This document shows positions 1-64,000 of a stretch of 64,000 nucleotides of DNA, piece by piece. Numbering within the stretch: position 1 is the stretch's first letter; each line of letters begins with the position of its first letter. The position numbers were made by a program, and so were the translations under genes. Where the stretch lies: contig CAJXUD010000011.1 of the NCBI GenBank assembly GCA_913061415.1, forward strand, positions 1 through 64,000, in the 5' to 3' direction. The notes below the pieces were generated by a model. The model saw only the letters and a list, made by a program, of their open reading frames with translations. It did no database searches and was not told where the DNA came from. This DNA comes from an uncultured Oleispira sp. Lineage in GTDB: Bacteria; Pseudomonadota; Gammaproteobacteria; Pseudomonadales; Oceanobacteraceae.

Positions 1-54
1 CGTGAAGGTGGTCGTACTGTAGGCGCTGGTGTTGTTGGTAAAGTAATCGCTTAA
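1..54 (+). CDS. tuf: Elongation factor Tu, C-terminal end (partial)
   Basis: Frame 1 reads REGGRTVGAGVVGKVIA*, the typical EF-Tu C-terminus, directly upstream of the S10 operon. Confidence 0.93.
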   Translation, partial: REGGRTVGAGVVGKVIA

Positions 55-165
55 TAGCGTCTTTAGCTTCATTGCTGGTAAATGCTGAGTTTTGTTATCA
101 AAATTCAGCATCGGCTGAAAATAATTAATTTACGTAAGTTGTTGATTATTTAAGGCTTTATAGCA

Positions 166-208
166 AGAAAGGCCTTCTTCCCATGTTGGGGAGAGGGCCT
201 TTCTTTTT
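166..208 (+). terminator. Intrinsic terminator of the tuf (str) operon
   Basis: AGAAAGGCC...GGCCTTTCT outer stem plus inner TTCTTCCC/GGGGAGAG, 5-nt loop, then TTTT. Confidence 0.9.
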
Positions 209-214
209 GTGCGC

Positions 215-614
<400 letters not shown>

Positions 615-618
615 TAAT

Positions 619-640
619 CAAGTATTTATACTTGGTTTTT
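619..640 (+). terminator. Terminator/attenuator-like hairpin between rpsJ and rplC
   Basis: CAAGTAT-TT-ATACTTG followed by GTTTTT. Confidence 0.6.
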
Positions 641-737
641 AATCACACACAGTTCTTGTGTAACGCTCATTGAAATCATTGTGATTGATTAGAGCGGCCA
701 TAGCGGGTTTTAGCCCCGTACACTAGAGGAAAATGTT

Positions 738-1370
738 ATGACTATAGGTTTAGTCGGCAAGAAAGCTGGCATGACCCGAGTTTTTTCTGAGGATGGTCAA
801 GCTATCCCAGTAACAGTAATTGAGGTTCCATCTCAGTTAGTTACACAGATCAAAACTCAAGAAACTGATGGCTACCAAGCTATTCAGGTTACTTATGGTG
901 AGAAGAAAGCTTCTCGCGTTTCAAAGCCAGCAGCTGGTCACTTCGCTAAAGCGGGTGTTCAAGCAGGTCGTGGTCTTTTGGAATTCCGTACAGAAGAAGA
1001 GTTTACTGTAGGCACTGAGCTTACTGTTTCTCGTTTCGAAGACGGTCAAAAAGTTGATGTAACCGGTACCTCTAAAGGTAAAGGTTTTCAAGGTGGTGTT
1101 AAGCGTTGGAATTTCCAAATGCAAGATGCTACACACGGTAACTCATTGTCTCACCGTGCACCTGGTTCAATCGGTCAGTGTCAAACTCCTGGTCGTGTTT
1201 GGAAAGGTAAGAAAATGGCAGGTCACATGGGTTCTGAGCAGGTAACTACTCAAAATCTAGAGATCATTCGTGTCGATGTTGAACGCGGCTTGTTGTTGGT
1301 TAAAGGTGCAGTACCCGGCGCTACCGGCGGTGATCTGATCGTTAAACCAGCTGTTAAAGTTAAGCGCTAG
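738..1370 (+). CDS. rplC: 50S ribosomal protein L3
   Basis: [20 protein letters not shown]; operon position. Confidence 0.98.
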
Positions 1371-1380
1371 GAGAACAACT

Positions 1381-1983
1381 ATGGAACTGACAACAAACAG
1401 TGGTGCCACTGTATCTGTTTCCGAAGTTGCTTTCGGTCGCGAATACAATGAATCCTTAGTACATCAGGTTGTTACGGCATACCTGTCTACTGCTCGTCAA
1501 GGTACAAAAGCCCAGAAAAACCGCGCAGCTGTAAGCGGCGGTGGTGCTAAGCCATGGCGTCAAAAAGGTACTGGCCGAGCTCGTGCTGGTACATCTCGTG
1601 GTCCTATCTGGCGCAAAGGTGGTGTTACATTCGCCGCTAGCCCACGTAGCTTCGAGCAAAAAGTTAACAAAAAGATGTATCGCGCAGCGATGCAGAGCAT
1701 TCTTTCTGAATTAGTTCGTCAAGAGCGTTTGGTTGTTGCTGAAGAATTCACTATGGATTCTCACAAAACTAAAGACTTCGTTGCAAAGATGGCTGAGTTG
1801 CAGTTAAGCAACGTACTGATCATTGCTGAAGATCTGGATGAAAAACTTTACTTAGCTTCTCGTAACGTTCCACACGTTGCAGTTACTGAAGCGGGTTCAG
1901 TTGATCCGGTAAGTCTAGTTGCCTTTGATAAAGTATTGGTAACAGTCTCTGCTCTTAAGAAATTAGAGGAGAACTTAGGATGA
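1381..1983 (+). CDS. rplD: 50S ribosomal protein L4
   Basis: [29 protein letters not shown] motif. Confidence 0.98.
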
Positions 1984-2273
1984 ACCAGGAACGTATCTAT
2001 AAAGTATTAATGGGCCCACGTATCTCTGAGAAAGCGACAGTTATCGCAGAGCAAGGTCAATATACCTTCGTGGTAGCACCAGATGCTACAAAGCCTGAAA
2101 TCAAGAAAGCTGTAGAAGCATTGTTCGATGTTAAAGTTGAAAATGTTCAGGTCTTGAATCAAAAAGGCAAAACTAAGCGTACTGCACGCGGCATGGGCAA
2201 GCGTAACGACGTGCGTAAAGCATACGTTACATTGGCAGCCGGTCAGGACATTGACTTCGCTGACGCAGAATAA
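1980..2273 (+). CDS. rplW: 50S ribosomal protein L23
   Basis: Sequence and order; 4-nt ATGA overlap with rplD. Confidence 0.98.
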
Positions 2274-2285
2274 GGAGCTAAGGTA

Positions 2286-3113
2286 ATGGCATTAGTAAAA
2301 ACTAAACCGACTTCAGCTGGCCGTCGTCATCTGGTTAAGGTAGTTAACGCTGAACTTCACAAAGGTAAGCCATTCGCTGGTTTGCTAGAGAAGAAAAGCA
2401 AGAGTGGCGGTCGTAACAACAACGGTCGAATTACTACTCGTCACATCGGTGGTGGTCATAAGCAACACTATCGTTTAGTCGATTTTAGACGTAACAAAGA
2501 CGGCATTCCAGCTGTTGTTGAGCGTTTAGAATACGATCCAAATCGCAGTGCTAACATTGCATTGTTGAAATACCTAGACGGTGAGCGCCGCTACATTATC
2601 GCTCCTAAAGGTCTTTCAGCAGGTGATGAAGTACGTTCTGGTGAAGATGCTCCTATTAAAGTAGGTAGTTCTATGCCATTGCGTAATGTTCCAGTAGGTA
2701 GTGTGATACACTGCATCGAATTGAAGCCTGGTAAAGGTGCTCAAATCGCTCGTTCTGCTGGTACATCTGCTCAGCTTGTTGCTCGTGAAGGTACTTACTG
2801 CACCTTGCGTCTACGTTCTGGAGAAATGCGTAAAGTATTATCCGAATGTCGCGCTACTTTAGGTGAAGTAGGGAATAGCGAACACAGCTTGCGCCAGCTT
2901 GGTAAAGCAGGTGCTTCACGCTGGAGAGGCGTACGTCCAACGGTTCGTGGTGTTGTTATGAACCCAGTTGATCACCCACATGGTGGTGGTGAAGGTCGTA
3001 CATCGGGTGGTCGTCACCCAGTATCTCCGTGGGGCATGCCTACCAAGGGTTATAAGACTCGTTCGAACAAACGTACTGATAAACTCATCGTACGTCGCCG
3101 TTCAGCGAAGTAA
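2286..3113 (+). CDS. rplB: 50S ribosomal protein L2
   Basis: [29 protein letters not shown] motif. Confidence 0.98.
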
Positions 3114-3133
3114 ATTAAAAAGAGGATTGAGCT

Positions 3134-3409
3134 GTGCCACGTTCATTAAAAAAAGGTCCTTTTATAGACCACCACTTGATGACAAAGGTAGAGTCAGCGT
3201 TAGAATCGGGCGAGAAACGTCCGATTAAAACCTGGTCTCGACGCTCTACGATCTTTCCGGAGTTCGTAGGACTGACCATTGCCGTACATAACGGTCGTCA
3301 ACACGTGCCTGTTTTCGTAACTGAAGACATGGTTGGACATAAACTAGGCGAATTTTCTGTGACACGTACCTATAAAGGTCACGTTGCAGATAAGAAAGCT
3401 AAACGATAA
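3134..3409 (+). CDS. rpsS: 30S ribosomal protein S19
   Basis: [17 protein letters not shown] start. Confidence 0.98.
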
Positions 3410-3425
3410 TAAAGGGGTTAATTGT

Positions 3426-3761
3426 ATGTCTGAAGTAGCCGCTATATTACGTGGAGCTCAACTGTCTGCCCAAAAGGCACGTCTAGTTGCGGATCAAATC
3501 CGCGGAAAAAATGTTTCTGAAGCGTTAACTATTCTTGAGTTTAGCCCTAAAAAGGGTGCTGACTTAATGAAGAAAGTGTTGGAATCTGCCATCGCTAACG
3601 CTGAGCATAACGAAGGCGCTGACGTAGATGAGTTGAATGTTTCAACTGTTTTCGTTGACGAAGGTACTACCATGAAACGCATTCGTCCGCGTGCCAAGGG
3701 TCGTGCTGATCGTATATTGAAGCGTTCTTGTCACATCACTGTTAAAGTGTCTGAGAAATAG
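3426..3761 (+). CDS. rplV: 50S ribosomal protein L22
   Basis: [31 protein letters not shown] at 3426. Confidence 0.97.
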
Positions 3762-3771
3762 GGAGCCGAAG

Positions 3772-4461
3772 ATGGGTCAGAAAGTACATCCTACTGGTAT
3801 TCGTCTCGGTATCACCAAAGACCATAATAGTGTTTGGTATGCCGGAAGCGACAAATATGCAGATAATTTGTTAACTGATATCCAAGTACGTACTCTTATT
3901 GAGAAACGTCTTGTTAAAGCTTCAGTAAGCAAAGTAGTTATCGAACGTCCTTCGCAAAATGCGAAAGTTACTATTCACACTGCCCGTCCAGGCATCGTGA
4001 TTGGTAAGAAAGGCGAAGACGTAGAAAAACTACGTAAAGAAATCACTGATATGATGGGTATTCCGGTACACATTAATATTGAAGAGATCCGCAAACCAGA
4101 TCTTGATGCTAAATTAGTAGCGCAAAGCGTTGCTAGCCAGCTAGAGCGTCGTATTATGTTCCGTCGTGCTATGAAGCGCGCCGTTCAGAATGCTATGCGT
4201 GGCGGTGCTGAAGGTATCAAGATTCAAGTTGGTGGTCGTTTAGGTGGTGCTGAAATCGCTCGTTCTGAGTGGTATCGTGAAGGACGCGTTCCTTTGCACA
4301 CACTACGTGCGGACATCGATTATGGTACTTGCGAAGCACATACTACTTACGGCGTTATCGGCGTAAAAGTATGGATCTTCAAAGGTGAAGTCTTGGGTGG
4401 TATCGAAGAAGTTCGAAACCGTGCTAAAAACCAAGGCAAAAAGAAAGGCGGCCGTTCATAG
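3772..4461 (+). CDS. rpsC: 30S ribosomal protein S3
   Basis: [14 protein letters not shown]. Confidence 0.98.
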
Positions 4462-4473
4462 GGGTTTTTAACC

Positions 4474-4884
4474 ATGTTGATGCCAAAACGTACAAAGTTC
4501 CGCAAAATGATGAAGGGCCGCAACCGTGGCCTGGCTCGCGGAAGTAAAGTGAGCTTCGGTGAGTATGGCCTTAAGGCTACTGGCCGAGGTCGCATTACAG
4601 CTCGTCAAATTGAAGCTGCGCGTCGTACAATGACTCGTAAAATCAAGCGTGGCGGGAAAATCTGGATTCGCATTTTTCCTGATAAGCCGATTACCAGCAA
4701 ACCTCTTGAGGTTCGTCAGGGTAAAGGTAAGGGTAACGTAGAATACTGGGTATGCCAGATCCAACCAGGTCGTGTTTTATACGAAATGGAAGGTGTGAGT
4801 GAAGAATTAGCTCGTGAAGCGTTCGAACTTGCAGCGGCTAAATTGCCTATTGCTACGACATTCGTTAAACGGACGGTGATGTGA
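4474..4884 (+). CDS. rplP: 50S ribosomal protein L16
   Basis: [19 protein letters not shown]. Confidence 0.98.
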
Positions 4885-5075
4885 TGACGGCGATCGATTT
4901 AAAAGATAAGACAGTAGCTGAGTTACAAACTCAGCTAGAAGAGCTGTTGAGCGATCAATTTAAGTTGCGCATGCAGAAGTCTACTGGTCAGTTGGGTCAA
5001 TCTCATCTAATCAAGCAGACGCGTCGTAACATAGCTCGAGTAAAGACCGTGCTAGCTCAGAAGGCAGGTGAATAA
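4884..5075 (+). CDS. rpmC: 50S ribosomal protein L29
   Basis: L29 sequence; ATG overlaps the rplP stop (TGATG). Confidence 0.96.
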
Positions 5076-5077
5076 TC

Positions 5078-5341
5078 ATGAGTGAACAAACTACTGCACG
5101 CACCCTTACTGGTAAGGTTGTAAGCGATAAGATGGATCAAACCATCACTGTTCTTGTAGAGCGTCGTGTTCAGCACCCGATCTACAAGAAATTCGTGAAG
5201 CGTTCTACGAAAGTACACGCACACGACGCGAACAACGAATGCCAAATTGGTGACGTGGTTACTGTTAAGGAATCTCGTCCATTGTCTAAAACAAAGACTT
5301 GGACGTTGGTTACTGTTGATGAGCGCGCCGTTAAGGTTTAG
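5078..5341 (+). CDS. rpsQ: 30S ribosomal protein S17
   Basis: [32 protein letters not shown]. Confidence 0.98.
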
Positions 5342-5364
5342 CGCAGTTACTAGGAGCAAATGGC

Positions 5365-5733
5365 ATGATCCAAACACAATCAATGCTGGATGTTGCTGAT
5401 AACAGCGGCGCCAAACGTGTAATGTGTATTAAGGTTTTAGGCGGTTCACACCGTCGCTATGCCCGCATAGGCGACCTTATTAAGGTATCCGTTAAGGAAG
5501 CAATTCCACGCGGTAAAGTTAAGAAGGGTCAAGTACTTACAGCTGTTGTTGTTCGTACACGTAAAGGTGTTCGTCGTCCGGATGGTTCTATCATCCGCTT
5601 CGATACGAATTCTGCAGTATTGTTAAATGCCTCAGATGCACCTATCGGTACCCGTATTTTTGGGCCAGTGACTCGTGAACTTCGATCTGAGAAGTTCATG
5701 AAGATCATTTCCCTAGCACCAGAAGTGTTATAG
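5365..5733 (+). CDS. rplN: 50S ribosomal protein L14
   Basis: [27 protein letters not shown]. Confidence 0.98.
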
Positions 5734-5746
5734 GGGTAGAGATAGC

Positions 5747-6058
5747 ATGTTAAAAATTCGTAGAGATGACGAAGTAATTGTTATTGCTGGAAAAGATAAT
5801 GGTAAACGAGGCAAAGTAGTTAAAGTACTTGCCGACAATCGTGTTATCATTACCGGCATTAACATGGTGAAAAAACACCAAAAGCCTAACCCGCAGCTAC
5901 AGCAGCCAGGTGGCATCGTTGAAAAAGAAGCTGGAATTCAAGTTTCTAACGTTGCAATCTGGAACCCGAAGACTGAAAAAGCCGACCGTGTTGGCTTTAA
6001 AGTTGAAGGCGAGACTAAAGTGCGTGTTTTCAAATCAACCGGCGAAGTAATCGCTTAA
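5747..6058 (+). CDS. rplX: 50S ribosomal protein L24
   Basis: KOW-type [18 protein letters not shown]. Confidence 0.98.
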
Positions 6059-6078
6059 AGCAACTAGGAGAAGCAGAT

Positions 6079-6618
6079 ATGTCACGTTTGAAAGAACTGT
6101 ACAAATCAGATGTTGTAGCCAAGTTGACTGAAGAGTTTGGTTACAAAAACGTTATGGAAGTGCCACGCGTTACTAAAATCACCCTAAACATGGGTGTTGG
6201 TGAAGCGCTAGGCGATAAAAAACTTCTTGATAACGCCGTTTCCGATATGGAAGCAATGTCAGGTCAAAAAGCAGTTGTTACTAAGGCTCGCAAGTCTGTT
6301 GCAAGCTTTAAAGTACGTGACGGCTACCCAATTGGCTGTAAAGTAACCATGCGCGCAGATCGTATGTGGGAATTCCTTGATCGTCTAATCGACATCTCGC
6401 TTCCTCGTGTACGTGACTTCCGTGGCTTGAATGGTAAATCATTCGACGGCCGTGGTAACTACAGCATGGGCGTGAAAGAACAGATTATCTTCCCAGAAAT
6501 CGAATACGACAAAGTCGATAAGATTCGCGGTATGGATATCACTATCACTACTACAGCTAATACGAACGAAGAAGGTCATGCTTTATTGAAAGCATTGAAC
6601 TTCCCGTTCCGTAACTAA
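6079..6618 (+). CDS. rplE: 50S ribosomal protein L5
   Basis: L5 sequence and order. Confidence 0.98.
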
Positions 6619-6629
6619 GGGTAAGTCTC

Positions 6630-6935
6630 ATGGCTAAGATCAGTATGAAACAGCGCGAAGCGAAACGTGAGAAGCTAGTAGCTAAACACGCTGAGAAACG
6701 CGCTGCACTGAAGGCGATTATCTTAAACGTTGATTCTTCTGACGAAGATCGTTGGGCTGCGCAAATTCAATTGCAAAAGCTTCCACGTGATTCTTCAAAG
6801 AGCCGTTTACGTAACCGCTGCCAAATCACAGGTCGTCCACATGGCGTATACCGTAAATTCAAGCTTTCCCGTATTAAACTACGTGAAGAAGGCATGAAAG
6901 GTAACGTTCCTGGCCTGAAAAAAGCTAGTTGGTAA
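6630..6935 (+). CDS. rpsN: 30S ribosomal protein S14
   Basis: 101-aa form, [17 protein letters not shown]. Confidence 0.98.
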
Positions 6936-7019
6936 GCAATTCCGATTAGTGCGAGAAGAGTGTCGTAATGGCACTCTTTCTTACACTTTTTAGGGCGCTG
7001 TACAACAGAGGAATTTTAA

Positions 7020-7412
7020 ATGAGTATGCAAGATCCCTTAGCGGACATGCTAACTCGTATTCGCAACGGCCAATTGGCTGGTCATGCGAGTGTGAGTATG
7101 CCGTCTTCTAAGTTAAAAGTATCTGTAGCCCAGTTGCTACAAGATGAAGGTTATATTGCTGCGTTTGCAGTTGAAGGCGATGTTAAACCAAGCCTTAATA
7201 TTGACCTTAAATACTACGAAGGTAAGCCAGTAATTGAGACTATCAAACGTGTTAGTCGTCCTGGTTTACGTCAATATAAAGGCACAGTTGTTCTACCAAA
7301 AGTAGAAGCTGGTCTTGGTGTTGCCATCGTATCCACTTCGAAAGGTGTAATGACTGATCGTGCAGCTCGTGCTCAAGGCATCGGCGGCGAAGTTATTGCT
7401 ACCGTCTTCTAA
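7020..7412 (+). CDS. rpsH: 30S ribosomal protein S8
   Basis: [18 protein letters not shown]. Confidence 0.98.
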
Positions 7413-7423
7413 GGGGATTTACA

Positions 7424-7957
7424 ATGTCACGTATTGCAAAAGCTCCCGTAGCTATCCCGGCTGGTGTTGAAGTAACACTAGCGGAGTCCAAAATCGCGAT
7501 TAAAGGCGGCAAGGGCACTCTAGAGATGAACATCCATTCATCTGTAGAAATTAAACAAGAAGAAAACAATATTGTTTTCGCTCCAAAAAACGGTGATAAA
7601 GCGGCCATGGCTATGGCTGGTACTTTCCGTTCTTTAGTGAACAATATGGTTGTTGGCGTAACTCAAGGCTACCAGAAGAAGCTAATTCTTCAGGGCGTTG
7701 GTTATCGTGCCAAAACTTCTGGAAAAGTCGTCAATCTGAGTTTAGGTTTCTCACATCCAGTGGATTATGAGTTACCTGAAGGCGTTACAGCTGAAGTACC
7801 ATCTCAAACAGAGATCGTAATTTCAGGTGTTGATAAGCAACAGGTTGGTCAAGTAGCCGCAGAAATTCGTGGATACCGTCCACCAGAGCCTTATAAAGGT
7901 AAAGGTGTTCGTTATGCTGACGAAAATGTGCGTCGCAAAGAAGCTAAGAAGAAATAA
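7424..7957 (+). CDS. rplF: 50S ribosomal protein L6
   Basis: L6 sequence; C-terminal [15 protein letters not shown]. Confidence 0.98.
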
Positions 7958-7968
7958 GGTCTAGGCTC

Positions 7969-8319
7969 ATGAATGAGAAGAAAACAGCTCGTTTACGCCG
8001 TGCCCGTAAAACTCGTATGCGTATTCGCGAGAAGGGTACAGTACGTCTGTGTGTAAATCGTACACCCAGACACATTTATGCTCAGATTCTTTCTTCCAGT
8101 GGTGCTGAAGTGTTAGCTACAGCCTCTACTGTTGAAGCGGATCTGCGTACAACTGCTACTGGTAACGTTGAAGCAGCAACTAAAGTCGGCCAGCTTATCG
8201 CTGAACGCGCTAAAGCTGCTGGTGTCACTAAGGTTGCCTTCGACCGTTCTGGTTTCCAATACCATGGTCGCGTTAAGGCCCTGGCTGATGCAGCCCGTGA
8301 AGGCGGCTTGGAATTCTAA
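7969..8319 (+). CDS. rplR: 50S ribosomal protein L18
   Basis: [29 protein letters not shown]. Confidence 0.98.
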
Positions 8320-8331
8320 GGGGTAGAGACA

Positions 8332-8841
8332 ATGGCAAATAATGAACGCAATGAGCGTAACGAAAGCGATCTGCAGGAAAAACTGGTTCAAGTGAACCGA
8401 GTTGCAAAAGTAGTAAAAGGGGGTCGTATATTCGGCTTCACTGCTTTGACTGTAGTTGGCGACGGAAATGGTAAGGTTGGTTTTGGTCGTGGTAAAGCAC
8501 GCGAAGTTCCAACTGCTATCCAGAAAGCAATGGATTCAGCTAAGCGTAATATCATCCAGGTAGAACTAGATGGTACGACTCTTCAGTATCCAATTAAAGC
8601 ACGCCACGGCGGTTCTAAGGTTTACATGCAACCAGCATCAGAAGGTACTGGTATTATTGCCGGTGGTGCAATGCGTGCAGTTTTAGAAATGTGTGGTGTT
8701 AAAAACGTATTGGCAAAATGTTACGGGTCTACAAACCCAGTTAACGTTGTTCGCGCAACTTTCAATGGCTTGAATCAAATGAAGTCACCTGAACAGATTG
8801 CAGCCAAGCGTGGTAAATCCGTAGAAGATATTCTGGGGTAA
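8332..8841 (+). CDS. rpsE: 30S ribosomal protein S5
   Basis: [30 protein letters not shown]. Confidence 0.98.
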
Positions 8842-8847
8842 GGCATC

Positions 8848-9030
8848 ATGGCTAAGAAAACCGTTAAGGTAACACAATTGCGTAGCTCAATCGGCAAATT
8901 GCCGAAGCATCGCGCGACCATTAAAGGTCTAGGCCTTCGTAAGATCGGTCACACTGTAGAGTTGGAAGATACTCCGTCAGTACGTGGCATGATCAACAAG
9001 GTTCAATACATGCTTAAGGTAGAGGGATAA
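8848..9030 (+). CDS. rpmD: 50S ribosomal protein L30
   Basis: L30 sequence, 60 aa, operon position. Confidence 0.97.
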
Positions 9031-9034
9031 TAAG

Positions 9035-9469
9035 ATGCGTCTTAATGAACTCAGCCCTGGTAAAGGTGCTAAGACTGCACGTAAGCGTGTAGGTCGTGGT
9101 ATCGGTTCTGGTCTTGGTAAGACTGGCGGCCGTGGCCATAAAGGACAAAAATCGCGTTCAGGTGGTAAAGTTGCACCTGGTTTTGAAGGCGGTCAAATGC
9201 CTTTACAACGTCGTTTGCCAAAATTTGGTTTTACTTCACGTCAAGCTCAGTATACCGCTGAGGTTCGTTTAAACGAATTGACTAAAGTAGAAGGCGACAT
9301 CGTAGATTTAGCAGCTCTTAAAGCTGCAGATATCATCGGCGATAAGATTAAGCGTGCTCGCGTAATCTTGTCAGGTGAAATCAAACAAGCTGTTACTATC
9401 AAAGGTTTGAAAGTAACTAAAGGTGCTCAGGCTGCTATTGAAGCTGCCGGTGGGAAGATCGAGGACTAA
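9035..9469 (+). CDS. rplO: 50S ribosomal protein L15
   Basis: [38 protein letters not shown]. Confidence 0.98.
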
Positions 9470-10798
9470 ATGGCTAAAGGCTCACTACCGCAAGGCATGC
9501 AAAGTGGATTAACCGAGCTATGGGCTCGGATCCGCTTTGTATTCTTAGCGATTATCGTATATCGAATTGGGGCACATATTCCTGTACCAGGAATTAACCC
9601 TGATCAATTAGCGCAGATGTTTGAACAGAATCAAGGCACGATCTTGAGTATGTTTAATATGTTTTCGGGTGGTGCATTAGAGCGCATGAGTATTCTTGCG
9701 CTTGGCATCATGCCTTACATTTCTGCTTCTATTATTATGCAATTGCTAACGGCAGTGAGCCCCCAGCTAGAACAGCTGAAGAAAGAAGGTGAAGCTGGTC
9801 GCCGCAAGATCACGCAATATACGCGCTACGGCACTGTATTGTTGGCTACTATCCAGGCAACTGGTGTGTCAGTCGGTCTAGCGGGGCAGGGTATAACCTT
9901 TAGCTCTGGCATGGATTTCTATCTGGGTGCTATTCCGTCATTTGTATGCGGTGCTGTATTCTTGATGTGGTTGGGTGAACAAATCACCGAACGTGGCATC
10001 GGTAACGGCATCTCCATACTGATTTTCGCAGGTATCGTTGCAGGCTTGCCTGGCGCTATCGGTCAAAGTTTCGAATCAGCACGTCAAGGGGACTTAAACA
10101 TCCTTGTGTTGTTAGGAGTTGCGATTGTTGCGGTAATGGTTGTTGCGTTTGTTGTTTTCGTTGAACGAGGACAGCGTCGTATCACCATTAATTACGCAAA
10201 ACGCCAGCAAGGTCGTAAGGTATTTGCAGCACAGACAAGCCATTTACCATTGAAATTGAATATGGCCGGTGTTATTCCTGCTATTTTTGCTTCAAGTCTG
10301 TTATTATTCCCCGCTTCAATCGGACAGTGGTTTGGTCAGAGTGAAGGGATGGAGTGGTTGCAGAATGTATCTTTAGCGCTAGGACCTAGTCAACCGCTAT
10401 ATATCGTTTTGTTTGCAGCCGGTATCATCTTTTTCTGTTACTTCTATACGGCGTTAATGTTTAACCCTAAAGATGTTGCAGAGAACTTGAAGAAGTCAGG
10501 TGCTTTTATTCCAGGGATTCGTCCAGGAATACAAACTGCCAACTATATCGATGGTGTATTGGGTAAGTTAACTTTGTTTGGCTCCTTGTATATCGCAGCA
10601 GTGTGCTTGATGCCTCAGATGCTAGTCGTCTTGGCTGATGTACCCTTCTACTTCGGTGGTACTTCTTTATTGATTGTTGTAGTGGTGGTGATGGACTTTA
10701 TGTCCCAGGTGCAATCGCACTTGATGTCTCATCAGTATGAGTCAGTGATGAAGAAATCAAATTTAAAGAATTTCGGTTCTGGTGGCGCTGCGCGCTAA
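9470..10798 (+). CDS. secY: Preprotein translocase subunit SecY
   Basis: Multi-TM protein with [15 protein letters not shown]. Confidence 0.98.
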
Positions 10799-10823
10799 CA
10801 GGCTGAATTGATAGGAGATCGTC

Positions 10824-10940
10824 ATGAAAGTACGTGCTTCTGTAAAAAAAATCTGCCGTAATTGTAAGACGATTCGTCGTAACGGTAGTGTGCGAGTGAT
10901 CTGTACTGCAGATCCTAAGCATAAACAACGTCAAGGCTAA
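10824..10940 (+). CDS. rpmJ: 50S ribosomal protein L36
   Basis: [38 protein letters not shown]; below the ORF-track length cutoff. Confidence 0.96.
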
Positions 10941-10979
10941 TAATAGTTTTGACCATTGGTGGTGTTTAAGAATATGTGC

Positions 10980-11008
10980 TTGCATTTAATGTGAGTCACA
11001 TATATTAT
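10980..11008 (+). promoter_or_regulatory. Candidate sigma70 promoter of the alpha operon
   Basis: TTGCAT (10980-10985), 17-bp spacer, TATTAT (11003-11008), about 40 bp upstream of rpsM. Confidence 0.6.
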
Positions 11009-11047
11009 CTTGCGCCCTTTATAAGCAAAAACTGATTGGAGTTAGAC

Positions 11048-11404
11048 ATGGCCCGAATCGCCGGTGTCAACATTCCTGATAACAAGCACGCGGTTATCTC
11101 TCTGACTTACGTATTTGGCGTAGGTCGTTCTACCGCGAAGCAGTTATGTGCTAGTACTGGAATTGCTGAAACGATTAAAATTGCTGATCTATCTGAAGCC
11201 CAACTTGATGAACTTCGTAATGAAGTAGGTCAATTGACGGTTGAAGGTGATCTTCGTCGTGAAAAACAAATGAACATCAAGCGATTGATGGACATGGGTT
11301 GCTTCCGTGGCATACGCCACCGTCGCGGTCTTCCAGTTCGTGGCCAACGCACTAAAACAAATGCGCGTACTCGTAAGGGTCCTCGCAAACCAATCCGTAA
11401 GTAA
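11048..11404 (+). CDS. rpsM: 30S ribosomal protein S13
   Basis: [26 protein letters not shown]. Confidence 0.98.
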
Positions 11405-11482
11405 TTACGGGTTGGCTTTTAGTGTAGCTGCATTGTCATTGTTTAGGTTGCAGTGTTGATATTAAAAGTAGGAATGTAGAAT

Positions 11483-11875
11483 ATGGCTAAGCCAGGAAAT
11501 TCTCGTACTAAGAAGAAAGTTAAAAAGCAGGTTGCGGACGGTATCGCCCACATTCATGCCTCTTTTAACAATACCATCGTAACTCTTACCGATCGCCAAG
11601 GTAATGCTCTTTCATGGGCAACCGCAGGTGGGTCTGGTTTCCGTGGTTCACGTAAAAGCACTCCATTCGCTGCGCAGGTTGCTGCAGAGCGAGCTGGTGA
11701 AGCTGCTAAAGAATATGGATTAAAGAACCTTGATGTTGAAGTTAAGGGTCCTGGTCCAGGTCGTGAATCTGCGGTACGTGCATTAAATGCATGTGGTTAC
11801 AAGATTAACAACATCACAGACGTGACGCCGATTCCTCATAATGGTTGTCGTCCGCCTAAGAAACGTCGTGTATAA
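11483..11875 (+). CDS. rpsK: 30S ribosomal protein S11
   Basis: S11 sequence; C-terminal [16 protein letters not shown]. Confidence 0.98.
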
Positions 11876-11887
11876 GGAGACAGAATA

Positions 11888-12508
11888 GTGGCACGTTATA
11901 TTGGTCCTAAATGTAAACTGTCTCGTCGCGAAGGCACTGACTTATTCTTGAAGAGCGGCGTTCGCGCATTAGACTCCAAGTGTAAGCTAGAAACTAAGCC
12001 TGGCGTACACGGCGCAGGACGTGGTCGTTTATCTGACTACGGTCTACAATTGCGTGAAAAGCAGAAAGTTCGTCGTTTATACGGTGTTCTTGAAAAGCAA
12101 TTCCGCGGATATTACAAAGAAGCTGCACGTCGTAAAGGCGCAACAGGTGAAAACCTGCTTCAGTTGCTTGAATCTCGTCTAGATAACGTTGTTTATCGTA
12201 TGGGCTTTGGTTCAACTCGTGCAGAATCTCGTCAGTTGGTATCACATAAAGCGATTACGGTTAACGGCACTGTCGTTAATGTTGCTTCTTTCATGGTTAA
12301 AAGCGGTGACGTTGTCGCTGTTCGTGAAAAAGCAAAGAACCAAGATCGTATTAAAAGTGCACTTGCTCTTGCTGGCAATCGTGGAGATTCTTCTTGGATC
12401 GATGCGAACGCTACTAAGATGGAAGGAACATTTAAATCTGTTCCTGAGCGCGCTGATTTACCAGCAGAGATCAACGAAAACCTAATTGTGGAACTTTACT
12501 CTAAATAA
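11888..12508 (+). CDS. rpsD: 30S ribosomal protein S4
   Basis: [24 protein letters not shown]. Confidence 0.98.
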
Positions 12509-12530
12509 TAGAGCATCGTAAGGGGCAGCT

Positions 12531-13532
12531 ATGCAGCGCGCAGTAAACGAATTTTTGACACCGCGTCATATTCAAGTTGAAGAAATGAGCAAGACACATG
12601 CTAAGGTGACTTTAGAGCCACTGGAGCGCGGTTTCGGTCATACACTTGGCAATGCTTTGCGTCGAATCTTGCTGTCCTCCATGCCAGGGGCGGCAATTGT
12701 AGAGGTAGAGATCGACGGTGTACTTCATGAGTACAGCACGATCGAAGGTGTGCAAGAAGACGTAATTGAAATCTTGTTAAACCTTAAAGGTGTTGCAGTC
12801 AAACTTCACGAACGTGATGAAGCGACTCTGACTCTAGTTAAATCTGGAGCAGGTGCAGTTACCGCTGCCGATATTCAACTGGATCACGGTGTTGAGATCG
12901 CTAATCCTGAGCATGTAATTGCTCATTTAGCGGCTGGCACTGAACTGAAGATGACGTTAAAAATCACTTCAGGTCGTGGTTATGAGACTGTAGAGTCTCG
13001 CAACCAAAACGATGAAGAAACGAAGGCAATTGGCAAATTGCAAATCGATGCAACTTATAGTCCTGTTCAGCGTATTTCTTACAGTGTAGATAATGCACGT
13101 GTAGAACAACGTACTGATCTAGACAAGTTGGTTATCGAATTGGAAACCAATGGCACTATCGATCCAGAAGAAGCGATTCGTCGTTCTGCTACAATTCTGC
13201 AGCAACAATTAGCAATATTTGTTGACCTGGAAAATGAGGAAGTAGTTGAGCAGCAGAAAGAAGAAGAGGAAATTGATCCGATCCTTCTACGCCCAGTTGA
13301 CGATTTAGAGTTAACTGTACGTTCTGCGAACTGCCTAAAGGCCGAGAATATTTACTACATTGGTGATTTGATACAGCGCACTGAAGTTGAGCTGTTGAAG
13401 ACTCCTAATTTGGGTAAGAAATCTCTGACTGAAATTAAAGACGTTCTTGCATCACGTGGTCTTTCCCTAGGTATGCACCTAGAAAATTGGCCGCCAGCAA
13501 GTCTTCGAAACGACGACAAAGTGCTGGCTTAG
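12531..13532 (+). CDS. rpoA: RNA polymerase alpha subunit
   Basis: [28 protein letters not shown]; alpha-CTD present. Confidence 0.98.
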
Positions 13533-13583
13533 TCCTTCGGGACTAAACCTCGCAGAGCGTTCAGTTAGTAAAGGAAATTAATC

Positions 13584-13991
13584 ATGCGTCATCGTAAAAG
13601 TGGTCGCCACTTTAATCGCACCAGTTCGCACCGCCAGGCAATGTTTAAAAACATGGCTGTGTCTTTGTTCGAGCATGAAATCATTAAGACTACTTTGCCA
13701 AAAGCAAAAGAGTTACGTGGTGTTGCTGAGCCGTTGATTACATTGGCTAAAGTTGACTCCGTTGCAAATCGCCGTTTGGCTTTTGCACGTACTCGCAGTA
13801 AAGAAGCTGTTGGTAAGTTGTTTAATGAGTTGGGTCCTCGTTATGAAGCACGTCCGGGTGGCTACATTCGCATTATGAAATGTGGCTTCCGTTCTGGTGA
13901 TAATGCACCTATGGCTTACGTTGAATTAGTAGACCGTCCTGCTGTTGAAGCAGAAGACGTTGTTGAAGCAACAGAAGCTGGCGAAGAGTAA
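13584..13991 (+). CDS. rplQ: 50S ribosomal protein L17
   Basis: [24 protein letters not shown]. Confidence 0.98.
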
Positions 13992-14003
13992 AATCCTCGT
14001 TAT

Positions 14004-14035
14004 AAAAAAGCCCAGCTTATGCTGGGCTTTTTTTT
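14004..14035 (+). terminator. Intrinsic terminator of the alpha operon
   Basis: AAAAAAGCCCAGC-TTAT-GCTGGGCTTTTTTTT. Confidence 0.95.
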
Positions 14036-14135
14036 GCCCAAAATTTAGTTTCTGTTGGGTATGTCAGCATCAATAATAGTAAATCCATTCTTTCAAGTAG
14101 TACTTATTGTGGATTGCTAATGCAAGGGAGTATTA

Positions 14136-15014
14136 ATGTTAAAGCGAGACAATGCTTATGTCATAAAGCAGCAGTTGGCCAGCTATCTAAGTGATTTTAA
14201 GTCTCATAGAGAAGTCTTCGGACAAGATACTTTTAGTTATATTGAAGCTGGCCCACCAATGGCTGAGTGTGTTTTTTTTATACATGGAGCGGTTGGTAAT
14301 AAAACTCAGTGGCGAGGCCTGATGCAGCTTCTTAGTCGCCAATATCGTGTTATTGCTATCGATGTCCCTGGTTTAGCTGTGGGGCATGAGGCAACTAGCG
14401 GTTATTATTCGTTAACTGAATTATCTAATTATATAATGCGCTTCTTTCGGCATAAAAATATTGAATCAGCCTGCTTAGTCGCACATTCAATGGGAGCTAA
14501 TATTGCTTGCCGATTTTCGGCCTTGTACCCTGCTAAAGTTAATTCTTTGGTTGTTGCCTCACTAACTGGGTGGGAGCAATTATTTGGCCAATCTTATTGG
14601 CATAAATTCAGTGAGTTTAAGCAGTTACTTGTTTTTAATAATCTAGATGAATTCAAGGCTTTATTTTCTTCTTTGTTTCACCAACCCCCTTATATGCCAG
14701 ATGCATTATTAGAACTTAGAATGCGTGATCTGCAGAAGCATCAAACTCAGCTCTATAAGGTACTTACTCATATACAGCAAGAGTTCCATTTGTTGAGTAA
14801 TGATTTGGCATCTTTAACTTGTCCGGTATTGGCGATTAATGGAGCAGAGGATGTTTTCGTTGATTTATCTATTTTGGATCGAGTAGCGAATCTGTATCCG
14901 GATTTTAAAGTGGTTAATTTTAACGAATGTGGTCATGTGCCTTTTCTGGAATACCCAAAAAAGACACACTCAACAATCACAAAATTTATCTTATCGAATG
15001 GGCGTGATTTCTGA
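14136..15014 (+). CDS. Alpha/beta hydrolase
   Basis: FFIHGAVGNKTQW oxyanion region, VAHSMGAN nucleophile elbow (GxSxG-like), C-terminal GHVPFLE. Confidence 0.85.
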   Translation: MLKRDNAYVIKQQLASYLSDFKSHREVFGQDTFSYIEAGPPMAECVFFIHGAVGNKTQWRGLMQLLSRQYRVIAIDVPGLAVGHEATSGYYSLTELSNYIMRFFRHKNIESACLVAHSMGANIACRFSALYPAKVNSLVVASLTGWEQLFGQSYWHKFSEFKQLLVFNNLDEFKALFSSLFHQPPYMPDALLELRMRDLQKHQTQLYKVLTHIQQEFHLLSNDLASLTCPVLAINGAEDVFVDLSILDRVANLYPDFKVVNFNECGHVPFLEYPKKTHSTITKFILSNGRDF

Positions 15015-15025
15015 CTTATTCAAGT

Positions 15026-17860
15026 CTAGTAGCCACGTTCTAATAAGGGCTTAAGGAATGTCGCTGTATGAGACTGCTTTTGCTCAGCAACTAGCTCTGG
15101 CGTGCCCTCAGCAATAATGTATCCACCTTTCGAGCCACCTTCTGGCCCAAGGTCAATGATCCAGTCAGCTGTCTTAATAACATCCAGATTATGCTCAATA
15201 ACAACAACAGTATTGCCGTGATCACGTAAGCGATGCAATACAGCTAATAATTGCTGAATATCGGCAAAGTGCAAACCGGTTGTCGGCTCATCCAAAATGT
15301 ACAAGGTATTACCGGTATCGCGCTTAGAAAGTTCTTTGGCCAACTTAACACGTTGTGCTTCACCACCCGAGAGTGTTGTCGCTGCCTGCCCTAGAGTGAT
15401 GTAAGAAAGGCCTACGTCAATCAGGGTTTGCAGTTTGCGTGAAATAGCGGGTATAGCATCAAAGAACTCACGAGCATCTTCTACTGTTAGCGATAAACAT
15501 TCGTGGATGTTTTTACCTTTATAGCGAATATCCAAGGTCTCGCGGTTATAACGCTGACCTTTACAAATATCGCAAGGCACATACACATCGGCTAAGAAGT
15601 GCATTTCTACTTTAATAACGCCGTCACCCTGACAAGCTTCACAGCGACCGCCTTTAACGTTAAAAGAGAAGCGTCCTACTTTATAGCCACGGCTGCGTGA
15701 TTCTTGTGTCCCTGCAAATAACTCACGTATTGGAGTGAAGATACCGGTGTATGTCGCAGGATTCGAACGAGGTGTGCGACCAATGGGGCTTTGATCGATA
15801 TCCACGACCTTATCCAGCTGATCCATACCTACGATAGTTTCGTAAGGCGCTGCTTTTAAAGTCGTTGCGCCATTCAGTGCCGTTGCCGCTAGAGGATAAA
15901 GCGTACGGTTAATCAGCGTTGATTTACCGGAGCCTGAAACCCCTGTCACGCAGGTTAATAAGCCAAGGGGAATATTGAGCTCAACGTTATCTAGGTTATT
16001 ACCTGTTGCGCCTGTCAGCGTTAATAATCGTTCTGGGTCATATACGCTACGTTCTTTAGGGATATCAATTCTTCTAACGCCCGTCATAAACTGACCGGTG
16101 ATGGAATTCTTGTTATTAAAAACTTCTTCAGGCGTGCCTTGGGCAACAATCTCGCCACCATGCACCCCAGCGCCAGGACCAATATCAATAAGATAATCGG
16201 CGCTGCGAATTGCATCTTCATCGTGCTCAACAACGATTACGGTATTACCAATATCGCGTAAGTGAACCAGGGTTTGTAATAGGCGGTCGTTATCGCGCTG
16301 GTGTAAACCAATTGATGGCTCATCCAAAATATACATCACACCGACTAAGCCAGCACCAATTTGAGAAGCAAGGCGAATACGCTGTGCTTCACCACCCGAT
16401 AAGGTATCAGAGCTTCGATTTAGGCTTAAGTATTCTAAGCCGACGTTAACCAAGAACTGTAGGCGATCACGAATTTCTTTAAGAATCTTTTCTGCGATTT
16501 GAGCTTTCTGCCCAACAAATTCAAGTTGAGTAAAATAAGCCTGCGCTTCATCAATAGGTAGCGCCGTACATTGGTGAATCGTTTTATCACCAATAAATAC
16601 ATGACGCGCTTCCGTTCTTAGGCGAGAGCCTTCGCAAGTTGGGCACGGTTGTACGCTTAGGTACTTGGTAAGCTCTTCACGTACCATTTGTGAATCGGTA
16701 TCGTGAAAACGGCGGTCAAGGTTTGGCAGTACCCCTTCAAAGATATGGGTCTTTAATACGGTATCGCCACGGCTATTAACATAGTTGAAGCTTATTTCGT
16801 CTTCGCCGCTACCTTGCAAAATTAGGTGTTGTTGCTTTTTGGTTAGTTTGTCGAAGGGCTTGTCGATATCGAAGCCATAATGTTCGGCGACTGAATTAAG
16901 CATTTGGAAATAATAAATGCTACGACGATCCCAACCACGAATAGCCCCTTCAGAGATGGAGAGGCTAGGTTCTGCAACCACTAAACTTTGATCAAAGTAT
17001 TGTTTAACACCAAGGCCATCACAGGTGCTGCAAGCGCCCGCAGGGTTATTGAAGGAGAATAAGCGAGGTTCTAATTCTGACAGGCTATAACCACAGTGTG
17101 GGCAAGAGAATTGTGAGGAAAATAATAACCCCTCACTGTCATCGTCATCCATCGGCACAACAAGTACAAGTCCGCCACTAAGGCCAACGCAAGTCTCTAA
17201 CGATTCAGCTAGACGCTGCGCAATTTCAGGACGAATTTTAAAGCGGTCTACCACAACTTCAATGGTGTGCTTCTTTTTCTTATCCAGTTCAGGAGTATCA
17301 TCTAAATCACAAACCAAACCATCAATACGAACTCGAATAAAGCCTTGGGCACGGAGGTTGTCTAGAATATGTAGATGTTCGCCTTTGCGGTCTCGAATAA
17401 CCGGCGCCAAAATCATCTGCTTACTTTCTTCTGGAAGTTCAATGATTTGGTCAACCATCTGGCTGATGGTCTGTGCTTCAAGAGCCACATCATGTTCAGG
17501 GCACTTGGGTGTGCCAACTCGAGCAAACAGCAATCTTAAATAATCATAAATCTCAGTCACTGTGCCCACGGTAGATCGAGGGTTGTGAGAAGTCGATTTC
17601 TGTTCAATAGAGATGGCAGGTGATAACCCTTCGATATGATCAACATCAGGCTTTTCCATCATGGATAAGAACTGACGAGCATACGTCGAGAGAGATTCAA
17701 CATAGCGACGCTGACCCTCTGCATAAAGAGTATCAAATGCTAATGATGATTTTCCTGAGCCACTCAAGCCAGTAATGACGATGAGTTTGTCGCGAGGAAT
17801 CTCAATATCAACATTCTTGAGATTATGGGTGCGAGCGCCCTGAACTATAATTTTATCCAT
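15026..17860 (-). CDS. uvrA: Excinuclease ABC subunit A
   Basis: [44 protein letters not shown]; two ABC modules and Zn motifs. Confidence 0.98.
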
Positions 17861-17863
17861 TAA

Positions 17864-17900
17864 ACAATTCTGACTTTATTAATCAATAAGCCAGAATTGT
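17864..17900. repeat. 9-bp perfect inverted repeat in the uvrA 5' region
   Basis: ACAATTCTG (17864-17872) and CAGAATTGT (17892-17900). Confidence 0.75.
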
Positions 17901-17927
17901 AAAGCAACTGAGCAAGGGGTAAAGGAA

Positions 17928-18605
17928 TTAAACAGCGGTTTCCAGAACAATGTCTTCTAAGTTGTCTTTTGCCCAATTAACCGCTTGGATTCGGTTAGAG
18001 ACATCAATCTTTTTGAACAAGTTGTAGATGTGAGTTTTAACTGTATGCATACTGACATTCAAATTCTTCGCAATTTCAGTATTCGTGGCACCTGTCGCAG
18101 TTAAGCTAAGAATTTGCTTTTCGCGTCGAGTAAGTAGGCTGGCGTTGTGAGTAACTTTACGAGGCTTAATGCGTGTGCGCTCTAAGTACTGTGCAATTAA
18201 GCGACGTGAAAGCCAAAACTCGCCTTCAAATATCCCCATTATGCCTTTCACTAACTGCTGCTGGGATGTTTCCTTATAGAAAATACCGTTAACCATCGGC
18301 CAAGCAATGAGGCGTTCAACTGAACTGGTATTGTTCGTATTAAAGAAAGCGACTTGGATATCGGTGTTTTGAGCAAAAATTTGCTCTAACAACTCTTGCT
18401 GGCGTTCAGAGCGAGCTGAATCAGAATCAATCAAGGCAAGGGTCTGGCCGTCAAATTCACTCCATTCATCTTTCCATTCGGAAGTACTGATTAGCTGACA
18501 ATCAATCGTTGTGCGCTGATGAATAAAACCAATTAGAATTGAGTTTTGAAGGTTCTGTTGACCAAAGAGAATGATACGGCGAGAGGTTGAAGTTGTGCTA
18601 TCCAT
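17928..18605 (-). CDS. LuxR/CsgD-family transcriptional regulator
   Basis: C-terminal LTRREKQILSLTATGATNTEIAKNLNVSMHTVKTHIYNLFKKIDVSNRIQAVNWAKDNL resembles the CsgD HTH. Confidence 0.85.
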   Translation of the reverse strand: MDSTTSTSRRIILFGQQNLQNSILIGFIHQRTTIDCQLISTSEWKDEWSEFDGQTLALIDSDSARSERQQELLEQIFAQNTDIQVAFFNTNNTSSVERLIAWPMVNGIFYKETSQQQLVKGIMGIFEGEFWLSRRLIAQYLERTRIKPRKVTHNASLLTRREKQILSLTATGATNTEIAKNLNVSMHTVKTHIYNLFKKIDVSNRIQAVNWAKDNLEDIVLETAV

Positions 18606-18891
18606 CTTACTTTCCTTGTAAATTGTGTGGCGTCCAGCCTGAATTGCAATAAGTTTACGCTATTTGTCTTAAATTGCCATAGGATTACAGTGCCCGAATT
18701 CACATTTTAGCGTTAAAAAGTCAACAATTTTTGGTATGAAAGTACCGATGCTCGCAATGGTTCTGAGTAAAGGCTGGCTATATATGCATTTGAGACTAAA
18801 GCAGAACAGGGTAAATACAGTTTAAATTATAGTGCAAATCGGCGCTTCTAATCTGCTAGAATGGCTTCCTAATTTATTTTCAATGATGCCA

Positions 18892-20268
18892 ATGTCTACA
18901 GTGACCAATATATCCAGCACCGAAAAACGAGCCATTGCCTCGCTGGCCTCCTTATATGCCCTTCGCATGCTGGGGTTGTTCATGGTGTTGCCTGTGATGG
19001 CGATTGCCGGGGCTGGTTTTGAAGGCGCAACGCCAGAGCTGATCGGTTTAGCAATCGGCGCTTATGGCTTAAGCCAAGCATTATTGCAGATTCCCGCCGG
19101 GGCACTGTCTGATTATTTTGGCCGCAAGCCAATCATTGTCATAGGTTTACTCATATTTGCTTTAGGTAGTTTTGTAGCGGCTAACGCAGATACTATCTAT
19201 GGCATTATCTTTGGTCGATTTCTGCAAGGCTGTGGTGCTATCGCAAGTGCTGTCATGGCGCTGGTTTCAGATCTGACGCGTGAAGAGCATCGAATGAAGG
19301 CTATGGCCTCTATTGGGGCTTCTATAGGCTTGTCATTTTCAGTCGCACTCGTCTTAGGCCCAGTACTGGTCAGCTTTGGTGGTTTACAGCTCATATTTAT
19401 CGTAACGGGGATACTGTCATTAGCCGGAATTGCATTGATGTTAACTGCGGTGCCAACACCCGCGAGGAAAAAGCATCGTGATGGTAGCGCCATTATTAGC
19501 GAAGTATTTAAGCAATTAGGCAACGGACAATTATGGCCACTTAATATAGGCATATTCATACTGCATGCTTTAATGGTTGCTATGTTTGTTTCAATTCCCC
19601 AACAGTTAGTTCAGGCAGGTTTAACCCTTGACCAACATGCCTGGCTATATTTACCCGTTTTGTTAATAGCCTTTGTATTGATGGTGCCGTTTGTCATTAT
19701 CGCCGAGAAGAAAAAACAGATGAAGGGTATCGTAATCACCGCTCTAGGGATTATGATACTGGCGCTCATTTTAATGTCTCAAGCGGCTGGAATTTGGCCT
19801 TGGGCGATTGCACTGGGAGTATTCTTCTGGGCATTTAATATTATGGAAGCAACATTACCATCTTGGTTAAGCAAGGTGGCTCCGGCAGGCGCTAAAGGCA
19901 GTGCGATGGGGATATACTCCACCTTACAGTTTTTGGGCGCCTTTGCCGGTGGAATAATCGGCGGTTGGTTAAATAACCATTTCGGTATTGAAGGACTATT
20001 CCTTATACTGGCATCTGCCGTTTTTGGGTGGGCCTTATTGGTAATCGTGACACCAAAACCCGCACACCTTAATAGCGTGCGAGTAGACATTTTGAATCAA
20101 GGACATAGTGATGTGCAACATTCACTCTATTTGGATGCCTTGATTAATCTTAGAGGGGTTGCCGATGCTATTTTAATAGCAGAAGAGCACGCCATATATT
20201 TAAAAGTAGACGCCAGCGTTTTTGATTATCAACAAGCGATGGCAGCCGTCAACTCATTGGGAGAATAA
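18892..20268 (+). CDS. MFS transporter, YajR-like, with C-terminal ferredoxin-like (YAM) domain
   Basis: 12-TM MFS pattern (DYFGRKPII) plus tail [39 protein letters not shown] 18892 preferred over the GTG at 18832. Confidence 0.85.
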
Positions 20269-20269
20269 A

Positions 20270-20971
20270 ATGGGCCGCAGTGTAAACAAAGTACAAATCA
20301 TCGGTACGCTTGGGCGTGATCCGGAAATGAAATATCTACCGAGCGGTAGTGCGGTCGTAACAGTTAGCGTAGCAACAGACGAAAGCTACAATGATAAGAA
20401 CTCGGGCCAGAAAGTTGAAAAAACTGAATGGCACCGTATGACGGCATTTGGCAAACTGGCAGAGATTATTGGCCAATACCTAAAGAAAGGCTCTAAAGCT
20501 TATTTTGAAGGCAAACTGCGTACTAACGAATACGAAAAAGACGGCATAAAGCGCTACTCTACTGAGATTGTCGTAAACGACATGATGATGTTAGACGGTC
20601 GTCAAGATTCAGGTATGAATGCAGGCCAGAACTTTGCTAACAACCAGCCAATGGCACAGTCACCGTCTGCAGCGATGGCACAGCCTCAAAGTGGCTTTGC
20701 TCAGCAGCCTGCTCAACAAGCACCACAGGGTGGATTTGCTCCACAGCAAGGCCAGCCGGCGCAGCGTCCTGCTCAGCAGCCGCAGCAAGGTGGATTTGCT
20801 CCGCAGCAAGGTCAACCAGCACAGCAGCCGCAGCAGAACTACGCACCACAGCAGCCAGCCCAGCAAGGATATGGCCAAGCTCCAAGCCAGCCACAAGGTC
20901 AGCCAGCGCAACAAGCAGCGCCGCAGCCGGCTAATAACTTTGATAACTTTGACGATGATATTCCGTTCTAA
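20270..20971 (+). CDS. ssb: Single-stranded DNA-binding protein
   Basis: [28 protein letters not shown] fold, Q/P/G-rich linker, DDDIPF tip. Confidence 0.97.
20729..20848 (+). repeat. 60-bp (20-aa) tandem repeat in the ssb linker
   Basis: GGTGGATTTGCTCC starts at 20729 and 20789; encodes [12 protein letters not shown](R/Q)P repeats. Confidence 0.8.
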
Positions 20972-21022
20972 GGCATCATTAGCAAAACATATTCGATGAT
21001 GCTTCACTCTATGAATTATCTT

Positions 21023-21059
21023 AAAAAGCCCCTGTCACTTAAGTGATAGGGGCTTTTTT
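21023..21059 (+). terminator. Intrinsic terminator after ssb
   Basis: AAAAAGCCCCTGTCACTTAAGTGATAGGGGCTTTTTT. Confidence 0.92.
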
Positions 21060-21348
21060 GTTTCAGTACAATAGGCATGTAGCCAATTGCTGAAAGCTGG
21101 AATAAAGCGAAATACTCACCTATTCTAATAGCTATCAACACAAAGCAAGGACGTAATAAGTGTTTATCTATTGGAAGGGGGGTTAAATGATGCTCGCTAC
21201 TGCTCACCCTTCGATGTCCTTAGTTTTAATATTTTTCTGTCTATTTAAGTTTAAATACTTTTAAAGTGAGTGTGCACCTACTGCTATATTCTGAATAAGA
21301 ACATAGTTCAAAAGAGTATGGTGCTGAGAACTAAGGTCATGGAATAAA

Positions 21349-23091
21349 ATGAAAATACTGTTAGTCGATGATGATCAACTTGATCGTGAAATGGTCGTTA
21401 GGGCGCTGAACAGGAGTGATTTGAATGCTCATATCAGTGAAGCCGTCACGGTCGACCAGGGGCTAGAGATGTACGCGGCGAATAGCTACGACATGGTATT
21501 GCTCGACTATCAATTGCCACAGCGTAATGGCATTGAAATGATCCTAGAACTAAGAAATGAAACGAAAGACAACAGTATCGCCATTGTAATGATGAGCTCA
21601 TCAGAGGATGAGGAGTTATCATTAGCCTGTATAAGAGCAGGCGCTCAAGATTTTTTACTCAAATCAGAAATATCCTCAGTTCGACTAAGGAGAGCATTAA
21701 TACATGCTTCTACTCGCTTTGAATTAGAAAAGAAACTCTACAATACCTATAAAAAAGTCAAATTGCTCGCCGAAACCGATTCATTAACGGGGTTGGCTAA
21801 TCGTTATTACTTTGACGAATCCTTAAAGCAAGTCCTCACCCTTAATACTCGTAGTCAGCAACAAACAGCCCTTTTATTATTTGATCTCGACAACTTCAAA
21901 GTGGTCAATGACAGCTTTGGACATGATGTGGGTGACCTGTTATTAAAAAAAGTCGTATTGAGAATTAAAAGCTGTTTACGAGGAAATGAAACCTTTGCTC
22001 GCTTAGGGGGAGATGAGTTTGGCATCATGTTGAATGACTTAAGCAGCAGTGACCAAGCAGGGCAGGTCGCAAGGCGAATTGTCACGGTTTTACACAAACC
22101 CTTCGAAATTGCCTCTGCATTTTTGCAAACAACGGTCAGTGTCGGCATTGCAATATTCCCTGAGAATGGAAAAACCAGCGAAGTACTCTTTAAGCATGCC
22201 GATATCGCGATGTACCGAGCAAAGAATAACGGCAGAAATCAAATATGTTTCTTTGAAGAAGAAATGCAAAAGAAATTTTATCTTCGTATTAAAACGGAAG
22301 CAGAATTAAGAGTTGCCCTAGTAGAGCAGCAGTTACTATTATTTTATCAGCCCGTCATAAATCCAGAGAATAACCAGATAGTCGGTTTTGAAGCGTTGAT
22401 TCGCTGGCAGGTGGGTGATGAGTTGCGCACACCGGATCAATTCATCGATGTCGCTGAAGAAACTCGATTGATAGTACCCATTGGAGAGTGGGTGATGGAG
22501 GAAGCCATCTCGACACTCGCGCGATGGAATAGAAAATACAACCAAGTACTCACGATGGCCATTAATGTATCGGCTCATCAACTATGCGATCGTAATTTTG
22601 TTGAAAAATTAAATAGCAGTTTGATTAAACATAAAGTTCCAGCTGAATTAATTGATATCGAAGTGACAGAAACCGCATTGTTAAAAGAGACAGAAGAAGC
22701 ACGTAATGCACTAGTGGCGATTGATCAATTGAGGTGCCGATTATCATTAGATGATTTTGGTACAGGTTATTCATCCGTGTCCCACCTTAGGAATTACCCC
22801 ATCTCGGTAATGAAAATTGATAAAAGCTTAATGCCCATTGATGAAACGGATATGAAAAATATAGCCCTCGTCGAAGGCTTGGTATCTATGGCCTCAATTT
22901 TAGGACTTGAAATTGTTGCTGAAGGTGTGGAAACACCCTATCAAGTATCGCTGTGTAATATATTTAATATTACCCATGTGCAAGGATATTTTTATTCAAA
23001 GCCTAAAAGGCGAAAAGATATTGAAAATGAATATTTAAACAATAACGTTATTTATGTTGATCTGATGAGTGAAAATGAAGATGAACATTAA
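21349..23091 (+). CDS. Response regulator with GGDEF and EAL domains
   Basis: N-terminal REC (LVDDDQLDRE), RLGGDEFGIML, GFEALIRW, DDFGTGYSS. Confidence 0.93.
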   Translation: MKILLVDDDQLDREMVVRALNRSDLNAHISEAVTVDQGLEMYAANSYDMVLLDYQLPQRNGIEMILELRNETKDNSIAIVMMSSSEDEELSLACIRAGAQDFLLKSEISSVRLRRALIHASTRFELEKKLYNTYKKVKLLAETDSLTGLANRYYFDESLKQVLTLNTRSQQQTALLLFDLDNFKVVNDSFGHDVGDLLLKKVVLRIKSCLRGNETFARLGGDEFGIMLNDLSSSDQAGQVARRIVTVLHKPFEIASAFLQTTVSVGIAIFPENGKTSEVLFKHADIAMYRAKNNGRNQICFFEEEMQKKFYLRIKTEAELRVALVEQQLLLFYQPVINPENNQIVGFEALIRWQVGDELRTPDQFIDVAEETRLIVPIGEWVMEEAISTLARWNRKYNQVLTMAINVSAHQLCDRNFVEKLNSSLIKHKVPAELIDIEVTETALLKETEEARNALVAIDQLRCRLSLDDFGTGYSSVSHLRNYPISVMKIDKSLMPIDETDMKNIALVEGLVSMASILGLEIVAEGVETPYQVSLCNIFNITHVQGYFYSKPKRRKDIENEYLNNNVIYVDLMSENEDEH

Positions 23092-25186
23092 GTTTAGCTT
23101 TGGGCGTTTACATTGGGCGGTCATATTCACTTCTTTCGTATTAACCATTGCAGCATGGCAAGTCTCTACATCACAAATTGAAAAAAGAATCGAACAGCGT
23201 TTTGATTTTTTATCTAATCAGCTGGTGACACAAATCATTGAACGAATGAAACGCTATGAGAATGCTTTAAAAACAGGTGCCGTAGCAATTCAAACACAAC
23301 GAAAAAAAATTGATGTAGACGATTGGTTACGATTTTCAAAGGCCTTGAAAATAACCTCGATGTATCCTGGCATCAATGGCATAGGTGTAATTTATCACAT
23401 AAGGCCTGAAGAGAAAGACAGCTTTATAAAAGAACAAAGGGCACTTAGGCCAGACTTTAAAATACACCCTTATCATGGCGCTGTAGAAAACTGGCCAATA
23501 ACCTATATTGAGCCATTGGATGGTAATGAGCAGGCGGTCGGCCTAGATATCGCTTTTGAACAACATAGAATTAATGCTGCGAAAAAAGCCAGAGACACCT
23601 CACAGACTCAGATAACTGGGCCAATTACGTTGGTTCAGGATCAAAAGCAAACTCCTGGATTTTTACAGTTTGTACCTCTTTATAATAGTCATGATATTAC
23701 GACGACAGAGCTGAAAAGGCAGCATTTTATTGGGCATGTATATGCGCCTTTTATCATGCATAAGTTAATATCAGGAACGTTCAATCAAAAAGATATACAA
23801 GATGATAACCGCCATATTAGATTCAGTATTTATGATGGTGACGAACTACTTTATGATGAGTTAAAAGAAGAGGGAGTAACGACAACAAAATCACCAAATC
23901 GTAGTAAAAAAATAACCATAGAAATGTACAGCAGAACGTGGACATTTAATATTCAAACTGCATCTACATTCGATGAAGAAATGAAAACCAACCAGTCGAC
24001 CTATGTACTGATTGGTGGCATTGTAATTGATGTGTTACTGATTTTTATTTTTATAATCTTAACCGGGCGTGATAAAAGATCATTAATATTAGTGGATGAA
24101 ATGACAAGGAGGGCACTTGTTAATGAAGAATATTTTCGTCACGTGATAGAAGCTGCGCCGTGTGGAATGATTATCACAAATGATAATGGGCTAATTGAAG
24201 AGGTTAACCCACATGCACTGGCTCTATTTGGTTATTCAAAAGAACAAATGCTTGGGCAGTCTATCGATATGCTCGTTCCACATCGGTTCAGTTCTGCGCA
24301 TTCAAAGCATCGAGAGGGGTTTTATAAGCATCAAGAAAATCGTCGTATGGGCATTGATCGTAATGTCTCTGGATTGAAAAGTAATGGCGATGAATTTCCT
24401 GCTGAAATAGGACTAGCGCATTTTAATGGCGAAGGTGGAACCAAAATATTAGCAACGATTATCAATATGACTGAATATGTCAGCATTACAGACGAATTAA
24501 AACGCAGTAATAAGGATTTAAATGAATTTGCTTATGTTGCCTCCCATGATTTAAAAGCCCCTTTGCGTGGGATTATGCAGCTAGCCAGCTGGATTTATGA
24601 AGATATTGAAGAGTCAGCCAGTGACGAAACTAAAACACATTTAAAGTTACTGCAAAGCAGAACGGCACGTTTAGAAAAACTGCTAGACGACCTGTTAATC
24701 TATTCACGGGTAGGTAATCATTTAGGAGACATAGAAAAAATTGATGTAAGCGAAAGTGTTCAAATGATTTTTCAATTACTCGACCCACCTGAAGGCTTTG
24801 TATTAAATTTACCCGCACCGTTACCTATTATGACGACCTTGACGACACCACTGGAAGTGATTTTCAGAAACTTAATTGGTAATGCGATTAAACATCATGA
24901 TAAAACCGAAGGTGTTATTACCATTACCGTGATTGAGAAGGATAACTTTTATGAATTCTTTTGTGAAAATGATGGGCCGCCGATTGCTCCTCAGCATCAC
25001 GATCAAATTTTTGAAATGTTTAAAACGTTAAGGCCACGAGATGAAGTAGAAGGAAGTGGAATGGGGCTGTCGATCATTAAGCGGATGCTTGATTACCATG
25101 GTCAAAAAATCACTATTGTTTCTGCAGAGGAACGTGGGGTAATATTTTCATTTACATGGCCCAAAGATTTCACCCGTAAAGGATAA
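23075..25186 (+). CDS. CHASE-PAS hybrid-sensor-type histidine kinase
   Basis: TM + CHASE-like periplasmic region, TM, PAS (FRHVIEAAPCGMIITNDNGLIEEVN), HisKA (FAYVASHDLKAPLRGI), HATPase (GMGLSIIKRML); start among GTG 23069 / ATG 23075 / ATG 23081. Confidence 0.9.
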   Translation: MKMNIKFSFGRLHWAVIFTSFVLTIAAWQVSTSQIEKRIEQRFDFLSNQLVTQIIERMKRYENALKTGAVAIQTQRKKIDVDDWLRFSKALKITSMYPGINGIGVIYHIRPEEKDSFIKEQRALRPDFKIHPYHGAVENWPITYIEPLDGNEQAVGLDIAFEQHRINAAKKARDTSQTQITGPITLVQDQKQTPGFLQFVPLYNSHDITTTELKRQHFIGHVYAPFIMHKLISGTFNQKDIQDDNRHIRFSIYDGDELLYDELKEEGVTTTKSPNRSKKITIEMYSRTWTFNIQTASTFDEEMKTNQSTYVLIGGIVIDVLLIFIFIILTGRDKRSLILVDEMTRRALVNEEYFRHVIEAAPCGMIITNDNGLIEEVNPHALALFGYSKEQMLGQSIDMLVPHRFSSAHSKHREGFYKHQENRRMGIDRNVSGLKSNGDEFPAEIGLAHFNGEGGTKILATIINMTEYVSITDELKRSNKDLNEFAYVASHDLKAPLRGIMQLASWIYEDIEESASDETKTHLKLLQSRTARLEKLLDDLLIYSRVGNHLGDIEKIDVSESVQMIFQLLDPPEGFVLNLPAPLPIMTTLTTPLEVIFRNLIGNAIKHHDKTEGVITITVIEKDNFYEFFCENDGPPIAPQHHDQIFEMFKTLRPRDEVEGSGMGLSIIKRMLDYHGQKITIVSAEERGVIFSFTWPKDFTRKG

Positions 25187-25189
25187 CCC

Positions 25190-25618
25190 GTGAATAATAA
25201 AAAATTTAAACCTGCTTCTATATTACTCGTTGAAGATGACGATATAGATGCGATGAGTGTACAGCGTGCCTTTCAACGCATGAAAATCGCCAATCCTATT
25301 GTGCGTGCTAAAGATGGAATTGAAGCCTTAGACATTTTGTTAAAGGGAGGTATAGAGCAGCCTTATTTGATTTTGTTAGATCTAAACATGCCAAGAATGG
25401 GCGGTTTAGAATTACTCGATACTATTCGTAATAACCCACAGTTAGAGTTGAGTGTTGTTTTTGTACTGACGACGAGTAAAGATGATGAGGATAAAATTAA
25501 GGCGTATAAACACCATGTTGCAGGCTACATTGTTAAAGAAAAGCTTGATGAAGGCTTTGAACAGCTAGTTAAAATGTTAGATCATTATTGGCGATTAGTT
25601 GAATTACCTGTAGTTTAA
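25190..25618 (+). CDS. Stand-alone response regulator (Rcp1-like)
   Basis: ILLVEDDDIDAMSVQRAFQRMKI...LILLDLNMPRMGGLELLDTIR; single REC domain. Confidence 0.92.
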   Translation: MNNKKFKPASILLVEDDDIDAMSVQRAFQRMKIANPIVRAKDGIEALDILLKGGIEQPYLILLDLNMPRMGGLELLDTIRNNPQLELSVVFVLTTSKDDEDKIKAYKHHVAGYIVKEKLDEGFEQLVKMLDHYWRLVELPVV

Positions 25619-25655
25619 GTGGCTCTAGATCATTATTAATCATTAAACTTCATAA

Positions 25656-25695
25656 TAAACCTCATATATTCTGGTAATATGTGGGGTTTAATTTT
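25656..25695 (+). terminator. Possible terminator after the REC gene
   Basis: TAAACC-t-CATAT...ATATG-tgg-GGTTTA followed by ATTTTAT. Confidence 0.45.
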
Positions 25696-25736
25696 ATACG
25701 CAATAGTAATGCATAACGGGTTTGAATTAATCAACT

Positions 25737-25796
25737 TAGATAACCTGATTAGAAAACCTGCCTAGAAAACTAAGTTAGATAAACAAGCCTAGATAA
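25737..25796 (+). repeat. Five-copy, 13/14-bp-phased TAGAWAA repeat upstream of cobO
   Basis: TAGATAA 25737, TAGAAAA 25750, TAGAAAA 25763, TAGATAA 25776, TAGATAA 25790. Confidence 0.85.
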
Positions 25797-25816
25797 ATGG
25801 CGATTGGGGAATACGA

Positions 25817-26416
25817 ATGACTGATCATGATGAAAAGCATCAGCAACGAATGGCAAAAAAGAAAGCGATTGTTGATGCAAGGATTGCCGCGGCTCAAGAA
25901 GAACGAGGCATCTTGATTCTCTTAAAAGGTAACGGTAAAGGTAAAAGCAGTTCAGCGCTAGGAACCATGGCTCGATCGTTGGGTTATGGTAAAAAATGCG
26001 CGGTTATACAATTTATTAAAGGCCAAAATGAAACGGGTGAGCAGCGATTTTTTCAAGATCATCCTTTAGTTGACTGGCATGTGATGGGGCATGGCTTTAC
26101 TTGGGAAACACAAGATAAGAGCCAAGACATTGCAGCGGCGGAAAAAGCTTGGGAGCTAGCAGCACAATTGTTACAAGATGAGTCTTATGACTTTTTATTG
26201 TTCGATGAAATGAGCTATATGTTTAAGTATGGTTACCTAGATGTAGAACCTGTAGTGAAAGCTTTGCAAGCACGCCCTAAAATGCAAAACGTGATGATTA
26301 CGGGCCGTACCATGGCCACCCCTTTACAAGACATTGCAGATACAATTTCGACAGTCCAAGAAGATAGGCATGCCTTTCACCTGGGGGTTAAAGCGCAAGA
26401 AGGTATTGAATTCTAA
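25817..26416 (+). CDS. cobO: Cob(I)yrinic acid a,c-diamide adenosyltransferase
   Basis: GILILLKGNGKGKSSSALGTMARSLGYGKKCAVIQFIKG. Confidence 0.95.
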   Translation: MTDHDEKHQQRMAKKKAIVDARIAAAQEERGILILLKGNGKGKSSSALGTMARSLGYGKKCAVIQFIKGQNETGEQRFFQDHPLVDWHVMGHGFTWETQDKSQDIAAAEKAWELAAQLLQDESYDFLLFDEMSYMFKYGYLDVEPVVKALQARPKMQNVMITGRTMATPLQDIADTISTVQEDRHAFHLGVKAQEGIEF

Positions 26417-27762
26417 TGAACGCTTTAAATAATCAGGATTCAGTCTTTTGCCCCGCGTTATTTTTAACAGCTCCAGCTTCAGGGCAAGGCAAGACAACGG
26501 TGACGGCCGCACTGGCTAGAATGCTCAAACGTCAAGGTAAGGTGGTAAGGGTATTTAAAACAGGTCCTGATTATTTAGACCCGCAAATATTGGCTCAAGC
26601 TTCTGGTGAGCACGTTGAGCAATTAGATTTGTGGATGGCAGGAGAAAACTACTGTCGTTATCAGTTTTACCAAGCCGCTAAAGAAGCTGACCTAATTATT
26701 GTAGAAGGTGCAATGGGGATGTTTGATGGTAATCCTTCGAGCGCGGATTTAGCAGCCACCTTCAATATTCCTATGGCAATCGTAATGGATGTAAAAGCCA
26801 TGGCGCAAACGGCTGCTATTATGGCTATGGGATTAGCCAACCACCGGTCAGATGTGAAAGTAGCAGGCTTGATTGCAAATAGCTGCAGCACTGAGCGGCA
26901 TCGTCAGCTCATAGAAGAAGCCTTACCTGAAAGTTTACCTCTATTAGCAACCTTGCCTAAATCCGAGAGTATTGCACTGCCGGAGCGTCACCTTGGGTTA
27001 GTGCAAGCGAGTGAAATGCGTGATGAGTTAGAGCAGCGTTTTGAAGCAGGTGCTGATTGGCTGGTGGCTGCAGGGTTAGAAAATATTCTTCAGCGTTTTG
27101 GCAATGTTGAGTTCAAGCCTAGCCAGTTACCCCTATTAGAAGCTCACCTACAAGGTACAACGATCGCTATCGCAAAAGATGAAGCTTTTAGTTTTATCTA
27201 TCAAGCTAACCTATTGGTTTTACAGAAGCTTGGCGCCGACCTGAAATTTTTCTCTCCATTGCATGATTCGTTAATTCCGCAAGCAGATGCACTGTGGTTA
27301 CCAGGTGGTTACCCCGAACTTCATACAAAAAAATTGGCGAATAATGTAAGTATGCTTAACAGCATTAAGGAATTTGCAGCGGCTGAAAAACCGATATTAG
27401 CCGAGTGCGGCGGGTTATTATATTGTCTAGAAAGCCTTACCGACTTGAATAACGAGACATATCCAATGGCAAATATTCTTGCAGGTGAAGGGGCAATGAA
27501 AGGAAAGCGTGGCTGCCAAGGTATGCAAACGGCAATCTTTCCTGAGGGCGAGATACGAGCACATGCACACCACCGCTCGCGTAGTTTTAATATGCCAGAA
27601 CCACTTTCTTATGGGCGACGTCAGCACCATCCTGCACCCGGAGAAGCGGTATATCGTGACAAGAATTTAAATGCGAGTTACTTACATTTATTTTTCCCTT
27701 CCAACCCGAGTGTGATCAGTTGTTTATTTAAACCAGAATTAGCTGATGGCATTAATAAATAA
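26416..27762 (+). CDS. cobB: Cobyrinic acid a,c-diamide synthase
   Basis: TAPASGQGKTTVTAALARMLKRQGKVVRVFKTGPDYLDP; GATase ILAECGGLLYCLESL. Confidence 0.95.
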   Translation: MNALNNQDSVFCPALFLTAPASGQGKTTVTAALARMLKRQGKVVRVFKTGPDYLDPQILAQASGEHVEQLDLWMAGENYCRYQFYQAAKEADLIIVEGAMGMFDGNPSSADLAATFNIPMAIVMDVKAMAQTAAIMAMGLANHRSDVKVAGLIANSCSTERHRQLIEEALPESLPLLATLPKSESIALPERHLGLVQASEMRDELEQRFEAGADWLVAAGLENILQRFGNVEFKPSQLPLLEAHLQGTTIAIAKDEAFSFIYQANLLVLQKLGADLKFFSPLHDSLIPQADALWLPGGYPELHTKKLANNVSMLNSIKEFAAAEKPILAECGGLLYCLESLTDLNNETYPMANILAGEGAMKGKRGCQGMQTAIFPEGEIRAHAHHRSRSFNMPEPLSYGRRQHHPAPGEAVYRDKNLNASYLHLFFPSNPSVISCLFKPELADGINK

Positions 27763-27777
27763 ATTATAGGATTTTTA

Positions 27778-28494
27778 ATGATGACGATGGAAATATTTAC
27801 CCTGTTGATGACAGGTTTAGGCTTGGGGTTATTGCATGCCTTAGATGCTGATCATGTTATGGCCGTATCAGCCTTAAGTAATCGTAAACCAGATTTTAAA
27901 CGCACGTTAAAGTTCAGTGCTAACTGGGCTATCGGTCATGGAAGCGTATTAATAATTTTAGGCCTGTTATTTTTTGGGCTAGGCATCGCTTTACCAGAGA
28001 CCGTTCAGCAAATTGCTGAATCCAGTGTCGGAGTACTTTTAATTGCGTTGGGGCTCGCATGTTTTTGGCAATTCCATAAAGAAAAAATCATCCTCAAAAA
28101 ACATACGCATGAACATTCTGACGGGGCTATAGAGCATACTCACTTGCATCTCGCTGAACATACTCAAGAGAGTGGCAATACGATGCAAAGCCCTAAAGAA
28201 ATTAAGGAAGCACATACGCCTATCATGGTGGGTGTATTGCACGGATTAGCAGGCAGTGCGCCAGCGCTAGCTATTATCCCAGCCATGATGCAAACCCGCT
28301 TGCTAGAGTCGATTTCTTATCTGATATTATTCAGTGCAGGTGTTTTATTCTCGATGGTAGCTTTTGGATTAAGTTTTGGTTTTATACAGAAAAAATTACA
28401 AGAGAAATCTGTACGAATTTTTAATTGGGTGCGAAAAATCATTGCAATGTTTGCTATCAGTATAGGTTTTTACTGGCTAACGCAAGCTGCTTAG
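27778..28494 (+). CDS. NiCoT/UreH-like nickel/cobalt transporter
   Basis: LLHALDADHVMAVS signature, His-rich loop KKHTHEHSDGAIEHTHLHLAEH, next to cob genes. Confidence 0.75.
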   Translation: MMTMEIFTLLMTGLGLGLLHALDADHVMAVSALSNRKPDFKRTLKFSANWAIGHGSVLIILGLLFFGLGIALPETVQQIAESSVGVLLIALGLACFWQFHKEKIILKKHTHEHSDGAIEHTHLHLAEHTQESGNTMQSPKEIKEAHTPIMVGVLHGLAGSAPALAIIPAMMQTRLLESISYLILFSAGVLFSMVAFGLSFGFIQKKLQEKSVRIFNWVRKIIAMFAISIGFYWLTQAA

Positions 28495-28507
28495 GAATAT
28501 GTTTGAA

Positions 28508-28582
28508 AGGCTCCGTTAATTTAAAAATCAATACCTTAACGGAGCCTAGTCAACGATCGCACGTAATTATTAACGAGCGATC
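28508..28582. terminator. Two tandem inverted repeats between convergent genes (probable bidirectional termination region)
   Basis: AGGCTCCGTTAA (28508-28519)/TTAACGGAGCCT (28536-28547); GATCGC (28555-28560)/GCGATC (28577-28582). Confidence 0.55.
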
Positions 28583-28589
28583 TTCTTTA

Positions 28590-29723
28590 TTAAACCAACT
28601 GCATCAAACTCTCTTTCGAATAATCCTGCAATTCTTCCAAGCGATTTTCACGTACTTTAATTACCCACTCAGGGTCTTGAATTAAAGCACGGCCTACAGC
28701 GACTAAATCAAATTCATTTTTTGCAACACGTTCAGCAAGCTGAGTAATAGAACTGGTTTCAATACCGGCTTGAGCCGACATTGCCATACCGTGTTCAGCC
28801 CCCACAAAGCTGGTATTCAACCCCACACTACCCACAGTAATAACAGGCTTGCCGGTTAACTTCTTAGTCCAGCCAGCAAGGTTTAATTCAGAATCCGTGG
28901 CTGAGTTTTCAAATTCTTTTTCCCAATAGCGACGTGTACTGCAATGGAAGATATCCACACCGGCATCTACTAGAGGCGTTAAGAAGGCTTTTAACTCTTC
29001 AGGAGTTTCTACTAAACGAGCATCGTAATCTTGCTGCTTCCATTGAGAGAAACGGAATATTATAGGGAAGTCTTCACCCACACGAGCACGAATCGCACGA
29101 ACGATCTCAACCGCAAACTTAGTACGGGCGACAAGATCGCCACCGTAGCTGTCGTCACGAACATTAGTACCTTCCCAGAAGAACTGATCGATCAAATAAC
29201 CGTGAGCGCCATGAACTTCTACCGCATCAAAACCAATGTCTTTGGCATCGGCAGCAGCTTGTGCAAACGCTTCAACGACCTCATCGATATCTTGCTGAGT
29301 CATGGTAATGCCATTTGGTTTTCCTGGCATGAATAAACCAGAAGGGCTGTGGCCAGGAATAGACGGATCTGGCTCAACCCCTTCTTTACGTACTGAACCA
29401 ACATGCCATAGTTGTGGTGCGATTTTTCCGCCTTTAGCGTGCACGGCATCAACCACTTTTTTCCATCCAGCCAGAGATGCCTCGCCATGAATAGCAGGAA
29501 CACGAGGATAACCATTAGCGGCTTTATGACCAACCGTTGTGCCTTCTGTGATAATTAAACCGACTTCGTTTTCGGCGCGAAGAGCGTAATACGCGACCAC
29601 TAAATCATTGGGTACACCGCCCGGAGAGAAGGTACGGGTCATTGGGGCCATAACAATACGATTATTTAACGACAGTGGACCAAGTGTAATAGGCTGGAAT
29701 AATGGAGATAAAGAATTGCTCAT
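28590..29723 (-). CDS. NADH:flavin oxidoreductase, old yellow enzyme family
   Basis: LFQPITLGPLSLNNRIVMAPMTRTFS; EVHGAHGYLIDQF. Confidence 0.95.
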   Translation of the reverse strand: MSNSLSPLFQPITLGPLSLNNRIVMAPMTRTFSPGGVPNDLVVAYYALRAENEVGLIITEGTTVGHKAANGYPRVPAIHGEASLAGWKKVVDAVHAKGGKIAPQLWHVGSVRKEGVEPDPSIPGHSPSGLFMPGKPNGITMTQQDIDEVVEAFAQAAADAKDIGFDAVEVHGAHGYLIDQFFWEGTNVRDDSYGGDLVARTKFAVEIVRAIRARVGEDFPIIFRFSQWKQQDYDARLVETPEELKAFLTPLVDAGVDIFHCSTRRYWEKEFENSATDSELNLAGWTKKLTGKPVITVGSVGLNTSFVGAEHGMAMSAQAGIETSSITQLAERVAKNEFDLVAVGRALIQDPEWVIKVRENRLEELQDYSKESLMQLV

Positions 29724-29790
29724 AGTGTTCCTCTTTGCTTTTTTTGTTCTATTTAGCGTTTATAAAAATCTAATCAAATCTGATTCATCA

Positions 29791-31113
29791 CTATGCCATA
29801 GGTGAATGATTTCTGGCAGAGTTATCGAAATCAACCGTTACGTGGTAATGCCCTTGGCATTCTTTAACTTGGTACAACCAACCTTGGCGATTAATGATTT
29901 TTTCGCTGAGCTGTAACCCTAAGCCATAACCTAGTGCGGTTTGTTTTGTATCTGTTTCGACTTCAGCTAGGGTGCGACTGCTAGAGTCACTGGTACTATT
30001 AATGATCGTAATGCGACTGCCTTGCTGCGTGATGGTCACTTGCCCTTGTTGAGTATGTTGATAGGCGTTGCGAATCAAGTTACTTAATACAATATGGCAA
30101 GCCGTTGCAGTGATGGGGTGGTTGCAAGTATCACCAGATATTTTAACTTCGACTTCTTTTGCATTGAGTAAATAGCTCAACTCATTACAAAGTTGTTTAA
30201 TTTTTTCGTGTAAATTAATCGACTCGGGTGTGGTTGTTTGCTCTTCCTCGCGGCTTAACCAAAGCAAGGTATCGGTTAAATCACTCATGGTTAATCCTGC
30301 CCGTTCGATACGTTGCAAGGTTAACTCTTGTTTATCACCTAATGGCGCTTTCTCGCTCAAGCGTTTTAATAAATCGACATTGCTGCGGATAACAGAAATC
30401 GGAGTGCGTAACTCATGGCTCGCATAACTTAAAAAATGCTGCTCTCGATTTAAACTTTTTTGTGCAGACGTTAAGCTATCTTGTATTAGAGACGCTAAAA
30501 CATTTAGCTCATTATAAGTGAAGTCAGGAAGCGGTTTTTTTATATTGTCTTGGTTTAATGATTTTGCCCAGTTCTTTAATGATTCTACTGGTCTGGCTAT
30601 TTTACTCATAATCATCGTGAGTAAAAATGCGAACAGTGCAATGGCTGCAAGGGCGGTAAAAAATATCCAGTAAAAGTGCTTTATCGGTTGTCCTGATATT
30701 GAGGTAGCAGGGCGATCTTTGTCTAGCATTACACGGGATATATAGCGTTTTTCACCCTCTGGGTTGGTATATAAAAGAATGAAATAGATATTTTCAGGCA
30801 TGAGGAAAACAGAATCTTGATCTTTAATTTTCTGTAATTCTCCGACCATTATGGGTGGTGTTTCAAAGCGTGTTTGAATAATGCTGGGTGTATCTTGCCA
30901 GCGACTGGCGATAGTGAAACCCAATAAATGTTGGGGATTACCATCGGCAACGTCAGGAGATTTCGCAAGTTCGCGCATAACGCTTTTAATGCCTTTATCT
31001 AAACCACTGATAAAGTAATTTACGCTTAATAAAGAAAATCCAATGGTCATTGTTGAACCTAGCAATACAATACTGATAAAAAAGTACAACCTCAGGCTAG
31101 GTCTAATTTTCAT
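29791..31113 (-). CDS. Sensor histidine kinase
   Basis: Two TM, HAMP-like region, HisKA (FLSYASHELRTPISVIRSN), HATPase_c (ALGYGLGLQLSEKII). Confidence 0.92.
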   Translation of the reverse strand: MKIRPSLRLYFFISIVLLGSTMTIGFSLLSVNYFISGLDKGIKSVMRELAKSPDVADGNPQHLLGFTIASRWQDTPSIIQTRFETPPIMVGELQKIKDQDSVFLMPENIYFILLYTNPEGEKRYISRVMLDKDRPATSISGQPIKHFYWIFFTALAAIALFAFLLTMIMSKIARPVESLKNWAKSLNQDNIKKPLPDFTYNELNVLASLIQDSLTSAQKSLNREQHFLSYASHELRTPISVIRSNVDLLKRLSEKAPLGDKQELTLQRIERAGLTMSDLTDTLLWLSREEEQTTTPESINLHEKIKQLCNELSYLLNAKEVEVKISGDTCNHPITATACHIVLSNLIRNAYQHTQQGQVTITQQGSRITIINSTSDSSSRTLAEVETDTKQTALGYGLGLQLSEKIINRQGWLYQVKECQGHYHVTVDFDNSARNHSPMA

Positions 31114-31822
31114 TATTTTTATTCCCTACTATTTCTAAGTCGCCTTGATCAGCTGCTTTAATGGCGAAACCGATTCCTGAAATAGTTTCTAGTTTTAATA
31201 ACGGACTGTGTTTAGAGGCATCCAGTTGTTTGCGCACGTGATGAATATGCACTTTTAAACTATTGCTATCAGGTTGCTCGTCGCCCCAAACTGCTTGCAT
31301 GATGTGTTGACGACCCATGGGTTGAGGGCTTGCACGTACCAGCACTTCTAATAACTTAAACGCAATCGGAGAGAGCTTTAAGGTTCGTTGCTGTAATTGT
31401 GCGCTGCGTTGATTTAAGTCGAGTATTAAATCGCCTAGCACCAAGCGCTTTACTTCACCACTGCGGCGCTTAGCCAATACCTGAACTCTCGCCACAAGCT
31501 CTCTCATCGCGAAAGGTTTCACCAAATAATCATCACTACCGGCTTCAAATCCTTGCAGTTTATTTTCTAAGCTATCCCGTGCTGTCAGCATGAGTATTGG
31601 AATATCCAAGCCTTTCTCTCGCACGGTATTGCAAAGTGTTAAACCATCCATCTTAGGCATATTAATATCCAGCATCATCATTTGGTAATGATTACGCTGG
31701 ATTAACTCTAGGCCCATCAATCCATTACTGGCATGGTCACAATTAATTGATTCAATATCGAGGTAATCAACAATTGTGGCGGCAAGATCTATATCGTCTT
31801 CAACCAGCAGTACATTTATCAT
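31103..31822 (-). CDS. OmpR-family response regulator
   Basis: REC MINVLLVEDDIDLA + winged helix (VWGDEQPDSNSLKVHIHHVRKQLD). Confidence 0.95.
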   Translation of the reverse strand: MINVLLVEDDIDLAATIVDYLDIESINCDHASNGLMGLELIQRNHYQMMMLDINMPKMDGLTLCNTVREKGLDIPILMLTARDSLENKLQGFEAGSDDYLVKPFAMRELVARVQVLAKRRSGEVKRLVLGDLILDLNQRSAQLQQRTLKLSPIAFKLLEVLVRASPQPMGRQHIMQAVWGDEQPDSNSLKVHIHHVRKQLDASKHSPLLKLETISGIGFAIKAADQGDLEIVGNKNNEN

Positions 31823-31868
31823 TGGATAATACTCTCTTTTTGCCTTTTATCTTAAGGCAAGCATGTTC

Positions 31869-34800
31869 TTATGAGTGAGTTTCATCATCATATACTGTGC
31901 GTCTTTTTGGAAATAACCCTCGCACCAAAACAAAGAATAGCGGTACTAAGAGAATACCTAAAATCGTAGCCGTTAATGTACCACCAATAATACCCGTACC
32001 AATCGAAATGCGGCTATTGGCCCCCGCGCCTGACGAAATGGCCAAAGGTAAAATACCAAATACGAATGCCAGTGAGGTCATTATAATCGGACGCAAACGC
32101 AATTTTGCAGCGTGTACGGCAGAGTCGACCAGTGACATTCCGCGTTGATAAGAAGCCTCGGCAAACTCAACAATTAAAATAGCGTTTTTAGACGCGAGAC
32201 CAATGGTTGTTAATAATGCAACTTGGAAATATATATCATTTTCCAACCCCCTCATTGTGGCCGCAAGAGCAGCGCCAACAACGCCTAGCGGTATTACCAT
32301 AATGACCGATAAGGGGACCGACCAGCTTTCATATAATGCCGCCAAGGCTAAGAAAACCACCAAGATGGAAATCGCATATAGCAGGGTGGATTGGCCACTG
32401 GACAATTTCTCCTGAAAGGATAAACCACTCCATGAATAGCTTAGCTTACCTTGTCCGACTTCTTCGGTTAAGCGTTCCATTTCTGCCATGGCTTGGCCAG
32501 AACTGACGCCATTAGCAGAAGCGCCATTAATGCCAAACGATGCGATACCGTTGAAGCGCGACAAACTTTGCGGTGCGTTAGACCAAGAAGAGCTACTAAA
32601 GGCAGAGAACGGCGTCATGGTCGTTTCACCTGCGCTATTGGTGCCACGCACATGCCACTGATTTAAATCATCGGGCTTTGAGCGGAATTGTGCATCACTG
32701 GCGATGTACACTTTTTTCACTCGACCGTTATCAATAAAGTCATTCACATAGCTACCGGCCCAGGCAGAGGTTAGCGTATTGGCAACATCGGGTAGGGATA
32801 ACCCCAAGGCAGTCGCTTTACCGTTGTCTATATCGATCTTTAACTGAGGAGTCTCACCTAGAGCGCCTTCGCGAATACCGGCCAGTAATTTACTTTCTCG
32901 TGCCTTTGCAATGAGTTCATCTTTTAGCTGTGCTAACTCTTCGCGGCTGGTGCCTGTGGCCGCTTGCAGTTCAAAACTAAAGCCGTTGCTTTGGCCTAAG
33001 CCACGAATCACTGGAGGTGATAATGCAAAAATTCGCGCATCTTGAATATTAGAAAGATTTTTATTCATGCGATTAACCAAAGCATCGACACTTTGATCGT
33101 CATTAGGGCGTTCATCCCAAGGCTTTAAACCCAAGAAACCCATCCCCGCATTTTGTCCGCTACCAGAGAAGTTGAAACCCGCAATCGAGAAGGTTCTATT
33201 AACGGTTTCAGATTCATTTTCAGCTAAGTACTGTTCAACTTGTTCAGCCGCCGCACGGGTTCGCTTGATCGATGCGCCCGCAGGTAAGTTGATTTGGAAC
33301 ATGGCACTGCCTTGGTCTTCTTGTGGTAAAAAACCGGTTGGCATACGCATAATTAAAACCGCGAGGATGGCAACGATAGCGCCATAAAATATTACCCAGC
33401 GAATCTTTCGATTTAAAATGTTTTTAACAAAACGCGTATACGATTTGGTAAATCGATCAAAGAGACGGTTAAAACCTGCGAAGAAACCTGTCTTTTCTAC
33501 GTGGATAACTGTGTGAGATTCTGGCTTGGTATGGACTAATAAACTGGCACACAGTGTGGGTGTCAGGGTTAGCGCAACAATCACAGAAAGCACCATTGAC
33601 GCGACAATAGCGATGGAAAATTGTTGGTAGATAACACCGGTTGAGCCACCAAAAAAGGCCATGGGTAAAAATACCGCAGAAAGTACGATTCCGATGCCAA
33701 CAAGAGCGCTGCTTATTTCAGACATTGATTCAATCGTAGCATCGCGGGGAGAAAGATTCTTTTCGTGCATCAAACGCTCTACGTTTTCGACCACCACAAT
33801 CGCATCATCAACCAGCAGACCAATAGAAAGCACAATACCAAACATCGTTAGGGTATTAATTGAGAAACCAAACGCTGACAGCACGCCAAATGTTCCTAAT
33901 AAAACAATAGGTACGGCGATGGCAGGAATTAAAGTTGCGCGCCAGTTTTGTAAAAATAACCACATCACCAGTACCACTAACACAATGGCTTCTGCTAAGG
34001 TTTTAACCACTTCATCAATCGAAATTTTAATAAAGTCGGTGCTATCACGAGGGAAGTTATATTCGTAGCCGTCGGGTAAATTAGTCGCCAGCTCAGCGAC
34101 TTTTTCTTTGACGCGAGTCGCAGTATCTAAAGCGTTAGCCCCAGGAGATAACATAACGGCAATACCCGATGCCGGGTGGCCATTTAGGCGAGGGATGGCG
34201 TAATAGTTTTCACTGCCAATTTCAATGCTAGCAACATCGCTAAGACGAACATTTGCCCCAGACGAATTGTATTTAATAATGATGTTACGAAACTCTTCAG
34301 GTGTCGACATCATGGCTTGTGCGGTCACGGTTGCGTTTAGCTCTTGATTCGCCAACGCGGGTACTGCCCCAATTTTTCCCGCAGGAATTTGAACATTTTG
34401 ACCACGCAGCGCGGTCGAAATATCAGAAGGCATGAGGTTGTAGTTGGCAAGTTTTCCTGGGTCTAACCAAATGCGCATTGCGTAGCGCGAACCAAAAACA
34501 CGAATGTCACCCACGCCCTCAATTCTGGCAAGGCTGTCTTGTATATTAGAAGCAATGTAATCGGCAATATCAAATGCCGTTGCTTCGTTGGTAGTATCGT
34601 ACAGCGCAGTCACAAGTAAAAAATCGCTATTCGATTTAGTGACGGTTATCCCTTGAGTTTGAACAGACTCCGGTAAGCGAGAATTAATTTGCGCGACTTT
34701 GTTTTGTACTTGAACCTGAGCATAATCAGGATCGGTGCCTTCTTCAAAGGTGATTTGTACCGATGCGGCACCGTCGGAAGAACTGGAAGAAGAAAAATAC

Positions 34801-35030
34801 AATAAACCATCCAATCCCGTTAGTTGTTGTTCTAATATCTGAGTAACACTGTTTTCAACGGTTTCTGCATCGGCGCCAATGTAATTCGTTTTTACGCTAA
34901 TAACGGGTGGGGCGATACTAGGATATTGCGCGACCGGTAGTGAAAAAATAGAGGCTAGGCCCGTTAGCATAATGATGATTGAAATGACCCAAGCAAAGAC
35001 AGGGCGATCAATAAAGAAGCGTGCAAACAT
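31869..35030 (-). CDS. RND multidrug efflux permease (AcrB/MexB-like HAE1)
   Basis: MFARFFIDRPVFAWVISIIIMLTGLASIFSLPVAQYPSIAPP; GLLVDDAIVVVENVER. Confidence 0.96.
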   Translation of the reverse strand: MFARFFIDRPVFAWVISIIIMLTGLASIFSLPVAQYPSIAPPVISVKTNYIGADAETVENSVTQILEQQLTGLDGLLYFSSSSSSDGAASVQITFEEGTDPDYAQVQVQNKVAQINSRLPESVQTQGITVTKSNSDFLLVTALYDTTNEATAFDIADYIASNIQDSLARIEGVGDIRVFGSRYAMRIWLDPGKLANYNLMPSDISTALRGQNVQIPAGKIGAVPALANQELNATVTAQAMMSTPEEFRNIIIKYNSSGANVRLSDVASIEIGSENYYAIPRLNGHPASGIAVMLSPGANALDTATRVKEKVAELATNLPDGYEYNFPRDSTDFIKISIDEVVKTLAEAIVLVVLVMWLFLQNWRATLIPAIAVPIVLLGTFGVLSAFGFSINTLTMFGIVLSIGLLVDDAIVVVENVERLMHEKNLSPRDATIESMSEISSALVGIGIVLSAVFLPMAFFGGSTGVIYQQFSIAIVASMVLSVIVALTLTPTLCASLLVHTKPESHTVIHVEKTGFFAGFNRLFDRFTKSYTRFVKNILNRKIRWVIFYGAIVAILAVLIMRMPTGFLPQEDQGSAMFQINLPAGASIKRTRAAAEQVEQYLAENESETVNRTFSIAGFNFSGSGQNAGMGFLGLKPWDERPNDDQSVDALVNRMNKNLSNIQDARIFALSPPVIRGLGQSNGFSFELQAATGTSREELAQLKDELIAKARESKLLAGIREGALGETPQLKIDIDNGKATALGLSLPDVANTLTSAWAGSYVNDFIDNGRVKKVYIASDAQFRSKPDDLNQWHVRGTNSAGETTMTPFSAFSSSSWSNAPQSLSRFNGIASFGINGASANGVSSGQAMAEMERLTEEVGQGKLSYSWSGLSFQEKLSSGQSTLLYAISILVVFLALAALYESWSVPLSVIMVIPLGVVGAALAATMRGLENDIYFQVALLTTIGLASKNAILIVEFAEASYQRGMSLVDSAVHAAKLRLRPIIMTSLAFVFGILPLAISSGAGANSRISIGTGIIGGTLTATILGILLVPLFFVLVRGLFPKRRTVYDDETHS

Positions 35031-35032
35031 GG

Positions 35033-36190
35033 CTATAAGCTCCCTTTGTTAACAGGCTCGGAAGACGTAGAAAGCGTTATCTCGATGGGTTTTACTTCGC
35101 TACCGGGGCGCACTTTTACAGTCCCTTCTACTAACAGCTTGTCGTTAACGGCTAAACCGCTAGCGATTAACCAGTTACTATCAACCGCATTAATCGTTTC
35201 TACTGATCGCTTCTCTATAAGATTGTTGTCATTAATAATGTAAGCATAAGCGCTGCCATTGGCATTATGATAAATCCCTTGCTGCGGCACTAAAATAGCG
35301 TGTTCATCAATAGCTTCATTCACTGTGGTACGAACAAACATACCAGGTAATAATAAATTGTCTGGGTTGGAGAATTCAGCGCGCAAGGTGATGCTGCCTG
35401 TCGCGGTATCAACCGCAACTTCTTGCATTTTTAACTGCCCAAGCGACTCGTATTGGCTACCATCTCCCAGAGTCAGCATGACATCTGTTGATCCAGGCTT
35501 AATATTGTCACTGCGTAATAGCGTGCGTAACTTGAGCAGTTCGGCGCTGCTTTTTTTCATATCAACATAAATAGGGTCAAGCGTATGAATGGTGGCGAGT
35601 GGCGAAGCTTGGCCAGCGGTCACTAAAGCGCCTTGAGTCACATTCGAAATACCGATATGTCCAGAAATTGAAGCCTTAACCTTGGTGAATTCAAGGTTAA
35701 TGGCCGCGGTTTCTAATGCCGCTTGGTACTTCTCAATATTGGCTTGTGCTTCAAGGTAGGCAGCGCGAGCATCATCGGCGTCTTGTTGCGAGATGCCTTT
35801 CTGTCCAAGCAAGTTGGCGTATCGTTTGTCTTTTAGCGTTGCGGTTTCTAATGATGCTTTTGCACTGTTTAAATTCGCTTTGGCTTCGTTATAGACCGAT
35901 TGAAAAGGCGCCGGATTGATTTGATACAGCAGTTGTCCTTTCTTGACCATACTGCCTTCTTCAAACAGGCGCTGGTGAACAATACCACTTACCTGCGGGC
36001 GTACTTCAGCGACTTGAGAGGCAACGACTCTCGCAGGCATTTCATGGTTTATCTTATGCACATTCGCCGTGACGGAAATATAAGATACTGCTGGCACCAT
36101 GGCCTTATTGGCCGGTGTATTGCCTTGTTGGCAGGCTGCTAATAGCGAAGCTAATAGCAATAACCCGCCGATACGCATAGAGTCTTTCAT
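35033..36190 (-). CDS. RND efflux membrane fusion protein (AcrA/MexA-like lipoprotein)
   Basis: Lipobox LLAACQQ; ARVVASQVAEVRPQVSGIVHQRLFEEGSMVKKGQLLYQI. Confidence 0.96.
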   Translation of the reverse strand: MKDSMRIGGLLLLASLLAACQQGNTPANKAMVPAVSYISVTANVHKINHEMPARVVASQVAEVRPQVSGIVHQRLFEEGSMVKKGQLLYQINPAPFQSVYNEAKANLNSAKASLETATLKDKRYANLLGQKGISQQDADDARAAYLEAQANIEKYQAALETAAINLEFTKVKASISGHIGISNVTQGALVTAGQASPLATIHTLDPIYVDMKKSSAELLKLRTLLRSDNIKPGSTDVMLTLGDGSQYESLGQLKMQEVAVDTATGSITLRAEFSNPDNLLLPGMFVRTTVNEAIDEHAILVPQQGIYHNANGSAYAYIINDNNLIEKRSVETINAVDSNWLIASGLAVNDKLLVEGTVKVRPGSEVKPIEITLSTSSEPVNKGSL

Positions 36191-36263
36191 GATGGCATGT
36201 TCCTAACTAAGTATAAATTTCTAAGTCTAAATTTGGATTAATACAAAAATCATAACAAAGTAC

Positions 36264-36281
36264 GGGTTAAGACAGGGTTAA
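36264..36281 (-). promoter_or_regulatory. 11-bp-phased direct repeat upstream of the RND operon (candidate OmpR-type operator)
   Basis: GGGTTAA at 36264-36270 and 36275-36281 (TTAACCC on the coding strand); TATGAT -10-like hexamer at 36249-36254. Confidence 0.6.
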
Positions 36282-36411
36282 CGGATACGAAAGCTTTTTT
36301 ATTTGTATAAATTAAATAATAGCGACAAGGATATCTGCAGAAGCCAGGGAGAGAGGGTTATAATGAATCACTTAGCGCGATACATTATATTGTCATCAAA
36401 GGAAGCATTGT

Positions 36412-36765
36412 ATGTATGAAAATCGAGACATTATTGTACGTTTGCGCGAGCAAATCCCTTCGTTTGAGTGTGTAAAAGGTTGTCATGATTGCTGTGGGCC
36501 CGTCACGACCTCCTCAGAAGAAATGTCACGCCTGCCTGTTAAATCAGACGCAGAACATGAAGAAGCATTAAACGACCTTCGTTGCGTACACCTTGGCCCT
36601 AATGGCTGCACGGTTTATGGCGAGCGCCCATTAATTTGCCGATTGTTTGGCACAACGCCACGAATGGCCTGCCCGAATGATCGTCGGCCTGAAGAAATGA
36701 TCGACGAAAAAGTAGAAAAAGCGGTTCATCATTATATCGCTAATACACGGCAGGTCTTGGTGTAA
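36412..36765 (+). CDS. YkgJ-family cysteine cluster protein
   Basis: CVKGCHDCCGPV...CVHLGPNGCTVYGERPLICRLFG. Confidence 0.88.
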   Translation: MYENRDIIVRLREQIPSFECVKGCHDCCGPVTTSSEEMSRLPVKSDAEHEEALNDLRCVHLGPNGCTVYGERPLICRLFGTTPRMACPNDRRPEEMIDEKVEKAVHHYIANTRQVLV

Positions 36766-36847
36766 TAGAAAGATTTAAAATCGTTGGGCTCGTCAGTGGC
36801 AAAGAGCGCTTAACCAGATGTGATGACTTAGGGAAGACTAAAAGTAT

Positions 36848-37351
36848 ATGGATATTAGACCCGTTACCTCTCCAGAATTTGAATCTGTTTATGCCATACT
36901 TTATGGCAATGCCGAGTGGCTGTTATCAAAAAACATCTTACAGTGGCCAATTGAATGGTTAGAATCCATACGACCCGCGATAGAGTCTTCTATTGATCTA
37001 GGATTTTTCTCTGCGATAGATATTAATGGCCAGATGGCAGCAGTATTAGAAATAAGGTCTGCACCAGAGCCCTTGTGGCAACATGATTTAGCCGAAGCGC
37101 TGTACATTCATAAACTCGCGGTTGATCGAAAATACTCTAACCTCAAAGTCGGCCGAAAAATAATAGAGGCGCTGAAAACCAAGGCGACCTTGGACGGCAA
37201 GCGTTATGTACGCTTAGATTGTGTCGCACATAATAACGGTCTTAGAACGTATTATGAATCCTGTGGTTTCAAACTAAAAGATATCGTAAAAACCCCAGTG
37301 GTAGATCTTGCGCTATACGAATATACAATTCAAAACGGCAATGCCGAGTGA
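36848..37351 (+). CDS. GNAT-family N-acetyltransferase
   Basis: LYIHKLAVDRKYSNLKVGRKIIEALK...RLDCVAHNNGLRTYYESCGF. Confidence 0.88.
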   Translation: MDIRPVTSPEFESVYAILYGNAEWLLSKNILQWPIEWLESIRPAIESSIDLGFFSAIDINGQMAAVLEIRSAPEPLWQHDLAEALYIHKLAVDRKYSNLKVGRKIIEALKTKATLDGKRYVRLDCVAHNNGLRTYYESCGFKLKDIVKTPVVDLALYEYTIQNGNAE

Positions 37352-37411
37352 ATATGTTAAAGTAATGAAACTCAAAAAACTCATCTCAGCTGATACTAAT
37401 CTGGAAATATT

Positions 37412-38086
37412 ATGAACCCTTGGACTCTACTAGGCCTAGCCAAAATACCGAATAATGGCGGAGAGCTAGAGTTAACTCAGCGTGATAAAGAATTTTCTAT
37501 TCATTTAAAGGGCGTTCGCGGCGAGTTAATGAATAGCCGCATGCACAGCTCAGAATTAGCGTTGTCGGATCTTGGCTGTGCTCATGTAAAAAACACAGAA
37601 AATGCCAAAGTATTGGTGGGTGGTATGGGCATGGGATTTACCTTGGCCGCTGCATTGAAAGCGACTAAACCAAGCTCTAAGGTTGTTGTGGCCGAATTAG
37701 TGCCTGATGTAATTGAGTGGAACAAAGGCCCGTTAGGCGAGTGTGCAGGCCGTCCATTGGATGACAGCCGCGTGATTGTTCATGTGGGTGATGTGGCTGG
37801 ATTGTTTAAAGCTAAGCAGCCTGAGTTTGACGCTATTTTATTAGATGTGGATAACGGCCCAGAAGGCTTTACTCATGGTGATAACAATAGTTTATATTCA
37901 CTCGATAGTTTAGCGGCCATTAGGCAAACGCTAAAACCTAAAGGTGTATTAGCCGTATGGTCGGCTTGGCATGATCCTAAATTTACGACTCAGCTTAAAA
38001 AAGCCAAGTTTAGTGTCGAAACAAAAACCGTGAGAGCGCATAACGGTAAAGGCAGCCGTCATACAATTTATCTGGCAAGAAAATAG
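37412..38086 (+). CDS. Spermidine synthase-like methyltransferase-fold protein
   Basis: VLVGGMGMGFTLAAAL...VAELVPDVIEW...DAILLDVDNGPEGF. Confidence 0.82.
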   Translation: MNPWTLLGLAKIPNNGGELELTQRDKEFSIHLKGVRGELMNSRMHSSELALSDLGCAHVKNTENAKVLVGGMGMGFTLAAALKATKPSSKVVVAELVPDVIEWNKGPLGECAGRPLDDSRVIVHVGDVAGLFKAKQPEFDAILLDVDNGPEGFTHGDNNSLYSLDSLAAIRQTLKPKGVLAVWSAWHDPKFTTQLKKAKFSVETKTVRAHNGKGSRHTIYLARK

Positions 38087-38088
38087 AC

Positions 38089-38661
38089 CTAAGCTTTACG
38101 GCTAGGGTCTCTGCCTAAAATAAAAGCCATAACAATACCGACCAGCAAACCAAATAAATGCGATTCAAATGAAACTTGAGGAATGGTCGGTAGTACACCA
38201 TAAAGAAGACCGCCGTACGCAAAGGCAACCAAACAGCTAATCATAAACAGCTTAAACTCTCGGCTTATAAACCCTGCCACAACAAGATAGCCAAACAACC
38301 CATAAATAACCCCGCTCATACCAATGTGATAAGCACTGCGGCCAAAAAACCAGACCAATAATCCACCGAATAAAGCCGTAGCTGAGAAAACATAAATAAA
38401 CCGTCTGCGCCCATGGCTCAATAATAACAGCGTGAAAACAAACAAAGGCATAAGATTACTGAATAAGTGAACGATGCCGCCATGCAGAAAAGGCGCAAAT
38501 AAAATACCGCTTAAGCTATTAATGTTTCGGGGCAATATGCCAAACGAGCGAAAAAATCCACCGGTAAATTGATTAATAATCTCGACCACAATAATCACCA
38601 AACATAAGTTAGTGGCGATTTTTAAACGCTTGGACAAAGGGACGTAGGTTCGTTTTATCAT
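38089..38661 (-). CDS. Rhomboid-family intramembrane serine protease
   Basis: HIGMSGVIYGLFGYL (GxSG serine) and FESHLFGLLVG (catalytic His), 6-TM pattern. Confidence 0.9.
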   Translation of the reverse strand: MIKRTYVPLSKRLKIATNLCLVIIVVEIINQFTGGFFRSFGILPRNINSLSGILFAPFLHGGIVHLFSNLMPLFVFTLLLLSHGRRRFIYVFSATALFGGLLVWFFGRSAYHIGMSGVIYGLFGYLVVAGFISREFKLFMISCLVAFAYGGLLYGVLPTIPQVSFESHLFGLLVGIVMAFILGRDPSRKA

Positions 38662-40109
38662 GCTAGCTCGTATCGTTTTATTTTATTAATTAATCCCTGG
38701 CGGGTAATTCCCAATGCTTGCGCGGTATGGGTTTTATTACCTTGGAACTTTGTTAGCGCTTGAGTAATGAGGTTAATTTCAAGTTCACTGACGTGTTGTT
38801 CTAGAGTTTTTTCGGACGTGCCAAGGTTGGCGTTAAAACCTGATGTATTTTGAATATCCTTTATCGCGTCGTGGCCACGAATTAAGGCGATTTCTTGCAA
38901 ACTCAGTCGATCGCTTAAACAAATTGCCGCCGCGCTTTCTAGCGTATTTTTTAGTTCTCTGACATTACCTGGCCATGGGGTATTCATAAACCAGCAGCAG
39001 ACTTCTTTGTTGAGGCTTATGTTGGTTTTATGCTGGTGGTTGTAGCGTATTAAAAAATGATCGATCAAAATACCAATATCTTCTTTTCTATTTTTTAAAC
39101 TGCTCGTGCTAATAGTAAGGCCTTTAATTCTGTAATAAAGATCTTCACGAAAATGACCTTGTTCGACTTCTTTGGCCAAATCTCTGTTGGTTGCGCAGAC
39201 TAAGCGAGCATTTAGGTTTTCTAATTTACGACTGCCAACCGGGTAGTAACTGCCATCTTGTAAAACGCGCAATAATTTTACCTGCATTGATAATGGCATT
39301 TCGCCAATTTCATCTAAGAAAAGCGTGCCTTGGTCAGCGCTGGCTAATAAGCCTTTACGGTCACTGTCGGCCCCAGTAAAGGCGCCTTTTTTGCAACCGA
39401 ACAATTCACTTTCTAATAACTCCGCCGGTATTGCACCGCAGTGTACAGAGACTAACTTATGCGGATTACGCTCGCTATTGTTGTGAATGGCGTGGGCAAT
39501 GATTTCTTTGCCTGTGCCACTTGGCCCTTGAATTAAAACGGGTACTTGGGTTTTTGAAATACGTTGAATTAATTCACGAATAGATTCAATCGCACTGCTT
39601 TTTCCGATGAGACCAAACGTCGGAATGCTGGGTAGTTCATCTTGCTGAACCAATTCATTTTCTAAGGTTTTAATCTGTTTTAACAAACTGTGCTTTTCTA
39701 ACGCGCGTTGAATAATCAGCTGCAATAAATCAGGGTCGATGGGTTTGTTAATAAAATCCCAAGCGCCATATTCAATTGCCTTTAACGCCAGTGCTCGATC
39801 GCTATGTGCGGTTAAAACCAATACTGGAACATCATAATATTTCAAATTTTCTAAACTTTCTTCAGGTCTGAAAGTTGGAGGCAATGATAGATCATGAATG
39901 ACGAGGTCAAACCCCTTTTGATGGGGCTCATTACTATTAGCATCTTTAAATAAAGCGAGGCCACTTGCCGCGTCATGGGCGCATGCAACTTGATAACCGG
40001 CTTGCTCTAACCAGAGTGCGCATAATTCGCAGAAGGCCACTTCGTCATCAATTAATAATATTTTGCTTCTCGTAGTAAGAGGCATATTAAGGTCCGTAAT
40101 AAGGGTCAT
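38658..40109 (-). CDS. Sigma54-dependent response regulator (NtrC family)
   Basis: REC + AAA (GPSGTGKEIIAHAIHNNS, KKGAFTGADSDRKG) + Fis HTH; start may be an internal ATG (MPLTTRS). Confidence 0.95.
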   Translation of the reverse strand: MTLITDLNMPLTTRSKILLIDDEVAFCELCALWLEQAGYQVACAHDAASGLALFKDANSNEPHQKGFDLVIHDLSLPPTFRPEESLENLKYYDVPVLVLTAHSDRALALKAIEYGAWDFINKPIDPDLLQLIIQRALEKHSLLKQIKTLENELVQQDELPSIPTFGLIGKSSAIESIRELIQRISKTQVPVLIQGPSGTGKEIIAHAIHNNSERNPHKLVSVHCGAIPAELLESELFGCKKGAFTGADSDRKGLLASADQGTLFLDEIGEMPLSMQVKLLRVLQDGSYYPVGSRKLENLNARLVCATNRDLAKEVEQGHFREDLYYRIKGLTISTSSLKNRKEDIGILIDHFLIRYNHQHKTNISLNKEVCCWFMNTPWPGNVRELKNTLESAAAICLSDRLSLQEIALIRGHDAIKDIQNTSGFNANLGTSEKTLEQHVSELEINLITQALTKFQGNKTHTAQALGITRQGLINKIKRYELA

Positions 40110-40110
40110 A

Positions 40111-42060
40111 TTAATTATCTTGCCTGTTGTCTAGGCCGTTATCTAAGCCATTAGCGGCATCATTAATTAAGAGAGGAAGACGGATAACAAACGATACCGG
40201 CCAGCCCAGCTGATTACTGTGGTGAATATCACCATGGTGAGCATCGATGATTCGGCGCACAATAGACAAGCCTAAGCCGCTGCCACCACTGCGCTGGGTA
40301 ACAAAAGGTTCAAACAAATGAGGCAGCATGTCGGCGGCCACTTCAGGGCCATTATTGTGTACTTTAATCCAGGTTTCGTGCGAAGTTTGGCTCAGCTCTA
40401 ATTCGATCTTGCCCTCAGCGCGGGTAGCAATAAAGGAGGCGGCATTTTCTAATAAGTTAATCAGAATTTGTTGAATGCGTTCACTATCATATTGGCCGAT
40501 TAATTGTGGTTCGCTGCGCAACAAAATCGATACAGAAAAGAGGTTATTGATCTGCTGAATCACTTGTTGCGCAATAGGGACTAAATCTTGTGACGTTGTT
40601 TTTATTTCAATCTGACCGGCATAAGACAGAGTATCTCGAATCATATGCTCAGCACGGGCTACCTGATTACGAATATGCTTTTTTATTTTCTCGTCGGTAT
40701 GAGCCGATGCCATATTAATAATGTTCAGCGGGTTTCTAAGCTCGTGGGCAATAGCCGCGGTGAGTCCACCAAGTTCTATCAGGTGTTGCTGTTGAATGCG
40801 TTCACGTTCTGCGCGAGCTTCTATTTTGGCCAACTGTATTGAGCGTTCTAATGACGTACAGGCGTTGGGAATTAAGGCGGCTAATAATTCTGCGGTATGT
40901 TGTTGTGTGGGGGGAATGTCATCCCAACCGGATAATCGACAGTCCCACTCTCCGCGCTTGATGCATTCGAACAAGGCCGTTGCTTGTGATTGAAAATAGA
41001 TATCCCCCGACGCGTTGATAATTCTCACGCCAATTAGCTCGTCGTGACTAATCGTTTTAGTTTGTGGCGAATGTTGTCGCCAGATATTCTCAATCGTCAG
41101 GGCGAGTGTTTGCCATGAGGTCGCTTTATTCAACTGTTGCAACCACTGGTTTAGCGTGACCTCATCAATACTTGCGCCAGGATAAATAAGGCGGTCTGAA
41201 AACTGTTTGGCCGGGCCATAAAGTAGCCACGCTAATAATAATAAAATACTCGAGTAAATAAATAATTGCAGTGTCGGCACGGTCGCAAGTTCGGTCATGG
41301 CGACAGGAGCGATAAATGCCAGCAGTAGACTCATAAGCAACATCGAAATGCTGAGTACTGCCAACCATTGAATCGCTTGGCTGACCCAGCGGTTTACTTC
41401 GACTAAGCGATAACGAACGACGGCATAGACTACGAGAACAACATAGCTGGGTAGCGCAAGCATGGGATAGGGGAAGAAGTTGATCTCCAATGACGGCAAA
41501 ATAAAGCTGGTCGCCAGCGAAAATCCCCAAGCCCCCACTGCAAACATGGCAATGATCGAGCGGCGTTTATTACCTTGGTTATTGCGATAACCATAAAGCA
41601 ATAAAATATGAGCAATGATGCCGACGGTAATGGTGTATAGCAGATTAAGCCAGCCGATTGAGTCTATGTGGAAAAAGCTGGGAAAAACATTCCACGCTTC
41701 GATATGACCACTTTCTCCCCAGATGCTGAGTAAGGTGACCGCAATCGCAAACAGGTACATTAAGGGGGTTAAACGATAGCTATTGTCGGCAATCGGAATA
41801 CTGCCTCGGAGCCAGAGTAAAACAAAGTGTAAAAAGGTGGTAGGCAGCAAAGGGTTGGCTAATAAAAGACTGCGAGCAACTTTGGGGTAGCCCTCAAGCG
41901 CCGCAATATGACCAAAACACCAAATGGCCATGGATAGGCAAAAGGCGGCAAGGGCAATCAATGCTGGTTCTTCTTTGCGTTTGAACCATAGCCAGCCCGC
42001 GGTGGCAGAGGCGGATAATATGGTTATCCACAAGCTGGCGGAGAACAGGGAAATGAGCAT
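40111..42060 (-). CDS. Histidine kinase with multi-TM (7TM-like) sensor region
   Basis: N-terminal multi-TM, HisKA AAIAHELRNPLNIINMAS, HATPase GGSGLGLSIVRRII; resembles PrsK-type kinases. Confidence 0.9.
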   Translation of the reverse strand: MLISLFSASLWITILSASATAGWLWFKRKEEPALIALAAFCLSMAIWCFGHIAALEGYPKVARSLLLANPLLPTTFLHFVLLWLRGSIPIADNSYRLTPLMYLFAIAVTLLSIWGESGHIEAWNVFPSFFHIDSIGWLNLLYTITVGIIAHILLLYGYRNNQGNKRRSIIAMFAVGAWGFSLATSFILPSLEINFFPYPMLALPSYVVLVVYAVVRYRLVEVNRWVSQAIQWLAVLSISMLLMSLLLAFIAPVAMTELATVPTLQLFIYSSILLLLAWLLYGPAKQFSDRLIYPGASIDEVTLNQWLQQLNKATSWQTLALTIENIWRQHSPQTKTISHDELIGVRIINASGDIYFQSQATALFECIKRGEWDCRLSGWDDIPPTQQHTAELLAALIPNACTSLERSIQLAKIEARAERERIQQQHLIELGGLTAAIAHELRNPLNIINMASAHTDEKIKKHIRNQVARAEHMIRDTLSYAGQIEIKTTSQDLVPIAQQVIQQINNLFSVSILLRSEPQLIGQYDSERIQQILINLLENAASFIATRAEGKIELELSQTSHETWIKVHNNGPEVAADMLPHLFEPFVTQRSGGSGLGLSIVRRIIDAHHGDIHHSNQLGWPVSFVIRLPLLINDAANGLDNGLDNRQDN

Positions 42061-42184
42061 AGCTGTAAACTCTCTTTACGGTATCAGGTCTAGCTGTCTA
42101 GATAGTTTACATCGAGCGGGCTGTATTTTGCTATTATTTAGACAATATAGTGTTATTTCCCGTGTTAGTTAGGCTTTGATGAGT

Positions 42185-42200
42185 TGGCACGAAAGCCGCT
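42185..42200 (+). promoter_or_regulatory. Candidate sigma54 (-24/-12) promoter of cioAB
   Basis: TGGCACGAAAGCCGCT: GG-N10-GC spacing kept, TGGCACG exact, -12 element CCGC instead of TTGC. Confidence 0.5.
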
Positions 42201-42304
42201 ATGCTAAATAGGTGATGAGTATGGTTATATAAAACTATAAGTTCACAATAATGAACAGTACTCTCAAGTAAGCCCCTCAGCCGATAACTTACAAGGCCGC
42301 GTTT

Positions 42305-43807
42305 ATGTTTGATTTTTTCGCTTCACTCCCCGATACCGCGATGTTATCCCGCATGCAGTTTGCGTTTACCATCAGCTATCACATTATATTCCCCACAATC
42401 ACCATTGGTCTGTCGCTGTACTTAGCGTTTATGGAGGGGATGTGGTTAAAGACGCAGAATTTGGCGTACTTACAGCAAGTAAAATTTTGGATGAAGCCTT
42501 TTGCCATCACCTTTGGCATGGGTGTGGTTTCTGGGGTGGTGCTGTCGTATGAGTTTGGTACCAACTTTAGTCAGTTTTCGGAAATTGTAGGGCCGGTATT
42601 AGCCCCCTTATTAGCGTATGAAGTATTAACGGCTTTTTTCTTAGAAGCTGGTTTTCTCGGCATCATGTTATTTGGTTGGAATCGGGTATCGCCAAAAATT
42701 CACTTTATGGCAACCTGCACCGTTGCCTTAGGTACAGTGATGTCATCCTTTTGGATTTTAGCGGCAAACTCTTGGATGCATACACCCGCAGGTTACGAAA
42801 TTATTAACGGTCAGTTTCAAGTGACCAGTTGGTTAGAGGTGATTTTTAATCCTTCGTTTCCGTATCGTTTAGCTCATATGTTATTGGCTACTTTTTTATC
42901 GGCGTCTTTATTATTTGCCGGTGTGAATGCGTATTACCTGTTAAAAGGAAAGTATCAAGAATTCGCTAAAATTGGTTTTTCAACCGCGATGTTAGCGATC
43001 TTAATCTTAGCGCCAGTACAAATATTAGTGGGTGATTTTCATGGTTTAAATGTGGCTCATCACCAACCGGTTAAATTGGCGGCAATGGAAGGGCTTTGGG
43101 AAACCGAAAAAGGCGCTGCATTACGCCTGTTTGCTATTCCTGATCAAAAGAATGAAACCAATCATTTTGAAATTTCTATTCCTAAAGCGGCAAGCTTATT
43201 AATTACGCATGAGCTTGATGGTGAAATTCCAGGCTTAGATCAAGTAGAAGAAAAAGACCGTCCACAGGTTGCGGTGGTATTTTTTGCCTTTCGCATTATG
43301 TTGGCGTTAGGCGGCTTGATGTTATTACTTGGGCTCACAGGTGCAGTAGCACGTTATAAAAAACGCCTGTTTGATTTTAAGCCTTTGTTATATCTCTCAG
43401 TTGTGATGATTCCCGCGGGCGTGATTGCGACGCTGGCCGGTTGGTACGTGGTAGAAGTTGGGCGTCAGCCTTGGTTGGTGCAAGGGTTGGTAAGAACGGC
43501 GGATGTGATTTCTCCGCTACCTGCAGAAACCGTTGCGTTTACCCTCGGGTTGTTTGTTGTGGTGTATACCAGCTTGTTTTTTACTTATCTCTATTTTATG
43601 CGCAAGCTAATTCTAAAAGGGCCGCCCAGTTTGGATGAGGTACAAGCATCACTGATTAATCCTTTATTAGATGATAATGACGATCTGCCAGCGACCTTAA
43701 ACCCAGCCCAAGTTGATGTGGGTTATGGACAAGAATTGGCCGAGCTATTGAAAAAAGACGGTCTAAATAAAAATAATCAACAGCCAGAAAATAAAGGAGA
43801 TAAATAA
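42305..43807 (+). CDS. cioA: Cytochrome bd-type (cyanide-insensitive) quinol oxidase subunit I
   Basis: MLSRMQFAFTISYHIIFPTITIGLSLYLAFME; short Q-loop; GWYVVEVGRQPW. Confidence 0.93.
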   Translation: MFDFFASLPDTAMLSRMQFAFTISYHIIFPTITIGLSLYLAFMEGMWLKTQNLAYLQQVKFWMKPFAITFGMGVVSGVVLSYEFGTNFSQFSEIVGPVLAPLLAYEVLTAFFLEAGFLGIMLFGWNRVSPKIHFMATCTVALGTVMSSFWILAANSWMHTPAGYEIINGQFQVTSWLEVIFNPSFPYRLAHMLLATFLSASLLFAGVNAYYLLKGKYQEFAKIGFSTAMLAILILAPVQILVGDFHGLNVAHHQPVKLAAMEGLWETEKGAALRLFAIPDQKNETNHFEISIPKAASLLITHELDGEIPGLDQVEEKDRPQVAVVFFAFRIMLALGGLMLLLGLTGAVARYKKRLFDFKPLLYLSVVMIPAGVIATLAGWYVVEVGRQPWLVQGLVRTADVISPLPAETVAFTLGLFVVVYTSLFFTYLYFMRKLILKGPPSLDEVQASLINPLLDDNDDLPATLNPAQVDVGYGQELAELLKKDGLNKNNQQPENKGDK

Positions 43808-44802
43808 TGGATATTGCATTGGTCTATTTACTGTTAATTGGCTTTGGTATTTTGGTTTATGTCTTGCTTGATGGTTTTTCTTTGGGGGTTGGCATACTCT
43901 CGCCGTTATTAAAAAATAGCGATAATAAAGCCATTGCGATGAAGAGTTTATCGCACATCTGGGACAGTAATCAGACGTGGCTAGTGTTTGGTGGCGTGGT
44001 GCTATTTGTCGCGTTTCCTTCAGTCTATGCGTTTGTATTATCGAATTTATACATACCGATTATTCTAATGCTGGTGGCATTGATCTTTAGAGGCATTGCG
44101 TTTGAGTTTCGTTTTAAGTCTGATCGCAGTCAGTCTTTTTGGGATTTAAGTTTTTCCTTAGGTTCTATTATCGCAACCTTTTGCCAAGGGCTTATTTTGG
44201 GAGCCTTGGTGGGGGATATGTCGAGCGGAAAAACACTCGCTGACCCGGTTGATTGGTGGACACCTTTTTCAATCACCACCGGTTTTGCACTGCTGAGCGG
44301 TTATGGTTTATTAGGCGCCTGTTGGTTAGTGCGAAAAACTGAATCAAGCTTGCAAGTCGTGGCTAAAAAATTAGCACAAAAATTACTGTTTTTAATGTTG
44401 GCATTTTTTGCCGTGGTGAGTATTTGGATGTTGGTAGATCAGCCACTGATTGCAGAGCGCTGGTTAAACTTCCCTAATAGTTTGGTGTTATTACCTTTGC
44501 CTCTATTAAGTCTATTTTTTGCCATACGTTTATGGGGGTTACTACGAGAGAAAACCGAGCCGGGTTTAAAGCCTTTAGCGTATGCCGCAGGATTGTTTAT
44601 GACAGCGTTTGGTGGTTTGGTCGCCGGTGTATTTCCTTATATTATTCCTGGCCGACTCACTATTTGGCAGGCCATTGCACCGGATAAAACCGTGTACTTT
44701 ACCTTGGTCGGGATTCTGATATTTATCCCTGTCATCATTGGGTATAACATTTATGCCTATCGTACGTTTAGTGGAAAAACTTCCATGAAGGATGGTTACT
44801 AA
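43807..44802 (+). CDS. cioB: Cytochrome bd-type quinol oxidase subunit II
   Basis: IGFGILVYVLLDGFSLGVGIL...SHIWDSNQTWLVFGGVVLFVAFPSVYA. Confidence 0.93.
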   Translation: MDIALVYLLLIGFGILVYVLLDGFSLGVGILSPLLKNSDNKAIAMKSLSHIWDSNQTWLVFGGVVLFVAFPSVYAFVLSNLYIPIILMLVALIFRGIAFEFRFKSDRSQSFWDLSFSLGSIIATFCQGLILGALVGDMSSGKTLADPVDWWTPFSITTGFALLSGYGLLGACWLVRKTESSLQVVAKKLAQKLLFLMLAFFAVVSIWMLVDQPLIAERWLNFPNSLVLLPLPLLSLFFAIRLWGLLREKTEPGLKPLAYAAGLFMTAFGGLVAGVFPYIIPGRLTIWQAIAPDKTVYFTLVGILIFIPVIIGYNIYAYRTFSGKTSMKDGY

Positions 44803-44930
44803 TGAAAGCTGTCCTAGAAAAAATAGCCTTTAAGAGCCAGTGGCTCAATGCACTGAGTTTATACTTGGTGGGCGTTTCGAGTCTTGCGGTGGTTGCTTAT
44901 GGCTGTAAGGCGCTATTGAACTTATTGTAA
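44802..44930 (+). CDS. 42-aa single-TM protein, DUF2474/CydX-like oxidase accessory subunit
   Basis: TAATG overlap with cioB; MKAVLEKIAFKSQWLNALSLYLVGVSSLAVVAYGCKALLNLL*. Confidence 0.7.
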   Translation: MKAVLEKIAFKSQWLNALSLYLVGVSSLAVVAYGCKALLNLL

Positions 44931-44941
44931 GGCCAAATAAT

Positions 44942-44968
44942 CATTGCCCATTCATTCTTTGGGCAATG
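44942..44968. terminator. Inverted repeat between convergent genes (terminator)
   Basis: CATTGCCCA (44942-44950)/TGGGCAATG (44960-44968), then TTTAG. Confidence 0.65.
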
Positions 44969-44978
44969 TTTAGCCGCA

Positions 44979-46790
44979 CTAGTCTTTCTTTGCAGTTGGA
45001 TCATTGTCTTCATAAATAACACGGTTACGGCCATGATCTTTAGCTACGTATAAATAATCATCCGCTTCTTTAAGCAATAGACCTTCGCCTTCATGGTGGG
45101 AAGGAATGCAGCTGGCTAGGCCAATACTTGCCGTCACGGAAAATACTTGGCCTTCCCATTTCACTTGTATACTTTCGATATGTTTTCTTACCCGTTCGGC
45201 AACTAAGTAAGCCCCTTCTTTGGGGGTATTGGGTAATAAAATAGTGAACTCTTCACCACCATAGCGAGAGACCGCATCACTAGGGCGCATCACAACATCT
45301 TGAACGCTCATTGCCACTGCCTGTAAAACGGCATCGCCTGCTTGATGGCCATAATTATCGTTAAAAGCTTTGAAGTGATCGATATCGATGATTAATAGTG
45401 AAATTGTATACTTATCTCGATACGCTCGGCGATATTCAGAAGGTAATTTCTTATCAAAGTAATGACGATTTTTAACTTGCGTTAAGGAGTCGGTAATAGA
45501 GGCCACCTGTAAATGGTCATTTAATAACTCTAATTCTTCAGTTCTTTCGCGGACTTTATCATCTAATTCTTTATTGGCTTGTATTTGAACTTCAAGCATA
45601 CGCTCTTGGGTTTCTAAGCGAATTCTTCGCTCACTGTTTATGCGATCGGCTAATCCTAATGCAAGTAATATTACTTCCAGAATAGCGCCTATTTCAATCG
45701 CGTGTTCCGTGACAATATTAATTGGCAGAATGCCGAATTTTTGCCCACTATAAAGTAAGAAACCAATAAGAACGGTTGACCATGCAATGATAAATAGAAG
45801 AATTTCTCGACTACGACTGCGCAACCATTCTTGAACGGTGGAAAGCATTGCGATGCCAGCGGCTAGAATTGCAAGAGCCGCCCCTATTTTAATCATTACT
45901 GTGTAGGGCAATATGAGCGTCGCAACCGAATATATCCCTGCGATCCAAACAAACGATAGAATCAGGCGGTTCAGTGCGGGTCGTATAGTAGCCAACCTTA
46001 AAAAGTTCGAGCTAAATAGCGCGCCAAAAATAATGACAGGACCAATCAAGAAGACGACTGAGAGCTCATGAATTCTGGGGCTGTTTGGCCATAAGTATTG
46101 GTAACCCCAGCCATGAATGCTCGCCATGAATAATGTAAATGACGCTAAATATAAAACATAAAATAAGTAGCTACGTGCTCGTACGATGAAAAAGATCACG
46201 AGGTTATAAAGCAGCAAGCTGAGTAAGATAGAATAAAAAGCAGAGGTGGTGACGCTTTCGGCGGCAATGGCTTGCCAGAATTGACTCTCTGTTTGCAGAG
46301 ATAGCGCTAGTTGAAGCGAGCTGCTGGTTTGTACATGCAGATAAACTGAGTAGGTTTTGTCGGTATTAATATCCAGCGGGAAAACAAAGTTTGGCTGCTT
46401 AATGGGTCGCTGATTAAAAGGTAAGCTATCGCCAGTGTGAAATTCTTGTATAAGTTCTTCATCTGCGAACAGGTAAACATCAATGGTATCTAATAGCGGA
46501 TACTTACTGCGTAAAAACCAAGGAGAGGTTGAGCTGTATACATTGACTAGGGGGATTTTGAGCCAGAAATGGCGTGAATCAAAACCGAAACTTGTATCCC
46601 CAACTTCGATATCTTGCCAATTAAGTTGATTGTTTCTTCGGACTTCTTCAAGAGAAAAATACTCATCGGCTATTAGAAATTGCGCCGTCCCAAAATGGCT
46701 AGCAGAGTCCTCATTGATCACCAATTGATTGGAGAAACCAAAAAAGGATAGAGTGAGTAACATGAAAAGAAAAACAAACTGCTTTAGCAT
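44979..46790 (-). CDS. 7TMR-DISM diguanylate cyclase (GGDEF)
   Basis: Signal peptide, 7TMR-DISM extracellular and 7-TM regions, SRYGGEEFTILLP active site. Confidence 0.93.
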   Translation of the reverse strand: MLKQFVFLFMLLTLSFFGFSNQLVINEDSASHFGTAQFLIADEYFSLEEVRRNNQLNWQDIEVGDTSFGFDSRHFWLKIPLVNVYSSTSPWFLRSKYPLLDTIDVYLFADEELIQEFHTGDSLPFNQRPIKQPNFVFPLDINTDKTYSVYLHVQTSSSLQLALSLQTESQFWQAIAAESVTTSAFYSILLSLLLYNLVIFFIVRARSYLFYVLYLASFTLFMASIHGWGYQYLWPNSPRIHELSVVFLIGPVIIFGALFSSNFLRLATIRPALNRLILSFVWIAGIYSVATLILPYTVMIKIGAALAILAAGIAMLSTVQEWLRSRSREILLFIIAWSTVLIGFLLYSGQKFGILPINIVTEHAIEIGAILEVILLALGLADRINSERRIRLETQERMLEVQIQANKELDDKVRERTEELELLNDHLQVASITDSLTQVKNRHYFDKKLPSEYRRAYRDKYTISLLIIDIDHFKAFNDNYGHQAGDAVLQAVAMSVQDVVMRPSDAVSRYGGEEFTILLPNTPKEGAYLVAERVRKHIESIQVKWEGQVFSVTASIGLASCIPSHHEGEGLLLKEADDYLYVAKDHGRNRVIYEDNDPTAKKD

Positions 46791-46938
46791 CTGATCTTGG
46801 TCACAAAAAATTAAGTTAATTGAAGTATAGTCAATCAGGCTGAAAACGGTTGCTCAGTTAATGAATTAAGCATTATTAATCAAATGGGTGCGTTATAATA
46901 AATTCAACAGATGGTTGGATTGATTGGGAGTAGGCGGC

Positions 46939-47763
46939 ATGGGTTTTAGCGGGACTAATCGACATTGGTTTATTATTGGGGCTGAGTTTCCTGTTGGCCA
47001 GTGTTTGGCTGACTTAGCCAGTGAGTTAGCACTTCCTTACAGTTCTCGCCGTTTAGACAGCCGAGAACAGCTTACTTTACCCTCTGGCGGAGCCTCAACA
47101 CCGTTAGCGATCTTGGCAACGGCCGGTGATACTCAACAAGCCAATGAGCACCTGCAAGCGTGGATTGAGTTGTTGATAAAGCAAGATATCCCGATGGTTT
47201 TGCTATCGTCTGCCAAGGTCTTTGACTACAACGAAGTTGGCAGTCTTGAAAATGATGAAATGACCGGTGATGCCAGCTTGATTGCGTTAGAGAACTCGGC
47301 TCGTGATCAGCTACGACACCTCATTGTCCGTGTGAACCAACCCTTTAGCTTATTAACCGGTGATTTTGCCGTGCAGCTATTGGCTAAGGCGCGAAGTGAA
47401 GGGCGCCTAATTCTTGATAATTTGATTCGTATTGCGCCAACCCCTGCTGATGATATCGCTTTGGTTATACATGCATTATTGCAACAAATTGACTGTGACG
47501 AATCACTATGGGGTACGTATCACTATTGCAGTGTAGAAAGTACAACGGAATATGCCTTTGCTGAAGTGCTATTAGCAGAAGCCCGACAATATGAAGACTT
47601 AGCTCATGTGATGCTAGAAGAGCTGGATGATGATCAATGCCAGCCTAGTGAGAGCATCTTAGATAGCAAATTAATTAAGCATAACTTTGGTATCAAACCC
47701 AAGCCGTGGCGCCAAGCTCTTAGCCGTTTAGTACGCCGCTATTATCGAGCAGACAACAAATAA
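46939..47763 (+). CDS. RmlD-like/NAD(P)-binding Rossmann-fold protein, probably degenerate
   Basis: RmlD-like layout (SSAKVFDY, IRIAPTPADDIA) without a clear YxxxK; ATG at 46939. Confidence 0.65.
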   Translation: MGFSGTNRHWFIIGAEFPVGQCLADLASELALPYSSRRLDSREQLTLPSGGASTPLAILATAGDTQQANEHLQAWIELLIKQDIPMVLLSSAKVFDYNEVGSLENDEMTGDASLIALENSARDQLRHLIVRVNQPFSLLTGDFAVQLLAKARSEGRLILDNLIRIAPTPADDIALVIHALLQQIDCDESLWGTYHYCSVESTTEYAFAEVLLAEARQYEDLAHVMLEELDDDQCQPSESILDSKLIKHNFGIKPKPWRQALSRLVRRYYRADNK

Positions 47764-47828
47764 GTTTAATGCGCGAGTGTATGCATGTGAATTAAGCAGC
47801 ACCGCCTTGAAGAGAATAGAGAGAAGCC

Positions 47829-49097
47829 ATGTCATCTTGTGATTCCCCTGCCTTAGTAAAAGGGCTAGTACCATTAGACGATGCTCAATCTGTATTGGCG
47901 CAGCGAGCGCAGCAGTACGGTACGCTAACAGAAACTGAAACCGTCACGATTCATACGGCTTTAACGCGAGTATTGGCTGAAACCATCACCTCGCAGATTA
48001 ATGTGCCGGGGTTTGATAACAGCGCGATGGATGGTTATGCCTTGCGTTTAGCGGATTGTCAGCAGCAAGTCGCGGCTAACGGCAAGATCGAGATGACTAT
48101 CTCCCAGCGCATAACCGCAGGCGATGCACCTGAACAGCTATTAGAAAATACCTGTGCCCGAATCTTTACTGGCGCTGCAGTCCCCGACAATGCCGATATG
48201 GTTGTAATGCAAGAGCAGTGTGAGCTTATTGAAAATGGTCAGGTAATTTTTCCTACCGAATTGATTGATGCAAAACCTCAGCAAAACATTCGACCTGCAG
48301 GTCAAGACATTGCAATAGGCCAAACCTTGTTTCAGCCCGGACGAATTCTACGAGCAGAAGACTTAGGCGTATTGGCGTCAATGGGGTTTGGTCAAGTAAC
48401 GGTTTATAAAAAACTAAAAGTCGCGGTCATTTCATCTGGAGATGAGCTAGTTGAGCCGGGGACAGAATTAACCCCCGGAAAAATTTATAATACCAATAGT
48501 TTTACTTTAATCGGCTTATTGCAGCGAATGGGTATGGAAGTTGTGGGGCCATTTTTTGCGGCGGATACACTCAGTGATACGCAAGCGGTATTAACGCAAG
48601 CGAGTGCCCAAGCCGATGTCATTATTACCAGCGGGGGAGTCTCCGTTGGTGAAGAAGATCACATTAAAGCGGCCATCACCAGTGGTGGCGAGCTTGAAAT
48701 GTGGCGCTTGGCCATTAAGCCCGGCAAGCCTTTTGCGCTAGGTCAGTTTAATAAAACCCCTGTTATTGGTTTGCCTGGAAACCCAGCCGCTGTTGTCGTT
48801 ACTTTTTATCAGCTGGCTCGTGATTTTTTATGGGCTATTCAAGGCGCCGATGCACAGCCGTTAATGGCATTAAAAGGTAAGGCGACTTTTGCTACTAAAA
48901 AGTCCATTGCCCGCACTGAGTTTTTACGTGCGCGTTATAATGATGGCGACATCGAAATCTATAATAACCAAAGCTCGGGCGTATTGTCGTCTTCAAGTTG
49001 GAGTGATGGATTTGCCTGCGCACCTGCCGGAGAAATAATTAATGTGGGTGACGAAATCGCATTTTATGCATTAACTACGGCTCATGGGCACGGTTAA
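47829..49097 (+). CDS. moeA: Molybdopterin molybdenumtransferase
   Basis: VPGFDNSAMDGYA; IFTGAAVPDNADMVVMQE; GLPGNPAAVVVTF. Confidence 0.96.
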   Translation: MSSCDSPALVKGLVPLDDAQSVLAQRAQQYGTLTETETVTIHTALTRVLAETITSQINVPGFDNSAMDGYALRLADCQQQVAANGKIEMTISQRITAGDAPEQLLENTCARIFTGAAVPDNADMVVMQEQCELIENGQVIFPTELIDAKPQQNIRPAGQDIAIGQTLFQPGRILRAEDLGVLASMGFGQVTVYKKLKVAVISSGDELVEPGTELTPGKIYNTNSFTLIGLLQRMGMEVVGPFFAADTLSDTQAVLTQASAQADVIITSGGVSVGEEDHIKAAITSGGELEMWRLAIKPGKPFALGQFNKTPVIGLPGNPAAVVVTFYQLARDFLWAIQGADAQPLMALKGKATFATKKSIARTEFLRARYNDGDIEIYNNQSSGVLSSSSWSDGFACAPAGEIINVGDEIAFYALTTAHGHG

Positions 49098-49726
49098 TGA
49101 CTGTAACGAATAGAATGTTAAGTGGGTTGATCTTAGCGGGTGGTGAAGGTCGCCGTATGGCAGGGCGTGATAAGGGCTTAATTTCTTTAGCTCAGAAACC
49201 GTTGGTTGAGTATGCTATTGATTGCTTAATGCCGCTGGTGGATGACCTCAGTATCAGCTGCAATCGTAACCGAGAGCTGTATCTGAACTACCAGTTAGAA
49301 TGCATTTCAGACCATGAAATGACCAGCTATCAAGGCCCTATGGCAGGAATCGCTGCTGGCTTAAGACATGCCAAGCATGACTGGCTACTCGTGATGCCTT
49401 GTGATACTCCGTTGATGACCTCAGCGGTCATGACGCAATTAATTGGCTGCCTACAAACTGACGAGATAGGCCTTAATAAGCAGGCGATTATTTTTTCTCA
49501 TCAGGGGTTGCAGCCGTTACATGGTTTGTATCATAAAAGCATGCTGCCTATTTTTGAGCAGTGCTTAGCTGAAAATAAGAATGCCTTACAGCGTTTGTTG
49601 CGCTCCATGAATAGTGTTTACATTCACTCAGCACTAGAAGGGGAATTCAGTTTTAATAATGCTAATGACCCTGAAGAACTCAGTACTATAGAGCAGTTTT
49701 TGTCGAATAAATTGCACAATCTTTGA
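49097..49726 (+). CDS. mobA: Molybdenum cofactor guanylyltransferase
   Basis: [21 protein letters not shown]. Confidence 0.95.
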
Positions 49727-49748
49727 AATTAAAGAATTAAATATTACG

Positions 49749-50246
49749 TTGGAAATAAAAATGGATTTAACCCATTTAGATGAAAAAGGGCAAGCTCGTA
49801 TGGTTGATGTCAGCGAAAAAGATGTCACCAAAAGAGAAGCCGTTGCGCAAGCCATTGTTACGATGTTACCGAACACCTTAACCATGATTACCGAAGGTAA
49901 GCATAAGAAAGGGGATGTGCTTGCAACTGCTCGTATTGCTGGCATTCAAGCAGCGAAAAAAACGTGGGAACTGATTCCAATGTGTCACCCACTTATGATT
50001 GCAGGTGCCAAAGTGGATATTCAAGCGATCAGTGAAACAGAATTACGCATTGAAGTTCGCTGCAAAGTTGCCGATCGCACCGGAATAGAAATGGAAGCGT
50101 TAACGGCGGCCTCTATTGCGGCATTGACCATTTATGATATGTGTAAGGCGGTCGATAAAGGTATGACGATTGGTGATATTAAACTATTACAAAAAACCGG
50201 TGGCAAAAGTGGCGACTGGAATGCACCTGCAGAAGAAGGGAAGTAA
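49749..50246 (+). CDS. moaC: Cyclic pyranopterin monophosphate synthase
   Basis: [41 protein letters not shown]. Confidence 0.97.
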
Positions 50247-50248
50247 CC

Positions 50249-50491
50249 GTGATTAATGTATTATTTTTTGCGCGATTAAAAGACACCATTGGCCAAGCAG
50301 AACTCAAACTCGAGACGGAACATGCTGGTAAAACAGCCGCGGAACTACAGCAAATATTAATCGCGAAAGGTATGGTTGCTTTGCAAGACGATAGTATTCG
50401 CATTGCGGTTAATCAAAACTTCTGTAGCGCTGATGCCATTGTTAACGATGGTGATGAAGTAGCCTTTATGCCGCCTGTAACGGGTGGCTAA
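50249..50491 (+). CDS. moaD: Molybdopterin synthase small subunit
   Basis: MoaD beta-grasp fold ending PPVTGG; GTG start. Confidence 0.93.
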   Translation: MINVLFFARLKDTIGQAELKLETEHAGKTAAELQQILIAKGMVALQDDSIRIAVNQNFCSADAIVNDGDEVAFMPPVTGG

Positions 50492-50493
50492 TC

Positions 50494-51375
50494 GTGCACG
50501 TTGATGCAAGGATACAAACAGGTTTTTTCAATCGCATCGTTAATGCCTTAAACCCTAGGCAAATACTCACTGCACTTTCCGCTATAGATAATGAGGCTAA
50601 ATTAGAGCGTGCACAGCTCAATGACGATGTTGAACGTAAACGCGTCTGGCTGGTGATTATGGTGGCCTGTGTCTGCTTACTCATGGTCAACTATTTAAAA
50701 TACTCCAGCGTATTATTAGAAAGCATTCGCATGCTAGAAGGCTGGTTTGATATTAAAAATCAGCAATGGTCTCGAGAATTCAGAGGGCATCCTTATCGCG
50801 AATTAATAGGCTATGTCTGGTGGGGGTTTTGGAATGTTTTATGTTTCTTAATCATACCCATGTTGACGATTAAGTTAGTTTTAAAACAAAAATTAAACAG
50901 TTATGGCTGGCAACTAGGCAGCATTAAGCAACATTGGTTAGGGTATGTGTTATTAGCTTCACCCATTATGTTTTTTACTTTTTTAGTCAGTTTTCGAGAA
51001 GACTTTGCTAACCATTATCCCTTCTACAATTTAGCCCATAAAAGTTGGCTAGACTTAATTCTTTGGGAATGTATTTATATTCTGCAGTTTATTGCGGTGG
51101 AATTTTTCTTTCGTGGCTTTCTAGTGAATGGCCTTCGCACTCCATTTGGCAGTTTATCGATTGCGGTGATGTGCTTGCCGTATTTAATGCTGCACTTCCC
51201 TAAATTGTGGTTAGAGTCGTTTGGTGCAATATCATTTGGGTTTTTATTAGGGGTATTAGCGTTACGTTCTAAATCGATTTGGGGTGGTGTGGCAGTACAT
51301 GTTGCTATTGCCCTCACGATGGATTTTATGGCGATGATGCAAACCAAAGGCTTCCCTGAGCAGTTTATGCGTTAA
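50494..51375 (+). CDS. CPBP-family intramembrane protein (putative protease)
   Basis: VEFFFRGFLVNGLR and GGVAVHVAIA motifs; multi-TM. Confidence 0.82.
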   Translation: MHVDARIQTGFFNRIVNALNPRQILTALSAIDNEAKLERAQLNDDVERKRVWLVIMVACVCLLMVNYLKYSSVLLESIRMLEGWFDIKNQQWSREFRGHPYRELIGYVWWGFWNVLCFLIIPMLTIKLVLKQKLNSYGWQLGSIKQHWLGYVLLASPIMFFTFLVSFREDFANHYPFYNLAHKSWLDLILWECIYILQFIAVEFFFRGFLVNGLRTPFGSLSIAVMCLPYLMLHFPKLWLESFGAISFGFLLGVLALRSKSIWGGVAVHVAIALTMDFMAMMQTKGFPEQFMR

Positions 51376-51415
51376 CAATGATTGTTATTCTAGGTATAAA
51401 ATAGGTTGTAAGGTT

Positions 51416-52192
51416 ATGGGCAAACTGATTATTTTAATGACGATGATACTCTCTATTAGCGTAATGGCTGAAGATAGAATTATAGTAAACGTTGGTATGT
51501 ATCCTTTTGCTCCTTTCGTGGAAACCAGCCAAGGTACCAATAATGAGCTACAGCCTTCTGGTATGACGATTGATTTGATCTCAGCTTTAAATCAATCACA
51601 AAAAAAATATTCTTTCGAAGCCATACAAATTCCTCCCAAGCGCCGTTACCAGTTTTATAAAGATGGCCACTATGATGTTATTTTCTATGAAAATAAAGAG
51701 TGGGGCTGGAGCAATATTGATATTGACGTATCCAATAGCTATCAAAAAGGTGGCGAGGTCTATGTTGCGTTAAATAAGCTAGGCCGTGGTCAAGAATACT
51801 TTGATGATTTTACTGGCAAGCGAATGATGGGGATTTTAGGTTTCCATTATGGGTTTTCAGGCTTTAATGCGAGTGAAGATTATTTGATGAAGCATTATCA
51901 CATGAATTTTTCATATAATAATTTGAAAAATATTACTTTGTTATTAAAAGAACGTGGAGATATCGCGGTAATAACGAAGGCCTATCTAAAACGTTATTTA
52001 ACAAACAACCCAGAACATAAAAAGAAGCTACTTATTTCAGAAAAAATGGACCAAGAATATCAACACGCTGTATTGGTGAGACCTGGTATTCGCCCTTCGG
52101 TCGATGAAATTAATAGCATGTTAGAAACCTTATATCAGTCAGGGACTCTTACAAAGTTATGGAAAAAGTACGGTATTGAGCGTTCGAAGTAA
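51416..52192 (+). CDS. Periplasmic solute-binding protein family 3-like
   Basis: Signal peptide; VGMYPFAPFVE...SGMTIDLISALN...TLTKLWKKYGI. Confidence 0.8.
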   Translation: MGKLIILMTMILSISVMAEDRIIVNVGMYPFAPFVETSQGTNNELQPSGMTIDLISALNQSQKKYSFEAIQIPPKRRYQFYKDGHYDVIFYENKEWGWSNIDIDVSNSYQKGGEVYVALNKLGRGQEYFDDFTGKRMMGILGFHYGFSGFNASEDYLMKHYHMNFSYNNLKNITLLLKERGDIAVITKAYLKRYLTNNPEHKKKLLISEKMDQEYQHAVLVRPGIRPSVDEINSMLETLYQSGTLTKLWKKYGIERSK

Positions 52193-52341
52193 GTTTAATT
52201 GAGTAGCAATAACGGTATCCCAAAAAGTATTATTAAAGCTAATTTCACAACACACTAAGCCCCTTGATTAGCCGACATGTTGGCTTTTCCAACGAATTAA
52301 TCGTGCTAAGAAGTTTCTAATCACTAACTTCTAATCATCGA

Positions 52342-52896
52342 TTAGTGATGCATTGCCTGATGACTCATTTGGCTAAGCGCATCAATATCGATGTCTGAAA
52401 ACTTCAGCAACTCGCCACCAAATTCGGCGGCGAACTGTTCTGCATCAGCCTGCTTAGAGAAGGATGCTAACGCAGGCCCCATGGCTCCCTTCAAACGATG
52501 TCCCGATACATAGATAGCTGTTTTAGCATCAATGTACTGGGCTTTCTCTTGCTCATCCCATGCTGCGGTTGCAACATCATGAACATAAATATGTTCTATT
52601 CTATGCTGGTGTTCTGGTTGCAATGCGTAAGCAAACATATCGCGCGTTGAACAAAAGCGCTTAGCGGGTAATCCGCCTCGCTCAAAGACTTGCCCTTTAG
52701 GCCCAGGAAAGCGATTGATGTACATGCCGCATAAATCACACTCCTCACCATTTTGAATGATCACCGGTTCGGGAGCTGCAGCGGCGACTTCTTCCTCTTG
52801 GCCACAGCCCACCATTAATAGTGAGAAAAGCGTTAGCGATAAAAGCCCAATGAGCGTTGCTGTTTTTTTAATAGCGATAGCGAATTGATTCATCAT
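52342..52896 (-). CDS. nosL: NosL copper-chaperone lipoprotein
   Basis: Lipobox LMVGC; CDLCGMYINRFPGPKGQVFERG. Confidence 0.93.
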   Translation of the reverse strand: MMNQFAIAIKKTATLIGLLSLTLFSLLMVGCGQEEEVAAAAPEPVIIQNGEECDLCGMYINRFPGPKGQVFERGGLPAKRFCSTRDMFAYALQPEHQHRIEHIYVHDVATAAWDEQEKAQYIDAKTAIYVSGHRLKGAMGPALASFSKQADAEQFAAEFGGELLKFSDIDIDALSQMSHQAMHH

Positions 52897-53723
52897 TCTG
52901 ATAACTCTTTTTTATTAAATATCCACCAAGAACAGGCTAATGGCATAGCCACCCAAAGAAGCATAACGGCTAGTAAGTAGAGGGTTCCATCAGCACCGTG
53001 CTCGGCAATTTGTAATACCCCTGAATAGTTCTCTGCACCAATAATGGTATAGACCAAAATACGGAATACATCCGTTGGGTTAATCCACAATAAAAAAGGC
53101 ACAAGGGTTTCATTAATATTGCCTTCGCTAGCGACAAGAATGGCCATGAGAACTAAGTCAAAAACCAATACGAATAAAAACCAAACAATCAGAGCAAGCC
53201 CTGCGGCTTTAGACTTTTCGGCAACAGAAATACTGATGATATAAGCCAATGCAATAAACACCCAGCCCAGCAAACTGGCGAGCACAATAAATTGACTGAA
53301 TGCGATTAATACGCTGGCCACATCAACATCGCTGACTAAGCAAATAATGATGGCGGGTAAGCCAAAACCCAATACCGATGCGAGTGTAATGATGGCAGCT
53401 TGGCCGGTAAATTTACCGAGTAGTAGTTGTGCGCTACTTAAGGGATAGGTCATTAATAGCAATAACGTTCCTTGCTCTAATTCGCCGACAAACGAGTTAT
53501 ACGCCAGCATTAAAGCAATTAGCGGAATGAGCATTACGCATAAGCTGGCAAGGCTAACCAAGGTTGATTCTAACGACGAAAAGCCTAAAACACCCGCAGT
53601 AGCAGAGCCAAAGTAGGCTAAGCCTAATGACATTAAAATAAAAATAATCGTGATAGCTCCGGTCCAACGATTGCGTAGACCATCACGAAATTCTTTTTGT
53701 GCAACGATTAATATTTTATTCAT
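52893..53723 (-). CDS. nosY: ABC transporter permease NosY
   Basis: 6-TM permease NKILIVAQKEFRDGLRNRW; ATGA overlap with nosL. Confidence 0.93.
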   Translation of the reverse strand: MNKILIVAQKEFRDGLRNRWTGAITIIFILMSLGLAYFGSATAGVLGFSSLESTLVSLASLCVMLIPLIALMLAYNSFVGELEQGTLLLLMTYPLSSAQLLLGKFTGQAAIITLASVLGFGLPAIIICLVSDVDVASVLIAFSQFIVLASLLGWVFIALAYIISISVAEKSKAAGLALIVWFLFVLVFDLVLMAILVASEGNINETLVPFLLWINPTDVFRILVYTIIGAENYSGVLQIAEHGADGTLYLLAVMLLWVAMPLACSWWIFNKKELSE

Positions 53724-53728
53724 ATTAC

Positions 53729-54706
53729 TTATAATCCTGAGTCTTTAACCGCTGACTGATTGAAATTCGTTAAATAGTAGCGATACAAATCTTCTAAAGA
53801 CGGCAGCTTAATGTGTAAATCTTGTAGGTTATCGTCAGTGGATAAATTTTTAATAATAGCGAGTTTTTTCTCTGCCGAGGTATTAAAGCGATGAGACAAC
53901 GCGCTATCAATATGAACGGCTGAAGTCATGGCGTGAACTGAATTTAGCCAATCAGATTCGCTGATTAGGCCATTGGTTCTTTGTTCAATATCTGGGCGAG
54001 ACAAGCCTGTCACCGATATTTCAATGGGAAGGTTTGCTGCCGCGCGCAACTCGTCTAACGGTCCTAAAGCCAGTTTGCGACCTTTGCTCAAAATCATCGC
54101 GCGATCAATGTGACTCTCAACACCGGGTAAAACATGCGAGCATAAAATAACGGCACAGCCCCCAGACTTTAAACGATCAACGGTAAGATAAAAGTCTTGA
54201 GTAGCAACGGGGTCTAAGCCGACGGTAGGCTCATCTAAAATTAATAACTTAGGCTCGCCCAAAAAAGCTTGTGCTAACCCCAAGCGTTGACGCATGCCTT
54301 TGGAATAGGTTTTTACTGCACGATCTGCAGCAGGCGCTAAATTTACTTCTTCTAATAAACGATCGGCTTGTGCTTTATTATGACCTTTAAGTTTGGCCAA
54401 ATAATGCAGCACTTCTCGACCTGTTAAATGCTCATAGAAACTGACATTTTCAGGTAAATAGCCAAATAAGGTGCGGTAATCGTGAGCTTGATGACTGCGA
54501 GGGCAGTGACCCAGTGCAGAAATTTTTCCACCACTAGGCTTTAAAACGCCTAAGATCAATTTCATTAAGGTACTTTTTCCGGCCCCGTTATGGCCGAATA
54601 AACCTAAGACTTCACCCGCTTTCACTGACATGCTCAATGGGTGCAAGGCATTGACGTTAGGATAGTATTTGCAGACGTCTGTTAATTCTACAGCGATATC
54701 ATTCAT
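53729..54706 (-). CDS. nosF: ABC transporter ATPase NosF
   Basis: GLFGHNGAGKSTLMKLILG; YSKGMRQRLGLAQAFLGEPKLLILDEPTVGLDP. Confidence 0.95.
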   Translation of the reverse strand: MNDIAVELTDVCKYYPNVNALHPLSMSVKAGEVLGLFGHNGAGKSTLMKLILGVLKPSGGKISALGHCPRSHQAHDYRTLFGYLPENVSFYEHLTGREVLHYLAKLKGHNKAQADRLLEEVNLAPAADRAVKTYSKGMRQRLGLAQAFLGEPKLLILDEPTVGLDPVATQDFYLTVDRLKSGGCAVILCSHVLPGVESHIDRAMILSKGRKLALGPLDELRAAANLPIEISVTGLSRPDIEQRTNGLISESDWLNSVHAMTSAVHIDSALSHRFNTSAEKKLAIIKNLSTDDNLQDLHIKLPSLEDLYRYYLTNFNQSAVKDSGL

Positions 54707-56040
54707 AGCGAGATTTCTGCCTTAGTTTTTAGGCTAAAGGGTTGTGACTTAATCGGATTCGGCTTCATAAGAGGGTAAGAATCTTTTACCCCTGGTGCTT
54801 TTAATACCGGAAATTGTTGCTGCACCCAGCGCAATAATAAAACCGCTGGGCTATCCATTAAAAATCGTGCTTCAGGGTATTTCCAGAATAACTTATCAAT
54901 ACCGTCGTTGGGTTCAAAAGGCACATCCCCGCGACCATCACTATCCATATCCCAGCCTTGGTAATTACTCCAGTAGTTACCGGTATGAATACCATCGGCT
55001 TCTTGGCTCCATTCTTGTAGCTTATTAGAAACGTATTTCACTTGAATCTGATTATCGATAAACGTATTGCCAGATATCTTTACGCCTTCAGAACCTGCAG
55101 TTAAGTGAATACCAATTTCAGCATGTTCAATATGATTATTTCGAATGGTATTGTAGCCCGAGTTATAAATGAATAACCCTTTGCCATCACGGCCTAATAC
55201 TTTTTTGTCGGCAGGGGTCCAAACATTTTTGATCACGTTGTCTTCAAACGTTGAATAGATAATAAAGTTAATTAAAAAACCATAATCTAGGCTGTTTTCG
55301 GTCACATTGCCGCGTATTTCTAAATGACGTGAATTCATCATGGCGTAACCCGCTCGCGTATTGTAAGCGTAGTTATTCAGAATTTTATTATGGTAAGAAT
55401 ACATGTAATGAATGCCGTAGCGTAAATCGTGTACGGTATTTTGTGCGAGGGTATTATTGGTGCTGGATATTACGTATAAGCCATCACGAGTTTTGCTAAT
55501 ATCATTACCGCGTACTTCGGTATTTTTCATATTAGAAATTTGAATACCGTTGCCTCTATCGGCTGAGCGTAGAGAGTCGTTACCAATCACGGTATTATTT
55601 AAAATTTTATTATGCTCGCCACCCTCAAGCCAGATACCAAAAGTATCGCCTTCAAGATGACAATTCTTAATAATAATGCCATTAGAATTCTCATCAGAAT
55701 AAATGCCCGCATTTTGCTCTGTAAGATCGTCTCCCCAGTTTATGATGCGTAATGAATCAATGGTCACATCTTTGACATTAATTAAGATCCCATTGCCTGT
55801 TCCTTGGGCATCGATAGTCGCATCGGTACCGGATAAAGTAATGCTATTGTTGATTACAAAATTCCCAAAATACTGACCAGACTGCAGCTGCACATGGTCG
55901 CCAGCTTGCGCTGAATCTAACGTTTTTTGTAAAGAATCTTGAGGGGTGACCTGCCAGGTTTTAGCATTGGCGCTAGGAAAAAATACGAGCAGGCTTATAA
56001 AAAAAAGCAGTGTCTTGAGTGACTTCAACCACATTCTCAC
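54703..56040 (-). CDS. nosD: Nitrous oxide reductase maturation protein NosD
   Basis: Signal peptide, right-handed beta-helix repeats, nos cluster position. Confidence 0.94.
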   Translation of the reverse strand: MRMWLKSLKTLLFFISLLVFFPSANAKTWQVTPQDSLQKTLDSAQAGDHVQLQSGQYFGNFVINNSITLSGTDATIDAQGTGNGILINVKDVTIDSLRIINWGDDLTEQNAGIYSDENSNGIIIKNCHLEGDTFGIWLEGGEHNKILNNTVIGNDSLRSADRGNGIQISNMKNTEVRGNDISKTRDGLYVISSTNNTLAQNTVHDLRYGIHYMYSYHNKILNNYAYNTRAGYAMMNSRHLEIRGNVTENSLDYGFLINFIIYSTFEDNVIKNVWTPADKKVLGRDGKGLFIYNSGYNTIRNNHIEHAEIGIHLTAGSEGVKISGNTFIDNQIQVKYVSNKLQEWSQEADGIHTGNYWSNYQGWDMDSDGRGDVPFEPNDGIDKLFWKYPEARFLMDSPAVLLLRWVQQQFPVLKAPGVKDSYPLMKPNPIKSQPFSLKTKAEISL

Positions 56041-56080
56041 TTAAGCAATAAATCATTAGAAGTAATTATTAAATTACCAT

Positions 56081-56117
56081 AAAAAAAGCCGAGTGTTCTA
56101 AAAACTAGGCTTTTTTT
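56081..56117 (-). terminator. Intrinsic terminator between nosZ and nosD
   Basis: AAAAAAAGCC...GGCTTTTTTT symmetric stem with T-tract on the minus strand. Confidence 0.8.
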
Positions 56118-56141
56118 AGGACTAAACAAATGTTTCTTGAG

Positions 56142-56160
56142 GTGGGTCATCTAGACCCAC
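56142..56160 (-). repeat. Short hairpin just downstream of nosZ
   Basis: GTGGGTC-ATCTA-GACCCAC. Confidence 0.75.
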
Positions 56161-56173
56161 AACAAAGCGCTAA

Positions 56174-58120
56174 TTATTTAGCTTCAACCAACATACGACC
56201 GCGCATTTCCATGTGAAGAGCGTGGCAGAACCAGTTGCAGTAATACCACTGAACACCTGGCTTACTGGCAGTAAAGGTGATCGAAGAAGTAGCTTGTGGG
56301 CCTACTTCCATCTGAACACCATGGTTAGTCATACAGAAACCGTGGGTTACGTCTTCAATGTTATCAAGGTTAGTCACAACAACCGTGACTTCGTTGCCTT
56401 CTTTAACTTTGAATTCAGACAAGCCAAACATAGGGGCAACAGACGTCATGTAAACACGAACCTTATTGCCATCACGAATAACCTTGTTATCTGTTTCAAC
56501 GTTTACGCCATCGCGCTTCGCCATTGCAACAGTTTCTGCAAACATTGGATCATCACGAGTCCAGATTTTCTTAGGCTTAATTTTGCTACGGTGAACCAAT
56601 AGGCAATCGTGTGGTTCAGCAAAAGTAGGGCCGTCGTGTACCAGCTTCATTTCGTCGCCGGAGATATCAATCAACTGATCGTTCTCTGGGCGTAATGGGC
56701 CTACGGGTAAGAACCTATCTTTCGAGAACTTACAAAGCACCACTAACCATTTACCATCAGCGTCACGCGACTCACCCATTGTTGTATGGTTGTGTCCTGG
56801 TTGGTAGTGAACATCTAGCTTTTGACGAAGGTAATTAACTTTTTCACCTTGATAAGCGGCAACAGCATCTTTTACATTCCATTTGGCAATCTGGCTATCT
56901 AAGAACAAGGTCGTATAAGCATTCCCCTTGTTATCAAAAGCGGTGTGTAATGGCCCTAAACCGAGTTCTGGTTCGGCAACGATAGTATCGCGGGGCTTAA
57001 TTTTGTCAGCGAATAGATCATCTAATTTATCAATAGCAACAACAGAAACGGTTGGAGAAAGCTTTCCGTTTACAGCAAAGTATTCACCACCTGGAGATGT
57101 ATTAACACCATGTGGAGACTTAGGTACAGGAATATAGCGAGTAAGTTCTGAACCTTTACGGCCATCTAAAACAGGAACGTTATTGCCATTATAGTTCTTG
57201 AATTTTCCTGCTTTTACAGCCGCTTCACAGCGAGCTAAGCTAAATACTACAAGGTGGTCACGCTCAGAAGAAACCATTTCGCCTAGAGTCATACCCATTT
57301 CAGAGTTATAACAAGTCGATGCGAAATATTTACCGTCGTAATCAGCGTCGGTATTATCTAGGTTGCCGTCAACGATTACCTGAAAAGCAACTTCCATCTT
57401 TTCAGCATCAACAACGCTGAAGATAGAGCGGTAGGTGCTAACATCTTCAAGAGATTCTTTGCCGTCGTTATTTAATGGAATTTCGAACTCTCCATTACAA
57501 ATAACGTACTTAGTATAAGGTACTTTTTGTACACGAAGACCATGAACAGCCTGTACATTAGGAATAGTAATGATTTTGTCGGTTTTCATTACATCACAAC
57601 GAATACGCGCAACACGAGAGTTGGCTTTATCATTAATGAAAACATACTTACCGTCGTAGTGACCGTCTTGCATACTCATGTGAGGGTGATGCGAGTCACC
57701 GGCAAGAAGATGATCGCCATCGCCACGAATGCGTTTTGATTCGTCGGTTAAACCCCAACCTGTTGCGCTATCGATGTTGAATACAGGAATACGCATCAGT
57801 TCACGCATAGATGGAATACCAAGGATACGAACTTCACCCGAGTGACCGCCACTCCAGAAACCATAATATTCGTCTAGTTCACCAGGATGAACAAATGCTT
57901 TATTGCCACCGGCTTCAGCAGCTTGTGCTTTAGCAGACGCCGCAAACATCGCAGCAGTCATTGGAATTGCGCCAGCACCAGCAGCCAATGCGCCTGCACC
58001 TAGAAAGCCACGACGGCTGATTTCCATTTTAGTTTCTAGGCTGGTTGCTTCAGTAGTCTCTACTTGGCTTTCTACCTGATTCTCTAATTGAGAGTCAATT
58101 GGATGTTCATTCTTATCCAT
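56174..58120 (-). CDS. nosZ: Nitrous oxide reductase, clade I (Tat-exported)
   Basis: [14 protein letters not shown] Tat motif; CuA motif [18 protein letters not shown]. Confidence 0.98.
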
Positions 58121-58176
58121 GATATTCCCTTCTTCTTTTAGGTTTTATTAAAACAATTTATAAAGTTACTTAAAGG

Positions 58177-60339
58177 TTATTCAACAATGCGAATAGGCTC
58201 GGCCGGAGTCGCTTTTTGTTTAGCGCGTTTAAGTTTTTTCTGCTTAAGAACGAGTGGTGGGCACTTGTTCTTATTTTGATAAGTCACTTGGCAATCCAAG
58301 CAGTGGTGGCATTCGCGTAAATTGATCTCACCATTGGGTTCGATAGCACCAATCTCACATTCAACAGCGCACAGCTGGCAAGGATCTCCACACTCTTTAC
58401 GACGCTTCAACCAGTCAAATAAGCGAACACCTGAAGGGACTGCGATGGCAGCACCGAGTGGACAAATATAACGGCAATACACTTTGCGACTGAATACAGA
58501 CATTAAAATCAAGGCGCTTGCGTATAAGATGAAAGGCCAATCGCGATCAAAGTTTAAGAGGAAAACAGTTTTAAATGGCTCAACTTCTGCGTACACCTCT
58601 GCCGTTTGCAAAGATTCTAAAGACAAGCCGAATAGAGCAAAAAGGATTAAGTATTTTATGGCCCATAAGCGTTCGTGGATTGCAAAAGGCACAACGTATT
58701 GAGGGATTTTTAATTTAACCGCAAGCTCACCAACCAATTCCTGTAATGCTCCAAAAGGGCATAACCAGCCGCAGAAGATACCGCGTCCCCACAACAGAAT
58801 GGTGACTGCGATGAACATCCAAAGGCAGAAGATGATAGGGTCTAGTAAAAAGGTTTCCCAGTGAAAGTCTGTCATTAAGGCTTTCATAAAGGTCAATACG
58901 TTTACTACGGACACTTGGCCAAGAGAATACCAACCAACAAACAGTACGGTATAAATTAAGAAAGCACGGCGGAAGGTATGTAGAAAGCGAGGGAACTTAA
59001 CCAGCCAGTCTTGCAAGAAAATAACGATGATGATCAAAATCATACTAATGATTAAAATGGTCACAGGAACTTGCTTTGCAATCCAAACCTGCTGCCACAT
59101 AGGTAGGTCTGTAATGTCTTGCTTGGCTTCAACAAAAGGACGATCAAGATAATTTTCTAATGGTAGGTAGTGTGTTTTAAAGCTGCTAAAAATACTGTCT
59201 AGAGGCCCTGTTTGGCGACGTACTAATAATTCAATTTCCCACTCAGCACCTGGATTAAATTTGTGATGATCTCGAATAATAAAAATCGACATTTCTTCAA
59301 AACGAGGAGCGCCATCGGCATAAATATCATTAACACGATATTGATCCAAATCGCGGAAGCTAAAAACATTATCGCCTTGATGAATCTGGATACGATCGAA
59401 AATACCCCCGCGTACATAGCCAGAGCCTTTAAAAGAGAAACCATTGCTCATTAACGCTAAGGCATGCTCACCTTCTTTTAATTGGTCTTGTAGCCATTCG
59501 TATTCGCTATCACCCAGTAAATTACGGCCAATCGTTGGGATATTTAATTGGGTGTAATAAAGGTCGATGAAAGAGGCATCACCTTCTTCTTTTGAAAGAG
59601 GTGTATCGAGTTCACCATCGGTGCCTGCAAAGGAGTCTTCAACTTGGCTATTTTTAAGCAGCATACGACGAATAGAGCCATCGCCGGTTAGTTGAGTCCA
59701 ATTGGATGGCTGGTAAACGTCTTGTTTAATGTTCGCAATCGGGAGTACGTCTTCTTCTAAAACTTCGATAATGCCTAGGTGTTTTGCGACTTCTTTGGCA
59801 GAACGCATAATGCCTAGGTTCACCACCATAACGGTTACGGTTGCGCCGGATAGTCCATCAATGTGAATGCTGTTGTTTTCACCCTGACCACCGATTTTTA
59901 CTAGATCAGTTGACATGAAACCGGAGTATTGATCAGTAAACGTATGGAGTTTGTGTTCTGGAATACCAATAAGCAAGATAGGTTCGTGATGTTCTAATAC
60001 ATGTACGGATACGATTTTTCCTTCGGTATCCATAAGTACTAAGCTATTTACTGGCTCGCCTGAGTAGGCAGGAATTAATGCAATATCGTCAGTTTCAAAA
60101 GCATAACCCAGTACCTCGTCTTCTTTTTTGATCGTCCAGAAAGCAAGATCGCCTTCTTCTAGAACTTCAGATTTAGTACCGATAGACGTTGCATCAGGGA
60201 AAGCCGCTTCAATAAAGGGCTCTGCTGGTTTTACAGGGCTAACGTTTAGGCCAGCAGAGAATGCAGCACTAGACACTAAAAGCATTAGTGTAAGAAAAAC
60301 ACATTTAATGTTTAAAAAATGATGGGCTAGTGATTTCAC
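58177..60339 (-). CDS. nosR: NosR: FMN-binding, polyferredoxin membrane protein
   Basis: Periplasmic FMN-binding region (DGLSGATVTVMV), CGWLCPFGALQE, CRYICPLGA, Cys clusters. Confidence 0.96.
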   Translation of the reverse strand: MKSLAHHFLNIKCVFLTLMLLVSSAAFSAGLNVSPVKPAEPFIEAAFPDATSIGTKSEVLEEGDLAFWTIKKEDEVLGYAFETDDIALIPAYSGEPVNSLVLMDTEGKIVSVHVLEHHEPILLIGIPEHKLHTFTDQYSGFMSTDLVKIGGQGENNSIHIDGLSGATVTVMVVNLGIMRSAKEVAKHLGIIEVLEEDVLPIANIKQDVYQPSNWTQLTGDGSIRRMLLKNSQVEDSFAGTDGELDTPLSKEEGDASFIDLYYTQLNIPTIGRNLLGDSEYEWLQDQLKEGEHALALMSNGFSFKGSGYVRGGIFDRIQIHQGDNVFSFRDLDQYRVNDIYADGAPRFEEMSIFIIRDHHKFNPGAEWEIELLVRRQTGPLDSIFSSFKTHYLPLENYLDRPFVEAKQDITDLPMWQQVWIAKQVPVTILIISMILIIIVIFLQDWLVKFPRFLHTFRRAFLIYTVLFVGWYSLGQVSVVNVLTFMKALMTDFHWETFLLDPIIFCLWMFIAVTILLWGRGIFCGWLCPFGALQELVGELAVKLKIPQYVVPFAIHERLWAIKYLILFALFGLSLESLQTAEVYAEVEPFKTVFLLNFDRDWPFILYASALILMSVFSRKVYCRYICPLGAAIAVPSGVRLFDWLKRRKECGDPCQLCAVECEIGAIEPNGEINLRECHHCLDCQVTYQNKNKCPPLVLKQKKLKRAKQKATPAEPIRIVE

Positions 60340-60393
60340 TTTTAGACCTTACTTGCAGTGTTTTGAATATGACCACAAGTACTATCTACCTAG

Positions 60394-60410
60394 TGCGACA
60401 ATTTGTCACA
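60394..60410. promoter_or_regulatory. Palindrome TGcGACAAtTTGTCaCA in the predicted nosR promoter
   Basis: GACAA/TTGTC arms around a central T. Confidence 0.5.
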
Positions 60411-60428
60411 TGCCGTTGGTTGGGTTTG

Positions 60429-60442
60429 TTGACCTGTATCAA
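60429..60442 (-). promoter_or_regulatory. FNR/DNR-type box, one mismatch
   Basis: TTGACCTGTATCAA (TTGATACAGGTCAA on the minus strand) vs TTGATNNNNATCAA. Confidence 0.75.
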
Positions 60443-60461
60443 AATAACCAAGTAAGTTATT

Positions 60462-60493
60462 TCAAACTTATTTTTCTAAAAAAATAAGTTTGA
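60462..60493. repeat. 14-bp perfect inverted repeat, 4-nt loop
   Basis: TCAAACTTATTTTT-CTAA-AAAAATAAGTTTGA. Confidence 0.9.
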
Positions 60494-60503
60494 TTTAGAT
60501 CAA
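60490..60503. promoter_or_regulatory. FNR/DNR-type box, exact consensus
   Basis: TTGATTTAGATCAA. Confidence 0.8.
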
Positions 60504-60534
60504 TTTTAGCTCGGTGTTTTTCTATAAAACTCCA

Positions 60535-61851
60535 TTAACTTGTGACTGTCTGTTTTTGTCTCATTATTATTTCTGAATCATTTTTTACAACAGATTGAGT
60601 GGCAAGTTGAGAGACTTTTTTCTCGCTCTCCAAAATGTTATGAATGACAAAATCCATTAAATCTTCAACTCGGCCACCATCAAGTTCAATTGGCGCTCGC
60701 ATAATAATTTCAATACCTTCGGGGTGTCCTGCAAGGGTAATAAAGAGTGCTGTGGTATCAAACTCAGGCGGAATAAAATAACATTTACTCGTTTCAAACC
60801 CCGGACCGCTTAGCATTTCAATGTTTAATAGTCCCAAATTTGAGATAACACCGCTGGTTCGAAATTGTCCATTTTTGCGACGTTTATCAACCAGTCGACT
60901 GTTACTATTGAAAATCGTTTTTTGTGGAACCCAGTTTAATAGGTGAAAAGGAAAAAAGCGGAAGAAGCGAGGAATGTCGGCTTCTCTTTTATCGGCTAGC
61001 TGCGCTTTAATATCTTGGCTCCACTGCGCTGCATCGGTATCACGGTTAACATTTACCACAATACCACCGGTTAAATTACCTGTAGAGTTGAGCCCTTCTT
61101 GATGAGGTCTCATATCTACAGGAATCTGAAAGCGTACGGTATCTTCACCGTGTAAACGGCTGAAGCGAGCGGTTTCTAGCGCAACTTTTGCTAATACACC
61201 TTTATGCTTTCCCACGAGCGTTCGACGAACCCAGCGAGACGTCATCAGCTTCTGCTCTTCGGTTATTTTTGATGGCTGACCAGTAGGCGCTGCGACATCA
61301 TTGCCAAGATCGGAGGCCATTGTATGATTGTTCACTGATTTGGCCAGTTCCATATCGGTAATGCTGCTGTTCTCGCCAATGGCTTTCTCGCCACGTAAGC
61401 AACGAAATACATCGTTGGCAAAATGAAGTGTGCCGCGGCCATCCATTGCGCCATGATGCGTTCTGAATAGGACAAATGACTTATTCAGGTTTTTATTGAT
61501 GACAACCAGTACTTCACTGCTAGGGCCGGTGCGTACGTTAAGAGGGGCGACTAAAAAATCGGCATCGTCATTACTTAGGCCATCCCAGTTGCTTTCGATA
61601 ACACGTAGCGGCGTGCTGTATTCACTATCAACCCAACGGCTAAAACCAAGATGGCCTTTTAATATCACACGGCTGCCTGGATTAGCGTATGAGGCTTTTG
61701 TGATTGCGCGGCGAAAGGCGTCGACATCGATATCGGCATTGCCTTCGACGACCATCTGGTTCATGCAGGGAGTGAAAAGCTGGCCATTTTTCACGTTATC
61801 ACAGCTTACGTAGTAGCGTTCGATTGTCGAAAGTGGGCGTTGATAAGTCAT
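60535..61851 (-). CDS. Condensation-domain superfamily acyltransferase-like protein
   Basis: FRTHHGAMDGRGTLHFANDVF (HHxxxDG), C-terminal acyltransferase-like region. Confidence 0.75.
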   Translation of the reverse strand: MTYQRPLSTIERYYVSCDNVKNGQLFTPCMNQMVVEGNADIDVDAFRRAITKASYANPGSRVILKGHLGFSRWVDSEYSTPLRVIESNWDGLSNDDADFLVAPLNVRTGPSSEVLVVINKNLNKSFVLFRTHHGAMDGRGTLHFANDVFRCLRGEKAIGENSSITDMELAKSVNNHTMASDLGNDVAAPTGQPSKITEEQKLMTSRWVRRTLVGKHKGVLAKVALETARFSRLHGEDTVRFQIPVDMRPHQEGLNSTGNLTGGIVVNVNRDTDAAQWSQDIKAQLADKREADIPRFFRFFPFHLLNWVPQKTIFNSNSRLVDKRRKNGQFRTSGVISNLGLLNIEMLSGPGFETSKCYFIPPEFDTTALFITLAGHPEGIEIIMRAPIELDGGRVEDLMDFVIHNILESEKKVSQLATQSVVKNDSEIIMRQKQTVTS

Positions 61852-64000
61852 ACAGAAAATCCTTCTTTATTATTTTTTGCGTCTTGCCAGCCAGCTTCCC
61901 AGCTTGAAGAAAGAACATCATCTTGGTAGGGGCTTGTTTTATTTTTCTTATTGCTGCCTTGCTGAAATCCTTGCTGATAAGCCAGTTCAACAGAGTCTGT
62001 GATGATTTTTTTACGACGAATTTTATTAGAAAGATTGGTTAAGCTAATTAACCACTGGTCTAACAATAAATAACTTGCAGGAACCAGTAGCAGGCTAATA
62101 AACGTCGCAAACAAAACACCAAAAGCGAGAGATACTGCCATAGGAATTAAAAACTGAGCTTGGATGCTGGTTTCTAAAATCAGTGGCGTGAGGCCGACAA
62201 AGGTTGTTAGAGAGGTTAAAAGAATTGGGCGGAAACGTTTTTTACCGGCATCGCAGACTGCGACAAAGACTGCGTGGCCTTCTTCTCGTTGCTGGTTGAT
62301 GTAGTTCATTAATACGAGATTATCGTTCACCACAACGCCGCTGACCGCCACCATGCCGACAAACGACCAAAGGGTGAGCTCTAAATCCAATAGGAGGTGG
62401 CCGACCAGTGAGCCAAGCAATCCGAAGGGAATCGCAAAGAGTACTAATAAAGGCTGGCTGTAAGAGGCAAAGAGTACGGCCATCATCAAGTACATCGCTA
62501 AAATAGCGATAAGGTAACCCTTACTTAAAATGCTCAAGAAAGACGCGATGCTCTTTTGCTGTCCTGCGGTGCTCCAACGAATGCCTGGATGGTCATTAAC
62601 GATTTGATCAAGCTTGTGCTCCTTTAGCGCGCTTTTGATTTGAGAAACAGAATTCTTCTGGCTGTTAATATATGCACTGACCGAGACAATGCGCTGTTGG
62701 TCGTAACGTTTAATGTGATTACGCGCAGGCTGATATTCAATATTGGCAATGGTCGATAAACTCACATACTGATTATTCGGCAGCTTAATCGGAAGGTTTT
62801 CTAAGTACCACATTGAAGAGCGTTCATCTTCTGGCAAGCCTAGCCACACATTAACCTCATCGTCTTGGGTCTGAATGTTTTGAACGTCAGCCCCTTGATA
62901 GGCACTATGCACTTGCGAGAGTACCTGCTGTAAAGAAAGATCCAAGGCAATGGCGTTATCTTTTAATTGGATATTGGCTTGTTGCTTGGCACTGCTAATC
63001 GAGTCACTAATATCATAACTGCCCTCAAACTCTGCTAGCACTTCTTTTAACTGATCGGCAGCGCTGGTGAGTTGAGCGAGATCGTAGCCTGAAAATTCAA
63101 TATTAATATCGGGTTTAGCCGGGTTCAAACTTGCACTGAATTGTATATCTTCAATATCGGCAATCGTGCCCGTCAGTTCACGCCAGCGACGTACCAGTTC
63201 TTGGCCACTATATTGGCGCGCATTACCTGTTGATAACTCCAACGTGACTTGGGCGGTATGATCGAGATCTTTATTCAGATCTTGGTTGGATATTTTATTC
63301 TTAGGCCCAATCACTGAATAGATATGTAAAATAGTTGGCTGTGATTCTTGCTGAGTTTCATGTTTAAGTTGATTAGCCGCGGTAATGAGTTGATCAATCG
63401 CTACTTTCGTTTTGTGTCTAGGCGAACCTTCCGGAAAACTCACGTTGGCAATCACAACATCAGCCTCGATGGCCGAAAATAGCGCGATTCGCATCCAACC
63501 GGTCGAGACTACAACCATAAAAATAATAAATATTAAACTAAAGCAGATGACAACTAAGCCTTTGTTATGCAGTGACCGAACGAGCATTGGCTGATAGATC
63601 GTATTAATAAAATAATCGAGAGCATAACTAAATGCTTTTTGGATTTTTGTTAATGGGTTAGGGTTTTTGGTGCTGTCGTTATTAGATTGTTCTGCTTTAG
63701 AGTTTTCTGATTTAGTGCCAGACAAGTGAGCAGGCAAAATATAAATCGATTCTAATAAAGAAAATATCAAGGTTAAAATAACCACGATAGGAATTGCCTG
63801 CATTAATTTACCCTCAGGCCCGGGTAAGAATAACAGCGGTAAAAAAGCAACTATGCTGGTAGCGATCGCGAAAAATATCGGTTTGTAGACTTGGTATGTA
63901 CCTTCTAATGCACCAGCGCGGCCGTAGTTACCCAATTGGTTTTGCTGGTGCACGGATTCCCCTACGACAACGGCATCATCGACAACGATGCCTAAGACAA
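61848..64000 (-). CDS. RND efflux permease, partial (N-terminus beyond window), with RMF-like C-terminal tail
   Basis: VLGIVVDDAVVVGESVHQQNQ continues to window end; SLLESIYILPAHLSG; tail AYQQGFQQG...SPYQ...SSWEAGWQDA. Confidence 0.88.
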   Translation of the reverse strand, partial: VLGIVVDDAVVVGESVHQQNQLGNYGRAGALEGTYQVYKPIFFAIATSIVAFLPLLFLPGPEGKLMQAIPIVVILTLIFSLLESIYILPAHLSGTKSENSKAEQSNNDSTKNPNPLTKIQKAFSYALDYFINTIYQPMLVRSLHNKGLVVICFSLIFIIFMVVVSTGWMRIALFSAIEADVVIANVSFPEGSPRHKTKVAIDQLITAANQLKHETQQESQPTILHIYSVIGPKNKISNQDLNKDLDHTAQVTLELSTGNARQYSGQELVRRWRELTGTIADIEDIQFSASLNPAKPDINIEFSGYDLAQLTSAADQLKEVLAEFEGSYDISDSISSAKQQANIQLKDNAIALDLSLQQVLSQVHSAYQGADVQNIQTQDDEVNVWLGLPEDERSSMWYLENLPIKLPNNQYVSLSTIANIEYQPARNHIKRYDQQRIVSVSAYINSQKNSVSQIKSALKEHKLDQIVNDHPGIRWSTAGQQKSIASFLSILSKGYLIAILAMYLMMAVLFASYSQPLLVLFAIPFGLLGSLVGHLLLDLELTLWSFVGMVAVSGVVVNDNLVLMNYINQQREEGHAVFVAVCDAGKKRFRPILLTSLTTFVGLTPLILETSIQAQFLIPMAVSLAFGVLFATFISLLLVPASYLLLDQWLISLTNLSNKIRRKKIITDSVELAYQQGFQQGSNKKNKTSPYQDDVLSSSWEAGWQDAKNNKEGFSV

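Follow-up and report, generated by a model that had tools for sequence, protein, structure and literature searches.

RMF Domain at the C-Terminus of an RND Permease

An RND permease encoded at the end of the window (the whole analyzed stretch of 64,000 nucleotides from an uncultured Oleispira sp.) ends in a domain of the ribosome modulation factor (RMF) family. The assignment is based on both profile and fold. The tail corresponds to the final 48 residues of the 1104-aa permease and is in the same reading frame (Table 1). Purifying selection acts strongly on the domain, whose fusion to the pump arose once.

Table 1. Positions of the permease, its tail, the neighboring operon genes and the gshA-linked RMF-like proteins
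Feature	Position	Strand	Basis or remark
RND (AcrB/HAE-type) permease gene, 3' part	61848..63998	-	Pfam ACR_tran E=1.1e-85, residues 2-646 of window part; full ORF
Full permease gene	contig 61848-65162	-	1104 aa; start outside the window
Stop codon of RND permease	61848-61850	-
RMF-fold C-terminal domain	61851..61994	-	permease residues 1057-1104; Pfam RMF E=2.7e-9, AlphaFold2 helices, Foldseek RMF matches, kept in 43 tails
Linker, last transmembrane helix to RMF-fold domain	61995..62045	-	17 aa; poorly conserved
438-aa acyltransferase/condensation-like protein	60535..61851	-	ORF; without Pfam match of its own
Upstream operon part: GH3-type synthetase with two GNAT-like proteins and an acyltransferase-like protein	contig 65162-70977 (approximate end) (L003:6163-11978)		conserved across many of the order's families
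gshA-linked RMF-like proteins	L048:2086-2301, L049:2125-2331, L086-L091, L279-L286, L288

ACR_tran (PF00873) gives 288.6 bits over the window part, above the cut-off, and the relatives match it in full length. The Pfam RMF profile (PF04957; gathering cut-off 27.9) gives 37.4 bits for the tail alone and 32.6 bits within the 716-aa window part, where the match spans residues 668-708. Several distant tails score under this cut-off. The NCBIfam RMF equivalog NF011162 gives 39.9 bits for the tail alone and 35.5 bits for the longer protein, both below its cut-off of 40; this equivalog describes a small free protein, and here the domain is in frame with an 1104-aa permease. When the PDB was searched with the tail using phmmer, RMF chains were the sole matches at E<0.01. 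An earlier note, made from the sequence alone, had proposed an RMF/CrpP-type module. The RMF part of this proposal stands, but the score against the Rmf/CrpP family NF041886 is 12.6 bits, below the curated cut-off of 28.

AlphaFold2, run on the last 73 aa together with seven homologues, placed helices at residues 27-39 and 51-69 of this piece, with a pLDDT of ~80-91 over the block and a poorly placed linker. In permease numbering, the helices are at ~1058-1070 and ~1082-1100, and the loop between them contains PY. Among 350,542 PDB chains, the top four Foldseek matches were RMF (probability 0.98-1.00, target-normalized TM 0.63-0.80), and later matches were noise. Being short, the domain yields weak Foldseek E-values (0.07-0.67). 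The two-helix RMF fold with its connecting loop is thus predicted to be present in the tail. These results bear out the RMF-like module reported in the earlier note, and the alignment to E. coli RMF given there is in the correct register. None of the three results named there as contrary (no profile match, no fold match, a tail absent from all orthologues) was obtained.

A frameshift, annotation or assembly artefact was ruled out: the domain is in frame, overlaps the start of the next gene, and is found again in dozens of genomes. A chance match was ruled out by the Pfam score, the predicted fold and the Foldseek ranking. It is also argued against by the recurrence and conservation of the tail across many families.

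Distribution and Origin of the Fusion

A first look at 58 relatives revealed RMF matches within ~700-1150-aa frames; these came from two genera of the window's family and from three further families. A wider search, whose model covered the permease end together with the tail, detected the latter in ~43 of 392 genomes sampled from the order by our own tally; these genomes belong to at least ten family groups (f1, f6, f9, f14, f19, f22, f24, f30, f35 and f45). A sample of 369 genomes of the class yielded a single carrier from outside the order. The tail is also present in a Halomonadaceae MAG, and the named tail-bearing relatives include Oceanospirillaceae and Oceanobacter MAGs. This wide spread was not visible to the earlier note, which had only the window sequence. 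No fusion partner of the RMF-like domain other than RND pumps was seen above ~220 aa among the 150 matches listed. An RMF frame just behind the tail-less pump of Haliea (L140) was considered and rejected; there is nothing in three frames, and the match past the stop codon is a chance extension. The earlier note knew of no description of an RMF-RND fusion, and our searches likewise found none in the literature library used.

In a tree built from the pump part with the tail cut off, 45 tailed and five tail-less pumps fall on one side of a fully supported branch. Tail presence requires three changes on this tree, one gain and two losses, and a second tree made with another program requires the same three. 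The trees were midpoint-rooted for drawing, so the single gain depends on taking the other tail-less pumps as the outgroup. The two loss groups are Moritella and the g5/g8 group of family f1. Natural tail-loss variants, suited as controls, are L136 (Moritella sp. JT01) and L082-L085, which belong to the same pump clade and have the same GH3 cluster.

Within groups, the RMF domain and the pump core are conserved to about the same degree, unlike the linker. Conservation of the core, linker and RMF domain is 79%, 28% and 78% in the window genus and 84%, 52% and 91% in f30. The linker length in relatives is 7-104 aa. For the domain, nine close pairs give a pN of 0.01-0.12 against a pS of 0.51-0.84; the ratio is only rough because synonymous sites are near saturation, but its direction is plain. 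This strong purifying selection does not extend to the linker.

Loss of Ribosome-Contact Residues

Yoshida et al. 2021 (PMC8126665) mutated the conserved residues of E. coli RMF. Changes of R3, K5 or R11 weaken binding, and R45 is required for dimerization and contacts the anti-SD sequence. G16, G23, G43, C29, P30, W40 and W44 were read mainly as fold-shaping, and G23 also as a requirement for dimerization. An alanine in place of a residue such as K5, R11 or R45 weakens or abolishes binding or dimerization (PMC8126665).

K5 and R11 are present in none of the 43 tails and R45 in only one. The corresponding numbers in stand-alone RMFs of related genomes are 31, 30 and 30 of 31. Positions 3 and 5 fall in the linker of the tails, where the alignment is unsure; positions 11 and 45 are firm. 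The tail counts are not independent events, because many tails are closely related. G16, W40 and G43 are invariant in the 43 tails, A12 and P30 are nearly so, and an acidic residue at D46 is kept in 42. The mean charge of the core is -4.3 in tails versus +3.2 in stand-alone RMFs. Judged from these residues, the RMF scaffold appears to be retained and the RNA grip to be lost. As the tail is acidic and lacks the residues that grip the ribosome, it would no longer function as a hibernation factor.

gshA-Linked RMF-Like Proteins

A second small RMF-like protein adjoins gshA (glutamate-cysteine ligase) in all loci examined (17, one of them fetched twice), which represent several families. These proteins share with the tails the signature [SA]WEAG(W)xD (SWEAGW/AWEAGW-D). 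Those that were aligned lack K5 and R45, and R11 is mostly K. Forty-two of the 43 tails score better with the profile of the gshA type than with that of ordinary RMF (mean 46 vs 21 bits). The gshA-linked protein would be annotated as a ribosome modulation factor.

Genomes of f30, f24 and f9 have both a free gshA-type copy and a fused tail. No free copy was found at the search threshold in g1 and g2, the genera nearest to the window. Exact mutual exclusion of the tail and the gshA-type protein was ruled out, since several families have both.

Gene Surroundings of Tailed Pumps

The operon in the window genome is composed of genes for a GNAT-like protein, a GH3 synthetase, a second GNAT-like protein, an acyltransferase-like protein, an MFP adaptor, the RND-RMF permease and the 438-aa acyltransferase/condensation-like protein, in this order. 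All are on one strand with their ends touching or overlapping. The adaptor gene is immediately upstream of the permease gene (RND_mfp, 128.2 bits), and the start codon of the 438-aa protein overlaps the permease stop codon in ATGA. The GNAT and acyltransferase labels are our reading of sequences that have no Pfam match over the cut-off. The GH3 synthetase matches NCBIfam OlsH weakly (E=0.1). A homologue of the 438-aa protein, of the same homology group, is present in the NRPS clusters of f30, on the opposite strand there; one of these f30 homologues matches Condensation weakly (1.7e-4, under the cut-off). Directly downstream of the pump operon and on the same strand, genes for nitrous-oxide reduction (NosR, NosZ, NosD, NosF, NosY and NosL-like, by sequence) occupy positions 52342-60339 of the window.

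The GH3 set of the window operon is also present in f9, f22, f45 and the Halomonadaceae MAG. The pumps of f19, f24 and f30 are instead beside a type II thioesterase, an MFS transporter or an aminotransferase. For f30, three genera were read; in these the pump is behind NRPS genes for proteins of up to ~5,800 aa, which are directly upstream. The case outside the order shows the end of an NRPS gene, MFP, RND-RMF and a TolC-like gene, in this order. A tie of the tail to the GH3 cluster alone was thus ruled out, since the contexts in f19, f24 and f30 are NRPS/thioesterase.

Genes for GH3, NRPS or thioesterase are near 41 of the 45 tailed pumps and near five of the 86 tail-less pumps. For the other four tailed pumps (from f6, f14, f35 and one from f30), no such cluster is in view. 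All five tail-less pumps with these genes are losses within the clade, and none of the 81 tail-less pumps outside the clade has them. It is therefore the pump clade, and not the tail in itself, that is linked to the clusters. In f1 g5/g8 and in Moritella, the tail was lost and the GH3 cluster was kept, and no cluster gene was lost alongside. Thus none of the cluster genes stands out as the source of a partner, and some pumps can do without the tail.

Possible Function of the Tail

The reading that we favor, which stands roughly an even chance of being right, is that an RMF fold was fused once to an MFP-RND pump and was put to new use in natural-product exporters, as a cytosolic module for docking or regulation. 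In an ancestral exporter, an RMF-fold domain would have been fused to the cytosolic C-terminus of the pump. Its source would be the gshA-linked RMF-like protein, not the RMF that hibernates ribosomes. The known topology of RND pumps would put the tail on the cytosolic side. RND pumps are trimers, so three copies of the tail would hang below each pump on flexible linkers. Most likely, the tail would bind a protein of the cytosol. Candidates are biosynthetic enzymes, carrier proteins and regulators, and through such binding the synthesis of an amide or peptide product may be coupled to the activity of the pump or to the export of the product. A more specific version, which we put forward only tentatively, is that the RMF domain of this pump clade recruits or senses the cytosolic biosynthetic machinery. 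Amide or peptide products would then be handed to, or gated into, their own exporter, and the hibernation fold would be a module coupling synthesis and export.

The action of an RMF fold through protein binding has a precedent in the same order. BatR (PA3049) of P. aeruginosa is homologous to RMF, yet hibernation does not depend on it; in two-hybrid tests it interacts with the kinase SrkA (PMC13411936). Co-immunoprecipitation with BatR also listed the acyl carrier protein AcpP1 (PMC13411936).

The earlier note had suggested that the tail tethers ribosomes or senses the growth state at the membrane, that is, that it binds (hibernating) ribosomes and ties pump activity to translation. The RMF family and fold are consistent with this idea, as is the retention of the fold-stabilizing G16, P30, W40 and G43. 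However, nearly all tails (42-43 of 43) lack K5, R11 and R45, the charge of the core has changed sign, substitutions at such sites impair E. coli RMF, and the window genome retains elsewhere a canonical stand-alone RMF in which these contact residues are kept. Tethering is accordingly very improbable, and the repurposed fold that the same note had offered as another option fits the lost residues and the reversed charge much better. The join is also old, conserved and under selection, so reuse for docking or regulation is more probable than a tether to ribosomes. It is rather improbable, though slightly less so than tethering, that the tail keeps the ancestral function of the gshA-linked protein (e.g., in thiol or stress physiology) and was merely moved to the membrane. 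The closeness of 42 of 43 tails to the gshA type and the lack of a detected separate copy in g1 and g2 would agree with it, but the families that have both forms indicate that the tail is not a simple replacement.

The tail could also regulate the pump without any protein partner, by binding a small molecule or the cytosolic face of the pump and thereby gating transport. Its constant location on one pump clade, its flexible linker and its conserved acidic positions such as D46 are compatible with such intrinsic regulation, which we nevertheless regard as unlikely; the wide range of linker lengths makes docking on the pump in one fixed geometry less likely, and the lineages that lost the tail keep both pump and cluster. 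Two independent losses and the lack of the tail in most RND pumps could even suggest a passenger domain with no specific role. This is extremely improbable given the strong purifying selection on the domain, and not on the linker, over a large divergence.

Comparison with Known Systems

The fusion would give one of the best-studied pump families a new domain architecture. It would also clearly exemplify a hibernation-factor fold put to other use. The RMF tail is a sequence marker for an exporter clade in GH3/NRPS clusters and aids in finding such clusters and their exporters. It also makes the coupling of RND pumps to cytosolic product synthesis testable. As a caution, proteins of the SWEAGW type should not be annotated as ribosome modulation factors.

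The tail resembles RMF (PF04957; E. coli, V. parahaemolyticus 2JRM) in the profile match, the helix-loop-helix and the A12/G16/P30/W40/G43 pattern. It differs in being fused to a 12-TM pump, lacking K5/R11/R45, being acidic instead of basic, and being nearer to the gshA-linked paralogue. The gshA-linked proteins share with it the signature, the loss of K5 and R45 and the best profile for nearly all tails, but they are stand-alone frames of 65-142 aa beside glutamate-cysteine ligase, with R11 mostly replaced by K. BatR likewise belongs to the RMF homologues of this order and acts outside hibernation by binding SrkA, but it is a free small protein with no described link to an exporter (PMC13411936).

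The pump shares with the AcrB/HAE-type RND permeases of natural-product clusters the full-length ACR_tran match, the adjoining adaptor gene and the NRPS or GH3 genes nearby. Ordinary members, in contrast, end past the last transmembrane helix or in unrelated short tails. As with the OlsH-type enzymes (PMC12493201), the upstream operon encodes a bacterial amide-forming synthetase of the GH3 family, although the match to OlsH here is only weak.

Two other genes were observed near the pumps of f30 and f24 (L210:5094-7247 and its equivalents). Behind the RND-RMF gene there is a gene for a MORN-repeat protein with a lipoprotein-like start and 11 repeats. A Ser/Thr protein kinase gene is located two genes downstream of the pump gene and is convergent with it; this neighborhood may be coincidental.
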